From a bacterium (GTDB lineage: Bacteria; UBP14; UBA6098; 4484-93), in the NCBI GenBank assembly GCA_021158465.1, contig JAGGUN010000035.1, positions 1 through 64,000 on the forward strand: DNA of 64,000 bases. The letters are read 5' to 3'. The position numbers and the translations under genes are program-made. The notes below the pieces were generated by a model, which ran no database searches, was not told where the DNA came from, and was given only the letters and a program-made list of their open reading frames with translations. Below, in pieces: positions 1 through 64,000 of the stretch (positions are counted from its first letter, which is position 1; the number at the start of each line of letters is the position of its first letter).

Positions 1-2
1 AT

Positions 3-1484
3 TTGAACACGGATCTTACTGGTTTTGAGGATGTGAATCTTATGATGAGGGCGTTGGTGGTTGAGCCATCGGGTAGGCTTGCGAGGCTCTATCCAGATGG
101 TAGGTTCGAGGAGCTGCATACATCCTCGGGAATAACCTTTTCACCGAGAAGGATAACCTCCTTTGTTTCTGGTCCGGCTCAGACGAAACCGATAAGAAGA
201 GTTTTCTCTGTGTCTGATTACTCTTCTCCAAAAGCTGCTATGGCTCCCGAGGCGCTCGGCGGATACAATGTCTATCGCTCGATGACGCCTTTTGAGGATG
301 TCTCCGATGCTGAACTTATTGCTTTTGTATCTGACCCGTCTGTTACTCATTATACTGATGACGATGCTGACCTTATCCCAGGGCTGGATTATTACTACCG
401 TGTCACAGCGGTGTATGACGGGGGAGAATCCGAGCCGTCGAATCAGGCGACAGGTAGAGTATTCGCTGCAAGCGCCGATGCGCAGATACTCATCTATGAC
501 TACGACGATGGCGACCTTCTTGCCGACGGTGGAGATATGGCTGAGGATGAGTTCCTATACAACCTTATGCTTGGTGAACTTGGAATACCAATGGACAGTG
601 TCATCGTCTCCGAGCAGAACGAACTCCTCGACCATTTTAACCTCTCTAACTTCGACCTGGTGATAATCATAAGTGGTTCTTATCCGCAGTCTGTCTTGTC
701 CGACGACGAGTGCCAGATGATAATCGACTATCTCGATGGCGGTGGTCAGGTTTACTGGGAAGGTGTCGATGTCGGATATAACTATGGTGATGAGGAGTCT
801 TCTTCGGAGACGAAGCTCGAACTATACAGTCATTTCCGCATCAACTGGGAGCATGACGGTGTCTTTGCCGATACCGGAAATGTTCGGTACCTAACGGCTA
901 ATCCGTCCTTCTTTGGGTGTGAGTTCGCGATAGATTATGATTTCCAGAGTTTGGCGGACAACTATGTCGATGAGATATCGTCCAACGGTGCTGTTATAAT
1001 AATGAATTCGCAGGAGGCAGACCCGGCTCCCCAGGTCTCCGCAGGCAGGATGTCATACTATCACTCCGCCACTGTGGGATACACCACTGTTTTCTCTGGT
1101 GTCTATATCGGTGGGATGATAGACGACCTTTATCCTTCCACAAGGGCGCGGGTGCTCGGAAGCATACTGGAGCATTTTGGGATATCCAATACTGGTGTCT
1201 CCGAGGAGGCGGCTCTGCCAAAGGATGTGGTTCTCTCTCAGAACTATCCCAACCCGTTCAACCCTGCCACAAGCATAAGCTTTGCGATCCCGCGGGATGG
1301 TGAGGTCGAACTTGCTGTATATAATCTGCTTGGTGAGTGTGTAGAGACGCTTGTTTCAGGGAGTATGTCTGCCGGGTGGCATTCTGTTGTCTGGGATGCA
1401 ACGGACGCCTCTTCCGGAGTCTATTTCTACAATCTGAGGTTTGAGAACAGGAGCATCACGAGCAAGATGCTTCTGGTGAAATAG
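3..1484 (+). CDS. Secreted modular protein with C-terminal sorting tail (5' end cut by window)
   Basis: The reading frame is open from the first bases, and the TTG at position 3 has no ribosome binding site, so the true start lies upstream. Visible residues 84-150 resemble a fibronectin type III domain (YNVYRS, then YYYRVTAVYDGGESEPSN). Residues about 160-397 form a module beginning QILIYDYDDGD, with a central GGGQVYWEGVDVGYNY, also found in the proteins at 1526-5815 and 31239-33557. It has the alternating strand/helix look of a class I amidotransferase-like or ThuA-like fold, which is a fold guess only. The end is a sorting tail: NYPNPFNPATSISF, a VYNLLGECVETL strand, GVYFYNLRF and a final SKMLLVK. 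The protein is probably exported and held at the surface. The substrate or partner is unknown. It lies 41 bases before a related gene on the same strand. Confidence 0.8.
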   Translation: MNTDLTGFEDVNLMMRALVVEPSGRLARLYPDGRFEELHTSSGITFSPRRITSFVSGPAQTKPIRRVFSVSDYSSPKAAMAPEALGGYNVYRSMTPFEDVSDAELIAFVSDPSVTHYTDDDADLIPGLDYYYRVTAVYDGGESEPSNQATGRVFAASADAQILIYDYDDGDLLADGGDMAEDEFLYNLMLGELGIPMDSVIVSEQNELLDHFNLSNFDLVIIISGSYPQSVLSDDECQMIIDYLDGGGQVYWEGVDVGYNYGDEESSSETKLELYSHFRINWEHDGVFADTGNVRYLTANPSFFGCEFAIDYDFQSLADNYVDEISSNGAVIIMNSQEADPAPQVSAGRMSYYHSATVGYTTVFSGVYIGGMIDDLYPSTRARVLGSILEHFGISNTGVSEEAALPKDVVLSQNYPNPFNPATSISFAIPRDGEVELAVYNLLGECVETLVSGSMSAGWHSVVWDATDASSGVYFYNLRFENRSITSKMLLVK

Positions 1485-1525
1485 AGTTTTTTAGATTTTT
1501 GCAACAGCCTTTAAGGAGGTGTGTT

Positions 1526-4500
1526 ATGCACCGGGTAGCTATATTTGTGGGGTTGATAACGGTTTGTCTTCCAGTGGTTCTTTTCTCTGGTGGCTGGGAT
1601 ATGGGGCTTACGCTTGTCTCTGGGACATCGGAGTTCACGCTGACGCTTGGGATCGACGATGCGGCAACGAATGGGTACGACCCCGGAATCGATGAGGCAA
1701 TCCCTGTTGCTCCTCCATCGGGTGCTTATGTCTACTTCCATCTCGACGACCCGGAGAACCCATATGTTACGATGCTTTCGAAGGATATTCGAGCCGCGGG
1801 AGAGGATGAATATCTCTGGGAAATAAGACCTGTTCGCTGGTCGGAGGAGGGAGTTATCTTTTGGGGAGGGCTACCTGCGGGAAGTTTTGAGATAACGGCT
1901 CTTTTCTTCGCTGGGGATTCTCTCACTGGCTGGGAGGATATGCGGGAGTTGGATTCACTTGTTTTCTTCAGCGGGCAGCGGATATATATCAAGGCAACTG
2001 ATGTTCCTGTTGAGACAGGTGAGCCGCCGTATGTGCTCTCCTGGTCACCTTCGGACGGCTCCGTTGGTGTGCTCAATCCCCCTGTAATCACCTGTGTTGT
2101 TGCTGATGATGGTGCGGGAGTAGATATAGCCAGCGTTCGGTTTGTCGTGAATGAAGTGGATGTTACGGAGCATATTAGTATAACTGGAACACCAGAGGAA
2201 TACCGTCTTGAGTATCGTCCGGATGAACCGTTTGCACCGTACGAGAATGTCGGTGTCACCTTGGATGTTTCTGACCTTGCCACACCTCCGAATTCAGCGT
2301 CTTACTCTATCTCCTTCACTGTAGGGGAGCCGATCCCATCTGTCGAGTATGAGCTTCCGCTTTCTGTCTGGAGTGTGGAGGGAACCGATACCTCATTCAT
2401 TAGGCTTCTCCTTGCACTTGATGAGGCGGGGACGGATATGTTCGACCCGGGATACGATATTGTTATCCCAGCTATGCCTCCGGGGGACGATTTCTTCGCC
2501 TACTTCGGGCTTTCTGACCCTGATTATCCTGTATATACAATGCTCTATCGTGATGTGAGGGGTATAGATTCCTTCTCATCCGTCTGGCGGATAAACAGTC
2601 TGAACTGGGGTGAGGGTCTGGGAGTGAGGTGGAATCCGTCTGCAGTCCTTGAGGACAGGCTGCTCGAGATTACCGCTTATTCCCCCGGTGAGGCTGAGTT
2701 CGAGTGGATAGATATGTCAACGACAGATGAGATTTCGTTTCTTCCTGGGCAGACGGTGTATATAAGGACATCGCCGCTTCTTGATACGGACCCGCCGGAG
2801 ATTACGAACATATTCCCGCCTGATGGAGCAGTGGATGTCCCGGTGAACACAAACATCTCGTTCACCATCCTTGACAGGATAAGTGGAGTGGATGTCTCGT
2901 CCCTTGTTGTTTTGGTTGATGGTGTCGATGTCACAGCTGATGTTGTTATAACCCCGGATGGAACAGGTTATGGTTTCAATATTCTGTATGATCCGCCGGC
3001 GGATTTCCCTTACCTTTCTACAGTCTCGGTGACGGTTGATGTTTCTGACCTCGCTGAGCCACCGAACGGTGCGGTCTTTGAATTCTCGTTTACTACGGGT
3101 ATGCCTATACTTGAGCCGAGCTGGGTAGAGAGCCTTTTTGTCTGGTCGGTGCCGGAGGGTGCCGACTCGAGCTTTGTTCTTATCATTTTTGGTGCTGATG
3201 AGGCAGGAACGGACGGGTTCGACCTTGGGCTGGATTTCCCATATATTATGGAGCCGCCGTCTGGCCCCTACGCCTTTTTCCCTATTGAGCATGAGCTTTA
3301 CACAATGCTTTGGCGAGACATACGCTCGAGCCTTGTCTACGATATAACCTGGGATGTTGAGATGAGGCGCTTTCCGAGCGGTAACAGAAATTATTTCTCC
3401 TGGCATCCCGAGATGCTTCCTGAAACGGGTAACTTCGCTATCGGGGTTATTCCGCCGGGAGGAGCGGAGGTTCTCGAATGGGTTGATATGAGAACGAACT
3501 CGCAGATAGAATTTTCTCCCGAATATTCGGCAAGGATACATTTCTGGGTGGAGGTGGTCGAGCATTACTGTATTGCGGGTACTGTCTCCTGCTCGGATGG
3601 AGGAAATCCTGCTGGGGCAGTGGTGTATATACCTGAGATACATTCATCCTTTGAGGTGGATGAAAGCGGAGCATTCGAGTTTTGCGGGCTGGAGGAGGGA
3701 GAATATACCCTCCAGGTTCATCTCAGTGGTTACTATGATGAATCCCTTGCTATTTATCTTGTCTCGGATACAATGGTTGATGTTGCTCTCGAGAGGATAC
3801 CGCCGCCGACATACTCGATCTCCGGGAATGTGTATCTTGCCGGGGAGGATGACCATTCTGGGACAAGTATCTTCCTGAATGATGAGCTTGCATTCACCAC
3901 AGGGGAGGATGGATATTTCTTACTGGAAGCCCTTGCCGAGGGTGAGTATCATATCCGCTTCGAGCATCCAGGGTACATACCGTTTGACACGACTATCTAT
4001 CTTGAGGAGAATACCGAGCTGACGGTTACTCTCTATCCTGAAATAAACTACTGGGATATTCGGGTTAGTGTTAATCTCCCTGATCCACCTGGCTCGACAT
4101 TTGTTATGGTCGTCCTCGATGGAACCGATACGATGTTTTTGGGATATCCGGCGGAGTTCCTCTTTGAGGATATTATCGAGGGAAGCCATTTCCTGGATAT
4201 CCAGGCAGAGCTGTATGCTCCGTATCATCTCGATTTTGAGCTTATATCGGATACACTGTTTGAGGTAACACTTTCGCCGCTTTTTGGAACACTTTTCGGG
4301 ACAGTCTATCTCGAGGATGAGGAGGATCTATCAGGCTCTATTGTCCGGGTCTTTGCCGAGGGGACGCTTCCGATGGAGTATTTCACTGATTCCACCGGCT
4401 ACTACTCGTTTCCGCATCTTCCCTTTGGGGAGTATGAAATCTCTGTAGGGCATCCAGGGTTTGTCCCTCAGGACACGGTGATCAGCTTTACCGGTGATGC

Positions 4501-5815
4501 TGAGCTTAACTTCTATCTGTTGCGGGAGGTGCCTCTTCTCAACCCGCCGAGGAATTTAGATGCTATAAGCGAGCTGGACGCGAGGGTTCCGCTCTTCTGG
4601 GAGGAGCCGGAGCCTACGACTGCTCACCTTCGTGGGTATATTATCTACCGCTCGAACATCATTTCCACAGACAGCATAGGATATGTTCCGGCGACCGTAA
4701 CGGCATATATAGATTTTGATGTGTATAATTTCCTTTACTACCAGTATTTTGTGGTTGCTGACTATGAGGAGGGTAGGAGTGAGGAGAGTAATCGTGTCTG
4801 GGCGAATCCTCGTCCACAGGGTGATGAGCCGCAGGTTCTCATCTATGACTTCGACAACGGTGCGACGGTCTGCTTTGACCAGACGACAGGCTCTGCCGAG
4901 GCGCTTGCAGCAACATTCGACAACCTCGATATTCCGTATGATATAACCGGGCAGGATGCGTCGCTTGAGGAGTACGACATCTTCCGGTATCGAGCGATGT
5001 TTATCTCCACCGGTATCAGGGACGCTGTCAATGACAAGATTCGCCCGGATGATATCGAAAGGATAAAGAGATTTATCCTCGCAGGAGGCGGAGTCTACTG
5101 GGAGGGTGCCGATGTCGGGCAGGACTATTTTGCAAACGGCTCGGAGGGAGAGCGAGAGCTGTTCGCTCTGTTCGGGGCAGAATTCGCTGACGATGGCAGA
5201 GGAAGGATGCAGGGTAATGTCCAGCTTCTCTACGGCGATGCCGATTTCTTCAGGGAGCCGATCAGCGTGGCATACGCTTACAGAACATTAGCTGATATGC
5301 GTCTTGATGAGTTCAACACCGTGAGCGGGTTCGACATTATGAACTCGCAGTCTGCTCCTGCTCCGAACGTTTCCACAATCAGGATGGTTAGCAGAGAAGC
5401 TCTAAACCTCAGAACCGTTCTCTCCTCCGTTTACATAGGAGGTATCTCGAACGGATCAGGTGTCAACACGAGGGAGTATATCCTGAACATCATTTACCAG
5501 TTCCTAACGCGTCAATATTCTGATGTCTCCGAAGAGCAGGCGGCGATAAGGGAGCTTGGCATATCTGCGTTCCCGAACCCGTTCAATTCTGCACTCAATA
5601 TCGCCATCGATGTTCCGCAGAGTGGGTGCTATAGGTTGGATGTATTCGATGTCACGGGGGAAAAGGTCGCCTCATTGCTGGATTGGGAGAATCTTCCTGC
5701 TGGCTCATACAGTGTAATCTGGAATGCTGATGGGATGCCGTCGGGCTTCTACTTCATAAGCCTCCGGAGTGAGGCAGGGACAGGGAAAACAATGAAGGTC
5801 GTCTTCCTGAAGTAG
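1526..5815 (+). CDS. Large modular secreted protein: repeated Ig-like and carboxypeptidase-regulatory-like domains, sorting tail
   Basis: The start at 1526 follows AAGGAGG with good spacing and gives a signal peptide (MHRVAIFVGLITVCLPVVLFSG). An upstream in-frame start at 1499 would spoil both. The protein has 1429 residues. From the N-terminus there are three copies of an unnamed module (DEAGTDGFD core, ending TMLxRDIR) separated by two Big_5-like Ig domains (PPEITNIFPPDGAVDVPV). Three or four CarboxypepD_reg-like beta sandwiches follow (about residues 675-1000, e.g. FCGLEEGEYTLQVHLSGY), then a fibronectin III-like domain (about 1005-1095). The ILIYDFDNG...GGGVYWEGADVG module comes next (from about 1103), then a sorting tail with AFPNPFNSALNI ending KVVFLK. 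The architecture suggests a surface-attached or secreted protein. No catalytic motif was recognised. It is the last gene before a terminator at 5832. Confidence 0.85.
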   Translation: MHRVAIFVGLITVCLPVVLFSGGWDMGLTLVSGTSEFTLTLGIDDAATNGYDPGIDEAIPVAPPSGAYVYFHLDDPENPYVTMLSKDIRAAGEDEYLWEIRPVRWSEEGVIFWGGLPAGSFEITALFFAGDSLTGWEDMRELDSLVFFSGQRIYIKATDVPVETGEPPYVLSWSPSDGSVGVLNPPVITCVVADDGAGVDIASVRFVVNEVDVTEHISITGTPEEYRLEYRPDEPFAPYENVGVTLDVSDLATPPNSASYSISFTVGEPIPSVEYELPLSVWSVEGTDTSFIRLLLALDEAGTDMFDPGYDIVIPAMPPGDDFFAYFGLSDPDYPVYTMLYRDVRGIDSFSSVWRINSLNWGEGLGVRWNPSAVLEDRLLEITAYSPGEAEFEWIDMSTTDEISFLPGQTVYIRTSPLLDTDPPEITNIFPPDGAVDVPVNTNISFTILDRISGVDVSSLVVLVDGVDVTADVVITPDGTGYGFNILYDPPADFPYLSTVSVTVDVSDLAEPPNGAVFEFSFTTGMPILEPSWVESLFVWSVPEGADSSFVLIIFGADEAGTDGFDLGLDFPYIMEPPSGPYAFFPIEHELYTMLWRDIRSSLVYDITWDVEMRRFPSGNRNYFSWHPEMLPETGNFAIGVIPPGGAEVLEWVDMRTNSQIEFSPEYSARIHFWVEVVEHYCIAGTVSCSDGGNPAGAVVYIPEIHSSFEVDESGAFEFCGLEEGEYTLQVHLSGYYDESLAIYLVSDTMVDVALERIPPPTYSISGNVYLAGEDDHSGTSIFLNDELAFTTGEDGYFLLEALAEGEYHIRFEHPGYIPFDTTIYLEENTELTVTLYPEINYWDIRVSVNLPDPPGSTFVMVVLDGTDTMFLGYPAEFLFEDIIEGSHFLDIQAELYAPYHLDFELISDTLFEVTLSPLFGTLFGTVYLEDEEDLSGSIVRVFAEGTLPMEYFTDSTGYYSFPHLPFGEYEISVGHPGFVPQDTVISFTGDAELNFYLLREVPLLNPPRNLDAISELDARVPLFWEEPEPTTAHLRGYIIYRSNIISTDSIGYVPATVTAYIDFDVYNFLYYQYFVVADYEEGRSEESNRVWANPRPQGDEPQVLIYDFDNGATVCFDQTTGSAEALAATFDNLDIPYDITGQDASLEEYDIFRYRAMFISTGIRDAVNDKIRPDDIERIKRFILAGGGVYWEGADVGQDYFANGSEGERELFALFGAEFADDGRGRMQGNVQLLYGDADFFREPISVAYAYRTLADMRLDEFNTVSGFDIMNSQSAPAPNVSTIRMVSREALNLRTVLSSVYIGGISNGSGVNTREYILNIIYQFLTRQYSDVSEEQAAIRELGISAFPNPFNSALNIAIDVPQSGCYRLDVFDVTGEKVASLLDWENLPAGSYSVIWNADGMPSGFYFISLRSEAGTGKTMKVVFLK
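1580..3550 (+). repeat. Three-copy coding repeat (DEAGTDGFD module) alternating with Ig-like domains
   Basis: Three copies of about 145 codons start near 1580, 2340 and 3120, separated by two Ig-like units. Each has a Gly/Ala-Asp-(Glu/Asp)-Ala-Gly/Ala-Thr-(Asn/Asp)-x-(Tyr/Phe)-Asp core, then a Pro-rich stretch, an aromatic strand and an 'M-L-x-(R/K)-D-(I/V)-R' segment. A single divergent copy opens the protein at 31239-33557. The nucleotide copies have diverged, so this is an old duplication. Confidence 0.65.
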
Positions 5816-5831
5816 GCATTTCCCATCCAAA

Positions 5832-5857
5832 ATAGGGGGAGACAAGGCTCCCCCTAT
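5832..5857 (+). terminator. Intrinsic terminator after the modular secreted protein
   Basis: A perfect 10-bp stem (ATAGGGGGAG / CTCCCCCTAT) closes a 6-nt loop and is followed by the pyrimidine-rich run CTTCTCTTT. It lies 17 bases after the stop codon at 5815. The downstream run is not pure T, so efficiency is uncertain. Confidence 0.7.
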
Positions 5858-5881
5858 CTTCTCTTTATAGCAAGAAAACTG

Positions 5882-5909
5882 TTGATTTTCTTATCTTTTA
5901 CCTTATAAT
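5882..5909 (+). promoter_or_regulatory. Sigma-70-like promoter for ppdK
   Basis: TTGATT at 5882-5887 and TATAAT at 5904-5909 are 16 nt apart, between the terminator at 5832 and ppdK. The ribosome binding site GGGAGG lies a few bases before the ATG at 5937. Confidence 0.65.
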
Positions 5910-5936
5910 TAAAGGTCTAAACCGAGGGAGGAAAAG

Positions 5937-8621
5937 ATGTCAGTAACAGGTAAGTATATTTACAGGTTCGGAGGTGGTTCATCAGATGGTGACGCTTCTA
6001 TGAAGGATCTTCTCGGAGGGAAGGGAGCGAACCTTGCTGAGATGGCGAGGATAGGGCTTCCTGTTCCACCAGGGTTCACCATAACCACAGAGATATGTAC
6101 CTATTATTATCAGCATAATAAGAGCTACCCTGAGGGTTTCCGGCGGAATGTTATGGATGGAATGAGGCACATTGAAAAGATTGCAGGTAGGAGGTTCGGC
6201 GATGCTGATAATCCTCTTCTCGTTTCGGTGCGTTCTGGTGCGAGGGTCTCTATGCCGGGAATGATGGATACGATTCTGAACATCGGTTTGAATAATGAAA
6301 CTGTTTATGGGCTTATCAGGGCGACGGGTGATGAGAGGTTTGCCTACGATAGTTACAGGCGACTTGTGCAGATGTATGGTGATGTGGTTCTTGGGGTGCC
6401 TCGTGAGCGGTTCGAGGAGGTTATATCCAAGAAGAAGATGGAGCGTGGGGTGACGGCGGACACGGAGCTGTCGTCTGGCGATTGGAAAGAGGTTGTTGCG
6501 AGGTATAAAGAGCTTATAAAGGAGGTCACTGGTACGGCGTTTCCTGAGGATCCTGAGGATCAGCTTATGGGTGCGATAGGGGCTGTATTTGAGTCTTGGA
6601 ATACCAAGAGGGCAAGAGACTATCGGCGTGTCAACGATATTCCTGATGACTGGGGAACGGCAGTGAATGTTCAGATGATGGTGTTCGGTAATATGGGAGA
6701 TGACTGTGCGACAGGTGTTGGGTTCACCAGAAACCCATCCACGGGTGAGAACAGGATATTTGGCGAGTACTTGAAGAACGCTCAGGGAGAGGATGTTGTT
6801 GCGGGCATAAGAACCCCGCAGGCTATATCGGTTGAGCAGAAGATAGCGTCAGGTTCCTCACTTCCTGCTCTTGAGGAGGAGTTCCCTGATCTCTACCATG
6901 AGTTACTCAAGGTGAAGGATATTTTGGAGAGCCACTACCGTGATGTTCAGGATTTCGAGTTCACCATAGAGAAGGGGCGTCTGTGGATGTTGCAGACGCG
7001 AACAGGGAAGAGAACTGCCCTCTCTGCGCTTAAGATAGCGGTTGATATGGCAGAGGAGGGGCTTATCGATAAGAAGACAGCGGTTTTGAGGGTTCAGCCG
7101 GACCAGCTTGACCAGCTTCTCCACCCTATGATAGACCCGTCAGAGAGGGTAAATGTTATAGCGAAGGGGCTTCCTGCCTCGCCTGGTGCAGCGACAGGTA
7201 AGGTAGTCTTTGATCCGGATGAGGCGGAGAGGCTTGCCGGAGATGGTGAAGATGTGCTTCTGGTCAGGCGTGAGACCTCTCCTGACGATTTCCACGGGAT
7301 GGTTGTCTCTAAAGGGATTTTAACTGCTATGGGTGGGATGTCTTCGCATGCTGCAGTTGTGGCGAGGGGGATAGGTAAACCCTGTGTTGCAGGGTGCTCC
7401 GCAATCTCCATCGATTATGAGAAGGAGTTATTTACCGTAGGTGATGTTGTGGTTAAGAAGTTCGATTATGTTACCATCGATGGTGGCACAGGTCGGGTTA
7501 TACTTGGGAAGGTGAAAACCGTTCCTCCGAAGCCATCAGGCGATTTTCGGAAGCTTATGAGCTGGGCTGACTCCTTCAGGAAGATGGGGGTTCGGGCGAA
7601 TGCTGACACACCTGAGGATGCGGCTCGTGCAAGGGAGTTCGGAGCCGAGGGGATAGGTCTGTGCCGGACGGAGCATATGTTCTTCAAGGGAGATAGGATA
7701 ATTGCTATGCGTGAGATGATCCTTGCCACCAGCAAGGAAGAGAGGCAGCATGCCCTTGAGAGGATTCTTCCGTATCAGAGGCAGGATTTCATCGAGATAT
7801 TCCGTGTAATGGATGGACTGCCCGTGATTATTCGTACGCTTGACCCTCCGTTGCACGAGTTCCTTCCTCACAATGATGATGAGGTTCGTGAACTTGCCGA
7901 AAAGACTGGCATCCCCGATGAGAAGATAAAGAAGAAACTTCTTTCTATGGAGGAAGCGAATCCGATGTTGGGTTACCGTGGATGCCGGCTTGGGATTCAG
8001 TATCCTGAGATCACCGAGATGCAGGCAAGAGCCATATTTGAAGCGGCAGTGGAGGTCATAAAGGAGGGTAGGAAACCTATCCCGGAGGTAATGATACCTC
8101 TTGTCGGGTTTAAGGAGGAGTTGGAGCTCCAGAGGAGGATTGTTGAAAGGGTCGCCGATGAGGTGATGAAGGAGACTGGTATCAAGTTTGACTATATGGT
8201 TGGGACAATGATTGAGCTGCCCAGGGCTGCTCTGACCGCGGACAAGATCGCTGAGGTTGCTGATTTCTTCTCGTTCGGCACAAACGACCTCACACAGACA
8301 ACGCTCGGGCTTTCCCGGGATGATGCTGCAAAGTTCCTGCCGCTTTACCTCGATGAGAAGATTATGAAGGATGAGCCGTTTCAGGTGCTTGACCAGGAGG
8401 GTGTTGGGCAGCTGGTAAAGCTGGGGATTGAGAGGGGTCGGAAGACGAAGCCAGACCTTGAGATCGGCATCTGCGGAGAGCATGGCGGTGAACCGAGCTC
8501 CGTTCACTTCTGCTTTAGGGTAGGTATGGACTATGTTTCCTGCTCACCGTTCAGGGTGCCTGTTGCAAGGCTCGCGGCGGCGCATGCGTCGATACTCGCG
8601 GAAAAAGCGACAAGTAACTAA
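5937..8621 (+). CDS. ppdK: Pyruvate, phosphate dikinase
   Basis: This enzyme interconverts pyruvate + ATP + Pi with PEP + AMP + PPi in the cytosol, linking glycolysis and gluconeogenesis. Its 894 residues match the usual family length. The nucleotide-binding domain opens with LLGGKGANLAEMARIGLPVP. The swivelling phosphohistidine is about His471 in GGMSSHAAVVARGIGKPC, where the family usually has Thr before Ser-His. The TIM-barrel PEP/pyruvate domain carries GIGLCRTEHMFF and the catalytic Cys at about 846 in GICGEHGGEP. The start follows GGGAGG. It heads a co-directional set with an M42 peptidase 23 bases downstream, then tldD and pmbA, which would place it beside peptide/amino-acid catabolism (inference from context). 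Confidence 0.97.
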   Translation: MSVTGKYIYRFGGGSSDGDASMKDLLGGKGANLAEMARIGLPVPPGFTITTEICTYYYQHNKSYPEGFRRNVMDGMRHIEKIAGRRFGDADNPLLVSVRSGARVSMPGMMDTILNIGLNNETVYGLIRATGDERFAYDSYRRLVQMYGDVVLGVPRERFEEVISKKKMERGVTADTELSSGDWKEVVARYKELIKEVTGTAFPEDPEDQLMGAIGAVFESWNTKRARDYRRVNDIPDDWGTAVNVQMMVFGNMGDDCATGVGFTRNPSTGENRIFGEYLKNAQGEDVVAGIRTPQAISVEQKIASGSSLPALEEEFPDLYHELLKVKDILESHYRDVQDFEFTIEKGRLWMLQTRTGKRTALSALKIAVDMAEEGLIDKKTAVLRVQPDQLDQLLHPMIDPSERVNVIAKGLPASPGAATGKVVFDPDEAERLAGDGEDVLLVRRETSPDDFHGMVVSKGILTAMGGMSSHAAVVARGIGKPCVAGCSAISIDYEKELFTVGDVVVKKFDYVTIDGGTGRVILGKVKTVPPKPSGDFRKLMSWADSFRKMGVRANADTPEDAARAREFGAEGIGLCRTEHMFFKGDRIIAMREMILATSKEERQHALERILPYQRQDFIEIFRVMDGLPVIIRTLDPPLHEFLPHNDDEVRELAEKTGIPDEKIKKKLLSMEEANPMLGYRGCRLGIQYPEITEMQARAIFEAAVEVIKEGRKPIPEVMIPLVGFKEELELQRRIVERVADEVMKETGIKFDYMVGTMIELPRAALTADKIAEVADFFSFGTNDLTQTTLGLSRDDAAKFLPLYLDEKIMKDEPFQVLDQEGVGQLVKLGIERGRKTKPDLEIGICGEHGGEPSSVHFCFRVGMDYVSCSPFRVPVARLAAAHASILAEKATSN

Positions 8622-8644
8622 CCCGAACTTAGAAAGGATAGGCA

Positions 8645-9736
8645 ATGGACAGAATTGAAAAACTACTAAAGGAGATCACAGAGATACCGGGACCGTCTGG
8701 GTTTGAGATGAAGGTAGCGGATTTTGTTGTCAGCAGGATGGAGGGGTACTACGACGAGCTTGTGCGCGACGGTCTGGGTTCTGTCATCCTGAAGAAGTGT
8801 GGCACATCCGATTCACCGAGGGTTATGATTGCTGGGCATATGGACGAGGTTGGCTTTATGGTCAAGGGGATTACCAAGCAAGGGTTTATCAAATTCAATC
8901 CGCTCGGTGGATGGTGGAGCCACACCTTGCTTGGACAGAGGGTGAAGATTATCACATCCGATGGGAAAGAGATACTCGGTGTGGTCGGTTCGAAGCCGCC
9001 TCATGCCCTTCAGCCTGATGAGAGGAAGAAGGTGATAGAGCTTGACCAGCTTTACATCGATATAGGGGTATCGGAGGCTGACCCGAAGCTGCCGGAGAAG
9101 GTGGGGATAAAGGTGGGAGATCCGATTGTTCCTCTCTCCGATTTCCAGATTATGGCGGATAAGAAGGTTTATCTTGCCAAGGCGTGGGATGATAGGATTG
9201 GGGTGGCTGTGATGATGGAGGTGATTAGATCCCTTAAGGGCAAGGAGCATCCCAATGTTGTCTTCGGTGTTGGAACTGTCCAGGAGGAGGTGGGGCTTCG
9301 TGGTGCAACAACTGCTGCTTATACTGTGGAGCCGGACATCGCCATCGCCGTCGATGTGACTCTTTGTAATGATACCCCAGGTATGCCTGATGCTGAGTAT
9401 GCCGAGAAGATGGGCAAGGGACCATCTATCTCTGTTATGGATGGCTCGGTCATATCCAACCCATTCTTCAAGGAGCTCATTGTCGAGACGGCTGAGGAGT
9501 TGAAGATACCGTATCAGATGGGCTCGCTCACAAAAGGCGGAACGGATTCTGGAAGGATACATATCTCGAAACAGGGTGTCCCGTCAAACACGCTTTCTAT
9601 TCCGACGAGATATATCCATTCCCACAATAGCATACTCCACAGGGACGATTTCGATAACCTTGTGAAGCTCATAGTCGGGGTTATTATGAAGCTCGATAAG
9701 GATACGGTTGAGAGGATTAGAACAAAGAGGAGATGA
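8645..9736 (+). CDS. M42 family metallo-aminopeptidase
   Basis: This 363-residue protein belongs to the M42 (glutamyl/deblocking aminopeptidase, FrvX/TET-like) family. These are cytosolic co-catalytic dinuclear metallopeptidases that trim N-terminal residues from peptides and often assemble into dodecamers. Metal ligands are visible in family order: His65 in GHMDEVGF, Asp182 in KAWDDRIG, the Glu pair 214-215 in VQEEVG, an Asp in AVDVTLCND, and a late His in RYIHSHN. The PA-like insert around residues 75-165 fits the family. An AGAAAGGA-like ribosome binding site precedes ATG 8645. The stop overlaps or abuts the tldD start, so the two are probably co-translated. Confidence 0.93.
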   Translation: MDRIEKLLKEITEIPGPSGFEMKVADFVVSRMEGYYDELVRDGLGSVILKKCGTSDSPRVMIAGHMDEVGFMVKGITKQGFIKFNPLGGWWSHTLLGQRVKIITSDGKEILGVVGSKPPHALQPDERKKVIELDQLYIDIGVSEADPKLPEKVGIKVGDPIVPLSDFQIMADKKVYLAKAWDDRIGVAVMMEVIRSLKGKEHPNVVFGVGTVQEEVGLRGATTAAYTVEPDIAIAVDVTLCNDTPGMPDAEYAEKMGKGPSISVMDGSVISNPFFKELIVETAEELKIPYQMGSLTKGGTDSGRIHISKQGVPSNTLSIPTRYIHSHNSILHRDDFDNLVKLIVGVIMKLDKDTVERIRTKRR

Positions 9737-9738
9737 GG

Positions 9739-11109
9739 ATGAAGGATAGGATAAGAGAAGCGCTCTCGAAGGTGAAGGATGCCTTTGTAGAGGTTAGGTT
9801 TGAGCAGAAGGAGTCCAGTCGGGTGGTATTCCGTGGGAAGGTGCTTGAATCGCTAACGGTTACCATCGATGGAGGGGGATTTGTCAGAGCTCTTGTCCCG
9901 AACAAGGGCTGGGGAATTGTAACCTTCAACAATATGGAGGAGCTGGATAAAAGGATTGAGCAGGCAATCTCTTGCTCGAGGATAGTTGTTCCTGATGAGC
10001 CTATAAAGCTCTCGGATGTTGAGCCTGCTGTTGTTGATATTCCTGCTGTTCTCAAGAGTGATTTCAGAGGGGTTCTTCTGAGCGAGAAGAAGAAGCTTAT
10101 CGAGGGATACAACGATATCTTGCTCGGGTACGATAAGCGGATCATCAACACCGCCTCTTTCTATGTAGATGGGTTCACGAAGTGCTGGTATGCCAACACA
10201 AACGGGGCTTGCATTTACAAGGAGCGCGCTGATACGGTTGTGGCAATCACGGCGATAGCCTCCGACGGGAAAACTGTTCAACAAGCCCATGATTCCTGGG
10301 CGTCGCGCACCGACTATAGTGAGATGCTGGGGCGAGAGAAGGAGGTCGAGGATGTGGCACGGTTGTCCATCGAGATACTTGAGGCAAAGAGTATAGAGGG
10401 TGGGAGGTATACCGTGATCCTCGACCCGAGGTTGGCTGGAGTGTTTATCCACGAGGCGTTCGGGCATCTCTCTGAGGCAGACTTCGTATACGAGAATCCG
10501 AAGGCTCAGGAGATGATGGTCATCGGCAGAAGGTTCGGACCAGATTTCCTCAATGTCGCCGAGGACGGTTCCATACCGGACCTCAGAGGGAGCATATACT
10601 ACGATGACGAGGGGACAAGGTGCAAGAAGAACTACCTCATAAAGAACGGCATTCTTGTTGGTAGGCTTCATTCGAGGGAAACGGCTGGCAGGATGGGGGA
10701 AGCCACAACAGGGAACGCACGAGCCCAGGATTATGCTCACCCTCCGATTGTCAGAATGACAAATACCTTCATCGAGAATGGCGAGACTGCTGTGGATGAT
10801 ATGTTCTCCGACATAGAGCTGGGGGTATACGCGGTGGATGCATACGGTGGGCAGACGATGCTTGAGAACTTCTCCTTCTCCGCTGGGTATGCGTATATGA
10901 TTCGGAACGGTAAGAGAGCGGAGATGGTGAGGGATGTTGTCTTGCAGGGTAACCTGTTCCATACGCTTGCCAATATTGAAGCAGTGGGTAATGATTTCCA
11001 GTGGTCAAGGGGTGGAGGTTCTTGTGGAAAAGGAGGACAATCTGTGCCGGTCGGAATGGGAAGCCCTCACATAAGGATCAAGGATGTCTTGATAGGGGGG
11101 AAACGATGA
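9739..11109 (+). CDS. tldD: TldD family metalloprotease subunit
   Basis: This is the TldD half of the TldD/PmbA (TldE) heterodimeric zinc protease, which degrades unfolded peptides and matures some ribosomally made peptides. The HExxxH zinc motif is at about residues 238-243 (HEAFGHLSEAD). The late cysteine ligand lies in GGSCGKGGQSVPVG near the C-terminus. Two ATGs are possible. The first, at 9733, overlaps the previous stop codon but is only 2 nt from GAGGAG; the second, at 9739, has better spacing and is chosen here. The gene ends in a 4-base ATGA overlap with pmbA, typical of subunits made in equal amounts. No peptide precursor gene is visible nearby. Confidence 0.93.
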   Translation: MKDRIREALSKVKDAFVEVRFEQKESSRVVFRGKVLESLTVTIDGGGFVRALVPNKGWGIVTFNNMEELDKRIEQAISCSRIVVPDEPIKLSDVEPAVVDIPAVLKSDFRGVLLSEKKKLIEGYNDILLGYDKRIINTASFYVDGFTKCWYANTNGACIYKERADTVVAITAIASDGKTVQQAHDSWASRTDYSEMLGREKEVEDVARLSIEILEAKSIEGGRYTVILDPRLAGVFIHEAFGHLSEADFVYENPKAQEMMVIGRRFGPDFLNVAEDGSIPDLRGSIYYDDEGTRCKKNYLIKNGILVGRLHSRETAGRMGEATTGNARAQDYAHPPIVRMTNTFIENGETAVDDMFSDIELGVYAVDAYGGQTMLENFSFSAGYAYMIRNGKRAEMVRDVVLQGNLFHTLANIEAVGNDFQWSRGGGSCGKGGQSVPVGMGSPHIRIKDVLIGGKR

Positions 11110-12413
11110 AAATACTCGATAAGGTCAAGCAGTTCACTGACAGGTTTGAGCTCTACGAATTGGCTGAGGAGTCTTACAATGTCTCTTTTAAGGGGTGGAA
11201 ACTGAACGAGTCCTGTATAAGTCAGGAAGCTGGAAAATCTGTTAGACTGATAGTTGATGGCAGGATTGGGTTTGCTGGTGCTAAGGGGGTGTTCGACGAG
11301 GAGAAGCTTGTGGAGAATGCGAGGGAATCTGCGAGGTTTGGTGATGAGGTTACGCTTGAGTTCCCGAAGGAAGCTGGCTCGGCGGATGTTGTGGTCTGGG
11401 ATGATAAACTGGCACAGCTCTCTCTCGAGGAGATGATGAGGGTAGGGAAGTCCGCTATGGAGCGGTTTGAGGACCTGAAAGGTAGCTGTGATTTCGAGCT
11501 CTCTCTCTCTAAGTCTATCATTCATGAGAGGATAATAAACTCCTCTGGGTTGGATGTGTCGAAGAAGAAAACGGTTTTTTCCTTTGGCTTTGAGTTGAGA
11601 AGAGTGAGGGAAAACGATATTCTGTCGCTTTGGGAACAAGAATCGACCAGTGTATATCCTGATGATATAGCCTCGCTTATGAGCATCAAGGAGAAGAAGC
11701 TCCGTGAGAGGCTTGCACTTGCTGATAACCTATTGAGTGTCCCGAGGGGGAATATTCCTGTTGTGCTCAGTCCGAGGGGTGTTTTGGTTTTCCTCGTTCC
11801 ACTCCTTTCTGGGATAAACGGAAAGAACATCTATACGAGGGTTTCGCCAGTGTGGAACAAGAAAGGGAAGCTCCTTTTTGACCCAAAGCTTTCTGTCGTA
11901 AACGATGGGATTATCTCTGGCAAGCCTTCTTCCGATACATACGATGATGAAGGTCTTCCGAAGAGGAGGACAAGCATTATAAGGAATGGAGTACTTGAGA
12001 ATTTCGTTTTTGATCTGCTTTCTGCTGCCCGTGCGGACGAGCTCTCCACAGCTTCTGCCCGAAGGGGTGTCTTTTCCCAACCGTACCCCGACACCGATAA
12101 CATCGTTATCGAGCCTGGGGATGTTTCCTACGAGGATATGCTCAAGGGTATAAAAGAGGGGATTTTGATTGAGGATGTTCTCGGACTGGGACAAGGGAAT
12201 GTGCTATCGGGAGACTTTTCTAACCCTGTTGGGCTCGCTTTTAAGATAGAGAACGGCGAGCTTGTCGGAAGGGTTAAGGATGCAAGTGTTGCTGGGAACA
12301 TCTATGATAATTTCACCGCCATCGAGGCTATCTCTTCGGAGCAGGAGTGGGGGTATCCCTCTACCTTAGCACCCTATATGCGTCTTGATACCCTCTCTGT
12401 GGTCGGGAAATAG
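11106..12413 (+). CDS. pmbA: PmbA/TldE family protein
   Basis: This is the partner subunit of TldD, 435 residues long. It has the family layout but no HExxxH motif, as expected because only TldD carries the zinc site. A longer frame from 11001 lies inside tldD and is not needed: ATG 11106 overlaps the tldD stop as ATGA and gives MKILDKVKQF. Family signatures include YDDEGLPKRRTSIIRNG and a late GRVKDASVAGNIYDNF segment. It ends 6 bases from the convergent coaE, with no obvious terminator between them. Confidence 0.92.
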   Translation: MKILDKVKQFTDRFELYELAEESYNVSFKGWKLNESCISQEAGKSVRLIVDGRIGFAGAKGVFDEEKLVENARESARFGDEVTLEFPKEAGSADVVVWDDKLAQLSLEEMMRVGKSAMERFEDLKGSCDFELSLSKSIIHERIINSSGLDVSKKKTVFSFGFELRRVRENDILSLWEQESTSVYPDDIASLMSIKEKKLRERLALADNLLSVPRGNIPVVLSPRGVLVFLVPLLSGINGKNIYTRVSPVWNKKGKLLFDPKLSVVNDGIISGKPSSDTYDDEGLPKRRTSIIRNGVLENFVFDLLSAARADELSTASARRGVFSQPYPDTDNIVIEPGDVSYEDMLKGIKEGILIEDVLGLGQGNVLSGDFSNPVGLAFKIENGELVGRVKDASVAGNIYDNFTAIEAISSEQEWGYPSTLAPYMRLDTLSVVGK

Positions 12414-12419
12414 CCCCGG

Positions 12420-13052
12420 TTAGCTTTTGGGTGGTTTACCCATTCTCTTTATAGCGTGCCACACTTTTACTGCCTTGGAGCGCAGCACAGGTAGGTCTCC
12501 GTTGTTCTTGATGACAAAGTTTACCCTTCTTTTGAGGATGCTGGCGAACTCCTTGTCGAAGCCCTCATTCTGAACGGATATTCTTGCTTCGATGTCCGAG
12601 CGGGAGTACCCACGCTCGAGTAATCTGTTTGTCCTCTGCCAGGTCGGGGCATCCACGAGGATGAGATAGTCTAGGAGTTCCATAATATCCTCCCACTTAG
12701 GCAGGAGTGCTGCGTCGATGACTGCGAGACCGGGGAAGCGGTGCGCCTCGAGGTTTGAGAGCTCCTCCTTTATCACTCGCCGGATGTAGGGATGGGTAAT
12801 CTCTTCGAGATACTTGCGAGCCTCATCATCATGGAATACTATCTCTGCTATCTTCTCGGTTGATATACTACCGTCTTCTTCCAGTATCTCATCCCCGAAC
12901 CGCTCGACCAGCTGCGACTTCGTATCGGGTTTCTCGAGAGCCTCTTTACCTATCCTGTCGGCATCCAGGAGCTGGGCCCCAAGGTCCTTGAAGGTGGCTG
13001 CCACTGTGCTTTTTCCTGTCCCTATCTTTCCTGTTATTCCGACGACTATCAT
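12420..13052 (-). CDS. coaE: Dephospho-CoA kinase
   Basis: This enzyme carries out the last step of coenzyme A synthesis, phosphorylating the 3'-OH of dephospho-CoA with ATP. The P-loop is at residues 5-15 (GITGKIGTGKST), followed by DADRIGKEAL and by VDAPTWQRTNRLLERGYS, the lid region of the family. At 210 residues it has normal length. It begins 11 bases after the stop of the giant repeat protein and is probably the last gene of that transcript, a common type of housekeeping hitchhiker. Confidence 0.95.
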   Translation of the reverse strand: MIVVGITGKIGTGKSTVAATFKDLGAQLLDADRIGKEALEKPDTKSQLVERFGDEILEEDGSISTEKIAEIVFHDDEARKYLEEITHPYIRRVIKEELSNLEAHRFPGLAVIDAALLPKWEDIMELLDYLILVDAPTWQRTNRLLERGYSRSDIEARISVQNEGFDKEFASILKRRVNFVIKNNGDLPVLRSKAVKVWHAIKRMGKPPKS

Positions 13053-13063
13053 ATCTTTCTCTC

Positions 13064-16000
13064 TTATCTGATGAGGGTGATTGTCCCGTTACAGACTATC
13101 TCCCCTTCAACCTCTATAGCATATATGTATAACCCTTCTGGGACTGGTTTATTATGTTTGTCGCGTCCGTTCCAGCAGCGGTCAAGGAAGTTTGAGAACC
13201 CTGTCTGAGGCGGAACGGTGCATTCCCAAATAAGCATGTTACGGAGGTTATACACCCTGATCCTCCCCTCTTTACTGAACATAAACGGGTAGCTGAAAAC
13301 CACAAATTCGTTGTAGCCATCGCCGTTTGGCGAGAACGGGTTGGGGTGAACCAGGCAAGATACCCTCGGTTCGATGGTGAAGAACCAGAAGTACTCATCG
13401 TTGTTTGGGTCGCAGTAGTCGGGGGTATCGTACACCGAGAGCTGGACTTCCACTGTGTCCCCAGAACCGAAGCTCACGCCGACAGCGGGAGGGTTGAATA
13501 TCAGAAGACCACCAAGCGAATCGCTCGTTGGTTGGAAGTCGAAATCCGGATAGTGATATTCCCTGCCAGCCACATGAAGCACAAACTCCCCGACATCGGC
13601 GCCTGACATAAGGTCGTATACATATATCTCTATTCTCTGCTGATCGCTTCTGACCATCATCTCTGGTGTGGGAATTCGCATCTCCGCGTAGGGCGGAGTG
13701 AAGTCCGTATAGAACTGCCAGCAGACAGGAGCCCCTGTGAGCGGATTGCCAAGATTGTCGTCGGCATGGGTGAGACAGACCGAGATTGTCTCGTTGTCTG
13801 CGAATCCACCATCGGGATGGTAGATTAAGAGAGTATCTCCTATGAATGTTATCTGTGCATCTCCCACCCTAAATGTCGCACCGTTTACTGTAAGGACAAC
13901 GGTTTCCGGGTTTACCCCGTCAGGGTCTCTCAGCACCACAGCTATCGACTCATCGATGCAGGCTGTGAATGTCTCATTCAAAGGTCTTATAACCGTTGCA
14001 ACGGGTCCCCCAGGGGAGATTATGAACGAGTATATGGAGTCTAGGATGTTTGGACTGCAATAGTATGTTGTATCGAGAGTGTGTGGGTTGATATAGATTG
14101 TGTCGGGAGAATCTTCTGCCTGAACCTGAACCACAACCTCTGTTCCTCCGAACCACTCGACGCCAGCGGTGGCCGGGTCGAATGTTATGGTGTCACCTGA
14201 TATACTGACCCCAGGGTCGTAGAGATGATAGGTTATTCCTCCTATTGTCAGGGTTACCGCTGATGTGTCGACGCCTGAGACAGAATCAGAGAGGACAAAC
14301 CGTATTACCGGCTGAGTAGTTGATACGGTCTCGGCGGGGGCGGGCGAGGCATCGGTTATGTAAGGCGGCTCTATGTCTACAACGAACGACCAGCACAGGG
14401 GAGCTCCTGTGAGTGGATTGCCAAGGTTGTCCTCAGCTTCGATAAGGCAGACATCTACTGTCTCAGCCTCACCAAATGGCGGCTCAGGATGGAATACGAG
14501 TATGCTGTCATCTATAAAATCAAGCTCATCGTCAGATATTGTAAGATCTGTTCCTCTGACCTGAAGGATTATCGTTGACTCATCCACACCGTTCGGATCG
14601 ACAATCGAGACGGCGACCGATTCGTCGGGGCACGAGGAGATTGCTCCATCGAACGGCCTGAGAATAGTCGGGATAGGTCCTCCGGGAGAGATATAGAACG
14701 CCCAGCAGGAGTCGAGGACATTCGGGTCACAATAGTCGGGTGTATCCTCGGAGTATATGCAAACAGGTATGGTGTCGCCTCCGACAAACGATGTTCCAAC
14801 AACAGCCGGGTCAAAACAGATTGTTTCACCATCCCAGCTGATCCCTGCGTCGCCTATGTGGTAAGGATGTCCTGCAACGGTGAGTGTGATGCCCGCCTCA
14901 TTAATCCCTGACAGGGAATCCGTTATCTGAACACAGATGATAGGCTCCCTCTCATCGATATAGCTTCCAGGCAGAGGCGATTGTATGAGTATCACGGGTG
15001 GAGTAAGGTCCATTACAAAGCTCCAGGAGACAACGGATGTCAGATGATTACCGAGCGAGTCGTCTGCTGCAATGAGTGCAACACAGACGGTCTCTGCGTC
15101 GACAAACGGCGGGTTAGGTTCAAAGCGAAGGTCAGGGTATGTGAAATCGAGCTCGGGGTCTGTTACCTCGTAGTAGGCGGTATCTCGACATCCGTTTCTC
15201 GCCACCATAAGTCGAATGGTCTCGTCGATGACCGAGTCCTCGTCCTCAATAGTCATCTCGATATGCTCGGTATCCTCGCAGGCAGAATACGCCCCATCGA
15301 ACGGGCGAATAATCGTCCCGATAGGTCCGCCCGGTGAGATATAGAATGTCCAGCAGCTATCGGAGCTATTCGGGTCGCAGTAGTCGACAGAATCATACGC
15401 TACGACACACACATCAACCGTGTCGCCACCACCAAATACGATCCCTGCTATACCGCAGTCCACACTGAACAGGGTATCTTCGATAAGCGATACCCCCGGC
15501 GAGTCGAGAGCGAATGTATCGCCGTTTATTAGGAAGAACAACGAGTCGAGGTTCAGCCAGGAGATTGTCTCGTGGAGTATTACCGAGATGATAGGTCTCG
15601 TCGACACAACAACATCCTCCGGTGCAGGTGAAAGATCGGTTATCTCGGGTGGAATCCTGTCCATAACAAATGTCCAGGAGAGAGGCGTCTCGAGCGGATT
15701 TCCGAGGATGTCGTCGGCACTCACAAGCTCGACTGTCACCGTCTCTGCATCTCCGAAATACGGATCCGGGATGAAGATGAGTACACTATCCTCGTAGGTT
15801 AGTCTGGGGTCGAGGATGCCTATTGTGTCGTCGTTGACGACGAGGACTATGGTAGAGTCATTGACACCTGTTGGATCTGTCAGGTATATTACGATATGTT
15901 CATCCTCGCAGGCAGAATGTGCACCGTCGAACGGTCGAACGATGGTCGCAACAGGACCGCCCGGCTCGATATAGAATGTCCAGCAGCTATCGAGTAAGTT

Positions 16001-19000
16001 CGGTCCGCAGTAGTCAGGGGTATCATAGGCAGAAAGACATACATCGACTGTGTCTCCTCCTGTGAATAGAACACCTGCTGTCGTGGGGTCCCACACAAGA
16101 GCTGAATCTGTTAATGTGAGTGATGGGTCGGATAGTGTGTAGTCAGTTCCGTTAATTGTCAATATAATTCCTGTTATATCCAGTCCGGAGAGGTCATCCC
16201 ATAGGTTCATCGAGATGGTTGGCGTTCTTGTGGCGACAACATCGCCGGGAGGTGGTGTAATATTCCATACTCGAGGCGGTGTCGTGTCCATCACAAAGCT
16301 CCAGCAGACAGGAGACGGGTCAAGCGGATTACCGATAATGTCCTCAGCATCCGTCAGGCAGACATAGATAGTCTCCGCATTGACGAAAGGCTCTGTCGGA
16401 TAGTAGATCAGGTTCTCTCCATCGAATGAGAAGCCGGAGGTTGTATAGTCGATAAATGTGGTATCGGTCATATCGGTCGAACGCAACACCCACATCCGGA
16501 TGGATGATGTCACGACGCCGTCCTCGTCGGATACTATCATCTCGATGTGCTCCGTGTCAATGCAGGCGGAGTATGCTCCATCGAACGGACGAACGATGGT
16601 AGCAACGGGACCACCCGGCTCGATATGGAATGTCCAGCAGCTGTCGAGATGGTTTGCAGGAAGGCAAATATCTGGTGAATCATCCGCTCGAATGCAGATT
16701 CTCACGCTGTCTCCGCCTGGGACATAAAGCCCGATAGAGTCTGCCCAGATGCAGAAGTGCGGAAAAGTTCCTGACAATCCTGGGGAGCCGGGGTAAAGAA
16801 CAATTGTGTCATTCAGAACAACCTCTATTGTTGTTTCGTCAACGCCAGATAGATTGTCTGTCAAGTTGAAGCAGAGAACGGGTGTTGGCGTTGAGACGGT
16901 GTCGCCAGGACCGATTGTTGCATCAGAGACGACAGGCGGCGATAGGTCGACCCAGAAATCCCATGCAAGTGGTGTCTGAAGTGGGTTGCCGAGATTGTCG
17001 TCCGCTCGAACGAGCTCTACCTCGACCAGCTGGGAATCTAGCCATGCCCAGCCAGCCTCGTATGGATAGAAATAAAGTGTATCGCCGGAGAATCTGATTC
17101 CTAAATCATCCAGATGGAATGTCGAGCCGTTGATGATAACCTCGAGCGTCGTCGAGTCGACCCCGACATCGTCATCGGAAAGGGCGATAATTATTGCCTG
17201 GCTGTCACAGGCAGCAATCTGACCAGGTAGAGGGGTAACTATCTCAGCAACCGGTCCCCTCAGATGCACAAAGAAACGCCAGCAACTATCGAGTGTGTTC
17301 GGCCCGCAGTAGTCGGGGGAATCATCTGCCGTTACGCATACATCCACCGTATCCCAGTCGTTCCAGTAGATACCGAGAAGCTCTGGGTCGAATGTTATGC
17401 TGTCACCCCAGACTACTCCAGGACTTCCCGGCGTGAGAACAATTGTATCGTCGATTGTGATTGTAACCGACAAGGAATCCAATCCGGATATGGAATCTGC
17501 GATATGGAACGAGATGATGGCAAGAGAATCGTTTATGAGTGTGTCAGGGGATGGGAGTTCGTTCCAGATAACGGGTGGTGTCAGGTCGATGAGGAACCGC
17601 CAGCACAAGGGAGAACCCATCGGGTTGCCGAGGCTGTCTCGAGCATCCACAAGACAGACATAAACCGTCTCGCCATCTGTCCAATACTCACTCGGAATGA
17701 AGATGAGGGTGTCGTTGACAAAATCGAGCTCCCACGATGCAACTGTGAATGTGTCGTCCCCGACGGTGAAGATTATACTTGCCGGGTCGACCCCATCCGG
17801 GTCGATGATCGTCATAAAAAGGACCTGCTCCGTATCGACACAGGCAACGAAGCTCTCCGGCATATACTGGATAATGGTCGGGCGAGGCCCAGAAAGCGAT
17901 ACAACAAAGCTGAAGCAGAATTCCTCTGCTACATTCGGCTCGCAATATCCGGGTGTCGGAGAGTCCTGCGCATTGTGCACACAGACTACCACCGTGTCGC
18001 TATCTGCGAATACAAAACCAGCCTCTTCTGGATGCACAACGAGGTTCTCTCCGTCCCAGTCGACCCCCACATCCCCTATGTGGAATATGAGCGTGTCGTT
18101 TATCGTTATGTAGACCGAATCAGTGGAAAGCCCTGAGACAGAGTCTACAATACTTACTCCTATATCCGGCGTTGCATCCGGGACGATAGCACCGTCCGGT
18201 GGGAAGTTGCCATATATAGCGGGTGGGTGTGTGTCCACGAGGAAGCTCCAGGAAAGCGGGGTATCGGGCGAGATATTCCCCCAGACATCGGCGAGTGAAT
18301 CGAGCGAAACAAGCACTACTTCGCTGTCCGAGAAGAAGCCGGCTGGCGGTTGGAATATAATGAGTGTATCCCCATCGAGTGTGAGATAGGGGCTGCTGAT
18401 GGTGTATATAGTTCCGTTCACATTCAGTACGATTGATGATGAGTCTATCCCGGAAGCGTCGTAGACACGGATGATAATCTCCTGGTCATCGCAGGCGGAT
18501 ATAATGTCTGGCTCCGGTCGGACAATCTCGGCTGTCGGACCGATGAAGTTCACTGTGAAGCTCCAGCAGTATGGTTCGATCCTGTTGGAATCGCAGTAGT
18601 CGGGGGTATCCCATGCCTGCTGCACACAGACGGTCACTGTCTCACCGTCGGCGAAGGTTATGCCGTTGCGGACTGTCTCACAGATGTATTCCCCTGTTGT
18701 CGGGTCAAGCACAAATACGCTGTCCGAGAGCGTGAATGAGAGTGTGTCGTTTATCGTGAAGACAACGGATGGCTCGTAAAGCCCGGATATAGAATCGAAG
18801 ATGCTGATATGTATAACAGGGTTTGGTGTGGTGACATTCGTATCTGCTGGGAACTCGCCCCAGATATCGGGTGGGTTAAGGTCAACGAGGAAGCACCAGG
18901 TCAGCGGGCAGTCGTCGGATGGGGTGTGATAGATGTCCTCTACATTGTTCACCGTTACGCAGACAGTATCCCCATTGTGCCAGGTGCCGGTGGGCGGCGT

Positions 19001-21196
19001 TATCGTTAGGATCGAATCATCATGGAAGGATACCCACCTCGGGTCGACCGTAAACGGCTCACCGTTCACCGTTATGGAGAAATCGATGCTGGATTCATCT
19101 ATCGGCGCGGCGACCGGATGGATGAACAGTTCGATATACTGGTCATCGCATGCTGTTATGGAGTCGGGTTGCGGGATAACTATCTCGAGGGCAGGACCTG
19201 CAAGTGCAACATAGAATGTCCAGCAGAAGCTCGTGTCGTTCGGAGCGCAATAGTCATAGGTAGGCGAGTCCCAGGCATGAAGAATGCATACCTCCACTGT
19301 ATCGCCATTGGAAAAGCTTACACCTGTTATCTCGATATGCATCCCATCGAATGTGAAGGAGTATCCGCTTATAACTGTTCCGTTCACCGACACCTGGATG
19401 TTGGAATCGACGATCGAGGATGGGTCGAGCCCGGAGATCGCATCGAATATATCAACGCCGATGACCGGTGTCGGTGTATGAACGACGGTATCCATAGGTG
19501 GGTAAGCGTTGTCGAATATAGGTGGTTCAATGTCTACCTGGAAGTTGCAGGTAACGATGTTTGCTACGCAGCCTGAGTCATCCTCTGCACTGATGAGAGA
19601 GAATGTGACCCAGGAGCCGTTTGTCCAAGGGGTGGAGGGGATAAAATGTAGTTCGGGTGGGCTCCAGGTGAGCTGTGGGTCGGATGTTGTGTAGTTTATC
19701 CCGTTCACCTGAAGGATTATGCTCGACTCGATAATAGGAGCCATTCCCGGGCTGATGTTTATTATTATGTCCTGGTATTCGCAGGAGGTTATTCCGCCGC
19801 AGGGGTCGGGACGAACCACCTCCGCCACAGGTGGAGACCCTTCGCAGTAAGGGATGTCGAAGCAGTAGTCTATCGAGTTGCCGTCGATATCAGGCGATGT
19901 TGTCGTCACATCGATGTGAATGCAGGTGTTTGTTCCCATACAGTCGCGGTTCAGCTCAAAACGCCAGGAAGCGCTCCCGACAGATGGGTCCAGGCAGAAT
20001 GGGTCCTCCGAGGAACACAGGTCTCTTGGATCTGTATACTGCGGATTAGCTCCAGAGACGAGCGTCAGGCAGCTCGCATCATAGGTTATTGTCGCCTGGA
20101 CATTGTAAGCCGTCTCATCATCGAACGGCCAGAGGGTGTAATATGTATTGCGGACGAGGAGCGTAACATCGATGGGATTTGGAGACAGCTCCCCGCAGCG
20201 AGCGCAGCTTATCATTATCGGGTTGAGGTTCAGCTCGAGTTCACCCTCGCTCGTTATCTCCGCACCGAGACCATAGTATGTCGCCTGTCGGAGAGTTCCA
20301 CCTGGGGGAATGGAAACAGGATACCACCACAGGAGGACTGCGGAATCACCGTATGTTCCGAAGGTCGGTGTATAGTCCCAGACAACATTATAATAGGTGG
20401 GCCAGGAACCGAGGCAGATCCTGTCTGGTATCGTTGATTCAGGACCCAATATGTCACCCTGTGCTACCATACCTGAGAGGTCATCATTCTCCCATGCTCG
20501 CCAGTAGGAGGGTATGTCTGGAGCGAGGAACTCCTGCTCGTGGTCCTCGAAGCCATAGTATGTTGAAATCCTTGTCGCATCGTTCCCGTTTATCATCGTA
20601 TCGAACTCTATCAGGAGCCCTACATTGTGCGATACTGTTCCGGTGTTCTCCATAAAATATTCGTAGAGGATAGTTGCTGAGCCAGGACCGGATATCTGGC
20701 GGGGGGAGAGTTTCTGTGTTATCCGTATGTCCCCTGCCTGCCAGACCGTCCAGATGGTGTCTCCAACAGAATAGGGAGGAGTTGTGAGTGTAGGGACGAA
20801 TGTCCCTGTAAGCCCTCGGATGTTGTAGATCACCCCATCGATATTGAAGGCGACCCAGGAGCTCCATGGGCGCGGTGCCCCAGGGTCGACACCACCAACA
20901 TCGTGACGGAAATCGTACAGGAGATCCCTGCCGGTTAGGTCTCCTTCAACGAAGTCGCCTATCCAGGTAGAGCCGCCGCCGGTGCCATCTGCATCGTCAG
21001 CTGTTGCCACACATACCCTCACATTCTGGGTAGGGTCACCACCGTTATAGTTGCTCTGGATACACACGCAAGGGGTCATAATATCCTTCGAAGAGGAAGG
21101 ATGTCTTGCCGTTTTCCACGAACCACCCTCCTGTGCGAACAGGGACCAAGAGATCATTAACCCCAGAAACGCCAAAGCCAGCCACGATCTTTTCAT
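13064..21196 (-). CDS. Giant secreted protein with about 20 Ig-like domains and a CHU_C-like tail
   Basis: This 2710-residue protein starts with a signal peptide (MKRSWLALAFLGLMISWSLFAQ). Residues about 25-450 form a unique N-terminal region, partly beta-rich, with paired cysteines (CARCGELSPNP, then DLCSSEDPFC). From about 453 to 2610 there are ten double modules of about 216 residues. Each double module is one Ig-like domain opening GPVATIVRPFDGAYSAC and a second opening TPPxIxxxSPxPG. The cores carry DSxSGLDxSS, a DTVxVCV strand and SPDYCxPNxLDSCW, so disulfides are likely. The end, NPFSPNGDGYNEF with VYNLRNMLIWE and WNGRDKHNKPVPEGLYIYAI, resembles the gliding-motility/CHU_C type tail. It is likely a long surface adhesin or stalk. 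It starts 1 base after the pilS-like stop, so it is co-transcribed with pilus motor genes. Confidence 0.88.
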   Translation of the reverse strand: MKRSWLALAFLGLMISWSLFAQEGGSWKTARHPSSSKDIMTPCVCIQSNYNGGDPTQNVRVCVATADDADGTGGGSTWIGDFVEGDLTGRDLLYDFRHDVGGVDPGAPRPWSSWVAFNIDGVIYNIRGLTGTFVPTLTTPPYSVGDTIWTVWQAGDIRITQKLSPRQISGPGSATILYEYFMENTGTVSHNVGLLIEFDTMINGNDATRISTYYGFEDHEQEFLAPDIPSYWRAWENDDLSGMVAQGDILGPESTIPDRICLGSWPTYYNVVWDYTPTFGTYGDSAVLLWWYPVSIPPGGTLRQATYYGLGAEITSEGELELNLNPIMISCARCGELSPNPIDVTLLVRNTYYTLWPFDDETAYNVQATITYDASCLTLVSGANPQYTDPRDLCSSEDPFCLDPSVGSASWRFELNRDCMGTNTCIHIDVTTTSPDIDGNSIDYCFDIPYCEGSPPVAEVVRPDPCGGITSCEYQDIIINISPGMAPIIESSIILQVNGINYTTSDPQLTWSPPELHFIPSTPWTNGSWVTFSLISAEDDSGCVANIVTCNFQVDIEPPIFDNAYPPMDTVVHTPTPVIGVDIFDAISGLDPSSIVDSNIQVSVNGTVISGYSFTFDGMHIEITGVSFSNGDTVEVCILHAWDSPTYDYCAPNDTSFCWTFYVALAGPALEIVIPQPDSITACDDQYIELFIHPVAAPIDESSIDFSITVNGEPFTVDPRWVSFHDDSILTITPPTGTWHNGDTVCVTVNNVEDIYHTPSDDCPLTWCFLVDLNPPDIWGEFPADTNVTTPNPVIHISIFDSISGLYEPSVVFTINDTLSFTLSDSVFVLDPTTGEYICETVRNGITFADGETVTVCVQQAWDTPDYCDSNRIEPYCWSFTVNFIGPTAEIVRPEPDIISACDDQEIIIRVYDASGIDSSSIVLNVNGTIYTISSPYLTLDGDTLIIFQPPAGFFSDSEVVLVSLDSLADVWGNISPDTPLSWSFLVDTHPPAIYGNFPPDGAIVPDATPDIGVSIVDSVSGLSTDSVYITINDTLIFHIGDVGVDWDGENLVVHPEEAGFVFADSDTVVVCVHNAQDSPTPGYCEPNVAEEFCFSFVVSLSGPRPTIIQYMPESFVACVDTEQVLFMTIIDPDGVDPASIIFTVGDDTFTVASWELDFVNDTLIFIPSEYWTDGETVYVCLVDARDSLGNPMGSPLCWRFLIDLTPPVIWNELPSPDTLINDSLAIISFHIADSISGLDSLSVTITIDDTIVLTPGSPGVVWGDSITFDPELLGIYWNDWDTVDVCVTADDSPDYCGPNTLDSCWRFFVHLRGPVAEIVTPLPGQIAACDSQAIIIALSDDDVGVDSTTLEVIINGSTFHLDDLGIRFSGDTLYFYPYEAGWAWLDSQLVEVELVRADDNLGNPLQTPLAWDFWVDLSPPVVSDATIGPGDTVSTPTPVLCFNLTDNLSGVDETTIEVVLNDTIVLYPGSPGLSGTFPHFCIWADSIGLYVPGGDSVRICIRADDSPDICLPANHLDSCWTFHIEPGGPVATIVRPFDGAYSACIDTEHIEMIVSDEDGVVTSSIRMWVLRSTDMTDTTFIDYTTSGFSFDGENLIYYPTEPFVNAETIYVCLTDAEDIIGNPLDPSPVCWSFVMDTTPPRVWNITPPPGDVVATRTPTISMNLWDDLSGLDITGIILTINGTDYTLSDPSLTLTDSALVWDPTTAGVLFTGGDTVDVCLSAYDTPDYCGPNLLDSCWTFYIEPGGPVATIVRPFDGAHSACEDEHIVIYLTDPTGVNDSTIVLVVNDDTIGILDPRLTYEDSVLIFIPDPYFGDAETVTVELVSADDILGNPLETPLSWTFVMDRIPPEITDLSPAPEDVVVSTRPIISVILHETISWLNLDSLFFLINGDTFALDSPGVSLIEDTLFSVDCGIAGIVFGGGDTVDVCVVAYDSVDYCDPNSSDSCWTFYISPGGPIGTIIRPFDGAYSACEDTEHIEMTIEDEDSVIDETIRLMVARNGCRDTAYYEVTDPELDFTYPDLRFEPNPPFVDAETVCVALIAADDSLGNHLTSVVSWSFVMDLTPPVILIQSPLPGSYIDEREPIICVQITDSLSGINEAGITLTVAGHPYHIGDAGISWDGETICFDPAVVGTSFVGGDTIPVCIYSEDTPDYCDPNVLDSCWAFYISPGGPIPTILRPFDGAISSCPDESVAVSIVDPNGVDESTIILQVRGTDLTISDDELDFIDDSILVFHPEPPFGEAETVDVCLIEAEDNLGNPLTGAPLCWSFVVDIEPPYITDASPAPAETVSTTQPVIRFVLSDSVSGVDTSAVTLTIGGITYHLYDPGVSISGDTITFDPATAGVEWFGGTEVVVQVQAEDSPDTIYINPHTLDTTYYCSPNILDSIYSFIISPGGPVATVIRPLNETFTACIDESIAVVLRDPDGVNPETVVLTVNGATFRVGDAQITFIGDTLLIYHPDGGFADNETISVCLTHADDNLGNPLTGAPVCWQFYTDFTPPYAEMRIPTPEMMVRSDQQRIEIYVYDLMSGADVGEFVLHVAGREYHYPDFDFQPTSDSLGGLLIFNPPAVGVSFGSGDTVEVQLSVYDTPDYCDPNNDEYFWFFTIEPRVSCLVHPNPFSPNGDGYNEFVVFSYPFMFSKEGRIRVYNLRNMLIWECTVPPQTGFSNFLDRCWNGRDKHNKPVPEGLYIYAIEVEGEIVCNGTITLIR
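13357..19838 (-). repeat. Ten tandem coding repeats of about 650 bp (paired Ig-like domains)
   Basis: Ten consecutive units of about 216 codons each encode two Ig-like domains. Units with the opening GPxxTIxRPFDGAxSAC (the sixth to ninth from the N-terminus) are the most alike even at DNA level; for example near 15290, 15906 and 16561 the same 'catcgaacgg.cgaa.gat' stretch recurs. The outer units are more diverged. This pattern fits recent expansion from the middle of the array. Confidence 0.85.
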
Positions 21197-21197
21197 C

Positions 21198-22913
21198 TTA
21201 TTTTATCCCTCCCGAAACTCCTTTTATTGGTAAAAAGACCACAAATTCGCTTCCTGAGCCTGCCTTGCTGTGAACCTCTATAAGCCCCTTATGCTGGGTT
21301 GCTATCCTCTGTGCAATTGAAAGCCCAAGTCCTGTCCCCTTTGGTTTTGTCGAGAAGAACGGCTGGAATATCTTCAGCAGGTTCTTCTCGCTTATACCCA
21401 CACCGTTATCCTTTATGGATATCCCGACAAGCGTTATGTTCCTGTCGAGGAGCCCTTCTCGCTGTCCATCAAGCGATATCCGTATCTCTGGTTTCTTTTC
21501 GTTCTTTACAGCCTCGACTGCATTTATCAGGAGGTTCAGAAACAGTTGCTTGAGGTGGTCCTCGCGCCCATATACGCTGAACTCCTTGCCCTCGAACTCA
21601 TTTATCACTGTTATTCTGTCGTCCCAGCAGGAGTTTCTTTTCAATAGCTCTAATGTTTCTCTAAAAAGCTTGGAGATGTCTGTTTTCACGAACGGTAGCT
21701 GAGAGAGAGAGACATCCTCGATTCGAGCAAAGTTCAAGAACTCATCGAGTATCCCCTTCAGGCGATCGGTTTCCTTAACTATTAGGTCGAACAGTTCTCG
21801 TTTTTCGCTCTCTGTGGGGAAGAGTTCCTTGTTTAGAAGCTCGACCGAGCCACGGATCGAAGCTAACGGGTTTCTTATCTCGTGTGCTAGACCGGCAGAC
21901 ATCTCCCCGATAAGTGCCATCTTGTCCACATTCTTGAGATACTCGTCTACAAGCTTCTCCTGTGTTATGTCCTCGAAGACCGTTATCACCCCACGAACTA
22001 TGCCGGCTACCTTAAGGGTGCTTGTCACAAGGAGGAGCGGGATCTCCTTCCCCTCATCCGATGTTATAATTATCTCACCACGAGAGTTCTCGTTTGTAGA
22101 ACCGGAGAGTGCTCGCTCCAGCGTTTCTCGGAATGTGCGAAGCCGCTCTGGAAACACCTCTCGGAAATCTTTATCCCTTACTTCCGACTTGTTGAGCCCG
22201 AGTATCTTGCCTGCTGCCTCGTTGAAGTACTGTATCCTCCCAGTTGTATCCACCGTCACAAGCCCGTTGCGCATATACTCCAGTATCTCATCCGTGTCCA
22301 TACGCGTCTGCATCAGCTGATAATAGAGGAGTTCGATCTCGTCGATGCGGGCTCGAAGCCTGTTGGAGATATACCCAGCAAGGAGCGCAACTATGTAGAA
22401 GAAGCAGACATAGATATAGGTTAGATAAAAAAGGTACTCTGATTGGGAGTAATACGATGCGTGGAAGAAGCCTGGTCTAAAGGGGAGGATATTTTTTGCC
22501 TCTAAGAAGACAAGAACGACGAGTGATGCCGAGGCAAATGTAGTTATCAGCAGGGTTCCGCCCATCTCGAGGAAGAACGAGGTGCTTATTATGGTGAAGA
22601 ACAGGAGTATTACAAAGGGGGAGTTTATCCCACCGGAGTAGTGAATGATAGCCAATTCGGTCAGGATTTCCACTACGGAGTGGATAGTGCAGAGGAATTT
22701 CAGGCTTACCTTCTTATGGGTGAACCGCCAGAGGGAGAGGGCAAGAAAGAAGCCGAGGGTTGTTATACCGTACAGCAGCAGAAATTCGTATAGAAACTTC
22801 TCCGATGCGCCGAGGATAAAGGGAGCGGAGATGAAGATAAAAACGAATATAAACAACCTAAGGATTAAGAGCCAGTTGAGTCTCTTTTTTAGCTCTTCCT
22901 GCCTGGATTCCAT
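21198..22913 (-). CDS. PilS-like membrane sensor histidine kinase with PAS domain
   Basis: This 571-residue protein has about six hydrophobic segments in residues 10-195, including the PilS-like HYSGGINSPFVILLFF. A PAS domain follows (about 205-320, MRNGLVTVDTTGRIQYFNEA). The HisKA box has the phosphoacceptor His344 (SAGLAHEIRNPLASIRG), and the HATPase has N box LLINAVEAV, DNGVGIS and GTGLGLSIAQ. It autophosphorylates and would pass phosphate to an NtrC-type regulator. The position directly after pilC supports a PilS-like role in pilin expression. No response regulator gene is present in this window, so the partner is elsewhere. It abuts the giant surface protein downstream. Confidence 0.88.
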   Translation of the reverse strand: MESRQEELKKRLNWLLILRLFIFVFIFISAPFILGASEKFLYEFLLLYGITTLGFFLALSLWRFTHKKVSLKFLCTIHSVVEILTELAIIHYSGGINSPFVILLFFTIISTSFFLEMGGTLLITTFASASLVVLVFLEAKNILPFRPGFFHASYYSQSEYLFYLTYIYVCFFYIVALLAGYISNRLRARIDEIELLYYQLMQTRMDTDEILEYMRNGLVTVDTTGRIQYFNEAAGKILGLNKSEVRDKDFREVFPERLRTFRETLERALSGSTNENSRGEIIITSDEGKEIPLLLVTSTLKVAGIVRGVITVFEDITQEKLVDEYLKNVDKMALIGEMSAGLAHEIRNPLASIRGSVELLNKELFPTESEKRELFDLIVKETDRLKGILDEFLNFARIEDVSLSQLPFVKTDISKLFRETLELLKRNSCWDDRITVINEFEGKEFSVYGREDHLKQLFLNLLINAVEAVKNEKKPEIRISLDGQREGLLDRNITLVGISIKDNGVGISEKNLLKIFQPFFSTKPKGTGLGLSIAQRIATQHKGLIEVHSKAGSGSEFVVFLPIKGVSGGIK

Positions 22914-22921
22914 AACTTGAT

Positions 22922-24124
22922 TTAAGCCTTTATTTGACCTATGATATCAAACATAGGTAGATACATTGCTATCAAGAGCGCGCCAACTATCCCACCCAGA
23001 ACTACAATTGTGATAGGCTCAATGAGGGACATAAGTGTGGTGACAGCTGCATCCACCTCCTCGTCGTAGAAGTCGGCGATTCGTGTCAGCATATCGTCTA
23101 AGTTACCTGTCTGTTCGCCGACAGCTATCATCTGCACGACCATTGGTGGAAACACCTTACTTTCCCTGAGAGGCGCAGTGATGGTTTCTCCCTCGGAGAT
23201 ACTCACCATAGAGCCGTGTATAGCCTTTTGGAGGACCACATTTCCGGCTGTTTTGGATGTGATGTTCAGCGCGTCGATGAGGTTGACACCGCTCGAGAGC
23301 AGGGTAGCTAAGGTTCTTGTAAAGCGGGCTATGGCGGTCTTACGGATGAGTGGACCGAATACTGGGAGCTTGAGTTTAGCAGAATCTATCCACCAGCGTC
23401 CTTGGCGTGTTCTCTGGAGTCCTGAGAAACCTAATATAATGCCGACAACAAAGAGGACGATCAGAATAGCATTATGTCTGAAGAAGCTGGAGATGCCGAG
23501 CACAATCAGGGTTGGTTTGGGGAGTTCAGCACCCAGCCCCTCGAACATGCCCGCAAAGACTGGGATAATAAAGGTCAACATTGCCCAGGTTATAAGGATA
23601 GTAAATGCGAAGATTGCAGTCGGGTAGGCCATAGCTCCTTTAATCTTGCGCCTTATCGAATCCATCTTTTCCCTGAACTCGGCGAGTCGTTTCAGGATGA
23701 CCTCGAGGGCACCACCTGCCTCACCTGCTTCTACCATATTCACATACAGGTCGTCGAACACCTTCTTGTGTTTTGCGAGGGCGCTGGATAGGGTTGAGCC
23801 GCCGGAGACATCCGCTTTGACCTGTGATATAACATTGGCGAGATACTTGTTCTCTGTCTGTTCTGCAAGGATTGTCAGGCATTGAACGATGGGAAGTCCT
23901 GCCTCTACCATTGTGGCGAATTGGCGAGTGAACCTCGATATGTCAACGCTGGAGATCCCTGTTCCGAAGCGGATATTTATCTCCTTCTGTTTCTTCTTTA
24001 CAGAGGAGATGATGATCCGCTGCTTCCGCAGGAAGAGTTTAAGTTCCTCGGCGTTTTTGGCTTCCAGCTCCCCCGATATAGGAGCGCCAGTCAATGTCCT
24101 TCCCTGATATTCAAATACAGGCAT
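22922..24124 (-). CDS. pilC: Type IV pilus inner-membrane platform protein
   Basis: PilC/GspF family, 400 residues, an inner-membrane protein that couples the PilB and PilT ATPases to pilin assembly and removal. Two T2SSF domains are visible, each with the FxRxLATMLxSG-type signature: SRFTRQFATMVEAGLPIVQCL near residue 65 and ARFTRTLATLLSSGVNLIDAL near 265. Three hydrophobic segments follow the family pattern, the last at the C-terminus (ITIVVLGGIVGALLIAMYLPMF). It lies 14 bases after pilT and 8 before the kinase. Confidence 0.95.
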   Translation of the reverse strand: MPVFEYQGRTLTGAPISGELEAKNAEELKLFLRKQRIIISSVKKKQKEINIRFGTGISSVDISRFTRQFATMVEAGLPIVQCLTILAEQTENKYLANVISQVKADVSGGSTLSSALAKHKKVFDDLYVNMVEAGEAGGALEVILKRLAEFREKMDSIRRKIKGAMAYPTAIFAFTILITWAMLTFIIPVFAGMFEGLGAELPKPTLIVLGISSFFRHNAILIVLFVVGIILGFSGLQRTRQGRWWIDSAKLKLPVFGPLIRKTAIARFTRTLATLLSSGVNLIDALNITSKTAGNVVLQKAIHGSMVSISEGETITAPLRESKVFPPMVVQMIAVGEQTGNLDDMLTRIADFYDEEVDAAVTTLMSLIEPITIVVLGGIVGALLIAMYLPMFDIIGQIKA

Positions 24125-24138
24125 AATCTTTCCTCCTA

Positions 24139-25221
24139 TTATGCTCCCCTACCAACTCTCTCCTTCCTCCGCATAATGAGGTCGTTGAGCTCTGCAGGGT
24201 CGGAAGAATGAGCATATGCCTCTTCCAGTGAGATTAGACCACGAAGGTAAAGGTCTGCTATGGACATATTCATTGTCTGCATACCGTATTTTTGTCCAGC
24301 TTGCATAGTTGAGTATACCTGATGAATTTTATCCTCCCTTATCTGGGCTCTGATTGCTGGCGTAACAATGAGTATCTCTGTCGCAACGATCCTTCCGCCG
24401 CCTATCATCGGGATAAGTTGCTGGGTGACGATTGCGCGGAGGACGAAGGAGAGCTGTACCCTTACCTGGGTCTGCTGGGCGGGTGGAAAGATATCTATAA
24501 TTCGGTTTATTGTTTCTGCACAGGAATTGGTGTGGAGGGTTCCGAATGTTAAATGTCCTGTTTCGGCGATAGTGAGGGCTGCCCTAATTGTTTCGAGGTC
24601 TCGCATCTCACCTATCATAACAACATCCGGGTCCTCACGCATTGCGTATTTGAGAGCTGAGTCGAATGATTTGGTATCCGAATACACCTCGCGCTGGTTT
24701 ACTATGGAGTTTTTGTGTTTGTGGACAAATTCTATCGGGTCCTCGACGGTGAGTATATGGACGTGTTTCTCCGTATTTATCTTATCGACGAGTGCTGCCA
24801 AGGTTGTGCTTTTACCTGTGCCGGTTGGACCGGTGATAAGGACGAGTCCTTTTGGGTAGTCAGTGAAGGAATTGATTATCTTGGGTAACCTCAGCTCTTC
24901 GATCCCCTTTATCACTGTTGGGACCCTGCGGAGAGCCATTGCAACGACTCCCTGCTGTAGGAATATGTTTGTCCGGAAGCGGCAGAGTCCTTCGATTCCG
25001 AATGAGAGGTCAATCTCCCAGTTCTCCTCGAACTTCTGTTTCTGTTTCTCGGTCATAATGCTGTAGGCAAGGCGCTTTGCTGTTTCTGGTGTTACAACCT
25101 CATATCTGCTTCTGACGAGCTTTCCATCTATTCTAAACATCGGGGGTGCGCCCGGGGTTATGTGTAGGTCACTTGCCTCTCTTTTCACAACCTCTGTAAG
25201 GAGTTCACGCATCGAAATCAT
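24139..25221 (-). CDS. pilT: Type IV pilus retraction ATPase
   Basis: PilT, 360 residues, is the hexameric cytoplasmic ATPase that drives pilus retraction and twitching. Walker A GPTGTGKSTTLAAL sits at about residues 130-137, the Asp box is in LTVEDPIEFVH, Walker B in DPDVVMIGEMRDLETI, and the His box in GTLHTNSCAETINRIIDIFP. The AIRAQIRE motif typical of PilT is present, and the N-terminal ASDLHITPGAPP is a family hallmark. The motifs are intact, so retraction should work. It lies between pilB and pilC. Confidence 0.96.
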   Translation of the reverse strand: MISMRELLTEVVKREASDLHITPGAPPMFRIDGKLVRSRYEVVTPETAKRLAYSIMTEKQKQKFEENWEIDLSFGIEGLCRFRTNIFLQQGVVAMALRRVPTVIKGIEELRLPKIINSFTDYPKGLVLITGPTGTGKSTTLAALVDKINTEKHVHILTVEDPIEFVHKHKNSIVNQREVYSDTKSFDSALKYAMREDPDVVMIGEMRDLETIRAALTIAETGHLTFGTLHTNSCAETINRIIDIFPPAQQTQVRVQLSFVLRAIVTQQLIPMIGGGRIVATEILIVTPAIRAQIREDKIHQVYSTMQAGQKYGMQTMNMSIADLYLRGLISLEEAYAHSSDPAELNDLIMRRKERVGRGA

Positions 25222-25237
25222 AGAACTGCCTCCTCAT

Positions 25238-26935
25238 CTATGAGATTGTAGTGGCTATTACCTGTTCAGCGGTTACTATGCCCTTCTTTAACTTCTCTAT
25301 TGCCTCTGCTCGAAGGGTTGCCATCCCTTCCTTGCAGGCTTGCTCCTGGAGCTCCAAGGCAGATGCTCCCTCTATTATCATATGCTCGAGGGTTCTTGTT
25401 ATGGGCATTACCTCAAATACTCCGGTTCGCCCTTTATACCCTGTCCCTCCGCAGGTGTCGCAACCTCTTCCTTTATAGAATTTGATATCCTTTGCCTCTT
25501 CGTCTGTTAGTCCGAGGAGTTCGAGCTCCTCTGGGGAGATTTCTGTTTCCTCTTTGCAGTTGGGGCAGATTGTCTTAAGGAGTCTCTGTGCTATAACGAG
25601 CTTGACGGATGATGCGACAAGGAACGGCTGGACCCCCATATCGACAAGTCTGATTATGGTTGATGGAGCATCATTTGTATGCAAGGTAGAGAAGACCAGG
25701 TGTCCTGTCAGTGCTGCCTTGATAGCGGTGTCTGCTGTCTCAAAGTCTCTTATCTCTCCGACCATTATGATGTCCGGGTCTTGGCGCAGGAATGAGCGAA
25801 GCGCTGCAGCGAATGTGAGCCCTATCTCAGGATGCACCTGCACTTGGTTTATTCCTTCGATGTTGAACTCGACAGGGTCCTCGGCGGTCATTATATTAAC
25901 CATCGGGTTGTTAAGTGTAGATAAGGCTGAGTATAAGGTTGTGGTTTTACCTGATCCTGTGGGTCCTGTTACCAGTATCATTCCGTAAGGTAGGTGTATT
26001 GCCTGTCGGAACAGTTTGAGAGACCTCTCGGGGAATCCAAGTTTTGTCATATCGAGCATCAGCGTTTGTGGGTCTAGTATTCTCATAACGACCTTTTCCC
26101 CGAACATGCATGGTAGGACCGAGACACGGAGGTCGACTGGTCTACCACCTGCATTTATCTTGATTCTACCGTCCTGTGGTCGGCGCCTCTCCGATATATC
26201 GAGCCTCGACATAATCTTGATACGGGATACCACGGCGTGGCGGAGCTTGCTCGGTATAGGGGTCATCTCGTGAAGGACACCATCCACGCGGTACCGGACC
26301 CGAACGGACTTCTCATAAGGCTCGATGTGTATATCGGATGCCTTCTGGCGTATCGCCTCTAATATTATCCCGTCTACAAGGCGGACGAGCGGTTTCTCCT
26401 GAACAGCCTTTTCTATCTCCTGTTCTGTGAAATCTTCTGTTTCTTCCAGGACCTCTATCTCCTCGTAGTCTGCATTCATCTCTGAGATGATCTCATCGAG
26501 GGAGTGTTCCTCCTCGTAGTATTTATTTATCGCCTCCTGGATAGCGTTTTTCGATGAGACGAGCGGCTGGACATCAAGACCGGTAACAAACTTCAGCGTG
26601 TCGAGGACATAAACATTTGTCGGGTCACTGGTTGCAATGAAAAGGATCTTCCCTATCCTTAAGGTGGGTACCACGCCGAACTTCTTTGCTATTTCTGCAG
26701 GTATAAGAGAGATTATCTCCGAGTCCAGTTCCATATCCGAAAGCTTGACGGTGCCGATATTTAACTGCTTTGCCAGGAACTCCGAGATTACATTCTCGTC
26801 CTTGATAAATCCCAGCTCCAATAGTACCTGACCAAGTTTTTGCCCTGTCTCTTTCTGGCGTTCGAGGGCGATCTTCAACTCCTCCTCCGTTATCTTCCCC
26901 GCTTTCACGAGCATCTCGCCGATCTTTAGTGCCAT
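25238..26935 (-). CDS. pilB: Type IV pilus extension ATPase
   Basis: PilB/GspE family, 565 residues, is the hexameric ATPase that powers pilus extension. Residues 1-150 form the MshEN-type N-terminal domain (LGQVLLELGFI repeats). Walker A GPTGSGKTTTLYSAL is near residue 321, followed by AEDPVEF and a Walker B at PDIIMVGEIRDFETA. The tetracysteine zinc site is at about 457-460 (CPNC) and 491-494 (CDTC). GspE of type II secretion is the alternative, but adjacency to pilT and pilC supports the pilus role. A promoter lies just upstream. No pilin or PilMNOPQ gene is in the window. Confidence 0.94.
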   Translation of the reverse strand: MALKIGEMLVKAGKITEEELKIALERQKETGQKLGQVLLELGFIKDENVISEFLAKQLNIGTVKLSDMELDSEIISLIPAEIAKKFGVVPTLRIGKILFIATSDPTNVYVLDTLKFVTGLDVQPLVSSKNAIQEAINKYYEEEHSLDEIISEMNADYEEIEVLEETEDFTEQEIEKAVQEKPLVRLVDGIILEAIRQKASDIHIEPYEKSVRVRYRVDGVLHEMTPIPSKLRHAVVSRIKIMSRLDISERRRPQDGRIKINAGGRPVDLRVSVLPCMFGEKVVMRILDPQTLMLDMTKLGFPERSLKLFRQAIHLPYGMILVTGPTGSGKTTTLYSALSTLNNPMVNIMTAEDPVEFNIEGINQVQVHPEIGLTFAAALRSFLRQDPDIIMVGEIRDFETADTAIKAALTGHLVFSTLHTNDAPSTIIRLVDMGVQPFLVASSVKLVIAQRLLKTICPNCKEETEISPEELELLGLTDEEAKDIKFYKGRGCDTCGGTGYKGRTGVFEVMPITRTLEHMIIEGASALELQEQACKEGMATLRAEAIEKLKKGIVTAEQVIATTIS

Positions 26936-26979
26936 CGTACCCCCTTGACAAGGAATACACTCATACCTGCTTCACTATC

Positions 26980-27007
26980 TATATAAATATACAACATTCT
27001 CTTTCAA
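26980..27007 (-). promoter_or_regulatory. Promoter for the pilB operon
   Basis: On the minus strand TTGAAA (27002-27007) and TATATA (26980-26985) are 16 nt apart, upstream of pilB whose start is at 26935. A G-rich ribosome binding site (AAGGGGG) precedes the ATG. This is the only plausible promoter in the gap before the pil run. Confidence 0.5.
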
Positions 27008-27017
27008 AATTCAAATA

Positions 27018-28655
27018 TTACCTACCGGTTATAGCGAATTCCACTTTGTGTGTTTTATCGGCAAATTTCAAGACTGCTGTATATACTCCTTTTGCCAGAT
27101 TTCTACCGTCGAAGCTCATAGCAGAAGTTTTCTCTCTGTGGAACCCTGTATAGATGAGCTTCTCCTCGGCAGCCACGAGCTCGCCAGATGCTGTGAACAC
27201 GGCGAGGCAGAGCTTTCCATCGTTTGGCACATAGTATGGGAAATAGACTACACCGTCCGTTGATGGGTTCGGGTAAGGTGCCCAGAAGACAGGTTTGTCT
27301 TTTGGAAGAGCGGTTTCTCCGCTGTATTCCCAATGGAATTCGTAGTTATAGACGCCCGAGGTATTGCGTGAAACGAACGGGATTACGATAAGCTTTTCAT
27401 ATTTATATAGAGAATCTATGAAGACCGTTTGGGGGAAAGAGCTTATTGTTTGGTAGAGGTTTTTGGCGTCCGTTCCCGGATTGGCGAGAAGGACGATGTT
27501 CATTCCCATACCTGGGGAGCAGTCTGTCTCAAGTGAGAGGTTCTTCCTATCTCGTCTCTGGTAGAACCAGAGGTATCTGGATGAGAGCTTGTATAGTCCT
27601 GATGAGGGAGAGAACAGTCCTGAGTCCTGGAATTCGTAATCGTTTATATCGTCTGTCGCTATCTCTGGATATAGTTCTGCTTCTCTATAAAACTTCCCGT
27701 AGGCGCAGTTTTCTCCTGTGAACAGGTTCCAGAGGGTAAAGTTTGCAAATACCTGATCGAAACCGAATCCTCTGTCGTTGCAGGCAGATTCGATTGCCTC
27801 GATGGAAGATACAAACGGTTCTGAGCAGTTCTCCCATACATTCCGAATGATGTTTATATCATCTGTGAACTCCCATAAGAAGCGAGGGAATATCACCGAG
27901 CCGTACAACAGGGCGCTTGATGTCAGGACTTCACCTGGATTATCGAAGAATATCGGGAGATAGAGGATATAATCGTTGACAGCGTCGAATATATAGTCCT
28001 CCATAAGGACTGCCGTTGCCTCCATCCACCAGATGTCCTCCATAGCATCGTAGGTGAACTGCACAAGATGGAACAGTTCGTGAGCACAGGTAACTGCCAG
28101 TGCATCGGTCTCATGGTCGGCGTACTCTGGGATATTTGCGTAGTCGTTGTCAATCACCGAGTATCCGGAGCGAAGCTGGATCTGCCCGACGGGATGTCTT
28201 TCATCGACCGTCCAGCCATAAGCGGTATTGTCGATATCGAGGATATAGAAGTCTATTCGATCGTCGCCGCCGACATCGGATGCATCAGGGAAGGTTGACG
28301 AATCAGGTAGTGGCCGGTTATAGCCAAGTGAACCAACATACATGGACAGTGAATACTCTAAGAGGTTTCCCGCTGTTTCGACCCAGTCAGGGACGCCGTT
28401 TGAGTTGGTGTCTGCTGTGGAGACAGCGGAATTACCCTCCGTCGTGTACCAGATCCTAAAGTTTGGGGTATCGTAGAAATACGGCAGTTCTGGTCTCTCC
28501 CTTTGCACATATTTCCCATCGCGAGTTGCCTGGAGGATGTAAGGCGTCAGGGATTTGACCGGGAGTTTCGTGCCTGCAGGGATGAGCTGGTCGATTGTTT
28601 CTCCTATCAGGGAACAGGCAGGAAGTAGAAGAAGGATAATCAATCTCTTTAGCAT
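27018..28655 (-). CDS. Secreted MXAN_6640-like putative metalloprotease with sorting-type tail
   Basis: This 545-residue exported protein carries a zinc-protease-type HExxH at His192-His196 (CAHELFHLVQ), followed by WWMEATAVLMEDYIFD, which supplies a likely third ligand. The upstream text (NSNGVPDWVETAGNLLEYSL) and calcium-like DGDxDxxD spacing match the MXAN_6640 type of putative metalloproteases. The leader MLKRLIILLLLPAC looks like a lipoprotein signal (Cys14), although Pro at -2 is unusual. The C-terminus (YPNPSTDGVVYFPYYV, ending EFAITGR) is a weak version of the sorting tail. It overlaps metG by 7 bases, so the two are translationally linked. The substrate is unknown. Confidence 0.8.
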   Translation of the reverse strand: MLKRLIILLLLPACSLIGETIDQLIPAGTKLPVKSLTPYILQATRDGKYVQRERPELPYFYDTPNFRIWYTTEGNSAVSTADTNSNGVPDWVETAGNLLEYSLSMYVGSLGYNRPLPDSSTFPDASDVGGDDRIDFYILDIDNTAYGWTVDERHPVGQIQLRSGYSVIDNDYANIPEYADHETDALAVTCAHELFHLVQFTYDAMEDIWWMEATAVLMEDYIFDAVNDYILYLPIFFDNPGEVLTSSALLYGSVIFPRFLWEFTDDINIIRNVWENCSEPFVSSIEAIESACNDRGFGFDQVFANFTLWNLFTGENCAYGKFYREAELYPEIATDDINDYEFQDSGLFSPSSGLYKLSSRYLWFYQRRDRKNLSLETDCSPGMGMNIVLLANPGTDAKNLYQTISSFPQTVFIDSLYKYEKLIVIPFVSRNTSGVYNYEFHWEYSGETALPKDKPVFWAPYPNPSTDGVVYFPYYVPNDGKLCLAVFTASGELVAAEEKLIYTGFHREKTSAMSFDGRNLAKGVYTAVLKFADKTHKVEFAITGR

Positions 28656-30532
28656 ATCTTGGTTCCTGCGGGAATATCTTTGTCCACCGTAAGAAGGGAA
28701 AAATTGTCGTCTTTATCGCTTGCTGCTAATAGCATCCCTTCTGAGAGGATACCTCGAATCCTTGCTGGCTTGAGGTTACAGACAACAACGATCTTTTTCC
28801 CGACCATCTCATTGGGAGTTCGATAGGTAGCGATCCCGGCGACTATTGTTCGTGTCTCGTTGCCCACATCTATTGTGAGGCGGAGGAGCTTGTCGGTGCC
28901 GGGAACCCTCTCAGCGCTTTTCACCTCTGCAACCCTCATATCGATCTTTTTGAAAAGTTCGATGTCAATGATTTCTTCTTCCATTTCCTTCTCCTTTGGG
29001 AAAAGGTTATTAATATCCACCCTTGGGAAGAGGATAAACGGTTTTTCGACTGATACCCTTTCTGGCAGGGACTCCATATCTTTCAGACTGTCCATCGTTA
29101 CCTCAGTTTTTGCTCCTATTGCCTTGAGTATGCGCGTGCTCGAGCTGGGTATCACAGGGTACATTAGCTTTGCTATCTTCTCGATTGTTATGGCAATTGC
29201 CCAGAATATCTGTTTGAGCGTCTGTATGTCGCCGTTTTTTGCGAGCCTCCATGGGGTGGTCACTTCGATGAACTGGTTCGCCGATGTGGCGAGTTCTATA
29301 ACATCCGCTATGGCGAGATGGGGCTTGTTTTTTTCCATCTTTTCAAATACTGACTCGATTGTCGATGTCGCCTTATCGATAAGTGCTTTTGCGTTGGGGT
29401 GTGTTATTTCGACCTTCTCGAGTTCTCCGCCAAGGAATGAGTGTATCATATTCAGTACCCTGGAGAGGAGGTTTCCTATGTTGTTTGCGAGCTCGGAGTT
29501 CACGCAGGATACAACAGCTTCGAAGGAGAAATCTGCGTCCCGACCGACTGCCATCTTTCTTAAGAGAAAGTAGCGCAACGGGTCTTTGCCGAGTCTCTCC
29601 ACGAGAAACTCCGGGTTCACAGCATTGCCAAGGGATTTCCCCATCTTGCTCTTATCAACGAGCCACCAGCCGTGTGCAAGTATGTGTCTGGGTAGTTCTA
29701 TTCCCAGAGCGATGAGTAGTGTTGTCCAGTAGATGGAGTGTGTAGTCAGGATGTCTTTGCCGATTAGATGATAATCGGCAGGCCACAATTTGGTGAACAT
29801 TTCCTCGTCTGTAGAGAAACCGACAGCAGATATGTAATTTATCAGTGCATCCACCCAGACATAGACGACATACTCTGGGTCGAACGGTAGTTCAATTCCC
29901 CAGGAGAGCCTTTTCTTCGGGCGGGAGATACAAAGGTCCCCGAGCGGCTTCTTCAGAAACCCGAGTACTTCGTTTTTTCTATATGGTGGCAGAATGAAAT
30001 CAGGGTGGGATTTGATATGGTCGATCAGCTGGTGCTGGTATTTGCTCATTCTGAAGAAATAGTTTGTCTCTTTTATCTTCACGACATCCCTTCCACACAG
30101 GGGGCATCTACCGTTGACAAGGTCCTTTTCCAGCCAGAAGCGTTCGTCGGGGACACAATACCACCCCTCGTATTCGCTTTTGTAAATATCCCCGTTATCG
30201 TAGAGTCTCTCCAGGGCGTTTTTTACTACCCTTGTGTGTCGTTCTTCTGTTGTCCTAATGAAATCGTCATAGCTTATGTCGAGCTTCTTCCAGAGTGATT
30301 TGAACCGTTCAACAATTCTATTGCAGTGGACGATCGGCTCGACCCCCAAGCTCGCTGCAATATCTGCTATCTTTTGCCCGTGCTCGTCTGTCCCCGTGAG
30401 GAAATGAGTGCTAAGACCGCGGATTCTGGCAAAACGGGCAATGCAATCGGCGAGGATGGTTGTATAAGCGTGCCCGATGTGCGGCTCAGCGTTCACATAG
30501 TATAGTGGTGTGGTAATGTAGAACTTACCCAT
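28649..30532 (-). CDS. metG: Methionyl-tRNA synthetase
   Basis: Charges tRNA-Met. HIGH is at residues 18-21 (AEPHIGHAYTTI) and the KMSKS equivalent is KMGKS at about 295-299. One CPLC pair remains in the connective insert (NGRCPLCGRD), and its partner positions are not clearly a complete zinc site (YCVPDERFW). Residues about 525-627 are a C-terminal tRNA-binding (EMAP/Trbp111) domain with KIDMRVAEVKSAERVPGTDK. The 627-residue length agrees with catalytic plus anticodon plus dimerising tRNA-binding domains. It sits 4 bases after the UPF0173 gene and overlaps the protease gene. Confidence 0.96.
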   Translation of the reverse strand: MGKFYITTPLYYVNAEPHIGHAYTTILADCIARFARIRGLSTHFLTGTDEHGQKIADIAASLGVEPIVHCNRIVERFKSLWKKLDISYDDFIRTTEERHTRVVKNALERLYDNGDIYKSEYEGWYCVPDERFWLEKDLVNGRCPLCGRDVVKIKETNYFFRMSKYQHQLIDHIKSHPDFILPPYRKNEVLGFLKKPLGDLCISRPKKRLSWGIELPFDPEYVVYVWVDALINYISAVGFSTDEEMFTKLWPADYHLIGKDILTTHSIYWTTLLIALGIELPRHILAHGWWLVDKSKMGKSLGNAVNPEFLVERLGKDPLRYFLLRKMAVGRDADFSFEAVVSCVNSELANNIGNLLSRVLNMIHSFLGGELEKVEITHPNAKALIDKATSTIESVFEKMEKNKPHLAIADVIELATSANQFIEVTTPWRLAKNGDIQTLKQIFWAIAITIEKIAKLMYPVIPSSSTRILKAIGAKTEVTMDSLKDMESLPERVSVEKPFILFPRVDINNLFPKEKEMEEEIIDIELFKKIDMRVAEVKSAERVPGTDKLLRLTIDVGNETRTIVAGIATYRTPNEMVGKKIVVVCNLKPARIRGILSEGMLLAASDKDDNFSLLTVDKDIPAGTKIC

Positions 30533-30536
30533 CGAG

Positions 30537-31229
30537 TTATCCCTTCAGCTCAAAGGTCTCACCGGGGTTGAGTATAACCCCTTCAACCCCCTTCGGCAGA
30601 TTCTCGACGAACTTCCTCGGGTCAGCCTTTATCAGGTCGAATGTATTGTAGTGCATAGGGATGGCGTATTTTGGCTGGATGAGCTCTGCTGCCGTTGCTG
30701 CATCTATTTCATCCATTGTGAAGTTTCCGCCGATGGGTAGGAGCGCGACATCTACAGGGTGACGCCTGCCTACCAGCTTCATATCGGAGAATAGCCCTGT
30801 ATCGCCGGCGTGATAGATATATTTCCCATCAATACCGATGAGAACACTTGTCGGCAGTCCGAGTGATAGAACCTGCTTGTTCTTGATAACTGCCGAGCCA
30901 TGGAAGGCGGGGAAGAGTTTCACGAATAATCCGTCCGGGAAACTTACGCTTCCGCCTATATGCATCGGATGGTTCTTCACTCCGTTAAATCCGAAGAAGT
31001 TGGCTAACTCATTGTTGGCGACGATCGTTGCGGAGCATCTTCTCGCTATACTCTCCGCATCGCCTGTATGGTCGCTGTGGGCATGGGTTACTATTACATA
31101 ATCGACAGAGAGCTCTTTGGCTGATAAGGGAGCCAGTGGGTTTCCTGTCAAAAACGGGTCGATGACTATCTTGACCTTTTCACCCTCGATGAACCAGGCA
31201 GCATGCCCAAGAAACCTTAGTCTTACCAT
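30537..31229 (-). CDS. UPF0173 family metal-dependent hydrolase (metallo-beta-lactamase fold)
   Basis: This 230-residue protein has the metallo-beta-lactamase fold signature HAHSDHTGD at residues 49-57, the early FLGHAAWFIEG of the UPF0173 group, AGDTGLFSDMKL, and a late AIPMHYNTFD supplying the last metal ligand. It is probably cytoplasmic, since no signal peptide is seen. The physiological substrate of this group is not established. It is read between a secreted modular protein (9-base gap) and metG (4-base gap), so it is part of one transcript; context does not define its job. Confidence 0.9.
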   Translation of the reverse strand: MVRLRFLGHAAWFIEGEKVKIVIDPFLTGNPLAPLSAKELSVDYVIVTHAHSDHTGDAESIARRCSATIVANNELANFFGFNGVKNHPMHIGGSVSFPDGLFVKLFPAFHGSAVIKNKQVLSLGLPTSVLIGIDGKYIYHAGDTGLFSDMKLVGRRHPVDVALLPIGGNFTMDEIDAATAAELIQPKYAIPMHYNTFDLIKADPRKFVENLPKGVEGVILNPGETFELKG

Positions 31230-31238
31230 ATCTGCCTC

Positions 31239-33557
31239 CTATTTTAGGTAGATTACCTTCCCTGAAGCCTCACCTTCTCCAGAGAGACGGTAGAAATATA
31301 CTCCAGATGCCAAATTTTCTTTCGGTTGCCAGGTAATATAGGTTTTGCCTGCTGGGATTATCCCGGAGAGCAGCTCTACCACGGGTTGACCGAGCATATT
31401 GTAGATGATGAGCCTTCCGTTGGTCGCCTTATCTGTCTCGATGGACAGGATAAGCTGCGAGTTGAACGGGTTCGGGAACGCAGATATAGAAAGTTCCTCT
31501 GGTATAATCCTCTTTTCATCGACACCCGGATGAACATCGAGGAAGTCCATTATCGAGCGGATGTAGCTTTCGCGTATCTGTGGATTTGTCGCCGAATGCA
31601 TACCCCCTGTGTAGCAGGCGGAGAAGACGAGTTTTGCCCCATCGTGCTCGTAGGCAGATGCTCTACCCCTCGAGGAGATAGGCGATGGCTCCTCCTGACT
31701 TTGGAGTATTATCTCTGCTCCATCGCTTCTTATTTCGTCTATATACTGGTCTGCTGGTAGCATGAACTCATACTCTATTACAATATCCTCACCGAAGAAC
31801 GAGCTTTCCCCATATAGCTCAAGGACGTTACCTTCCAACATGCTTCTGCCGTTGGCAGACCAGCTTATCCCGAAGCGGGAGAAAAGGTTCCTTCGGATTG
31901 GTGTGCCGCCTCCGTAGGCGTAGTAGTCGTATCCGAAGTCTGCTCCTTCCCAGTATATCTTTCCACCGCTATCAATATAGTCTATGAGCAGCTGGATGTC
32001 CTCATCGGGGATAACGGAACTTTCTCCACCCTGTGTTCCTGTGACAACAATCACAGCGTCGTAGACAGACAGATCGTATCCATAGGCGGTTAGAGATGCG
32101 TTTTGTGGTGTTATCTCGTATGAGTAGTCGAGGCTGGACAGAGCAAGGGCAATTGCTCGTTCTGCTCCTGTTCTACCGCTGTCGCAGGGGGTGTCACCAT
32201 CATCGAAGTCGTATATTAGAACCTGGGCAGGGGTTGCTCGCTCGAGTGTGAAGTTTATCACCGTGTCAGTATATACCGTTATTGTTCTGGAGATAGGGAT
32301 ATAGAAGGTTTTTTCGGCTCTGATCTCATGTGAGCCCATTCCCACGCCGGAGATCGAGTAGAAGCCGTCCTCACCTGTTGTATCGGAGAGGGAAGAGTCG
32401 ATTGAGACCACTACATTGCTTCTGTCGAGTGAGCCGTCCGAGAAGGTCACCACACCGGAGACGGTGTATGAGCCGATTACACTCCTGCTAAGGTAAAAAT
32501 TGACTGTGGTATCGTGGAGTGTTACCACTGTTGTTTCCGCCGGTATATAACCTGCTCTGAATGCGAAAAGCGACTGCTCGGGTGAAAACATAGCGACTGG
32601 CAGCTTGTAGAATCCATCGATGTCGGTAGTATCCGCAGTGAGGGCTGTAATATTCATAACCATACTGCCCTCAAGGGTTGTCTCGGGTGGAGCATCAATG
32701 AGATACACATAACCGGATATGGTGGGTGTTCCGGTCGTCTCTCCCTCTGCAACATAAAAGTGTATCGAATCGGTGAAGCAGTTTGGGGGATAAGACAGGT
32801 CGCAGGCAGACACCACCACGCGGACGGGTCTATCGGTTGGATAAGGAAGAAGAGAGAAGGGAGTATATGTTAGCCGGTAGCCGTGAGGAATAGGGACCTT
32901 CATTGTGAAGAAGGAAACATCGAGCGTATCTACCACAAGACTGATCGATGCAGAATCGACCCCCGTAGAATCATCGACTATGTCGATCGTTATGGTAGCT
33001 GTGTCGGAATCGACCGTATCGCCGTCCTCTGGGTCCCAGTAGGAGACATAAGGAGGAAAACTGTCCGATGGCATCTCCACCTCGTGGATAAATTTTATCT
33101 GCGCCTCCTCGCTCAGCGAGAACTCTACAGAGGATACTGTGGATGTGGAAGCCCAACTGTCAGGCTCTTCGCCCATTGAACAGACACCGATATAAGCCTC
33201 ACCGAACGGAGGAAATGCTCCCCAGCTCATTGTTACCGTTGCTGTTGTGGCATTGGCTACCCTTATCTTCCATACTTGAACGGTATCCAGAGCCGAGCGG
33301 ATATCTGTCGAAAGCTCGGAAAGTAGACCTGTTGTGTCAAATTCATTGTAGGAATAGGCGTAGAATATAGGCATAGGAAGTGCAGGCATATCGAAAGATA
33401 GGTCGAACCCGTTTGTGGCAGAGGGGTCGATGCCTATTGTCACATCGCTTGATGAGGCTCCACTGTAGAGATGAAGAACATTGGTAAAGCTCTGCCCAAA
33501 TAGAGGAGTTACAAGAAAAGAGACGAAAAGCAGGATTATGATGGCTGTATACCTCAT
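31239..33557 (-). CDS. Modular secreted protein with amidotransferase-like module and sorting tail
   Basis: This 772-residue protein has a signal peptide (MRYTAIIILLFVSFLVTPLFG). One divergent copy of the DEAGTDGFD module follows (about residues 30-150, GIDPSATNGFDLSFD), then an Ig-like domain (PPYVSYWDPEDGDTVDSD). Next come two carboxypeptidase-regulatory-like sandwiches (about 275-440), the ILIYDFDDGD...GGKIYWEGADFGYDYY module (about 445-680), and a tail with AFPNPFNSQLILSI and LASGVYFYRLSG, ending KVIYLK. It is thus a shorter sister of the protein at 1526-5815 with the same domain order. It has its own good promoter and leads the transcript carrying metG. Its role at the surface is unknown. 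Confidence 0.85.
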   Translation of the reverse strand: MRYTAIIILLFVSFLVTPLFGQSFTNVLHLYSGASSSDVTIGIDPSATNGFDLSFDMPALPMPIFYAYSYNEFDTTGLLSELSTDIRSALDTVQVWKIRVANATTATVTMSWGAFPPFGEAYIGVCSMGEEPDSWASTSTVSSVEFSLSEEAQIKFIHEVEMPSDSFPPYVSYWDPEDGDTVDSDTATITIDIVDDSTGVDSASISLVVDTLDVSFFTMKVPIPHGYRLTYTPFSLLPYPTDRPVRVVVSACDLSYPPNCFTDSIHFYVAEGETTGTPTISGYVYLIDAPPETTLEGSMVMNITALTADTTDIDGFYKLPVAMFSPEQSLFAFRAGYIPAETTVVTLHDTTVNFYLSRSVIGSYTVSGVVTFSDGSLDRSNVVVSIDSSLSDTTGEDGFYSISGVGMGSHEIRAEKTFYIPISRTITVYTDTVINFTLERATPAQVLIYDFDDGDTPCDSGRTGAERAIALALSSLDYSYEITPQNASLTAYGYDLSVYDAVIVVTGTQGGESSVIPDEDIQLLIDYIDSGGKIYWEGADFGYDYYAYGGGTPIRRNLFSRFGISWSANGRSMLEGNVLELYGESSFFGEDIVIEYEFMLPADQYIDEIRSDGAEIILQSQEEPSPISSRGRASAYEHDGAKLVFSACYTGGMHSATNPQIRESYIRSIMDFLDVHPGVDEKRIIPEELSISAFPNPFNSQLILSIETDKATNGRLIIYNMLGQPVVELLSGIIPAGKTYITWQPKENLASGVYFYRLSGEGEASGKVIYLK

Positions 33558-33591
33558 GATTCTCCCCTTAAACTATTCGGTTTAAGCTATA

Positions 33592-33619
33592 ATTATATTT
33601 ATATACTGCGCAAAATCAA
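33592..33619 (-). promoter_or_regulatory. Promoter for the secreted protein/metG transcript
   Basis: On the minus strand TTGATT (33614-33619) and TATAAT (33592-33597) are 16 nt apart, the same pair and spacing as the ppdK promoter. The start codon at 33557 follows a GGGGAG ribosome binding site. Confidence 0.65.
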
Positions 33620-33638
33620 GCAAAATTAGGAATTAAAA

Positions 33639-33660
33639 AAGGGGGAATCTTTTCCCCCTT
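33639..33660 (-). terminator. Intrinsic terminator after kbl
   Basis: A perfect 9-bp stem (AAGGGGGAA / TTCCCCCTT) encloses a 4-nt loop and runs into TTTTAATT on the minus strand, 30 bases past the kbl stop. A T-rich run on the other side means it could work in both directions, but no plus-strand gene needs it. Confidence 0.8.
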
Positions 33661-33690
33661 CTCTTTTTGTTCTTGATGGTTTTTTCTGTT

Positions 33691-34893
33691 TTACACGACG
33701 CCGTATTTCTTCCCAACCTTGATGAACGCATTGATTGCTCTATCGAGCATCTCTTTTGTGTGAGCTGCTGATATTTGGACACGGATTCTTGATTCTCCCC
33801 TTGGGACAACGGGGTAGTAGAAGCCGACGACATATATTCCCTCGTCGAGCAGGTCGGCGGCCATATCCTGTGACAATTTGGCGTCGTTGGGGAACTTGCC
33901 GAGCATAATCGGGACGATCGGATGCTCGCCTGGAATGATGTCGAAGCCAGCCTCACTCATCTTATTTCGGAAGTATTTTGTGTTTTCCATCAGGCGGTCT
34001 CGGAGTTGTGTTGTTTCCGAGAGCTTGTTGAAGACTGCTATTGCTGTTCCAACGACGACAGGGGGTAGGGTATTGCTAAAGAGGTATGGTCGTGAGCGTT
34101 GGCGATAGATGTCGATTAACTCCTGGTGTCCTGCGATGAACCCGCCGGATGCTCCGCCGAGTGCTTTACCGAGTGTACTTGTTATAAGGTCGACCTTATC
34201 AAGACAACCTCTGTATTCTGGGGAACCTCTTCCTGTTTTTCCGAGGAAGCCTGTTGCATGGGAATCGTCGACCATGACAAGCGCATCATACTTTTCCCCG
34301 AGTTCGCACATCTTGTCAACCTTTGCGATATCTCCATCCATTGAGAAGACACCGTCCGACACGATAATCCTGAACCGTGCTGATTGTGCCTCCTTCAGCT
34401 TCTCCTCGAGATCATCCATATCCATATGCTTATAGATAAACCTCTTTGCCTTTGTGAGCCTTATTCCATCGATAATCGAGGCGTGGTTCAGTCGATCGGT
34501 GAGGATTGCGTCTTCGGGACCGAATATCGGCTCGAAAACACCGCCGTTGGCATCCATACAGGCTGCAAACAGGATTGCATCATCCTTGCCAAGGAAATCT
34601 GCAATCTTTCGTTCGAGCTCCTTGTGTATCTCCTGTGTTCCGCAGATGAACCGCACGGAGCTCATTCCGTAGCCATATTTTTCCAGGACCTTTTTTGCCT
34701 CGTCGACCAGCCACTGTTGTCCGGCAAGTCCCAGGTAGTTGTTTGCACAGAAGTTTAGGACCTTTCTACCGTCTTTGAGCTCGACTTCTGGCCCCTGGCG
34801 GGAGACGATAACCCTCTCCTCCTTCCATAACCCTGCTTCCTTGATTGAGTTGAGCTCTTGCCTCATGAAATCTCGCATCTTTCCAAACGCCAT
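33691..34893 (-). CDS. kbl: Glycine C-acetyltransferase (2-amino-3-ketobutyrate CoA ligase)
   Basis: A PLP enzyme of the alpha-oxoamine synthase family, 400 residues, that splits 2-amino-3-oxobutyrate with CoA into glycine and acetyl-CoA. The PLP lysine is about Lys243 in TLGKALGGASGGF. The family motifs LNFCANNYLGLAG, VDDSHATGFLGKTGRG and RPYLFSNTLPP are intact. A related serine palmitoyltransferase or BioF is less likely, because the threonine dehydrogenase gene lies directly upstream (17-base gap) and makes its substrate. The gene ends at a clear terminator. Confidence 0.95.
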   Translation of the reverse strand: MAFGKMRDFMRQELNSIKEAGLWKEERVIVSRQGPEVELKDGRKVLNFCANNYLGLAGQQWLVDEAKKVLEKYGYGMSSVRFICGTQEIHKELERKIADFLGKDDAILFAACMDANGGVFEPIFGPEDAILTDRLNHASIIDGIRLTKAKRFIYKHMDMDDLEEKLKEAQSARFRIIVSDGVFSMDGDIAKVDKMCELGEKYDALVMVDDSHATGFLGKTGRGSPEYRGCLDKVDLITSTLGKALGGASGGFIAGHQELIDIYRQRSRPYLFSNTLPPVVVGTAIAVFNKLSETTQLRDRLMENTKYFRNKMSEAGFDIIPGEHPIVPIMLGKFPNDAKLSQDMAADLLDEGIYVVGFYYPVVPRGESRIRVQISAAHTKEMLDRAINAFIKVGKKYGVV

Positions 34894-34910
34894 CTTGATA
34901 CCCCCGTTTC

Positions 34911-35870
34911 TTAAAGCTTCCCTTCTTTATGTTTTTTTGTCAATTTTTCGAGCATATCTTTTGCCATATTAGCCAAGTCGTAATCTGGTTGCCAGCCCCA
35001 TTCTTCTCTTGCGGCGGAGTCATCGATTGTTTTGGGCCAGGAGTCAGCAATCTTCTGGCGGAAGTCCGGCTTGTATTCGCAGACAAACTCTGGTATGTGT
35101 TTCTTTATCTCTTCAGCCAGTTCACCTGCTGAGAAGCTCATTGCTGCGATGTTGAAGTTCGAATGGTGGACGAGACGGGATGCCTCAGCGTCCATTAGGT
35201 CGAGTGTTGCTTTTATCGCATCGGGCATATACATCATCGGCAAGACGGTCTCCTTGCTGACGAAGCATGTGTATCTTTTGTGTTTTATAGCCTCGTAAAA
35301 TATCTCGACGGCATAATCTGTTGTTCCTCCACCTGGCGGTGTTTCACTGCTTATGATGCCTGGGTACCTGAGTCCGCGGACATCGACACCATACTTGAGG
35401 AAATAGTAGTCACAGAGGAGTTCGCCTGTTACCTTTGTCACGCCGTACATCGTTGTTGGAGCGAGGATGGTGTCTTGGGGTGTGTTGTCTCTTGGTGTTG
35501 TTGGTCCGAAGACGGCGATAGAGCTTGGATAAAACAGTCTTATCTTGTATTCCCTTGCCAACTCGAGAACATTATACAAGCTGTCCATATTCACATGCCA
35601 GGCGAGTTGAGGGTTCTCTTCACCTGTGGCTGACAGAACCGCTGCCATGTGATAGATTGTGCCTATGTTGTATTTCTTTATTGCCCGTTCGATATCGTCC
35701 CTGTTTGTTGCATCGAAGGTGATATATGGTCCGGTCTCGACGAGAGCCTTGCCCGGGGCACGTCTATGCCCGACGGCAACAACATTATCACCACCAAACT
35801 TCTCCCGAAGAGCAAGAGTCAGTTCCGAACCTATTTGACCCGTTGAACCCACGACCAGAATTCGCTTCAT
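34911..35870 (-). CDS. tdh: NAD-dependent L-threonine 3-dehydrogenase, SDR/epimerase type
   Basis: This 319-residue extended short-chain dehydrogenase has the Rossmann motif GSTGQIGSEL (about residues 8-17) and catalytic Tyr142-xxx-Lys146 in MYGVTKVTGE. It belongs to the UDP-galactose-4-epimerase-like branch that includes the epimerase-type threonine dehydrogenases. PPGGGTTDYAVEIFYEA and AREEWGWQPDYDL are typical of that group. It oxidises L-threonine to 2-amino-3-oxobutyrate. The assignment rests on these motifs plus direct coupling to kbl. It starts behind a candidate promoter divergent from the lipoprotein gene. Confidence 0.9.
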   Translation of the reverse strand: MKRILVVGSTGQIGSELTLALREKFGGDNVVAVGHRRAPGKALVETGPYITFDATNRDDIERAIKKYNIGTIYHMAAVLSATGEENPQLAWHVNMDSLYNVLELAREYKIRLFYPSSIAVFGPTTPRDNTPQDTILAPTTMYGVTKVTGELLCDYYFLKYGVDVRGLRYPGIISSETPPGGGTTDYAVEIFYEAIKHKRYTCFVSKETVLPMMYMPDAIKATLDLMDAEASRLVHHSNFNIAAMSFSAGELAEEIKKHIPEFVCEYKPDFRQKIADSWPKTIDDSAAREEWGWQPDYDLANMAKDMLEKLTKKHKEGKL

Positions 35871-35917
35871 CTTACCCCCTTCCTTGCATTCGGGTTAGAG
35901 CCACTGTGAACCTAATC

Positions 35918-35945
35918 AAAATAACTTTTTCTGCCAGAAAATCAA
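35918..35945 (-). promoter_or_regulatory. Candidate promoter for tdh-kbl
   Basis: On the minus strand TTGATT (35940-35945) and TATTTT (35918-35923) are 16 nt apart, upstream of tdh, whose ribosome binding site is GGAAGGGGG. It is back to back with the plus-strand promoter at 35954. Confidence 0.45.
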
Positions 35946-35953
35946 TAATATTT

Positions 35954-35982
35954 TTGCAAATCTGGTATGTCTAATTTATAAT
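35954..35982 (+). promoter_or_regulatory. Candidate promoter for the small lipoprotein
   Basis: TTGCAA (35954-35959) and TATAAT (35977-35982) are 17 nt apart, ending 37 bases before the start codon at 36020. Confidence 0.55.
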
Positions 35983-36019
35983 AAAAATACTAAGGCGAAA
36001 AAATCCGAGGAGGGGTGTG

Positions 36020-36490
36020 ATGAAAGGCTATTTACTTATGATTTTATCTGTTGTTATCCTTGTCTCCTGTTCTAAGGGGAAGGTGCCAAACCCAGCGAAG
36101 GATCCGTTCTCGAAGCAGAATGTAGCAGGTAGTCTTGCCGATTCACTTGCATCCTTGCATAAGGTGCATGTCTTATCCGATTTCCGTTCCGTGATGTATG
36201 CGAATTCGATCGACTCTACATACTACATACATCTCGGGTATGCTGGGACGACAATAGGTGAGGAGATTCCGCTTGAGGAGTATGTAAAGGATGTGGTTGA
36301 TGTGCTTACGCTCTATATGAGGCGTTTCTACTGGGCGCCGAAGGATAATATCTTTATCGAGGTGGAGTACAAGGATGTGCAGGCTATTCTCTCACTCGAC
36401 GAGTGCATTAGACTTGACCTTATGGCGAAGGGTGGGCAGGAGGAGAAGCTGAAGCGGTTTATAGAGGAGCACTTCCTCCCTCGCACCTGA
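36020..36490 (+). CDS. Small lipoprotein of unknown function
   Basis: This 156-residue protein has a lipoprotein signal (MKGYLLMILSVVILVSC, Cys17), so it is lipid-anchored on a membrane. GTG at 36017 is in frame, but ATG 36020 has the better distance from GAGGAGGGG. The mature part has a flexible Pro/Ser start, a beta-like YYIHLGYAGTTIGEE, and a helical, charged C-terminus (MAKGGQEEKLKRFIEEHF). I do not recognise a family. The sequence around the lipidated Cys (SCSKG) is the same as in the lipoprotein at 52436-53065, though the rest is not obviously related. It is a single-gene transcript with its own promoter. Confidence 0.8.
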   Translation: MKGYLLMILSVVILVSCSKGKVPNPAKDPFSKQNVAGSLADSLASLHKVHVLSDFRSVMYANSIDSTYYIHLGYAGTTIGEEIPLEEYVKDVVDVLTLYMRRFYWAPKDNIFIEVEYKDVQAILSLDECIRLDLMAKGGQEEKLKRFIEEHFLPRT

Positions 36491-36512
36491 TATTGGGGCT
36501 GTAACCCCGTTA

Positions 36513-39500
36513 TTAGCGGATAAGAACGGTTTTCTCTAAGGTTCGTCTGTTTCCTTTTTCAAGCAGGATAAGATATATCCCCGATGGAAGCGAGCCTGCA
36601 TCCCAGACGATCTCGTTTCCCATGGTATAGCCGTTGAATATCTCTGCGACCTCTTCCCCGAGGATATTGTAAGCGGACAGTTTTATCCTTTCGCTGTCGT
36701 TACCAGCGAGGATGATCTTCTGGGTGGAGTTGAACGGATTGGGGATGAGCCTTATGGAGAGCCTTTCCGGGGAGGCTCCTCTCTTTTGTATGCCGGTGAA
36801 GTGGTCTATGGATATGCCTGTGTGATACCTGTTTCCTCGTGCTGTTCCCCATAGGATCGCCCCATCGTATGCTTCTGATTCTGTTCGCCATAGGTAGAGT
36901 GCCCCGTCGAATGCGGATGCAGCTATCTCAAGGTATCCATCGTTGTCGAGGTCGGATACGACTGGTGTACCGAGCGACAGGTCGTTCATAAGGAGAGGGT
37001 AGCCGACGACAAGCTCGCCGTCGTCAGATGAGTATGCATATAGCCTTTCCCGCAGGAAGAAAAGGATGTCCTGGACACCGTCTCCATTTATGTCAGCGAC
37101 GGCAGGTTCTACAGGGATGACCTCGGTCGCTGGCAGTGGCAAGGGGATGGATAGCAGCGTTTCGGCTGAGCCGTTCAGGACGATGAGCTGAGAGCAACCC
37201 ACAACGATAATCTCATCTCTTCCATCGTTGTTCACATCGGCGCAGATAGGGGTCGATGTATAGCCGTATGTCCCCGCCGACGGCATCGGGAAGAGGTATG
37301 GGAAACCTGGTAGGAGCTCGCCTGTCGAGCTATAGGCGTATACCTTCTGATGGTAGGATGAGAATATGATTTCGAATGTTGACAGGTCGCCGTCTATGTC
37401 GCCGAGCGAGATAGAGGATGCCGGGTAATCTGCTTCTATCTCTATCGGGAAGCCGTCCGGCTCATTACCTTCAATGTCCCAGCAGTAGATGTGTCCTGTG
37501 TTGGTCGAGTCGTTGCGGTTTCCTGGGAAGATAATCTCCTTCACGCCGTCACCGTTTATATCGGCGACAGCTGGAGTGCCATAGTTGACGCCGTAGTTGT
37601 CAAGATATGTATAGGCAAACATCCCTGGAGACTCGGGGAAAAGCTCGGAGTATAGCTCTCCGTTCCAGCGCCATATATAGAACCTTCTGTATTCGTTGGC
37701 GACAATTATCTCGGTATATCCGTCGCCGTCTATATCCGAGGCAACGATATTTGTCAGAGCGGGTCCAATCATATGGGAGGGCCAGCCTGGTGTGTCTGTT
37801 CCGTCGATCTCCCACATATACACATTCCAGTCGATGTCTCGGGAGGCAACTGTTATCTCACTTTGCCCATCTTCGTCAAAATCCTCCACGACACCGGACG
37901 ACCATATACCCTCTGTTGCGAGTGTTTCTATTGCTATCTCTGCGAACGGATTGATTGTGGCAGGGTTCCTGTCAATCACTTCTTCCCCTGAGAGATGGAA
38001 GCCGTATACGAGCCCCTTGATGCTCCCGGCGAACATTTCGTCTATTCCGTCTCCATCGATGTCGCCGAAGAACGGGGTCGTGGCGAACTTGTCCCCTCCT
38101 CCTATACGGATGGGCCAACCAGGGTAGGTGGCAAGTGATGTCCATGCGAATATAGCGTCGGAGAGTGCGCCTTCAACGAGGTCATGGCTGAGGGAACTGA
38201 CCCTGTAGAAGAACCCACTGCCGCGCTCGAGCGGGGAATCGAGAAAGCTCGATATTCCGGCTATTGGGTAGTCGTTCACTCGAACATACTCACCGTCCAG
38301 CTCCTCTGAGCGATAGACATTGAAGGCATAGGCGTTGCTATCGCTTGCCGACCAGTTTACCTTTATCCAGTCAACGCCGTTTTCCATAAGGAGTGTCTCC
38401 GGAGGTAGCGGGATAACGAGCAAGCAGTTGAAAAGTTTCTCGTTGCCGAAGCTATCCACAAGAGAGAGGGAGAAAGGTATACCTCCTCCGTCATATGAAG
38501 CAGAGACGGAGAGATCAAAGCTAATGGATACCTCATCAAGGTGAGAGACCTCGCCCACAGGCATAGAGTCTTCAGCCACGGTAAGCAGGCTTCCTGGTAT
38601 GAATACCATGTATCCTCCGGGGAAATCGCCGGTTCCGAGGTTCTTTAGCTCGGCTGTGAGCTGTGCTTCATCGAGCGGTTCGACCATATTGTCTCCGTCT
38701 GCGTCGTTCCAGAGGATGCGGAGGGTCTGCATATCGGGTGTGTCGACTCTGAGGTGAAGGGTCTCCTGTACAGTATGTTCTCCGGTCAGTTCCACAAGCA
38801 CAGGCAAGACCCTGCTCCCTTTTAATGTATCTGATAGGAGGAGGGAGAATATATCCAAATAGACAGAGTCCGTGGCTGGGATGACTACAGTGGTGTCGTC
38901 GGGCGTATGAGTGAAATGTGGTGAGCTGGCGATACTGACCGTGGCAGTAGTTGTTTCTCTACCTGTATTTTCGACCCAAAAGGGGAACAGGATGTTTTCC
39001 CCAGGCTCATATGTAGAGTCGCTATCTCCTGTAAGTTCCACGGGTGTATCGGGGTAAATGACAAGATGTGCTGCCGAGGGGGGAGAAACAAATACTGTCT
39101 CTGCCACGGGGGCGATGTTATCACCTGTCACCCAGACAAAGAGCGTCTCCGATCTGCCGAAAGAGAACCGAAAGGAGATCCTTCCTGTCTCATCTGTAAA
39201 CCCTATTGCGCTTCTGCCGTCTGGTGTGAAGCAGGAAACGGTTGCCGAATCGATTGGACTGCCTGTTGTATCGTTCACGGAGACGGTTACGAAGGTATCG
39301 GAGAGGGAGATAGAATCGGGTTCAACCTCGACCACGGGGAAGATGGGTGGAGCGGTAAAGAGTCTGAGCAAGGGGTACCCTTCAAGATGCGTTATGAATA
39401 GCAGGTATCTGTCGAAGCCAGCAGCATAGACATAGACTCCTCCCATAATATCGCCGAGGCAGTTCATTCCGTGTCGGGCTATCATCCTGTAGAACCTTTC

Positions 39501-41138
39501 CAGCGTTCCTTTGTGGTGTGTCCAGGCGGTTCTGGTGTTCCCTATAAATGCTACTCCACCACCGGCGGGCGCAAATAGCCAGTGCTCGGAGATACAGTCG
39601 AAGTCGACAGCGTTCACCGTGCAGGAAAAGGAGACAAGAACCGGGTAAAAAGGGGAGTTTGTTAGAGTGTCGAAGTCGGAGGAAAAGAACCCTCCTCCAC
39701 CGCATTTAAACCCTGTTCCTATGAAATACTGTGAGGAATGACCGACATGGAAAAGGATCTGGTGTCCTCTGTTCAGCTCCCTATCGAAGTTCAGGTAGTT
39801 GAGTTCGTCTGCCTCGAAAGTTGAGCATTCCTCTGGGCGCGAGAATAGCCTTGTGAATCTTACATCCTCGGGAGGGGGTGATGTTATGACCATAGAATCG
39901 AGGAAAAAGGCTCCGATGCAGTCTGTACATCCGTTGGAGAGGGCTGCACCGGCGAGGAGCCAGTCGGTGTAGAACTGCTCGGAGGAGTCGGCGAGGAGAC
40001 GGTCTTCGAGGGAGAATGTCCTGTACTTGGCGAGATAGAGCGTCGCTTCGGATATATCCTCGGCTGAGACTCGCCCCACTGACAGCTCCGGATAGGGGTC
40101 GTCCTCGACTGATTCCCCGAAGTGATAGTCGCCATTTGAGTTCCAGTTACCGTCGAGGCAGGTGTAGTACAGGTCTGTCGGGACATCAACATAGGAGGAG
40201 ACAGCATCCCTTGCATACCCGTACCTCATCGGCACAAAGGTAGGGTCTCCTCCTATGAAAAGGCAGGATGCACCCCATATCCGGTAGGCGTCCTGCATAA
40301 ATCTCCTTATCTTTTCGGGGAGATCCAGTCCGAAGTAGTTCTCATCTATTTCTTCCACTGTTATGGTGCGTGAGAATGAGCCGTATTTTATTCCGTCAAA
40401 CTGCGAGAAGACAGGTGCAAGGCTGTCCGTTGTCAGTATAATTAGGTCAACAGGATCATCGCCTGGCGTAGGCGGAAAGCTCTCCTGTCGACCAGATATA
40501 ACCTGTGTATACTCCTGGATGTTGTAGCAGACGGAGAATCTAGGAATGTCCTCCGGGTTGTCCACGAGGGACAGGAGGAGCTTCTTCCTGAAGAGAGCAG
40601 AGACTGGGGTCATAACCCTGGGGACAAAGACCTGTTCTTCTTGACCGAAGCGGAGGGTAATATCGATTCTTCTGTTGAGGATGAGCGTTCCTGTAACTGG
40701 AAGGTAAGAGACAGGATAGATGATAAGGGAGACGATGTGGTTTCCAGAGAGGTACCCTGAGCCTGCAATTTTCACGACCGTGTCGGGATAAGCCTCGCTT
40801 TTATAGGTCGCCTTCTGTGGTTCCCAGGCGCTCATATCTGGTCGAAGGTTCCCTATCGGGGCAAGGTCGAATCTCCCTTCGAGGGTGTCAGACAGAACGG
40901 TGTATTCTATCCCCAGGAGTGATTTGGGAGGCACTATTAGGTTGATGCTCTTTGCAGGCAGCGCGGGTGTGCCAACTTCACCCAAGATCTGGCAACCTTT
41001 CATACCGACAGCTACTCCAGCTTCCAAGTAGTTGAAGGAAATATCGTTTGGTGAGAACTCGAGGGAGTATCTCATTTCCGATGCATACAGGGGAAAAACG
41101 AGGATAAGTATGGCTGTAACTTTTATAATTAATCTCAT
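36513..41138 (-). CDS. Gingipain-like C25 cysteine protease with beta-propeller repeats and sorting tail
   Basis: The start at 41138 follows GGAGGG and overlaps the upstream stop as ATGA; an alternative at 41150 is less likely. The protein has 1541 residues with a signal peptide ending near PLYAS. An N-terminal propeptide-like part (about 25-200) precedes the Peptidase_C25 domain (about 225-620). Its catalytic dyad is visible: His467 in FHVGHSSQYF and Cys506 in SFSCTVNAVDFD. Ig-like and fibronectin III-like domains follow (about 630-1010), then FG-GAP-type repeats with calcium-loop motifs (DIDGDGIDE, DFDEDGQSE, DINGDGVKE, DVNNDGRDE) likely forming a propeller (about 1015-1450). The tail is LIPNPFNSTQKIIL, ending KTVLIR. 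It is probably a secreted, surface-attached protease whose target is unknown. It is coupled to a glycosyltransferase gene. Confidence 0.9.
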   Translation of the reverse strand: MRLIIKVTAILILVFPLYASEMRYSLEFSPNDISFNYLEAGVAVGMKGCQILGEVGTPALPAKSINLIVPPKSLLGIEYTVLSDTLEGRFDLAPIGNLRPDMSAWEPQKATYKSEAYPDTVVKIAGSGYLSGNHIVSLIIYPVSYLPVTGTLILNRRIDITLRFGQEEQVFVPRVMTPVSALFRKKLLLSLVDNPEDIPRFSVCYNIQEYTQVISGRQESFPPTPGDDPVDLIILTTDSLAPVFSQFDGIKYGSFSRTITVEEIDENYFGLDLPEKIRRFMQDAYRIWGASCLFIGGDPTFVPMRYGYARDAVSSYVDVPTDLYYTCLDGNWNSNGDYHFGESVEDDPYPELSVGRVSAEDISEATLYLAKYRTFSLEDRLLADSSEQFYTDWLLAGAALSNGCTDCIGAFFLDSMVITSPPPEDVRFTRLFSRPEECSTFEADELNYLNFDRELNRGHQILFHVGHSSQYFIGTGFKCGGGGFFSSDFDTLTNSPFYPVLVSFSCTVNAVDFDCISEHWLFAPAGGGVAFIGNTRTAWTHHKGTLERFYRMIARHGMNCLGDIMGGVYVYAAGFDRYLLFITHLEGYPLLRLFTAPPIFPVVEVEPDSISLSDTFVTVSVNDTTGSPIDSATVSCFTPDGRSAIGFTDETGRISFRFSFGRSETLFVWVTGDNIAPVAETVFVSPPSAAHLVIYPDTPVELTGDSDSTYEPGENILFPFWVENTGRETTTATVSIASSPHFTHTPDDTTVVIPATDSVYLDIFSLLLSDTLKGSRVLPVLVELTGEHTVQETLHLRVDTPDMQTLRILWNDADGDNMVEPLDEAQLTAELKNLGTGDFPGGYMVFIPGSLLTVAEDSMPVGEVSHLDEVSISFDLSVSASYDGGGIPFSLSLVDSFGNEKLFNCLLVIPLPPETLLMENGVDWIKVNWSASDSNAYAFNVYRSEELDGEYVRVNDYPIAGISSFLDSPLERGSGFFYRVSSLSHDLVEGALSDAIFAWTSLATYPGWPIRIGGGDKFATTPFFGDIDGDGIDEMFAGSIKGLVYGFHLSGEEVIDRNPATINPFAEIAIETLATEGIWSSGVVEDFDEDGQSEITVASRDIDWNVYMWEIDGTDTPGWPSHMIGPALTNIVASDIDGDGYTEIIVANEYRRFYIWRWNGELYSELFPESPGMFAYTYLDNYGVNYGTPAVADINGDGVKEIIFPGNRNDSTNTGHIYCWDIEGNEPDGFPIEIEADYPASSISLGDIDGDLSTFEIIFSSYHQKVYAYSSTGELLPGFPYLFPMPSAGTYGYTSTPICADVNNDGRDEIIVVGCSQLIVLNGSAETLLSIPLPLPATEVIPVEPAVADINGDGVQDILFFLRERLYAYSSDDGELVVGYPLLMNDLSLGTPVVSDLDNDGYLEIAASAFDGALYLWRTESEAYDGAILWGTARGNRYHTGISIDHFTGIQKRGASPERLSIRLIPNPFNSTQKIILAGNDSERIKLSAYNILGEEVAEIFNGYTMGNEIVWDAGSLPSGIYLILLEKGNRRTLEKTVLIR

Positions 41139-42214
41139 TTCTCCCTCCATTCACCCAGTCCTTCGAGCATTCTTCTGACGACAGATACTGGGTTGTGATA
41201 ACTTTCGACCCACCTGCGTCCGTTTTCGGCGATATGGGGTATCATCTCGGGGTGGTCGAAGAACTCTGCTATCCTGTCCACGATATTCCTCTCATTTATG
41301 GTTATGAACGGATGTTCTCCAAGTAGGCGTTCATAGTCAGGTTTTAGCTCGACGAGTGTTGGTATCCCCATAGATATAGCCTCGAGTGCTGATATTCCGT
41401 ATCCCAGCTCGCCGAGCTGGTCAATGAATATATCGCAGGTCGACTTTTGCTCGATAGCCTCCTTGTATGGAACCCCCTCTATCAGCACAATCTCAATAGG
41501 ATAAACTTTTTCCGCTTCCCGAAGTGCTGATAGTATCCTCTTTGTTCCTTTGGTGGCTCTGTGTGTGGGGCTGTGCCCCACGCGAAGCAAACCGTTCCCA
41601 GACCAGAACTTCTCCTTCATACGGAACCTGCTTGCATCGAACGGGAATGGTAGATGCTCAAGCCCGTTGCAGTAGTATATATGATCGAACTCGAACCCGT
41701 ATATCTTGTCCGCTATCTTCTTTATATAAGGCATAAGCCCGACCCATCTGAGGTCGACTCCGTAATAGACTGCAGCGAGCTTTTTCCCGGAGAGGTCGAG
41801 CGATTGCAAAATCTTCCCCGAACGCAGAAACCCCTCTCCACCATCCAGGAATATTATATCGGCGTTCCTCACAATGTCTAAAGCGGTCGATGAAGAAAGG
41901 AGTTTTTCCCAGAGCCTATCACGGAGGGAGAAGAAGAGCTTATGCACCGGTGTTGCAGGTTTCCAGAGCCGCTCTCCGCTTTCTCGACGGAGATTGTCCA
42001 CACGAACGGTCATCCACGGGAACAGCTTCTTGCCTGCCTTTGCGATAGGGTCATCTATCAAGGGGAGGGATAATGGTATATCTTCGCCGGGGAAGTTGGG
42101 GAGTGTGTGCCGGGTTATGAGTTGTGAGTGGTATCCGAGGTGTCTTTCCGTTTCTGCGAGAAGCGAGGGAAGACCAGCGAAGTTCACAGTTGCGAGATGA
42201 ACTATGCTCTTCAT
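41135..42214 (-). CDS. Glycosyltransferase, family 4-like
   Basis: The 359-residue form starts at ATG 42214 (MKSIVHLATVNFAG), overlapping the methyltransferase stop as ATGA. A longer frame from 42361 lies inside that gene and is rejected. The GT-B layout is visible: an N-terminal domain with LPSLLAETERHLGYHSQLI, and a C-terminal half with RVGHSPTHRATKGTKRILSA followed by the donor-site motif IDQLGELGYGISALEAISMG, where Glu would contact the sugar nucleotide. The acceptor and sugar are unknown. It has no membrane segment. Coupling to a methyltransferase and a secreted C25 protease suggests a role in a surface glycan. Confidence 0.85.
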   Translation of the reverse strand: MKSIVHLATVNFAGLPSLLAETERHLGYHSQLITRHTLPNFPGEDIPLSLPLIDDPIAKAGKKLFPWMTVRVDNLRRESGERLWKPATPVHKLFFSLRDRLWEKLLSSSTALDIVRNADIIFLDGGEGFLRSGKILQSLDLSGKKLAAVYYGVDLRWVGLMPYIKKIADKIYGFEFDHIYYCNGLEHLPFPFDASRFRMKEKFWSGNGLLRVGHSPTHRATKGTKRILSALREAEKVYPIEIVLIEGVPYKEAIEQKSTCDIFIDQLGELGYGISALEAISMGIPTLVELKPDYERLLGEHPFITINERNIVDRIAEFFDHPEMIPHIAENGRRWVESYHNPVSVVRRMLEGLGEWREK

Positions 42215-43005
42215 TCGGGTTTCCTCGCAAGAAGGTAACTCCTTGGACCGCGCCGGAGAAACGCCCGCATAAGGTGATCTATCAGGAGAAGGCGTATGAG
42301 CCCGTATAGGATATTCAACGATATAATCATCATCTTGAAGAGTGCCCGCCTTAGATGGCATGGCTTATTGTGCCACATCCGTTCGAACAGCATACTGATT
42401 GCTGTCTGCCAGAAGCGCGTCTCCTTCTCGAATGTGCCCGATTCCACCAGCTCAAACCCTGCTTTCTCTGCCATACTGGCAAGCTCGGATGGTCTGTATG
42501 CGGTGTGAATATACCCTTCTGGGGATGCTACACCGAAGCTTTCGGGGATATCGTCGGAGAGGTATTTGGGCTTTATCCTGCCGTAGCTTGGACAGGTGAT
42601 GAGAAGATAACCGCCTGGCTTTATAATCCGGAAGAAGGAGCGAATGACGCCCTCTGCATCTTCTACATGTTCGATGGACTCCGAGCAGAGGACGTTTTTG
42701 ACCGAGTTATCCCGCAGGAAATCGAGCCGCTCCATATCCCCCTGAATGTAAAGGTTGTTGGGGTATCGGCTCTTTGCAATCCGGAGGGCTGGGAGCGCAA
42801 TATCAACTCCGATGACCCTGCCCATCCTGTATCCGCTGGAGAGATACCCTCTATTGCAGCCAACATCAAGTAGAACGCCTTCGGGGATCAGACGCAACAT
42901 CCTCCTCACAAAATTTGCTCGAAGCCTGCCGGAGGGAGTCCGATAGATAAACTCCTCCTCAGGGTAGCGCTCAGCAAGCCTGTTATAGAATTCTACAAGA
43001 TCCAC
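42211..43005 (-). CDS. Class I SAM-dependent methyltransferase
   Basis: This 264-residue protein has the SAM-binding motif LLDVGCNRGY (residues 46-54), IGVDIALPALRIA, and ESIEHVEDAEGVIRSFFRIIKPGGYLLIT, as in the Methyltransf_11/25 group. The C-terminal third is hydrophobic and basic (SLNILYGLIRLLLIDHLMRAFL), suggesting membrane contact. The start is GTG 43005 with no ribosome binding site in front; a promoter -10 box ends only 8 bases away, so the message may be leaderless. The substrate is probably a saccharide or lipid-linked sugar, judging from the glycosyltransferase coupled by an ATGA overlap. This is inference only. Confidence 0.85.
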   Translation of the reverse strand: MDLVEFYNRLAERYPEEEFIYRTPSGRLRANFVRRMLRLIPEGVLLDVGCNRGYLSSGYRMGRVIGVDIALPALRIAKSRYPNNLYIQGDMERLDFLRDNSVKNVLCSESIEHVEDAEGVIRSFFRIIKPGGYLLITCPSYGRIKPKYLSDDIPESFGVASPEGYIHTAYRPSELASMAEKAGFELVESGTFEKETRFWQTAISMLFERMWHNKPCHLRRALFKMMIISLNILYGLIRLLLIDHLMRAFLRRGPRSYLLARKPE

Positions 43006-43013
43006 AGAGAAAC

Positions 43014-43042
43014 AATCTATTTAAAACTACCCGATTAGTCAA
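43014..43042 (-). promoter_or_regulatory. Promoter for the methyltransferase/glycosyltransferase/C25 operon
   Basis: On the minus strand TTGACT (43037-43042) and TAGATT (43014-43019) are 17 nt apart. The expected transcription start, about 7 nt past the -10 box, falls at about 43006-43008, right at the GTG start codon (43005). Confidence 0.55.
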
Positions 43043-43058
43043 GTTGTTCTATTTGGGC

Positions 43059-43087
43059 TTGACTTTTCCTGCATTACTTGTTAAAAT
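43059..43087 (+). promoter_or_regulatory. Promoter for the thioredoxin-like secreted protein
   Basis: TTGACT (43059-43064) and TAAAAT (43082-43087) are 17 nt apart, ending 28 bases before ATG 43116, which has an AAAGGAG ribosome binding site. Confidence 0.65.
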
Positions 43088-43115
43088 TTGACCCATAAAA
43101 CAAAGGAGCGGTAAT

Positions 43116-44996
43116 ATGAGGAGGGTTGTTATATCGATGATTTTTGTTTTTGCTTTTGTGGTCTCTGTTTTCCCTGCGGAGAGGATGCATCTTGTAGAGC
43201 TTTTCACTCGGCTCAGTTGCGGTTGCTGTTTCTCTGCCTCGCAGGAGGCAGCGCGGGCAGGAAGGGCATTTCCCGAGAATGTTGCTGTCATTCAGTATCA
43301 CTACGACTCGGTTATTAGGATTGACCCGTATTATCTTGCTAACCCTTCGGAGGTGGATGAGAGAGCGTTCCATAGGAGTGCATCTCCACCGTCTGCGTTT
43401 CTTGACGGAGGGTCACTACCGCTGGATGAGTCGGAGGCTACGGAAATCATCTCGTCCCGGATCGGGGAAACTACCCCTGTTGAAATCGAGATAACGGAGT
43501 TCTCCGAAGGAACCGCATCCTTCACTGTAAGATGCGAAGAACCGCTGGCAGGTGAGTATAGGCTCTTTGTTGTCCTCACTGAATCGAATATCATCTATGA
43601 GGTTAACTTGTTGTCTTCCGTTTTCAGGAAGTTCCTCACGCCTGTGACGGGCGAACCTATTGTTCTCTCGGGGGAGCGGGATTTTGTCTATCCGTTCACA
43701 GTTGATGACAGCTGGAAAGAGGAGAATCTGAGAATCGTTGTTTTCATCGAGGATGCGGAGACTGGGGAGGTAATTCAGGCGGCGAAGGAGCCGGTGCATC
43801 TTCCTCCATCGTTCTGGCTCTCCACGCCTTTGAGGGCAGCGTTTGTGCATCCGGGCGAAGTGGAGACACTATCCGTCTATATTTACAACTATGGTGAGGA
43901 GACCGACAATTTCTACTTCTCGCTCGATCCTGGTATACCGGAGGACTGGGAGGTAACCGTTGTTGGGTATGATGAGTTCTCGTTTAGTATTCCTATACTG
44001 TCGGCGGATACGGGGCTCGTTAGATTTGTGGTAACTATCGGTGGGACGAGGGGGGAGGGAGACATAACGGTTCGGGTGTCGCCTGTTAGGGACACGACAC
44101 AGGTCTACATCTTGCCCTTTGCGCTTCTGAACGATCCGGAGTATCTGGTAGTTGACGATGATACTGGTGAGAGGTTTGAGTCGCTGTATATCGAACCGAT
44201 GGAGGAGTTGGAGAATGTATTTGCTGTATGGGATGTGTTCTGGTACGGTGCGCTTCTCTATCCTAACCTCCGTGATTTTGAGGGGGTTATTTGGTTTTGT
44301 GCATATGATACGGCGACATCGCTACGGTCGACGGATATAGTAAGGCTGAACAATTTTCTCTATGAGGGGAGGAAACTGCTTCTATTTGGTTCGGGGTTGG
44401 GGGTCGATGTTGGTGACGATGACCTGTTCGATGAGCTTGCAGGGAGCTTTGTTCGGGAGGATATAGATGCGACCGAGATTATCGGGACGGATGAGATACC
44501 CGAGTTGTCGGGGATCTCCTTTCCGTTCAACAATACAGCTCTGGGTTTCTGGGATGCAACGGCGCCGGACGCGAGGGTCATCCTCAGATACAATGACCCA
44601 GAGGAACATCCTGCTGCTATTGAGGTGGAAAATTTCTGGTTTCACTCGATCCTGTTTAACTTTGGGCTCGAGGATATAACGGATACAACGGCAGCTGAGG
44701 TTCTGTTTCGAACGGTTCTGGAGCATATTGGGATAACTGATGTGGAGGATGCACCGTCGTTGCCTGAGGGTATGAGCATTGATATATTCCCGAACCCGTT
44801 CAACGATAGGCTGAGGGTGGAACTCTCGCATCCTGCCGATGTCAATATATACAACATAGCAGGGGAGAGGATAGCGCAGTTCGACAGGGTAGAGAAGCTT
44901 GTCTGGGATGCAGGGGGAAACCCCTCGGGGGTTTATATTATCCAGGCAAGATCGAAAGGGTTTTCGGCAACTTCTAAGGCTATACTTATCCGCTGA
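43116..44996 (+). CDS. Secreted protein with thioredoxin-like N-domain, amidotransferase-like module and sorting tail
   Basis: This 626-residue protein has a signal peptide (MRRVVISMIFVFAFVVSVFPA). Residues about 22-130 look like the thioredoxin-fold domain of Omp28-type proteins (LVELFTRLSCGCCFSASQEA, then VIQYHYDSVIRIDPYY and SPPSAFLDGG). Cys35, Cys37 and Cys38 replace a standard CxxC. A beta domain follows (to about 335), then residues 342-545 (EYLVVDDDTGERFESLYIE...GRKLLLFGSGLG), a distant relative or analogue of the ILIYDFDDG module in three other proteins here. The tail is DIFPNPFNDRLRVEL with NIYNIAGERIAQ, ending KAILIR. It is probably a surface or secreted protein. A redox role is possible but unproven. 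It has its own promoter. Confidence 0.82.
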   Translation: MRRVVISMIFVFAFVVSVFPAERMHLVELFTRLSCGCCFSASQEAARAGRAFPENVAVIQYHYDSVIRIDPYYLANPSEVDERAFHRSASPPSAFLDGGSLPLDESEATEIISSRIGETTPVEIEITEFSEGTASFTVRCEEPLAGEYRLFVVLTESNIIYEVNLLSSVFRKFLTPVTGEPIVLSGERDFVYPFTVDDSWKEENLRIVVFIEDAETGEVIQAAKEPVHLPPSFWLSTPLRAAFVHPGEVETLSVYIYNYGEETDNFYFSLDPGIPEDWEVTVVGYDEFSFSIPILSADTGLVRFVVTIGGTRGEGDITVRVSPVRDTTQVYILPFALLNDPEYLVVDDDTGERFESLYIEPMEELENVFAVWDVFWYGALLYPNLRDFEGVIWFCAYDTATSLRSTDIVRLNNFLYEGRKLLLFGSGLGVDVGDDDLFDELAGSFVREDIDATEIIGTDEIPELSGISFPFNNTALGFWDATAPDARVILRYNDPEEHPAAIEVENFWFHSILFNFGLEDITDTTAAEVLFRTVLEHIGITDVEDAPSLPEGMSIDIFPNPFNDRLRVELSHPADVNIYNIAGERIAQFDRVEKLVWDAGGNPSGVYIIQARSKGFSATSKAILIR

Positions 44997-45011
44997 GACA
45001 AAAGAAACCTG

Positions 45012-45040
45012 TTGACAAGTCTGATTTTTTGCTTTATTTT
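45012..45040 (+). promoter_or_regulatory. Promoter for the polysaccharide-export gene set
   Basis: A consensus TTGACA (45012-45017) and TATTTT (45035-45040) are 17 nt apart, placed 37 bases before ATG 45077. It separates the export set from the preceding secreted-protein gene. Confidence 0.55.
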
Positions 45041-45076
45041 TTCAAACTTTGAAACGCCTGGTTGTTTGAGGAATTG

Positions 45077-46354
45077 ATGAGGAGTGTAACAGTTATCATC
45101 CTTCTTTTTGCTACAGCATCCTTTGCCCAGGATTATTTCGAGGCGGTGGAGGAGATTCCAGAGGTTGATGGGACATTGCTCGAGCTTGAGTCTAGTCTTG
45201 TCTATTCCCCCGATGATCCGACTATCCTCTATAACCTTGCCCTTCGGTATCAGGAAGCTGGTGACTGGGAGAAGGCAAGGGGTATGCTTTACCGTTTGGA
45301 GGAGCTGAAGCCATCGTCTGCTTTTGTCGAGTATGCTGTTGGGGAGTTTTTCTCTGCAAAGGGGGAAACCGATTCTGCTGTCTACCATTACGAGAAGGCG
45401 CTTGAGCTACATTATGAATATCCTGTTGTTTGGGAGAAGCTTGTTCTGCTTGAGCCGAAGTATCTTTTCAACCTTGGGATGCTTTACAAGGAGAAGGCGG
45501 ATAGTCTCTTAAGGGAGGATGTGGCGGAGAAGGCGATACAGTATCTTGAGGAGTATAAGGAGAAGAATCCAGGTGGGATGTATGTGGCTGATGCTGATGC
45601 TGCGATAGAGAGCTTAAGGCTTTTGGAGGGTGAGATAAAGGCGTCAGCGAGAAAAAGGGAACGAGAGGAGCAGAAGCGAGCGCTTTTGGTGGATGAGAGG
45701 AAAAGGCGTATTGAGGAGAGGAACCGTTTTTTGAGGGAGCGCCCTACTATTCTGGGTGGAGGACTGCGTTTCTGGACACCGGGAAATACCGAGCTCGAGT
45801 TCAAGGTAAAAGAGGGGGTGGAGGTTCCTGAGCCGATGGTTGTGGAGACAGGGGGCGATACCGTGGTCTTTACTCCCACGGAGGATCTGTCGGTGAAGAG
45901 GGTTATGAAATCTGCATCAGGGGTTGCACTTTCTGGTGGGCGGTTCTTTGGACCGCTCTGGGCTTGCTCATCTGTCTACTTCGGTGGTGCACACCCGGCA
46001 TACTCCTATAAGAAAGGGATCGATACCACACTTGTCGGAACACCTTACGACCCGTATGTGCGTGGAACAATAAATACCGTCTCCGTTTTCGAATTGACAG
46101 GAGAGGCGAGATATAATATCTGTTATTACTCTCCTCTTGTTGTGTATATCGGAACGGGCGGTGGGCTTGTGTATATCTTACCACATGAGAAGACCCCATA
46201 TTTCGACTCCGTTCTGTCGGGGGATATGTTCGCTTCGGTTGCACTCCTTTTCGGGTTTCACAACATTGTAGCCTGCTTGAGCTTTCGTAGGGGGTTTCTG
46301 GGAAGCTCGCAGGCAGGAGTTGTTGACCTGCTTGTATACTATAAAATTTTCTGA
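45077..46354 (+). CDS. Exported TPR protein of unknown function, linked to polysaccharide export
   Basis: The start at 45077 (GAGG ribosome binding site, signal peptide MRSVTVIILLFATASFAQ) is preferred over an upstream TTG. The protein has 425 residues. Residues about 45-145 carry two or three TPR-like helix pairs (LALRYQEAGDWEKARGMLYR, VYHYEKALELHYEY). Residues about 190-225 are a highly charged helix rich in Arg, Glu and Lys, likely a coiled coil. The remainder is beta-rich with many aromatic, Gly and Tyr residues (GGGLVYILPHEKTPYF), resembling an outer-membrane barrel or sheet domain. I do not recognise the family. It precedes a Wza-like gene by 14 bases, so an assembly or scaffold role in export is plausible. 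Confidence 0.75.
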   Translation: MRSVTVIILLFATASFAQDYFEAVEEIPEVDGTLLELESSLVYSPDDPTILYNLALRYQEAGDWEKARGMLYRLEELKPSSAFVEYAVGEFFSAKGETDSAVYHYEKALELHYEYPVVWEKLVLLEPKYLFNLGMLYKEKADSLLREDVAEKAIQYLEEYKEKNPGGMYVADADAAIESLRLLEGEIKASARKREREEQKRALLVDERKRRIEERNRFLRERPTILGGGLRFWTPGNTELEFKVKEGVEVPEPMVVETGGDTVVFTPTEDLSVKRVMKSASGVALSGGRFFGPLWACSSVYFGGAHPAYSYKKGIDTTLVGTPYDPYVRGTINTVSVFELTGEARYNICYYSPLVVYIGTGGGLVYILPHEKTPYFDSVLSGDMFASVALLFGFHNIVACLSFRRGFLGSSQAGVVDLLVYYKIF

Positions 46355-46368
46355 GGGTGTATAAAGAT

Positions 46369-47622
46369 ATGAGAAAGGCTGGAATCCTTTTGCTCTGTGC
46401 AACTGAGTTTTTTCTCGGTTCTGTTTCTCTTTTTGCTCAAGGTGTGGTGCCGCTTAGGTTTCAGGGAAAGGTAAAAGAAGAGAGATCTGCGAAGCTTGGT
46501 GTGAGAGTGAGGAGAGCAGAATTTGATAGGTTCGAGACGGAGGAGCTTCCAGAGGCGAGGGTGAGCACGGGTGGAGGTGGTGTTCCACAGGAGGGACCAG
46601 TTGATCCGAAAGCATATATCCTTGGACCGAATGATGTTCTGAAGCTCAAGGTTTGGGAATCCGAGGAGTATGAGCATGAGCTGACAGTAACGCCGGAGGG
46701 TGAGCTTGTTATTCCGCTTGTTGGCGTGGTTGACCTGCGCTGGAAGAGTCTTGAGGAAGCGAGAGCCATCGTCAAAGAGGCGTTGAAAAAGAGATTCAAG
46801 AATTTTACCTTCTCGCTGACATTAAAGCAATTGCGTCGGTTCAAGGCACATATCACAGGGCAGGTGGAATTCCCTGGCGCATATGATGTTACGGCGGCGG
46901 ATAGACTCTCTACCCTTATATACATGGCAGGAGGTACCGCTAACTTCCCTGACATCCAAAACATCCTCATCATCCGAAGAAGCGGGACGGAGACATTGTC
47001 CGTTGACCTTTCGCGGTATTTCAGACTGGGGGATACAAGTCAGAACCCATACCTTCTCGACGGGGATATAGTGTATCTGCCGAGGCTCGATTTCAGGGCT
47101 AATGTTGTGGTTGTTGTGGGGGACGGTGTAACAGGGATATACACGATAGACGAGAATGAGTCGCTTGACGGTTTCCTGAAGAGGGTAGATGCGCTGTTCC
47201 ATACATCCGATATCTCGCATATCGAGGTAGTGAGAGGGGACAGGGTTGATACGGTCAATTTTATCGATAAGGGAGGAGAGTATCTGCTTCTCCCTGGCGA
47301 TACTGTGTATATTCCGACCATATCCGATTCGGTCTATGTGGTGGGGTTCGTCACATCTCCTGGAGCTGTTCCGTTCAACTCTGGGGAAAGCATTGAGGGG
47401 TATATTGCGCTTGCAGGTGGACCAAGCGAAGACGGAAGCATATCCCGTGTCAAGGTAAAGCGGCTCGGTAAGAGCTATTCGCTCTCGGAGATTGACAGGA
47501 TAAGGCGAGGGGATGTTATAATTGTTGGGGAGCGCTTCTCTTCCCAGGTTGTAAGATACCTTACCCCTGTTGTGCAGATCGCCTCACTCATTCTAACCGG
47601 GTTTGCAGCGGGAGTGTTCTAA
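46369..47622 (+). CDS. Wza-like polysaccharide export protein (Poly_export/SLBB)
   Basis: The start at 46369 gives a signal peptide (MRKAGILLLCATEFFLG..LFAQ) and 417 residues. The Poly_export domain begins near residue 80 (ILGPNDVLKLKVWE, then VTPEGELVIPLVGVVDL), followed by SLBB repeats (AHITGQVEFPGAYDV, VYVVGFVTSPGAVPFNSGES). The C-terminus is hydrophobic (LTPVVQIASLILTGFAAGVF), like the membrane-spanning end of Wza-type outer-membrane channels. It exports capsule or exopolysaccharide across the outer membrane, with the Wzz-like protein encoded immediately downstream (the next gene starts at the base after the stop). Confidence 0.92.
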   Translation: MRKAGILLLCATEFFLGSVSLFAQGVVPLRFQGKVKEERSAKLGVRVRRAEFDRFETEELPEARVSTGGGGVPQEGPVDPKAYILGPNDVLKLKVWESEEYEHELTVTPEGELVIPLVGVVDLRWKSLEEARAIVKEALKKRFKNFTFSLTLKQLRRFKAHITGQVEFPGAYDVTAADRLSTLIYMAGGTANFPDIQNILIIRRSGTETLSVDLSRYFRLGDTSQNPYLLDGDIVYLPRLDFRANVVVVVGDGVTGIYTIDENESLDGFLKRVDALFHTSDISHIEVVRGDRVDTVNFIDKGGEYLLLPGDTVYIPTISDSVYVVGFVTSPGAVPFNSGESIEGYIALAGGPSEDGSISRVKVKRLGKSYSLSEIDRIRRGDVIIVGERFSSQVVRYLTPVVQIASLILTGFAAGVF

Positions 47623-48825
47623 GTGGATAAATCGAGACTTATATCTTTCCTCGATTACATTGAATATCTCGTATCGCATGTGAGGATAATTATCCTTAAC
47701 GGTGTTTTGGTGGCGGCTGTCGCGTTTGCTATAACAACTCTTCTTCCCAAGTGGTATGAGGGTAAGGTGGAAATAATGCCACCGCGATCTGCTGGCGGTG
47801 GGATTATGGGAATAGCGGCAAGCATTGCAGGAAGCTTTTCCCTTGCATCTGAGGGAGAATTCAAACTACCGTTTATGTCTACCCCCTCTGACCTTTACTC
47901 TGCTATGGTGAAGAGCAGGGCGGTCATAGACCCGATAATCGACAAATATAATTTGCAGAAGTACTACAAGAAGAAGGACATAGATGAGACGAGGAAGAAG
48001 TTTTTGAAGTATCTGACTGCAAGGGTCACGGGTGAGGGGATTGTTGAGGTAAAGTTTCTTGCGAAGCGTGACCCTGTTTTTTCTGCTGCCGTTGCGAACG
48101 ATGTGGTTAAGCAGCTTGATAAGGTCAACAGGGAGCTTCTTTTGCAATCTGCGAGGAGCACGCGAGAGTTTGTTGGAAAGAGGCTTGCGGAGTGTAAAGA
48201 GAGGCTTGCAGAGGCAGAGCGTTCTCTTGCGGCGTTTCAGAAGGAGCATAAGGCGATATCCATTGAGGACCAGATGCGCATTATGCTTGAGCTCTCCGCT
48301 GGTATGCGGGCTGAGCTTATGGAGGCAGAGCTTGAGCGAGATTTTCTGAGGGAACATTACCTTCCAGATAACCCGCGTCTTCTGCAGGTAGAGGAGCGGA
48401 TACAGGCAATTGAGAAGAAGGTAAAGTCGTTTGAGGAGGAAGGGAGCGAGTTTCGGGAAGCGCTGGTTTCTCTTCCTGACCTGTGGGTGGAGTATTCCAA
48501 CCTTTTAAGGGAGGTCAAGGTCCAGGAGACGCTATATGAGTTCCTGTTGACCCAATATGAGCAGGCAAAGATACAGGAACAGAAAGATACGCCAGTCATT
48601 CAGGTCCTGTCCTGGGCGACTGTTCCGGAGCATAAGGTGAAGCCGAAGAGGGGTATTATATCCCTTGTGCTGGCTGTGGTGGCGGTGCTCTTGACGATAC
48701 TTTATCTTCTGTGGCGAAGGTTTATTGAGAACCAGCGAACTCAGAACCCCCATCTGCATAGCAGGTGGATACAGTTCAAGAACAGTTGTATAAGAGTTTT
48801 TACATTTAGGATAGGAGAAAGATGA
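47623..48825 (+). CDS. Wzz/chain-length determinant family protein
   Basis: This 400-residue inner-membrane protein has an N-terminal membrane segment (LNGVLVAAVAFAITTLLP), a periplasmic region with long coiled coils (about residues 165-320, e.g. KRLAECKERLAEAERSLAAF), and a second membrane segment (GIISLVLAVVAVLLTILYLL). The short basic cytoplasmic tail has no tyrosine-kinase domain. The Pro-rich motif before TM2 (VPEHKVKPKRG) is typical of the family. It sets polymer length or bridges to the Wza channel. The start is GTG 47623, directly after the Wza-like stop. The end overlaps the next gene as ATGA. Confidence 0.9.
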   Translation: MDKSRLISFLDYIEYLVSHVRIIILNGVLVAAVAFAITTLLPKWYEGKVEIMPPRSAGGGIMGIAASIAGSFSLASEGEFKLPFMSTPSDLYSAMVKSRAVIDPIIDKYNLQKYYKKKDIDETRKKFLKYLTARVTGEGIVEVKFLAKRDPVFSAAVANDVVKQLDKVNRELLLQSARSTREFVGKRLAECKERLAEAERSLAAFQKEHKAISIEDQMRIMLELSAGMRAELMEAELERDFLREHYLPDNPRLLQVEERIQAIEKKVKSFEEEGSEFREALVSLPDLWVEYSNLLREVKVQETLYEFLLTQYEQAKIQEQKDTPVIQVLSWATVPEHKVKPKRGIISLVLAVVAVLLTILYLLWRRFIENQRTQNPHLHSRWIQFKNSCIRVFTFRIGER

Positions 48826-49835
48826 ACGAGAGGACTAAACTTGTCCAGATAGGAGTGGGAGCATGGGGGAGGAACCTGCTCAGGAACTTTTCCTTACTGC
48901 CGGATGTAGAGGTTGTTGGGTTGTGTGATAAGAGTGAAGAGACACGGGAGGGGCTTAAGAAGCAGTTTCCTGCTCTGCCTGTGACTGCCGACTACCGCAA
49001 GCTGCTTGACAATCTGGAGGTAGATGCTGTTGTTATTGCTACACCGCCTGCGCATCATTACAAGATAGCGAAGGAAGCGCTTTCCCTTGGGAAGGATGTT
49101 TTCGTTGAGAAGCCGATGACCCTTGCTATCTCTGAGGCGGAGGAGCTTGTCCGGCTGGCAGAGGGAAGTAGGCGGATACTTATGGTTGGACATATTATGG
49201 AGTATCACCCAGCTGTGGTCAGGATGCGGGAGTATATAGAAGGCGGTGAGCTTGGTGATATCTATTATGTTTATTCCACGAGGGTGAACCTTGGGAAGGT
49301 TAGGGATGTGGAGAATGCGCTTTGGAGTTTTGCCCCGCATGATATTTCGATGATAATCTACCTTCTGAGGGAGAAGCCTGCGGCTGTTTCTGCTACAGGG
49401 GCTGCATATCTCAGAAAGGGTATAGAAGATGTGTCGTTTATCACCTTGTTCTTCGATTCTGGAACGATAGCGCACATACATACGAGCTGGCTTGACCCAC
49501 ACAAGGTCAGACGCTTGACCATTGTCGGAAGCAAGAAGATGGCTGTATTGGATGATGTTGAGCCACAGGAGAAGATACGGATATATGACAAGGGGGTAAA
49601 TCTTCAGCAGGCGTATGACACATATGGCGAGTATCTATCACTCAGGACAGGTGATATTCTCATCCCTGCTGTGAAGGTACAGGAGCCACTGAAGATAGAG
49701 TGTCAGGAGTTTATTAAGGCGGTAAGGAGTCGAATTCCACCTATCACGGATGGCAAGGATGGGCTTGCTGTTCTGAGGGTGCTTCGGGCTGCCGATAAGT
49801 CGATGAAGGAGAACGGTACACCACACAAATGTTAA
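48822..49835 (+). CDS. Gfo/Idh/MocA family oxidoreductase, possibly WbpB/WlbA-like
   Basis: This 337-residue NAD(P)-dependent enzyme has a Rossmann motif GVGAWGRNLLRNF at the N-terminus and the family's EKPMTLAISEAEEL with the catalytic Lys. It is coupled to a Wzz-like gene (4-base overlap) and followed 13 bases later by a hexapeptide acyltransferase. That pairing occurs in the Wbp/Wlb pathway, where WbpB oxidises UDP-GlcNAcA at C3 and WbpD acetylates the 3-amino sugar after WbpE. The specific role is inferred from context. The aminotransferase WbpE is not in this window, which weakens the assignment. Confidence 0.85.
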   Translation: MNERTKLVQIGVGAWGRNLLRNFSLLPDVEVVGLCDKSEETREGLKKQFPALPVTADYRKLLDNLEVDAVVIATPPAHHYKIAKEALSLGKDVFVEKPMTLAISEAEELVRLAEGSRRILMVGHIMEYHPAVVRMREYIEGGELGDIYYVYSTRVNLGKVRDVENALWSFAPHDISMIIYLLREKPAAVSATGAAYLRKGIEDVSFITLFFDSGTIAHIHTSWLDPHKVRRLTIVGSKKMAVLDDVEPQEKIRIYDKGVNLQQAYDTYGEYLSLRTGDILIPAVKVQEPLKIECQEFIKAVRSRIPPITDGKDGLAVLRVLRAADKSMKENGTPHKC

Positions 49836-49848
49836 CAAAGGAGCAACG

Positions 49849-50610
49849 ATGGACAGATTTATCTCTTCAAGAGCAAAGGTAGGGAAGGGAACGACACTCG
49901 GGTATTTTGTTGTGATAGAGGATGATGTGGAGATAGGTGAAAATTGCGTTATCGGGCATAATGTAGTTATCCATCGTGGTAGCAGATTGGGTGATAACTG
50001 CCTTGTTGGAGATGGCAGTATAATCGGCAAGCTACCTATGAAGGCTGCCAGAAGTGCCACGACAAAGGAGCAGATGCTCCCTCCTGCTGTTCTTGGTAAC
50101 GGCTGTATGGTTGGTGCAAACTGCGTCGTCTATGCGGGTAGTGTGATCGGGGAGAGGGTGCTCATCGCCGACCTGGCGACGGTCAGGGAGAACGTCACGA
50201 TCGGCGACTATACTATCGTTGGCAGAGGTGTTGCTATTGAGAACGAGTGCAGAATAGGGAAAAAGACGAAGCTTGAGACCAATGTTTATATTACCGCATA
50301 CTCCGATGTAGGAGATTATGTCTTTGTTGCGCCGGGGGTGAATACGAGCAATGACAACTTCATCGGCAGGACGGAGGAGCGGTTCAAGCATTTCAAGGGC
50401 GTAACGATAAAGAAAGCCGCTCGTGTCGGTGTTCAGGCAACGGTTCTTCCAGGGAAAACAATAGGAGAGGACGCGCTTGTTGCCGCTGGTGCGCTCGTTA
50501 CGAAGGACATCCCGCCAAGGAAGATATATGCAGGCGTTCCGGCAAAATATTTCAGGGACGTTCCCGAGGAACAACTGCTCGAGAACCAGACATTTTACGA
50601 TGGCGATTAG
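49849..50610 (+). CDS. Hexapeptide-repeat acyltransferase, possibly WbpD/WlbB-like
   Basis: This 253-residue protein is dominated by left-handed beta-helix hexapeptide repeats (VVIEDDVEIGENCVIG, VVYAGSVIGERVLIAD, VTIGDYTIVGRGV). The C-terminal end, ATVLPGKTIGEDALVAAGAL followed by VTKDIPPRKIYAGVPAKY, and an upstream TSNDNFIG loop match sugar N-acetyltransferases of the WbpD/WlbB group. It is longer than the usual 190-200 residues because of extra N-terminal coils. Such enzymes are homotrimers that use acyl-CoA to modify nucleotide sugars. Its stop overlaps that of the convergent comEA-like gene by 4 bases. Confidence 0.85.
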   Translation: MDRFISSRAKVGKGTTLGYFVVIEDDVEIGENCVIGHNVVIHRGSRLGDNCLVGDGSIIGKLPMKAARSATTKEQMLPPAVLGNGCMVGANCVVYAGSVIGERVLIADLATVRENVTIGDYTIVGRGVAIENECRIGKKTKLETNVYITAYSDVGDYVFVAPGVNTSNDNFIGRTEERFKHFKGVTIKKAARVGVQATVLPGKTIGEDALVAAGALVTKDIPPRKIYAGVPAKYFRDVPEEQLLENQTFYDGD

Positions 50611-51035
50611 TCCACGGTTATGAGCGGTTTGAGGATCTTATAGGTTTTCTCACCTATTCCCTTCACATTTGTTATATCCTCTTTGCGTCGGAAGCCTCCG
50701 TGGGCTTTTCTGTATTCGATTATCCTTCCCGCCAGCACTTCCCCGATGCGTGGAAGAAGGGTGAGTTCATCCTTGCTTGCTGTATTTATGTTTATTGGGA
50801 ACTTGCTGTCTTGAGTTGTGTCGGATGACCCTTTGTGGACCGATGTTGTGTCTGGCAGGAGTCCTTCGAACCCTCCGGGGTTTCTTGCGTTGAGGTATAG
50901 AAAGATGTTCCCAACGACGATGGCTGCTGCGATGAAGACGACTACCCTTTTGTCCGTTTTAGTAAGGAGGTCATCAACTCTTATCCTTTCCTCCTTTCCA
51001 CTTGACCTTGAGTTCTTTGTTTGCCTTGAGTTCAT
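50607..51035 (-). CDS. ComEA-like helix-hairpin-helix protein
   Basis: This 142-residue protein has one membrane segment at about 30-48 (RVVVFIAAAIVVGNIFLYL), a linker, then the ComEA helix-hairpin-helix domain (ININTASKDELTLLPRIGEV, AGRIIEYRKAHGGFRRKEDI, VKGIGEKTYKILKPLI). ComEA binds incoming DNA outside the membrane during natural transformation; similar short proteins are also found outside competence loci. The ATG at 51035 overlaps gcvPB by 62 bases and has no strong ribosome binding site. I found no better in-frame ATG, GTG or TTG, so translational coupling to gcvPB is likely. Type IV pilus motor genes elsewhere in the window fit DNA uptake. Confidence 0.85.
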   Translation of the reverse strand: MNSRQTKNSRSSGKEERIRVDDLLTKTDKRVVVFIAAAIVVGNIFLYLNARNPGGFEGLLPDTTSVHKGSSDTTQDSKFPININTASKDELTLLPRIGEVLAGRIIEYRKAHGGFRRKEDITNVKGIGEKTYKILKPLITVD

Positions 51036-52434
51036 CGAGTCGTCTGACGGGGGTGTGCATCGGAGATTTTCTGAGAAGCTCAGGTTTTTCTTTTGCCTCT
51101 TCGAGGATAGTGTTCATTGCACTGGCGAAATCCTCGAGGGTCTCCTTGCTTTCTGTTTCTGTTGGCTCTATCATCAAAGCCTCGTGGACAATGAGCGGGA
51201 AGTATATTGTTGGAGCGTGGAACCCCATGTCTAAGAGCCTTTTTGCTACATCGAGTGTCTTCACACCGTATTTTTTGAGGAACTCTCCAGAGAGGACGAA
51301 TTCGTGCATCGGTGTCGATGGGTATGGGAGTTCCCACTTATCCTTCAATAGATGCAAAAGATAGTTCGAGTTCAATACAGCCATCTCGCTTGTATGTTTC
51401 ACCCCATCGCTACCGAGCGATTTTATATAGGCGTACGCCTTGACCATGACGAGGAAGTTCCCCCAGAAGCATAGTATCTTCCCGATTGAGTGAGGGTTGT
51501 TCCAGTTGAGGGAGTATCTTCCGTCTTCTGTGCGGGTGACAATGGGGACAGGCAGGAAATCAGCAAGGTTAGATTTCACTGCTATTGGTCCACCGCCGGG
51601 ACCGCCTCCACCGTGTGGGGTTGAGAAGGTCTTGTGAAGGTTGTAGTGCAATATGTCGACCCCCAGCTCACCTGGCCGGACTATTCCCATAATGGCGTTC
51701 AGATTCGCGCCGTCCATATACAGGATTCCACCAGCTGAGTGAATAAGTTCTGCGACCTTTGTTATCTCGCGCTCGAATATTCCCAGTGTATTAGGGTTTG
51801 TAACCATCATACCTGCAACCTCATCGGAGAGAGCAGATTCAAGCGCCTGAATGTCGATATTCCCATCTTCGTTTGATTTTATCTCAACCGGTTCAAACCC
51901 AGCCATAGCAATTGACGCAGGGTTTGTTCCATGTGAGGAATCGGGGATTATCACATATTTGCGCTGTTGGTGCTTTGCCTTAAAGTATGCTCGCATTATG
52001 AGAGTTCCTGTCAACTCGCCGTGTGCGCCTGCTGCTGGCTGTAGTGTGATGGCGTCCATTCCGCCTATATCTTTTAGCATCTCGCCTAACTCGTACATAA
52101 GCATAAGAGCGCCCTGGACGAACTCTTCTGGCAGAAGAGGATGGATAGATGTGAACCCTGGGAGGCGGGAGATGGTCTCGTTCACGACAGGGTTGTATTT
52201 CATCGTGCAGGAACCGAGCGGATAGAACCCCTTGAGGATATGGTGGTTCAGCGAGGATAGCCTGACGAAGTGTCGCAGTGTGTCTATTTCCGAAAGGCTC
52301 GGAAGGTCGAGCTCGCCTCTCAGAAGGGTTGGGTCGAGCATCTCGTCGATCGGACGCTCTGGAACATCAAGCTCGGGCAGATCTGCCCCTGTTCTACCTT
52401 CACAGGAAAGCTCGAATATAAGCTTTTCGCTCAT
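50974..52434 (-). CDS. gcvPB: Glycine dehydrogenase (decarboxylating) subunit 2
   Basis: This is the C-terminal half of the split P protein, 486 residues, which carries the PLP lysine (about Lys268 in YNLHKTFSTPHGGGGPGGGP). With GcvPA it decarboxylates glycine and hands the aminomethyl group to lipoyl-GcvH. Early signature: FYPLGSCTMKYNPVVNE. The gene starts 1 base after the stop of a lipoprotein that sits between the two halves, which is unusual. A two-subunit P protein is common in Firmicutes, Thermotogae and many candidate phyla, but less so in Proteobacteria. Confidence 0.97.
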   Translation of the reverse strand: MSEKLIFELSCEGRTGADLPELDVPERPIDEMLDPTLLRGELDLPSLSEIDTLRHFVRLSSLNHHILKGFYPLGSCTMKYNPVVNETISRLPGFTSIHPLLPEEFVQGALMLMYELGEMLKDIGGMDAITLQPAAGAHGELTGTLIMRAYFKAKHQQRKYVIIPDSSHGTNPASIAMAGFEPVEIKSNEDGNIDIQALESALSDEVAGMMVTNPNTLGIFEREITKVAELIHSAGGILYMDGANLNAIMGIVRPGELGVDILHYNLHKTFSTPHGGGGPGGGPIAVKSNLADFLPVPIVTRTEDGRYSLNWNNPHSIGKILCFWGNFLVMVKAYAYIKSLGSDGVKHTSEMAVLNSNYLLHLLKDKWELPYPSTPMHEFVLSGEFLKKYGVKTLDVAKRLLDMGFHAPTIYFPLIVHEALMIEPTETESKETLEDFASAMNTILEEAKEKPELLRKSPMHTPVRRLDELKANKELKVKWKGGKDKS

Positions 52435-52435
52435 A

Positions 52436-53065
52436 TCAGTTCTCCCTACTTTTCACCTTAATCTTTCTAACGAACTCATCGATTGTTCCGCGGTACTCCT
52501 CGAAATTATCTATCGGAGCAAAGGCGTAGATAAAGTATTCTGTTCCGCCGTTAAGTATGGAGTAGGAGATGATGTGGACGGGGACTCCTTGCGCAGGTAT
52601 ACCGTTTGCTTCCCACTCGACGGCAGGGAATTCCCCGATATGGATAACCTTGATAGGGGATGTAACGGAATCCTGCTGGTATATGTTGAGGACCTGCGTT
52701 CGCCTTATCTTTCCAAGGGAATCGATCGGTAGGTTTATCTCCTCGTTGGATAGCTCAAACACGGTGAAGCCGATAGCCGCGGGTTCTCTACCTTTGATCT
52801 CTGGTGGTCGTCGTGTTAGGAGAAACAGGAAACCTGCCTTCTCTGATGCTTCGTGGTAGGATAGTTTTTCAACCTTCTTTGGGTCGACGCCTGGGACGGT
52901 ATTTATGATGTATTCCTTTGCATCCTGCGGGTACCAGCCGTTGGGCACGAAGAGTTGCAACCCATACTCTGGAAATGAATAGTATGCCTCATCTGTTGTA
53001 TTCCCTTTTGAGCAGGAGAGTGCTACAAACAGAAGGAACAGAACGCTTATCCGTTTTGCTCTCAA
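52436..53065 (-). CDS. Lipoprotein of unknown function inserted between gcvPA and gcvPB
   Basis: This 209-residue protein has a lipoprotein signal (MRAKRISVLFLLFVALSC, Cys18). The mature domain opens with YSFPEYGLQLFVPNGWYP, contains AAIGFTVFELSNEE, and ends YFIYAFAPIDNFEEYRGTID with a basic tail. This pattern recalls PsbP/DcrB-type (DUF1795-like) lipoprotein domains, a family guess from pattern only. It overlaps gcvPA by 4 bases (ATGA) and is followed by gcvPB after 1 base, so it is made with the glycine cleavage P protein although it would sit on a membrane. The function is unknown. Confidence 0.8.
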   Translation of the reverse strand: MRAKRISVLFLLFVALSCSKGNTTDEAYYSFPEYGLQLFVPNGWYPQDAKEYIINTVPGVDPKKVEKLSYHEASEKAGFLFLLTRRPPEIKGREPAAIGFTVFELSNEEINLPIDSLGKIRRTQVLNIYQQDSVTSPIKVIHIGEFPAVEWEANGIPAQGVPVHIISYSILNGGTEYFIYAFAPIDNFEEYRGTIDEFVRKIKVKSREN

Positions 53066-54402
53066 GGGATTACCTCTTTTATGCTCTCGGTGAAGTCGTC
53101 CATCTCGTCTTTTGTGCGTCTCTCAGTGACGGCAACGAGGAGCGAGTTTTCCTCGCCAGGGTAGAATTTGCCGAGGTCGAGCCCGGCGATGAACCCTTTC
53201 TCCTTCAGTTTTTCGATGACAAGCGATGCCGAGACAGGCAGAGAGACAGCGAATTCGTTGAAGAACGGAGCGGAGAACCTGAGTGATACTCCGTTGAGAG
53301 AGGTTAGCCGTTCCACCAGGTAGTGCGCTTTTTGGATATTCAGTTCAGCGAGCCTTTTCATACCGAGCTTGCCCATAAGCGTCATAAAGACTGTTGCTGC
53401 AAGTGCCACAAGCCCCTCGTTTGTGCAGATGTTTGATGTAGCACGGGCGCGTCTTATATGTTGTTCCCTTGTCTGGAGAGCCATAACGAATCCACGTTTT
53501 CCCTCGGCGTCGACGGTCTCCGCGACCATTCGACCAGGCATAGACCGGATGAACTCCTTGCGCGCAGCGAATATCCCGAGATATGGTCCGCCAAATCCCA
53601 GTGGGATTCCCAGGGGTTGCCCTTCTCCGACAGCGATATCGGCACCAAGTTCACCAGGAGGTTTTAACAAGCCGAGTGATATCGGGTTGAAAACGGAAAC
53701 GAGCAGTGCACCAGACGAGTGGATGTGTGGTTCGAGCGATGCAATATTCTCGATAACGCCGAAGAAGTTTGGTGAGGCAACCACGACGCAGGCTGTGTCG
53801 TCATCAACGAGTGATGCGATGTTATGCATTCTGCCTGTGGGGTCGAAATCTGCCACAACAAAGTCAGCAGTGTGAGCCATATATGTTCTGACAGTCCTAT
53901 CCCACAGCGGATGGAGTGAACGAGGGAGAATAACTTTTCTTCGTCGGGTTTTCTTCACGGCAAGATGGACAGCTTCTGCGAGTGCTGATGCGCCATCGTA
54001 CATCGAGGCGTTGCAAACATCGAGTCCAACGAGGTGGGAGATAAGAGACTGGTACTCGAATATTGCTGTAAGTGTTCCTTGGCTTACCTCTGGCTGATAT
54101 GGTGTGTATGCAGTGTAGAACTCTGGTCGTGAGACGATAGCGTCCACAGCGGCGGGGATGAAATGATCGTATGCGCCAGCACCGAGGAAGCTTGTGAACT
54201 CCTCGACGGTTATATTGAGTGAGGCAATATCCTGGAGGCGTCGTACGAGTTCATCCTCGGAGATACCCTTGCCGATTGAGAGAGAATGTCTCGTCAGGCT
54301 GTTCTTGCCGACTGCTGCCTCTACCAACTCATCGATTGAGTCGAAACCGAGGGCAGAGAGCATTCTTTCGATATCCTTCTCCGTATGGGGAGTATATTTC
54401 AT
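53062..54402 (-). CDS. gcvPA: Glycine dehydrogenase (decarboxylating) subunit 1
   Basis: This is the N-terminal half of the split P protein, 446 residues. Signatures: FLGAGAYDHFIPAAVDAI, TAYTPYQPEVSQGTLTAIFE, NASMYDGASALAEAV and GIPLGFGGPYLGIFAARKE. It has no PLP lysine, as expected for this half, but forms the active site with GcvPB. It begins 2 bases after gcvH. The stop overlaps the start of a lipoprotein gene. Confidence 0.97.
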   Translation of the reverse strand: MKYTPHTEKDIERMLSALGFDSIDELVEAAVGKNSLTRHSLSIGKGISEDELVRRLQDIASLNITVEEFTSFLGAGAYDHFIPAAVDAIVSRPEFYTAYTPYQPEVSQGTLTAIFEYQSLISHLVGLDVCNASMYDGASALAEAVHLAVKKTRRRKVILPRSLHPLWDRTVRTYMAHTADFVVADFDPTGRMHNIASLVDDDTACVVVASPNFFGVIENIASLEPHIHSSGALLVSVFNPISLGLLKPPGELGADIAVGEGQPLGIPLGFGGPYLGIFAARKEFIRSMPGRMVAETVDAEGKRGFVMALQTREQHIRRARATSNICTNEGLVALAATVFMTLMGKLGMKRLAELNIQKAHYLVERLTSLNGVSLRFSAPFFNEFAVSLPVSASLVIEKLKEKGFIAGLDLGKFYPGEENSLLVAVTERRTKDEMDDFTESIKEVIP

Positions 54403-54404
54403 CT

Positions 54405-54785
54405 TTACTCCTCGCCAATTAGTTGCCTATATTCTTTGGCGGAGAGCAGATTTTTTTTCTCCTCTGTGTTGGACATCTTTATCTTGGCGATCCATCCGTC
54501 TCCGTACGGGTCGCGGTTTATCGTTTCTGGTGATGATTCGAGGTCTCCGTTTACCTCGATGACCTCGCCTGATACGGGGGCAAAGACATCCGACACCGCC
54601 TTGACAGCCTCTATCGTGCAGAACGGCTTTCCCTGTTCAACTTTTGTCCCGACCTCGCAAATCTCGATAAAGACAATATCGCCCATCTCACCTTGAGCGT
54701 AGTCGGTGATGCCGACGACGGCAATATCGCCCTCACATCTTGCCCACTCATGGTCCTTCGTGTAGAGAAGCCCTTCCTTTACCAT
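54405..54785 (-). CDS. gcvH: Glycine cleavage system H protein
   Basis: The lipoyl carrier of glycine cleavage, 126 residues. The lipoylated lysine is about Lys62 in FCTIEAVKAVSDVFAP; the family more often has Ser where Ala stands before the Val. It carries the aminomethyl group from the P protein to the T protein. The start has a strong AAGGAGGT ribosome binding site. It leads the operon gcvH-gcvPA-lipoprotein-gcvPB-comEA. Neither gcvT nor lpd is in this window. Confidence 0.96.
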   Translation of the reverse strand: MVKEGLLYTKDHEWARCEGDIAVVGITDYAQGEMGDIVFIEICEVGTKVEQGKPFCTIEAVKAVSDVFAPVSGEVIEVNGDLESSPETINRDPYGDGWIAKIKMSNTEEKKNLLSAKEYRQLIGEE

Positions 54786-54838
54786 ACCTTACCTCCTTGC
54801 GCGGTAAAAAGGTTTATTCTGGCGAAAATTGGAACAAA

Positions 54839-54866
54839 AATATAATGAAGGGGAATAAAAAAGCAA
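54839..54866 (-). promoter_or_regulatory. Candidate promoter for the gcvH operon
   Basis: On the minus strand TTGCTT (54861-54866) and TATATT (54839-54844) are 16 nt apart, in the gap between pheT and gcvH. The leader would be about 45 nt, too short for a glycine riboswitch. Confidence 0.5.
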
Positions 54867-54879
54867 TACATAAATCTGG

Positions 54880-57237
54880 TTACATTCGTGGGGTGGCGTT
54901 GAACTTCTTGCATAGGCTCTCAACCAGTCTAATGTGAACCTCGTTTGCCTGCTCTTTTGTTAGGGTTCCGTTGAACGAGCGGTAGGTTATCCTAAAAGCA
55001 AGGTTCTTCTTGCCTGATGGGATACCCTTTCCGGTGTAATGGTCGAAGAGATATGCGTTCTCGACGAGGGGTTCCGATTCCCCTATCGCGTGTAATATCT
55101 CCTCAGCGGAGGTGTCCTTGTCAACAATCAGAGCAACATCCCTGCGGATGGCGGGGAAGCGCGAGAACTCCTTGAATACCTTCTTTTTCCTCAGGGATTC
55201 TACGAACGGTGAGAGAGATAGTTCAAACGCGAACACAGGGCTTTCGATGTCGAATATGGAGCGGATCTTGCGTGAGATGAGTCCAAATGAGCCGACCGCC
55301 TTCCCCGAGATGATGAAGTCTGCGCATATCGAGAAGACATTGTCATCTCGAGGGAGGGAGTGAAACCGCTCCATATTGCAGAAGAGGGCGAGTGATTCAA
55401 CCGCTCCTTTCACATCGAAGAAGTCGAACTCGCGGTGGGTGGTTTCCCAGAAGTCGGGGATGGACTCTCCGACAAGTGCACCAGCTATCCTCTTTTCCTC
55501 TATGTAGCTTCCCTGCTCTTTGCGGAAGGTTTTCCCTATCTCGAACAGCTTGAGGTTAGTGTTCTGGCGATGGAGATTGTATGAGACGACCTTTAATATC
55601 TCTGGCAAGAGAGAGGGGCGCATAACAGTGAAATCCTCGCTGATAGGGTTGATTATTTCGATGAGCGAACCGTCTTTCAGAAACGGGAGATAGTTGCTCT
55701 CTTTGCCTATCGAGTTTGTTATGATCTGTGAGAATCCCATACCGGTGAGCTGTTCTGCTACTATCTTTGTAAGCTCGAAGTCCTCTATTCCGCAGAGGAT
55801 TGCACTGCCTGAGATGGTAGGGTCGTTCGGGATCTTCTCCAGACCGTATAGTCTGCCTATCTCCTCGACGATGTCGGCACTTCCATCCACATCTGGGCGA
55901 AAGCTGGGAACCTCAACCCTGAAGGTTCTCCCTCTCCTTTTCATTCGAAACCCTATACCTTCGAGGAGCGGGACAAATTTCTCCTCCGGGACAGATATTC
56001 CTAAGAGCTTTGGGATCTCCTCTGGGTCGAAATCGACGATGTTTTGGGGGATCTTCTTTGGGTATATGTCGAATATCTGAGAGAAGCTTCCACCAGATAT
56101 GTCTTTTATCAGTTCTGTTGCTCTTTTGATAGCTCGGATGGTTGCCTCTGGGTCGGCTCCGCGCTCGAACCGTGCGGATGCTTCTGTAAAAAGCCCCAGG
56201 GACTTGCTTCCCTTTCTAACGACCCTCGGATTGAAGTAAGCTGACTCGAGCAGAACCGATTTTGTATCTTCTGTTACCTCTGTCTCCTTTCCGCCCATTA
56301 TTCCAGCGATGGCAACGGGGTGATCAGTAGCTATGAGCATAATATCGGGAGACAGGGGACGTTCTTCGCCGTCTATCGTGACAATCCTTTCATTCTCTTT
56401 TGCCCTGCGAACGGTGATGCTGTCTGAGTTGAGCCTGTCAAGGTCGAATGCGTGCATCGGGTGTCCCATCTCGAGCATCACGAGATTCGTTATATCAACG
56501 ATGTTATTTATTGGGCGGATACCGAGTCTGCTTAAAAGCGATAGAAGCCATGGTGGGGATTGGTCAACCTTTATATCCCGGATGATGGCGCAGGAATACC
56601 TTGGACAGTCGTCGAGGTTCTCTATCTTAATCCTGAAACTGTCTTGGTAGTCAGGCTTATACTCCTGGAGCTTATAGATATATTGTCTGCCGAGTAGAAC
56701 CTGCAGCTCCCTTGCGATTCCGATATGTGACAAGCAGTCAGGTCTATTCGGCGTTATCTCCAGCTCGAAGACAGTGTCTTCATTCCTGGCGACCAGTTCC
56801 AGCGGCTTACCGACGAGATGCTCGGAGCGTAGGAAAAGTGGTTTACCCTTCTCCTCACAGAACCCCAGAGCCTCTGTGGAGAGGATTATCCCCTCGGATA
56901 TGGCACCTGCAAATTCTGTCTTTCTCACTCTCTTGCCATAGGGGAGTGAGGCTCCGTCCTTTGCAAGCGGGATAATATCTCCTTTCCGGAAGCCAGGATA
57001 GCTGGAGATAACAGAATAGTTTTTCTTGCCGTCGGAGAGCGTTAGATGGTAGTATCCATCCTGTGGGCTGTTTGGGGTAATATCCTCTATTTTTGCGATA
57101 ATAATCTTACTATCGAGCGGTGGATAACGGATAATTTTCTCCACCTCGCTTCCAGACATAGTAAGGAGCCCCGCCAGCTTTTCAGCTGATTCTTGTATCT
57201 CGATGAAGTGGCTTATGTATGATAGGCTTACCCTCAT
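54880..57237 (-). CDS. pheT: Phenylalanyl-tRNA synthetase beta subunit
   Basis: The 785-residue beta chain of the alpha2beta2 enzyme. The N-terminal tRNA-binding-like domain is present but weakly conserved (KIIIAKIEDITPNSPQDGYY). The B3/B4 editing region (ETVFELEITPNRPDCLSHIG), the B5 domain and the C-terminal FDX-ACB anticodon domain (FSRFPAIRRDVALIVDKD, KNLAFRITYRSFNGTLT) follow in the normal order. It overlaps pheS by 4 bases and ends the ribosomal/synthetase operon. Confidence 0.97.
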   Translation of the reverse strand: MRVSLSYISHFIEIQESAEKLAGLLTMSGSEVEKIIRYPPLDSKIIIAKIEDITPNSPQDGYYHLTLSDGKKNYSVISSYPGFRKGDIIPLAKDGASLPYGKRVRKTEFAGAISEGIILSTEALGFCEEKGKPLFLRSEHLVGKPLELVARNEDTVFELEITPNRPDCLSHIGIARELQVLLGRQYIYKLQEYKPDYQDSFRIKIENLDDCPRYSCAIIRDIKVDQSPPWLLSLLSRLGIRPINNIVDITNLVMLEMGHPMHAFDLDRLNSDSITVRRAKENERIVTIDGEERPLSPDIMLIATDHPVAIAGIMGGKETEVTEDTKSVLLESAYFNPRVVRKGSKSLGLFTEASARFERGADPEATIRAIKRATELIKDISGGSFSQIFDIYPKKIPQNIVDFDPEEIPKLLGISVPEEKFVPLLEGIGFRMKRRGRTFRVEVPSFRPDVDGSADIVEEIGRLYGLEKIPNDPTISGSAILCGIEDFELTKIVAEQLTGMGFSQIITNSIGKESNYLPFLKDGSLIEIINPISEDFTVMRPSLLPEILKVVSYNLHRQNTNLKLFEIGKTFRKEQGSYIEEKRIAGALVGESIPDFWETTHREFDFFDVKGAVESLALFCNMERFHSLPRDDNVFSICADFIISGKAVGSFGLISRKIRSIFDIESPVFAFELSLSPFVESLRKKKVFKEFSRFPAIRRDVALIVDKDTSAEEILHAIGESEPLVENAYLFDHYTGKGIPSGKKNLAFRITYRSFNGTLTKEQANEVHIRLVESLCKKFNATPRM

Positions 57238-58250
57238 CTTCCGCGGAACTGGGATAGAAATCTTATATCGTTGTTATAGAAAAGGCGTATATCGTTTATC
57301 TGGTATTTTATCATGGCGAGTCTTTCGACTCCCATACCGAAGGCGTATCCGTGAAATCTTTTGGGGTCGATGCCGGAGTTCTGTAGCACCTTTGGGTGGA
57401 CCATACCTGCGCCCGATATCTCGAGCCAGCCTGTGTTCTTGCACACTCTACATCCTTTTCCCCCACAGATGGTACAGGTTATATCGTACTCAACTGACGG
57501 TTCGGTGAACGGGAAGAAATGAGGACGAAATCGTATCTGTGTCTGCTTTCCTAAGAGGCGTCTGGCGAAGACGGATAACACCCCTTTTAACATCGCCATT
57601 GTGACATTACGGTCGATGTAGAGCCCCTCCACCTGGTGGAAGCAGATATAATGTGTTGGGTCGATGGCGTCCCGGCGGTAGCATCTGCCTGGTGATATCA
57701 TCCTTATCGGGAGTGGATGCGTCTCCATCGTCCGAATCTGTACGGGTGAGGTTTGTGTTCTTAGGAGGTATCCTGGCGTAGCGAGGTAGAATGTATCCTG
57801 AATGTCTTTGGATGGGTGGTAATCTGGGGTGTTGAGTGCGTCGAAATTGTAATACTCTGTCTCGATGTCTGGTCCTTCTATCACCTCAAACCCCATAGAA
57901 TAGAATATGTGGGTTATCTCCTCAATAATAGTGACGATCGGGTTTCTGGAGCCGAGGAACCCTTTTCTTCCTGGGAGAGAGGTGTCGAGCTTGGCAGCCT
58001 CCTGCGAGTTGAGTATAGCTTCTCTTTTTTCCTGAATAAGCCTCTCACAGAAGGATTTGAGGGAGTTGACTGCCGTTCCGAACGATCTTCTCTCGGATGC
58101 CGGGAGTGTAGGAATCTTCTTCAGGAGACCAGTTACAATACCCTTTTTGCCGAGATATTCTACCTTAAGGTTGTCGAGCTCGGCGAGTGTGGACACCTGT
58201 TTTATACGCTTCTCAAACCTTCCCTGGACATTCTTTATATCTTCGGGCAT
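57234..58250 (-). CDS. pheS: Phenylalanyl-tRNA synthetase alpha subunit
   Basis: The catalytic chain, 338 residues. It has an N-terminal coiled coil, class II motif 2 (YRRDAIDPTHYICFHQVEGL) and motif 3 (FGMGVERLAMIKYQINDIRL). A CTICGGKGCRVC cluster between them forms a likely zinc knuckle, known in some but not all bacterial PheS proteins. The start ATG shares a base with the rplT stop (TAATG), so translation is coupled. Confidence 0.97.
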   Translation of the reverse strand: MPEDIKNVQGRFEKRIKQVSTLAELDNLKVEYLGKKGIVTGLLKKIPTLPASERRSFGTAVNSLKSFCERLIQEKREAILNSQEAAKLDTSLPGRKGFLGSRNPIVTIIEEITHIFYSMGFEVIEGPDIETEYYNFDALNTPDYHPSKDIQDTFYLATPGYLLRTQTSPVQIRTMETHPLPIRMISPGRCYRRDAIDPTHYICFHQVEGLYIDRNVTMAMLKGVLSVFARRLLGKQTQIRFRPHFFPFTEPSVEYDITCTICGGKGCRVCKNTGWLEISGAGMVHPKVLQNSGIDPKRFHGYAFGMGVERLAMIKYQINDIRLFYNNDIRFLSQFRGR

Positions 58251-58609
58251 TACTGTGTTATGTGTGTCTTCGCCCTTTCAACGATTGCCTGAAAGCTCCT
58301 CGGTGACCTTACTGCAAGCTCGGCAAGGTTTTTCCTATCGATGTGGATGTTTGCCAGCTTGAGTGCGTGAATGAACTGAGAGTATTTGAGCCCGTTTTCC
58401 CTGACGGCTGCGTTGATTCGTGCTATCCACAGTCTGCGGAAGTCGCGTTTCTTTCTCTTGCGTCCGATATATGAGAATTGGAGGGCTCTCTCCGATACCT
58501 CGCGAGCTGTTCTGTAGAGTCTGTGCCTGCCGCCGTAGAACCCTTTGGCAGCTTTCAGCCATTTTTTCCTCTTTTTGCGTGCGTTGGGTTGTCCTGTTGC
58601 TTTTGCCAT
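58250..58609 (-). CDS. rplT: 50S ribosomal protein L20
   Basis: This 119-residue protein starts KRKKWLKAAKGFYGGRHRLY and contains RDFRRLWIARINAAVRENGL, both diagnostic of L20, an early 23S rRNA assembly protein. The basic N-terminal extension is normal. It lies 27 bases after rpmI and overlaps pheS by one base. Confidence 0.97.
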   Translation of the reverse strand: MAKATGQPNARKKRKKWLKAAKGFYGGRHRLYRTAREVSERALQFSYIGRKRKKRDFRRLWIARINAAVRENGLKYSQFIHALKLANIHIDRKNLAELAVRSPRSFQAIVERAKTHITQ

Positions 58610-58636
58610 GCTTCTTCTCCTGATAATCGCGGGGTC

Positions 58637-58834
58637 TCACAGATAGGGAACTATCCGCTTCATTCTGGTCGTATCTGCTCTGGAGAGGACGGATTTTCTT
58701 TTCAGTCTTCTCGATCGACTTCCCGATTTTTTGCTGTTCTTGTGGGATTTACCGGCGCGGAACCGCATAATCTTTCCCGAGCCGGACAGCTTGAACCGCT
58801 TTGCCGCGCTCTTGTTTGTCTTGAGCTTTAACAT
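58637..58834 (-). CDS. rpmI: 50S ribosomal protein L35
   Basis: This 65-residue, highly basic protein (KLKTNKSAAKRFKLSGSGKI, KSGSRSRRLKRKSVLSRAD) is full length for L35. It lies between infC and rplT in the classic order. The 67-base gap upstream holds a candidate internal promoter. Confidence 0.96.
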   Translation of the reverse strand: MLKLKTNKSAAKRFKLSGSGKIMRFRAGKSHKNSKKSGSRSRRLKRKSVLSRADTTRMKRIVPYL

Positions 58835-58872
58835 ATCTTTTCCATCCGTTTTCTCTTATGAACAAGCCTTTA

Positions 58873-58900
58873 ATATTATATAAAATCTGGCTTATGTCAA
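58873..58900 (-). promoter_or_regulatory. Candidate internal promoter for rpmI-rplT-pheS-pheT
   Basis: On the minus strand TTGACA (58895-58900) and TAATAT (58873-58878) are 16 nt apart, just downstream of the infC stop (58902). It would let the ribosomal protein and PheRS genes be expressed apart from thrS-infC. Confidence 0.45.
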
Positions 58901-58901
58901 A

Positions 58902-59456
58902 CTATTTTTTGCTCCTGGGGATAAGGGTAAATTGGAAGCTTTCTCCCTCGAGTTTGATGAAGGTTGGATTATCCTCTGACCCACCGAATTTTGAGCGTTT
59001 TTCGACGGTAGCAAGCTCCTTTGTTTCATCCAGTATCCTCTCGATAATTGCCTCACCGAGTTCCAGGTGTGTTTTTTGCCTTCCGCGGAAGAACATTGTT
59101 ATCTTTACATGGTTTCCCTTTTCGAGGAACTTTTTCACCTGCTTTATCTTGTAGCCGAAGTCGTGTTCGGATATCTTTGGGGAGAAGCGCATTTCTTTCA
59201 CATGGATGGTGTGTTGTTTTTTTCTTGCGAGCTTCGCCTTACGGGAGAGCTCGTACATATACTTACCGTAGTCCATTATCTTACACACTGGTGGTCTGGC
59301 TGTTGGGGCTACCTCGACGAGATCAAGGTTGGCGTTCCTTGCTATTCTCAGTGCTTCATCCGTGGGGAGTATTCCCAATTGTTTGCCATCTTCCCCTATG
59401 AGTCTGACCTCTTTGACTTGGATCATCTGGTTAACTCGAACCTTTCTTTGTTTGAT
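58902..59456 (-). CDS. infC: Translation initiation factor IF-3, non-AUG start
   Basis: IF-3 prevents subunit joining and checks the start codon on the 30S subunit. The ATG at 59426 lies inside conserved sequence: the frame upstream reads KQRKVRVNQ before MIQVKEVRLIGEDG, matching the normal 'RxNxxIRxxEVRLIGxxG' opening of IF-3. No ATG, GTG or TTG lies upstream in frame. AAGGAGGGG at 59462-59470 is best placed for ATC at 59456-59454 (or ATA at 59459-59457). With ATC the protein has 184 residues. Later motifs NLDLVEVAPTARPPVCKIMD and KMFFRGRQ-type ITMFFRGRQKTHLELG are standard. E. coli infC uses AUU and is autoregulated through it, so the same logic probably applies here. Confidence 0.9.
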   Translation of the reverse strand: MKQRKVRVNQMIQVKEVRLIGEDGKQLGILPTDEALRIARNANLDLVEVAPTARPPVCKIMDYGKYMYELSRKAKLARKKQHTIHVKEMRFSPKISEHDFGYKIKQVKKFLEKGNHVKITMFFRGRQKTHLELGEAIIERILDETKELATVEKRSKFGGSEDNPTFIKLEGESFQFTLIPRSKK

Positions 59457-59458
59457 TA

Positions 59459-61360
59459 TTACCCCTCCTTGTTTGAGATTTTCTCTTTCAGAAGCAGGAT
59501 GAACTCGTCCTGGGTCATAGTTCCGAGTTCGCCCTGTTTATGTTTTCTGACCGATACGGTGCCGTCCTTTTCTTCTCTCTCGCCAACTATAACGATGTAT
59601 GGTCTTTTCTTCAGTTCCGCGTCTCGAATCTTACGCCCAAGCTTTTCGTCCCTTTTATCCAGATAGGGTCTTATGTTGTTTTCTTCGAGTTTCTTTGCGA
59701 CCGATGATGCGTAGTCGAGGAACTGCTGGGACACTGGCAATATTGCTACTTGGATGGGAGCGAGCCAGAGAGGGAACTCGCCGGCGTACTGTTCGATGAG
59801 TATTCCGAAGAACCGTTCGAGTGAGCCTAAGATTGCCCTATGGATTACTATTGGACGACGGAGTGTGCCGTCTTTGGTGCTGTATTCCAGACCAAACTTT
59901 TCTGGTAGGTTGAAGTCAACTTGGACGGTTGTGCATTGCCATACCCTGCCGATGGTATCCCGTACCTTTATGTCTATCTTTGGACCGTAGAATACGCCTT
60001 CGCCCGGGTCAACCTTGAACGGGATGTTCCGTTCTTTCAGTGCCTCGGTTAGGGATGATGTTGCCTTCTTCCACATCTGTTCTGTCCCTGCAAACTTCTC
60101 TGGACGTGTAGATAGGAATATGTCAAACTGCTTGAAGCCGAATGCAGCGAATATCTCGAATGTCAGGTCAAGCACCCCTATTATCTCATCTTTCAGGTTA
60201 TCCTCTGTGCAGAATATATGAGCATCATCTTGAGTAAAGCCTCTGACACGTAGGAGTCCGTGCAGGACCCCTGAGCGTTCGTAGCGGTATACTGTTCCGA
60301 GTTCGGCGAGTCTCATTGGCAGGTCGCGATATGACCGCTTCTCTGAGCGAAAGTATGCCATATGGAAAGGGCAGTTCATCGGCTTGAGCTGATACTTCTG
60401 TCCCTCGACATCTATCGGCTGGAACATATTATCCGAGTAGAACTCTGTATGTCCGCTTGTTTCCCAGAGGCTTAGCCTTGCTATGTGTGGTGTATAAATA
60501 TATTGATATCCCCGCTTCCGGTGAATGCTCTTCCAGTAGTCCTCTATTATCTCGCGGACAACCGCACCCTCGGGTTTCCATATAACGAGCCCGGGACCGA
60601 TGGAGTCATCCATCATAAAGAGGTTGAGCTTGGCGCCGAGTATTCTATGGTCTCGCTTCTTTGCTTCTTCGAGTCTATGAAGATACTCTTTTAGCTCTTT
60701 TTTCTTCGGGAATGAGATGCCGTATATCCGCTGGAGCATCTTGTTTCTCTCGTCCCCTCGCCAGTAGGCGCCTGCGACGGATGTCAGCTTGAGGAATTTC
60801 ACCCACCCTGTCGATGGTAGATGTGGTCCGCGGCAGAGGTCGACAAAATCCCCGTTACGGTATACGGAGACATTTTTCTCCTCTATATCAGAGAGAAGCT
60901 CGAGCTTATATTCTTCACCGAGTGACCGGAAGATATTCTCCGCTTCTTCTTTTGAGATCTCCTCGCGAACAAACGGGATATCCTCCTTGATTATCTTTGC
61001 CATCTCTTCTTCAATCCGTGCAATCTCCTCCTCTGTGAAAGGAGATTCTATATCGAAGTCGTAGTAGAACCCCTCCTCGATGGGGGGACCTATGGCGAGC
61101 TTAGCCTCTGGGAATAGCCTTTTCACCGCCTGAGCAAGGATATGTGATGTCGAGTGCCAGAAGACAGCCTTCCCCTCAGGGGAATCAAATGTTATAAACT
61201 CCAGGGTGGCGTCGGAGAATATAGCTTTCGTGAGGTCAGAGAGCTCTCCGTTTATCCGACATGCAACAGGGGTCAGTTTCCTTTCTTTTGCAATCTCGAG
61301 AGGGGTTATGCCTTCTGGATACTCGGAGACCGAACCATCAGAGAACGTGATATGAATAAT
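59459..61360 (-). CDS. thrS: Threonyl-tRNA synthetase, apparent AUU start
   Basis: The first conventional start (GTG 61126) would remove conserved sequence. Upstream, the frame continues through HSTSHILAQAVKRLFPEAKL, the editing-domain hallmark, and an intact TGS domain (IHITFSDGSVSEYPEGITPL). The only start that fits is ATT at 61360-61358, 6 nt after AAGGAGG (61367-61373); no in-frame ATG, GTG or TTG was found between that site and 61126. The protein then has 633 residues, normal for ThrRS. The class II core has the zinc Cys330 (MNCPFHMAYF) and the C-terminal anticodon domain. The stop overlaps the infC ribosome binding site. The gene follows tRNA-Val by about 40 bases. Confidence 0.92.
   Translation of the reverse strand: MIHITFSDGSVSEYPEGITPLEIAKERKLTPVACRINGELSDLTKAIFSDATLEFITFDSPEGKAVFWHSTSHILAQAVKRLFPEAKLAIGPPIEEGFYYDFDIESPFTEEEIARIEEEMAKIIKEDIPFVREEISKEEAENIFRSLGEEYKLELLSDIEEKNVSVYRNGDFVDLCRGPHLPSTGWVKFLKLTSVAGAYWRGDERNKMLQRIYGISFPKKKELKEYLHRLEEAKKRDHRILGAKLNLFMMDDSIGPGLVIWKPEGAVVREIIEDYWKSIHRKRGYQYIYTPHIARLSLWETSGHTEFYSDNMFQPIDVEGQKYQLKPMNCPFHMAYFRSEKRSYRDLPMRLAELGTVYRYERSGVLHGLLRVRGFTQDDAHIFCTEDNLKDEIIGVLDLTFEIFAAFGFKQFDIFLSTRPEKFAGTEQMWKKATSSLTEALKERNIPFKVDPGEGVFYGPKIDIKVRDTIGRVWQCTTVQVDFNLPEKFGLEYSTKDGTLRRPIVIHRAILGSLERFFGILIEQYAGEFPLWLAPIQVAILPVSQQFLDYASSVAKKLEENNIRPYLDKRDEKLGRKIRDAELKKRPYIVIVGEREEKDGTVSVRKHKQGELGTMTQDEFILLLKEKISNKEG
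59462..59470 (-). promoter_or_regulatory. Ribosome binding site that sets the infC non-AUG start
   Basis: AAGGAGGGG on the minus strand sits in the last codons of thrS. From its GGAGG core, 7 nt lead to ATC (59456) and 4 nt to ATA (59459); ATG 59426 is about 35 nt away and cannot be served by it. Confidence 0.8.
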
Positions 61361-61366
61361 GCACTT

Positions 61367-61373
61367 CCTCCTT
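61367..61373 (-). promoter_or_regulatory. Ribosome binding site that sets the thrS AUU start
   Basis: AAGGAGG on the minus strand is followed after 6 nt by ATT at 61360 and after 9 nt by a second ATT. Family alignment (Met-Ile-His-Ile-Thr) favours the first. Confidence 0.75.
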
Positions 61374-61400
61374 TGGATAAGGGGCAGAGATAAAATATAA

Positions 61401-61477
61401 TGGTGGGCGATACTGGACTCGAACCAGTGACCTCTTGCATGTCAAGCAAGCACTCTAACCACCTGAGCTAATCGCCC
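61401..61477 (-). tRNA. tRNA-Val (anticodon GAC)
   Basis: This 77-nt cloverleaf includes an encoded CCA. The acceptor stem GGGCGAT pairs with ATCGCCC, the D arm has AGCTCAGG and GGTTAGAGT, the anticodon arm CTTGC-TTGACAT-GCAAG gives anticodon GAC, and the T arm ACTGG-TTCGAGT-CCAGT is canonical. It reads GUC codons best. It lies between its promoter and thrS, so it is probably cut from the thrS-infC transcript. Confidence 0.96.
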
Positions 61478-61495
61478 ACTTCAAAATCTGTAAAG

Positions 61496-61523
61496 AATAT
61501 ATTGAAGACAGCTGTTTTGTCAA
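61496..61523 (-). promoter_or_regulatory. Promoter for tRNA-Val and the thrS-infC operon
   Basis: On the minus strand a consensus TTGACA (61518-61523) and TATATT (61496-61501) are 16 nt apart, placed about 18 bases before the tRNA 5' end. No other promoter is evident between the tRNA and thrS. Confidence 0.65.
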
Positions 61524-61618
61524 CAAAAAATTTTCCAACAGTGGGTAGGGATACTTGTTTCGTAGGTTTGGTTCTTGTGTCAGACTGGCAGTCACTATTC
61601 TTTTTGCCTATCCCGCTG

Positions 61619-64000
61619 TCAGGTTGAGACCTGCTCTTTATCTTTCCTTTTGAAACGCTCGAAGACAGAGTATAGAACAGGGATGAACAGCAGGGTCAGG
61701 AATGTCGATGTTATGAGTCCACCGATGACCGAGCGAGCGATTGGTGCGCGGAGTTCTGCTCCCTCGCCTATACCGGCTGCCATCGGTATCATTGCTATGA
61801 TGGTTGTGAGTGCCGTCATAAGGACAGGTCGTAGACGGCGTCTACCGCCTGTGATTATCGCTTCTCGGATGGGTAGCTTGTCCCGCCTGCGGAGGAGGTT
61901 TGTATAGTCAACGAGCAGGATTCCGTTGTTGACCACGATGCCGACCAGAAGCACTATTCCGATGATGGAAAGGACATTGAGCGATGTGCCTGTCCAGAAG
62001 AGCATCCAGAGAGCTCCTATGACAGCGAGCGGAATGGTGAACATTATTATGAACGGGTCCTTCAGTGACTCGAAGATGGAAGCCATAATCATATAGACGA
62101 GTGTGATGGCAGCGATGAATGCGATCCGGAGCCAGAAGAACGATTCTTTCTGGTCCTTTGCCTGACCGCCGACGCGGTAGTAGAACCCTTCTGGGAATTT
62201 GAGGCGCGCCAGTTCCTTCTCTATGTTAGAGACAACCTTTCCGAGGTCCTGTCCCTTGTGGTTGCAGGATACGGTGACCACACGGCTCTGTTCCTTCCGT
62301 TTTATGACCGTTGGGCTGGCGGTAACTGTAACATCGGCGATGTTTCCGAGCGATACCATTTTCCCTGCTAAGCTCTTTATTGGAAACCTTTTTACATCCT
62401 CGAGCGTCCTTCGGTCGGGTTCCTCCATCCTCAGGGAGATATCGTATTCGTTCCCGCCGATGCGGAGCTTGGAGATAGTGCTTCCTCTGGTATAGGTATA
62501 GACATCGGATGAGGCGATTGCAACAGGTAACCCGACAGCGCTCGATTTGTGTGGGTCTATATGGATAGAGTAGTTTGGCTTTGTCCCCTCAATACTGCTC
62601 GTTATGTCCACAGCTCCCGGCGTCCTGCGCATAATCGCCTCAACGGAGTCGGCAAGCTCTTTTGCGATATTCTGGTCAAACCCGTATATCTCCACTTCGA
62701 TACTTGAACCACCGAATGGTCCGCCTTGCATTATCCCTTCTTGGAAATAGATCTTGGCACCTGGGAAGTTGTCGAGGATAGGTCGAACGGCATTTTCAAT
62801 CTCTTTCTGGCTGCGTTTGCGCTTACTTGACGGGAGAAGTTTCACAGAGATATCTGCGATGTTATTGTCGGAGCCGACGCCGACCATTCCACCGCCACCG
62901 CTCTGGGAGTATATATTCATAGCCTCTGGGACACTTTCCTGTAGCTTAGGGAACAGCTCGTTGAGATAGCGGTTCGTCTCCTCTAAGCTCTTGCCCGGGG
63001 GAAGTTCCATTCGCATGCTTATAAGGCGAGTGTCCATTGATGGGGTAAATTCCGTTCCGATGAAGCGAAATGGAAAAACGAGCATAACACTTATCAAAAA
63101 TAGGAAGACGACGCCGATGGTGAAGGTTGTCCTGTGTGAGAGGCACCACTTAAGCCAGCGTGTGTAAGTTGTATCGATATAATCGAAGAACCGCTTGAAC
63201 ACTCCAAATAATCCCCTTCCGTTTCCAGTATTCACCTTGACAGGGATAACCCTCGCGGCGAGAAGCGGAATGAGTGCGAAGGCAACGAAAAGTGATGTAA
63301 TCAGGGATATTGTAACTGTTAGAGCCAGGTCGTGTGAGAGTATCCCGACAACACCGGGGATAAACATAACGGGCACGAATACGGAGAGGGTGGTTAGTGT
63401 CGATGCGACAACTGGTGATATTACCTCCTGCGTTCCGGTGAGAGCAGACTCTATTAGCTTTTTCCCGCCTTCCCTATGTCTGAAGATATTCTCCATAACG
63501 ACAATAGAGTTATCGACGAGCATTCCGACAGCGAGCGCAAGTCCGCCCATAGACATAAGGTTCATCGTTATGCCCATTCCGTTCATCACGATGAATGTTG
63601 CGATGACCGAAATCGGGATAGCAAGTCCGACAATAATGGTGCTGCGGAAGTTCCGCAGGAATATAAGAAGCACGAGAATTGCGAGCAGGAACCCCTCAAG
63701 CAGGCTGTTTAAGACATTCTTCAAAGCCTTCTCGATGTATTCGGACATATCTATAATTGTTGTAAGCTTAATACCGGGTGGTAATATTTTTTCAAGCTCC
63801 TTCATCTCCTTGCGAACCCTCCGGGCGACCTCAACGGTCACGGCATCGGATTCCTTGGCGATCTGTATAACCACACCAGGCTTCCCATCGACGAGTATAG
63901 AGGAAACCTCCTCCTTGAATGTGTCTAAAACTGTTGCCACATCCTTCAGCAGAACGGGCGTCCCATCCTGCAAGACACTGACGGTTGTATTCTTTATCTC
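61619..64000 (-). CDS. RND family efflux transporter permease (N-terminal part cut by window)
   Basis: The frame runs off the window end. A TTG at 63973 is not a real start, because upstream codons (EIKNTTVSV) continue the protein. About 794 residues are visible of a usual 1000-1050. Present are TM2-TM6 (LLAILVLLIFLRNFRSTIIV; LALAVGMLVDNSIVVMENIF), the second porter domain (GGMVGVGSDNNIADISV) and TM8-TM12 (IPLAVIGALWMLFWTG; GIVVNNGILLVDYTNLLRRR). The TM4 relay has Asp-Asn rather than the Asp-Asp of AcrB, and TM10 has Asn-Asn where AcrB has Lys. These variants are common in other RND branches. It is a proton-driven exporter; the substrate cannot be told. Adaptor and outer-membrane genes would be upstream, outside the window. 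Confidence 0.92.
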   Translation of the reverse strand, partial: EIKNTTVSVLQDGTPVLLKDVATVLDTFKEEVSSILVDGKPGVVIQIAKESDAVTVEVARRVRKEMKELEKILPPGIKLTTIIDMSEYIEKALKNVLNSLLEGFLLAILVLLIFLRNFRSTIIVGLAIPISVIATFIVMNGMGITMNLMSMGGLALAVGMLVDNSIVVMENIFRHREGGKKLIESALTGTQEVISPVVASTLTTLSVFVPVMFIPGVVGILSHDLALTVTISLITSLFVAFALIPLLAARVIPVKVNTGNGRGLFGVFKRFFDYIDTTYTRWLKWCLSHRTTFTIGVVFLFLISVMLVFPFRFIGTEFTPSMDTRLISMRMELPPGKSLEETNRYLNELFPKLQESVPEAMNIYSQSGGGGMVGVGSDNNIADISVKLLPSSKRKRSQKEIENAVRPILDNFPGAKIYFQEGIMQGGPFGGSSIEVEIYGFDQNIAKELADSVEAIMRRTPGAVDITSSIEGTKPNYSIHIDPHKSSAVGLPVAIASSDVYTYTRGSTISKLRIGGNEYDISLRMEEPDRRTLEDVKRFPIKSLAGKMVSLGNIADVTVTASPTVIKRKEQSRVVTVSCNHKGQDLGKVVSNIEKELARLKFPEGFYYRVGGQAKDQKESFFWLRIAFIAAITLVYMIMASIFESLKDPFIIMFTIPLAVIGALWMLFWTGTSLNVLSIIGIVLLVGIVVNNGILLVDYTNLLRRRDKLPIREAIITGGRRRLRPVLMTALTTIIAMIPMAAGIGEGAELRAPIARSVIGGLITSTFLTLLFIPVLYSVFERFKRKDKEQVST

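Follow-up and report, generated by a model that had tools for sequence, protein, structure and literature searches.

A non-AUG start on infC, and apparently also on neighbouring thrS, in a bacterium of a small candidate phylum

The window analyzed here is a 64,000-nucleotide stretch (contig JAGGUN010000035.1, assembly GCA_021158465.1) of a 2.04 Mb metagenome-assembled genome from a small phylum, represented by 17 species in our sample. Its minus strand carries, in order, tRNA-Val, thrS, infC, rpmI, rplT, pheS and pheT, and the order from thrS to pheT is identical in E. coli. Threonyl-tRNA synthetase (ThrRS) is encoded by thrS at 59459..61360 when read from an ATT start (TIGR00418, 736.5 bits), and IF3 by infC at 58902..59456 when read from an ATC start (184 aa), with its identity assigned by matches to Pfam IF3_N and IF3_C and to NCBIfam TIGR00168 (207.8 bits). 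The tRNA-Val(GAC) gene (61401..61477, minus strand; ARAGORN and Rfam) ends 40 nt before thrS begins, in this genome as in the second species of the genus, and may be part of a common transcript with thrS. This tRNA was the only Rfam match, and no Rfam leader or riboswitch was detected at thrS or infC within the window. The second species is represented by G001, the only other genus member compared, which is an independent assembly (contig L031, the same as L051, 'candidate division Zixibacteria bacterium 4484_93') with an IF3 that is 82% identical to that of the window. Because no 16S rRNA was found by pattern search or Rfam in the G000, G001, G002 and G005 assemblies, the anti-Shine-Dalgarno sequence was deduced from the Shine-Dalgarno (SD) sequences of the genes.

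In what follows, ATG, GTG and TTG are the canonical starts and AUH stands for AUU, AUC or AUA. Across the junction of thrS and infC the minus strand reads AAGGAGG (59470-59464)-GGTA-ATA (59459)-ATC (59456)-AAACAAAGAAAGGTTCGAGTTAACCAG-ATG (59426). The AAGGAGG that serves as the SD of infC (59464..59470) is located within the final thrS codons and is identical in G001, and the thrS stop TAA (59459..59461) stands between it and the infC start. Two AUH codons are available after this SD, namely ATA (59457..59459), 4 nt downstream and sharing one base with the thrS stop, and ATC (59454..59456), 7 nt downstream; the coding sequence from ATA is one codon longer than that from ATC, and the two IF3 proteins differ by one residue. 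The first canonical codon of the frame is ATG (59424..59426), with no ATG, GTG or TTG upstream of it. These coordinates, both spacings and the missing standard start had been put forward in the original prediction, and all proved correct when the minus strand was read again.

The thrS frame likewise has no canonical start where relatives have one, which is the more unusual feature of the locus and was missed in the original prediction. This frame is open from within the tRNA-Val gene, and its first canonical codon is GTG 61126 (61124..61126). The 78 codons before this GTG encode IIHITFSDGSVSEYPEGITPLEIAK...HSTSHILAQA and align with the ATG-started ThrRS of relatives, and at the place of the relatives' ATG the window has ATT 61360 (61358..61360), 6 nt after the strong SD AAAGGAGG (61367..61374); a second in-frame ATT follows at 61357, 9 nt after the same SD. 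In G001 the region reads AAGGAGG-GAGT-ATA-TCT-ATT, with no canonical codon until a GTG at codon 77. The two start regions differ by an indel, the window having ATT at 6 and 9 nt from the SD and G001 having ATA at 4 nt and ATT at 10 nt. Of the N-terminal 75 codons, 47 are identical between window and G001, 19 differ synonymously and 9 non-synonymously; from this pattern the codons before GTG 61126 can be taken as protein-coding and, judged by these substitutions, as being under purifying selection. Overall, thrS also appears to start at a weak non-AUG codon, with AUU 61360 favored. The pattern was the same in the two species: canonical starts were absent, SDs were present and the upstream coding sequence was conserved.

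Other candidate starts for thrS were rejected by comparison with G001. An out-of-frame GTG at 61364 combined with a frameshift is absent in G001, and ACG 61348 is AGT there. The out-of-frame GTG lies between the thrS SD and the ATT and opens an 8-codon frame (61364-61338, minus strand) ending in TGA, which is probably a chance occurrence given its absence in G001.

Under a conventional reading, infC would start at ATG 59426 and the nine upstream codons would not be translated as IF3. This ATG is the choice of a standard gene caller and occurs in both species of the genus, but it lacks a usable SD, the only match before it being an AAGG that ends 14 nt upstream. Such a start would also remove conserved IF3 residues, whose presence upstream of the ATG had been recognized in the original prediction and was confirmed here, as an Arg-Val-Asn in this segment aligns with solved IF3 structures and model scores fall when it is omitted, from 111 bits (ATA start) to 106.2 bits for IF3_N (a loss of 4.8) and from 207.8 bits (ATC start) to 199.5 bits for TIGR00168 (a loss of 8.3). 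The original prediction had taken an ATG at this place in relatives, together with unconserved upstream codons, as the mark of a start at 59426; G001 does have the ATG, but its nine upstream codons are conserved as well (7 of 9 residues identical), and a Met at this place is an ordinary IF3 residue in bacteria whose own start lies further upstream. Initiation of infC at ATG 59426 is consequently very improbable, and the alternative already proposed, a non-AUG start at AUC or AUA, is well supported by the SD, the alignment and the G001 site with its change from ATC to ATT. A start of thrS at GTG 61126, yielding a shortened synthetase without the N-terminal domain, is likewise very improbable. 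It would make use of the first canonical codon of the frame, and some sampled ThrRS do have a short N-terminus; however, this GTG lacks an SD, lies 78 codons inside conserved ThrRS and costs 13.7 bits relative to the TIGR00418 score of full-length thrS, and the upstream codons both evolve as protein and can be aligned with ATG-started relatives from residue 1 or 2 onward. Gene callers limited to ATG, GTG and TTG would shorten IF3 in the window genome by about 10 residues, and ThrRS would be truncated by 78.

For infC, the choice between the two AUH codons was approached through relatives and SD spacing. In G001, 14 bases (AAGGAGGGGTAATA) are unchanged relative to the window, and ATC is replaced by ATT. 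In family f2, which forms one clade with family f1 in the ThrRS tree (support 98/92), infC reads GGAGG-TTAG-ATC-ATC in G002 and GGAGG-TTAA-ACT-ATC in G005. The codon at 7 nt is ATC, ATT, ATC and ATC across the four f1 and f2 genomes, and ATC 59456 is favored because this is the only position with an AUH codon in all four. Spacing favors ATA 59459 instead, because, of 50 strong SDs counted in this genome, 13 stand at 4 nt, the modal distance, and 5 at 7 nt; an earlier argument for ATC from spacing alone was dropped when a wider count gave this 4-nt mode. A start at ATA, which is kept in G001, would give the overlap UAAUA with the thrS stop, the non-AUG counterpart of the common UAAUG. Against it, G005 has ACT at this position and AUC solely at 7 nt, and conservation of the ATA has another possible cause in the tandem TAATAA stop of the thrS frame. 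Following this comparison across genomes, we consider ATC 59456 the likelier start, while ATA 59459 is a somewhat improbable but serious candidate.

The rarity of such starts was assessed in 210 gene-like frames sampled from 362 kb, or ~18% of the window genome. Only thrS and infC combined a strong SD and an AUH codon with conserved sequence that would be lost at the first canonical codon. Widespread use of non-AUG starts in this genome was rejected. Besides these two, three frames were flagged in the 362 kb and dismissed as AUH-start genes: L145 encodes no recognizable protein, in L146 a signal-like peptide is preceded by an ATG, and L142 has better canonical starts with SDs. Among 47 distinct thrS with the region in view (a small set, with loci taken as returned), 45 have a canonical start codon and the two exceptions are those of the window genus; with two genomes, the genus provides one independent comparison.

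To place infC in a wider context, 118 distinct infC loci from relatives of many phyla and named GTDB genomes were collected, and the 117 that could be scored were searched for a canonical codon in the interval from the upstream stop to the conserved Asn. Such a codon was absent in 37 of the 117, from many phyla, versus 0 of 108 rplT put through the same test at the same loci as a control (Fisher p ~1e-12, with related genomes not being independent). One of the 37, L043 (G013:C229), is probably a broken reading frame, its IF3 match extending over two frames, probably through a frameshift in the draft assembly. In the remaining 36, the best-placed codon was ATC (15), ATA (13), ATT (7) or CTG (1). 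This sample, in which AUC, AUA and AUU are all in use on infC and none on rplT, gives a simple count of how far weak starts have spread, and the window brings a little-known candidate phylum under a known rule. Tandem AUH codons were seen at 7 of the 37 non-canonical starts in a simple count (e.g., L001, L002, L015, L018, L019 and L080). An AUH start on infC, or autocontrol through it, is not universal or obligatory in the phylum, as infC starts at GTG in family f3 and at ATG in family f4. In members of these families (L033, L040 and L042 in f3; L034, L037 and L039 in f4), the only strong GGAGG is often found 13-14 nt upstream of the canonical infC start, an unusually long spacing that is perhaps another way of weakening initiation.

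A weak infC start is in itself an already known trait, to which the window adds one member. Starts at AUU have been reported for E. coli and B. subtilis (PMC1805508), at AUC for Streptomyces (PMC5472188) and at AUA for S. aureus, where the codon was mapped by ribosome profiling (Ribo-Ret; PMC13009471). The original prediction had offered conservation of the trait rather than of the exact codon as a new insight, which these published AUU, AUC and AUA starts anticipate. In E. coli K-12, infC is arranged as GGAGG, thrS TAA, 3 nt and ATT, and the window resembles it: the SD lies within the last part of thrS, the thrS stop separates this SD from an AUH codon and a canonical start is lacking, with AUC or AUA in place of AUU. 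Feedback has been demonstrated for E. coli, with IF3 autocontrol acting through the AUU start (Butler 1986/1987 and Sacerdot 1996, both cited through PMC5472188), whereas for the window it is suggested by analogy. The favored window codon is identical to the ATC of Streptomyces, which belongs to an unrelated phylum and for which the accessible part of PMC5472188 makes no mention of an effect on thrS. The AUA of S. aureus, also served by a strong SD (PMC13009471), corresponds to the alternative window start; it was mapped experimentally, in contrast to the window start, which is predicted from sequence.

Non-AUG genes beyond infC include pcnB of E. coli, which starts at AUU, and ccpN/cvfC1 of S. 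aureus (both PMC13009471), as well as sigR of Streptomyces, which starts at GTC and has been shown to be repressed by IF3 (PMC5472188). Like these, the window thrS is a second gene that pairs a strong SD with a weak but conserved start, but none of them is an aminoacyl-tRNA synthetase or belongs to the infC operon. E. coli thrS starts at AUG, unlike the window thrS with its putative AUH start. No report of a bacterial thrS with a non-AUG start was found among open-licence papers, and an earlier report is possible. To our knowledge, this would be the first bacterial aminoacyl-tRNA synthetase under IF3 start-codon control, should the present reading be true.

IF3 rejects initiation outside AUG, GUG and UUG, and infC is thereby self-limiting in homologues (PMC5472188 and references cited there). 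In the proposed scheme, infC would initiate at a weak AUH codon positioned by the strong SD in the end of thrS, across the thrS stop, and IF3 would destabilize 30S complexes on starts other than AUG, GUG or UUG and so limit its own synthesis, as in E. coli. A shortage of free IF3 would then allow more initiation at the AUH codon and bring IF3 back up. The succession of SD within thrS, stop and start would additionally couple infC to thrS translation. Autocontrol of infC by IF3 is a reasonable inference from this analogy. The same weak-start device may operate on thrS in the genus (AUU 61360 here; AUA or AUU in G001), in which case IF3 would hold back both leading genes of the cluster, thrS and infC, and a shortage of IF3 would raise threonyl-tRNA synthetase together with IF3. 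We infer from sequence the use of these exact AUH codons, the repression by IF3 and the thrS-infC coupling, and we hold the combination of AUH starts on both genes (AUC likelier than AUA for infC), limitation of both by IF3 and coupling of infC to thrS to be quite probable. For the further proposal that in this genus the thrS-infC pair is under common translational regulation by IF3, both genes having kept or gained IF3-sensitive AUH starts, the chances appear even. If the thrS start is real, IF3 start-codon control reaches the tRNA synthetase beside infC, and the case raises the question of whether lineages recruit neighbors into the IF3 feedback loop.

Conversely, the AUH starts could be neutral relics or annotation quirks, tolerated where the SD is strong enough and involving no IF3 feedback. 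The case for IF3 control in this lineage is drawn from sequence, and the f3 and f4 relatives manage without an AUH codon on infC. However, in a reconstruction of ancestral AUG starts only 1 of 61,358 had turned into AUU (PMC5622118), a change so rare that its sharing by the neighbors thrS and infC is notable, and both genes have AUH starts in both species. Weak infC starts also persist across many phyla, and we regard neutrality as unlikely compared with IF3 control of the two genes.

The thrS leader is short, with 40 nt only between the tRNA-Val gene and ATT 61360, and the 83 nt around the thrS start fold no better than shuffled sequences (z -0.42). The E. coli thrS operator, a long structured leader to which ThrRS itself binds, is larger than a leader of this length readily holds. 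Both the 40-nt leader and the unremarkable folding of the start region suggest that there is little room for an E. coli-like operator, and it may be speculated that the AUU start is the thrS control that remains.
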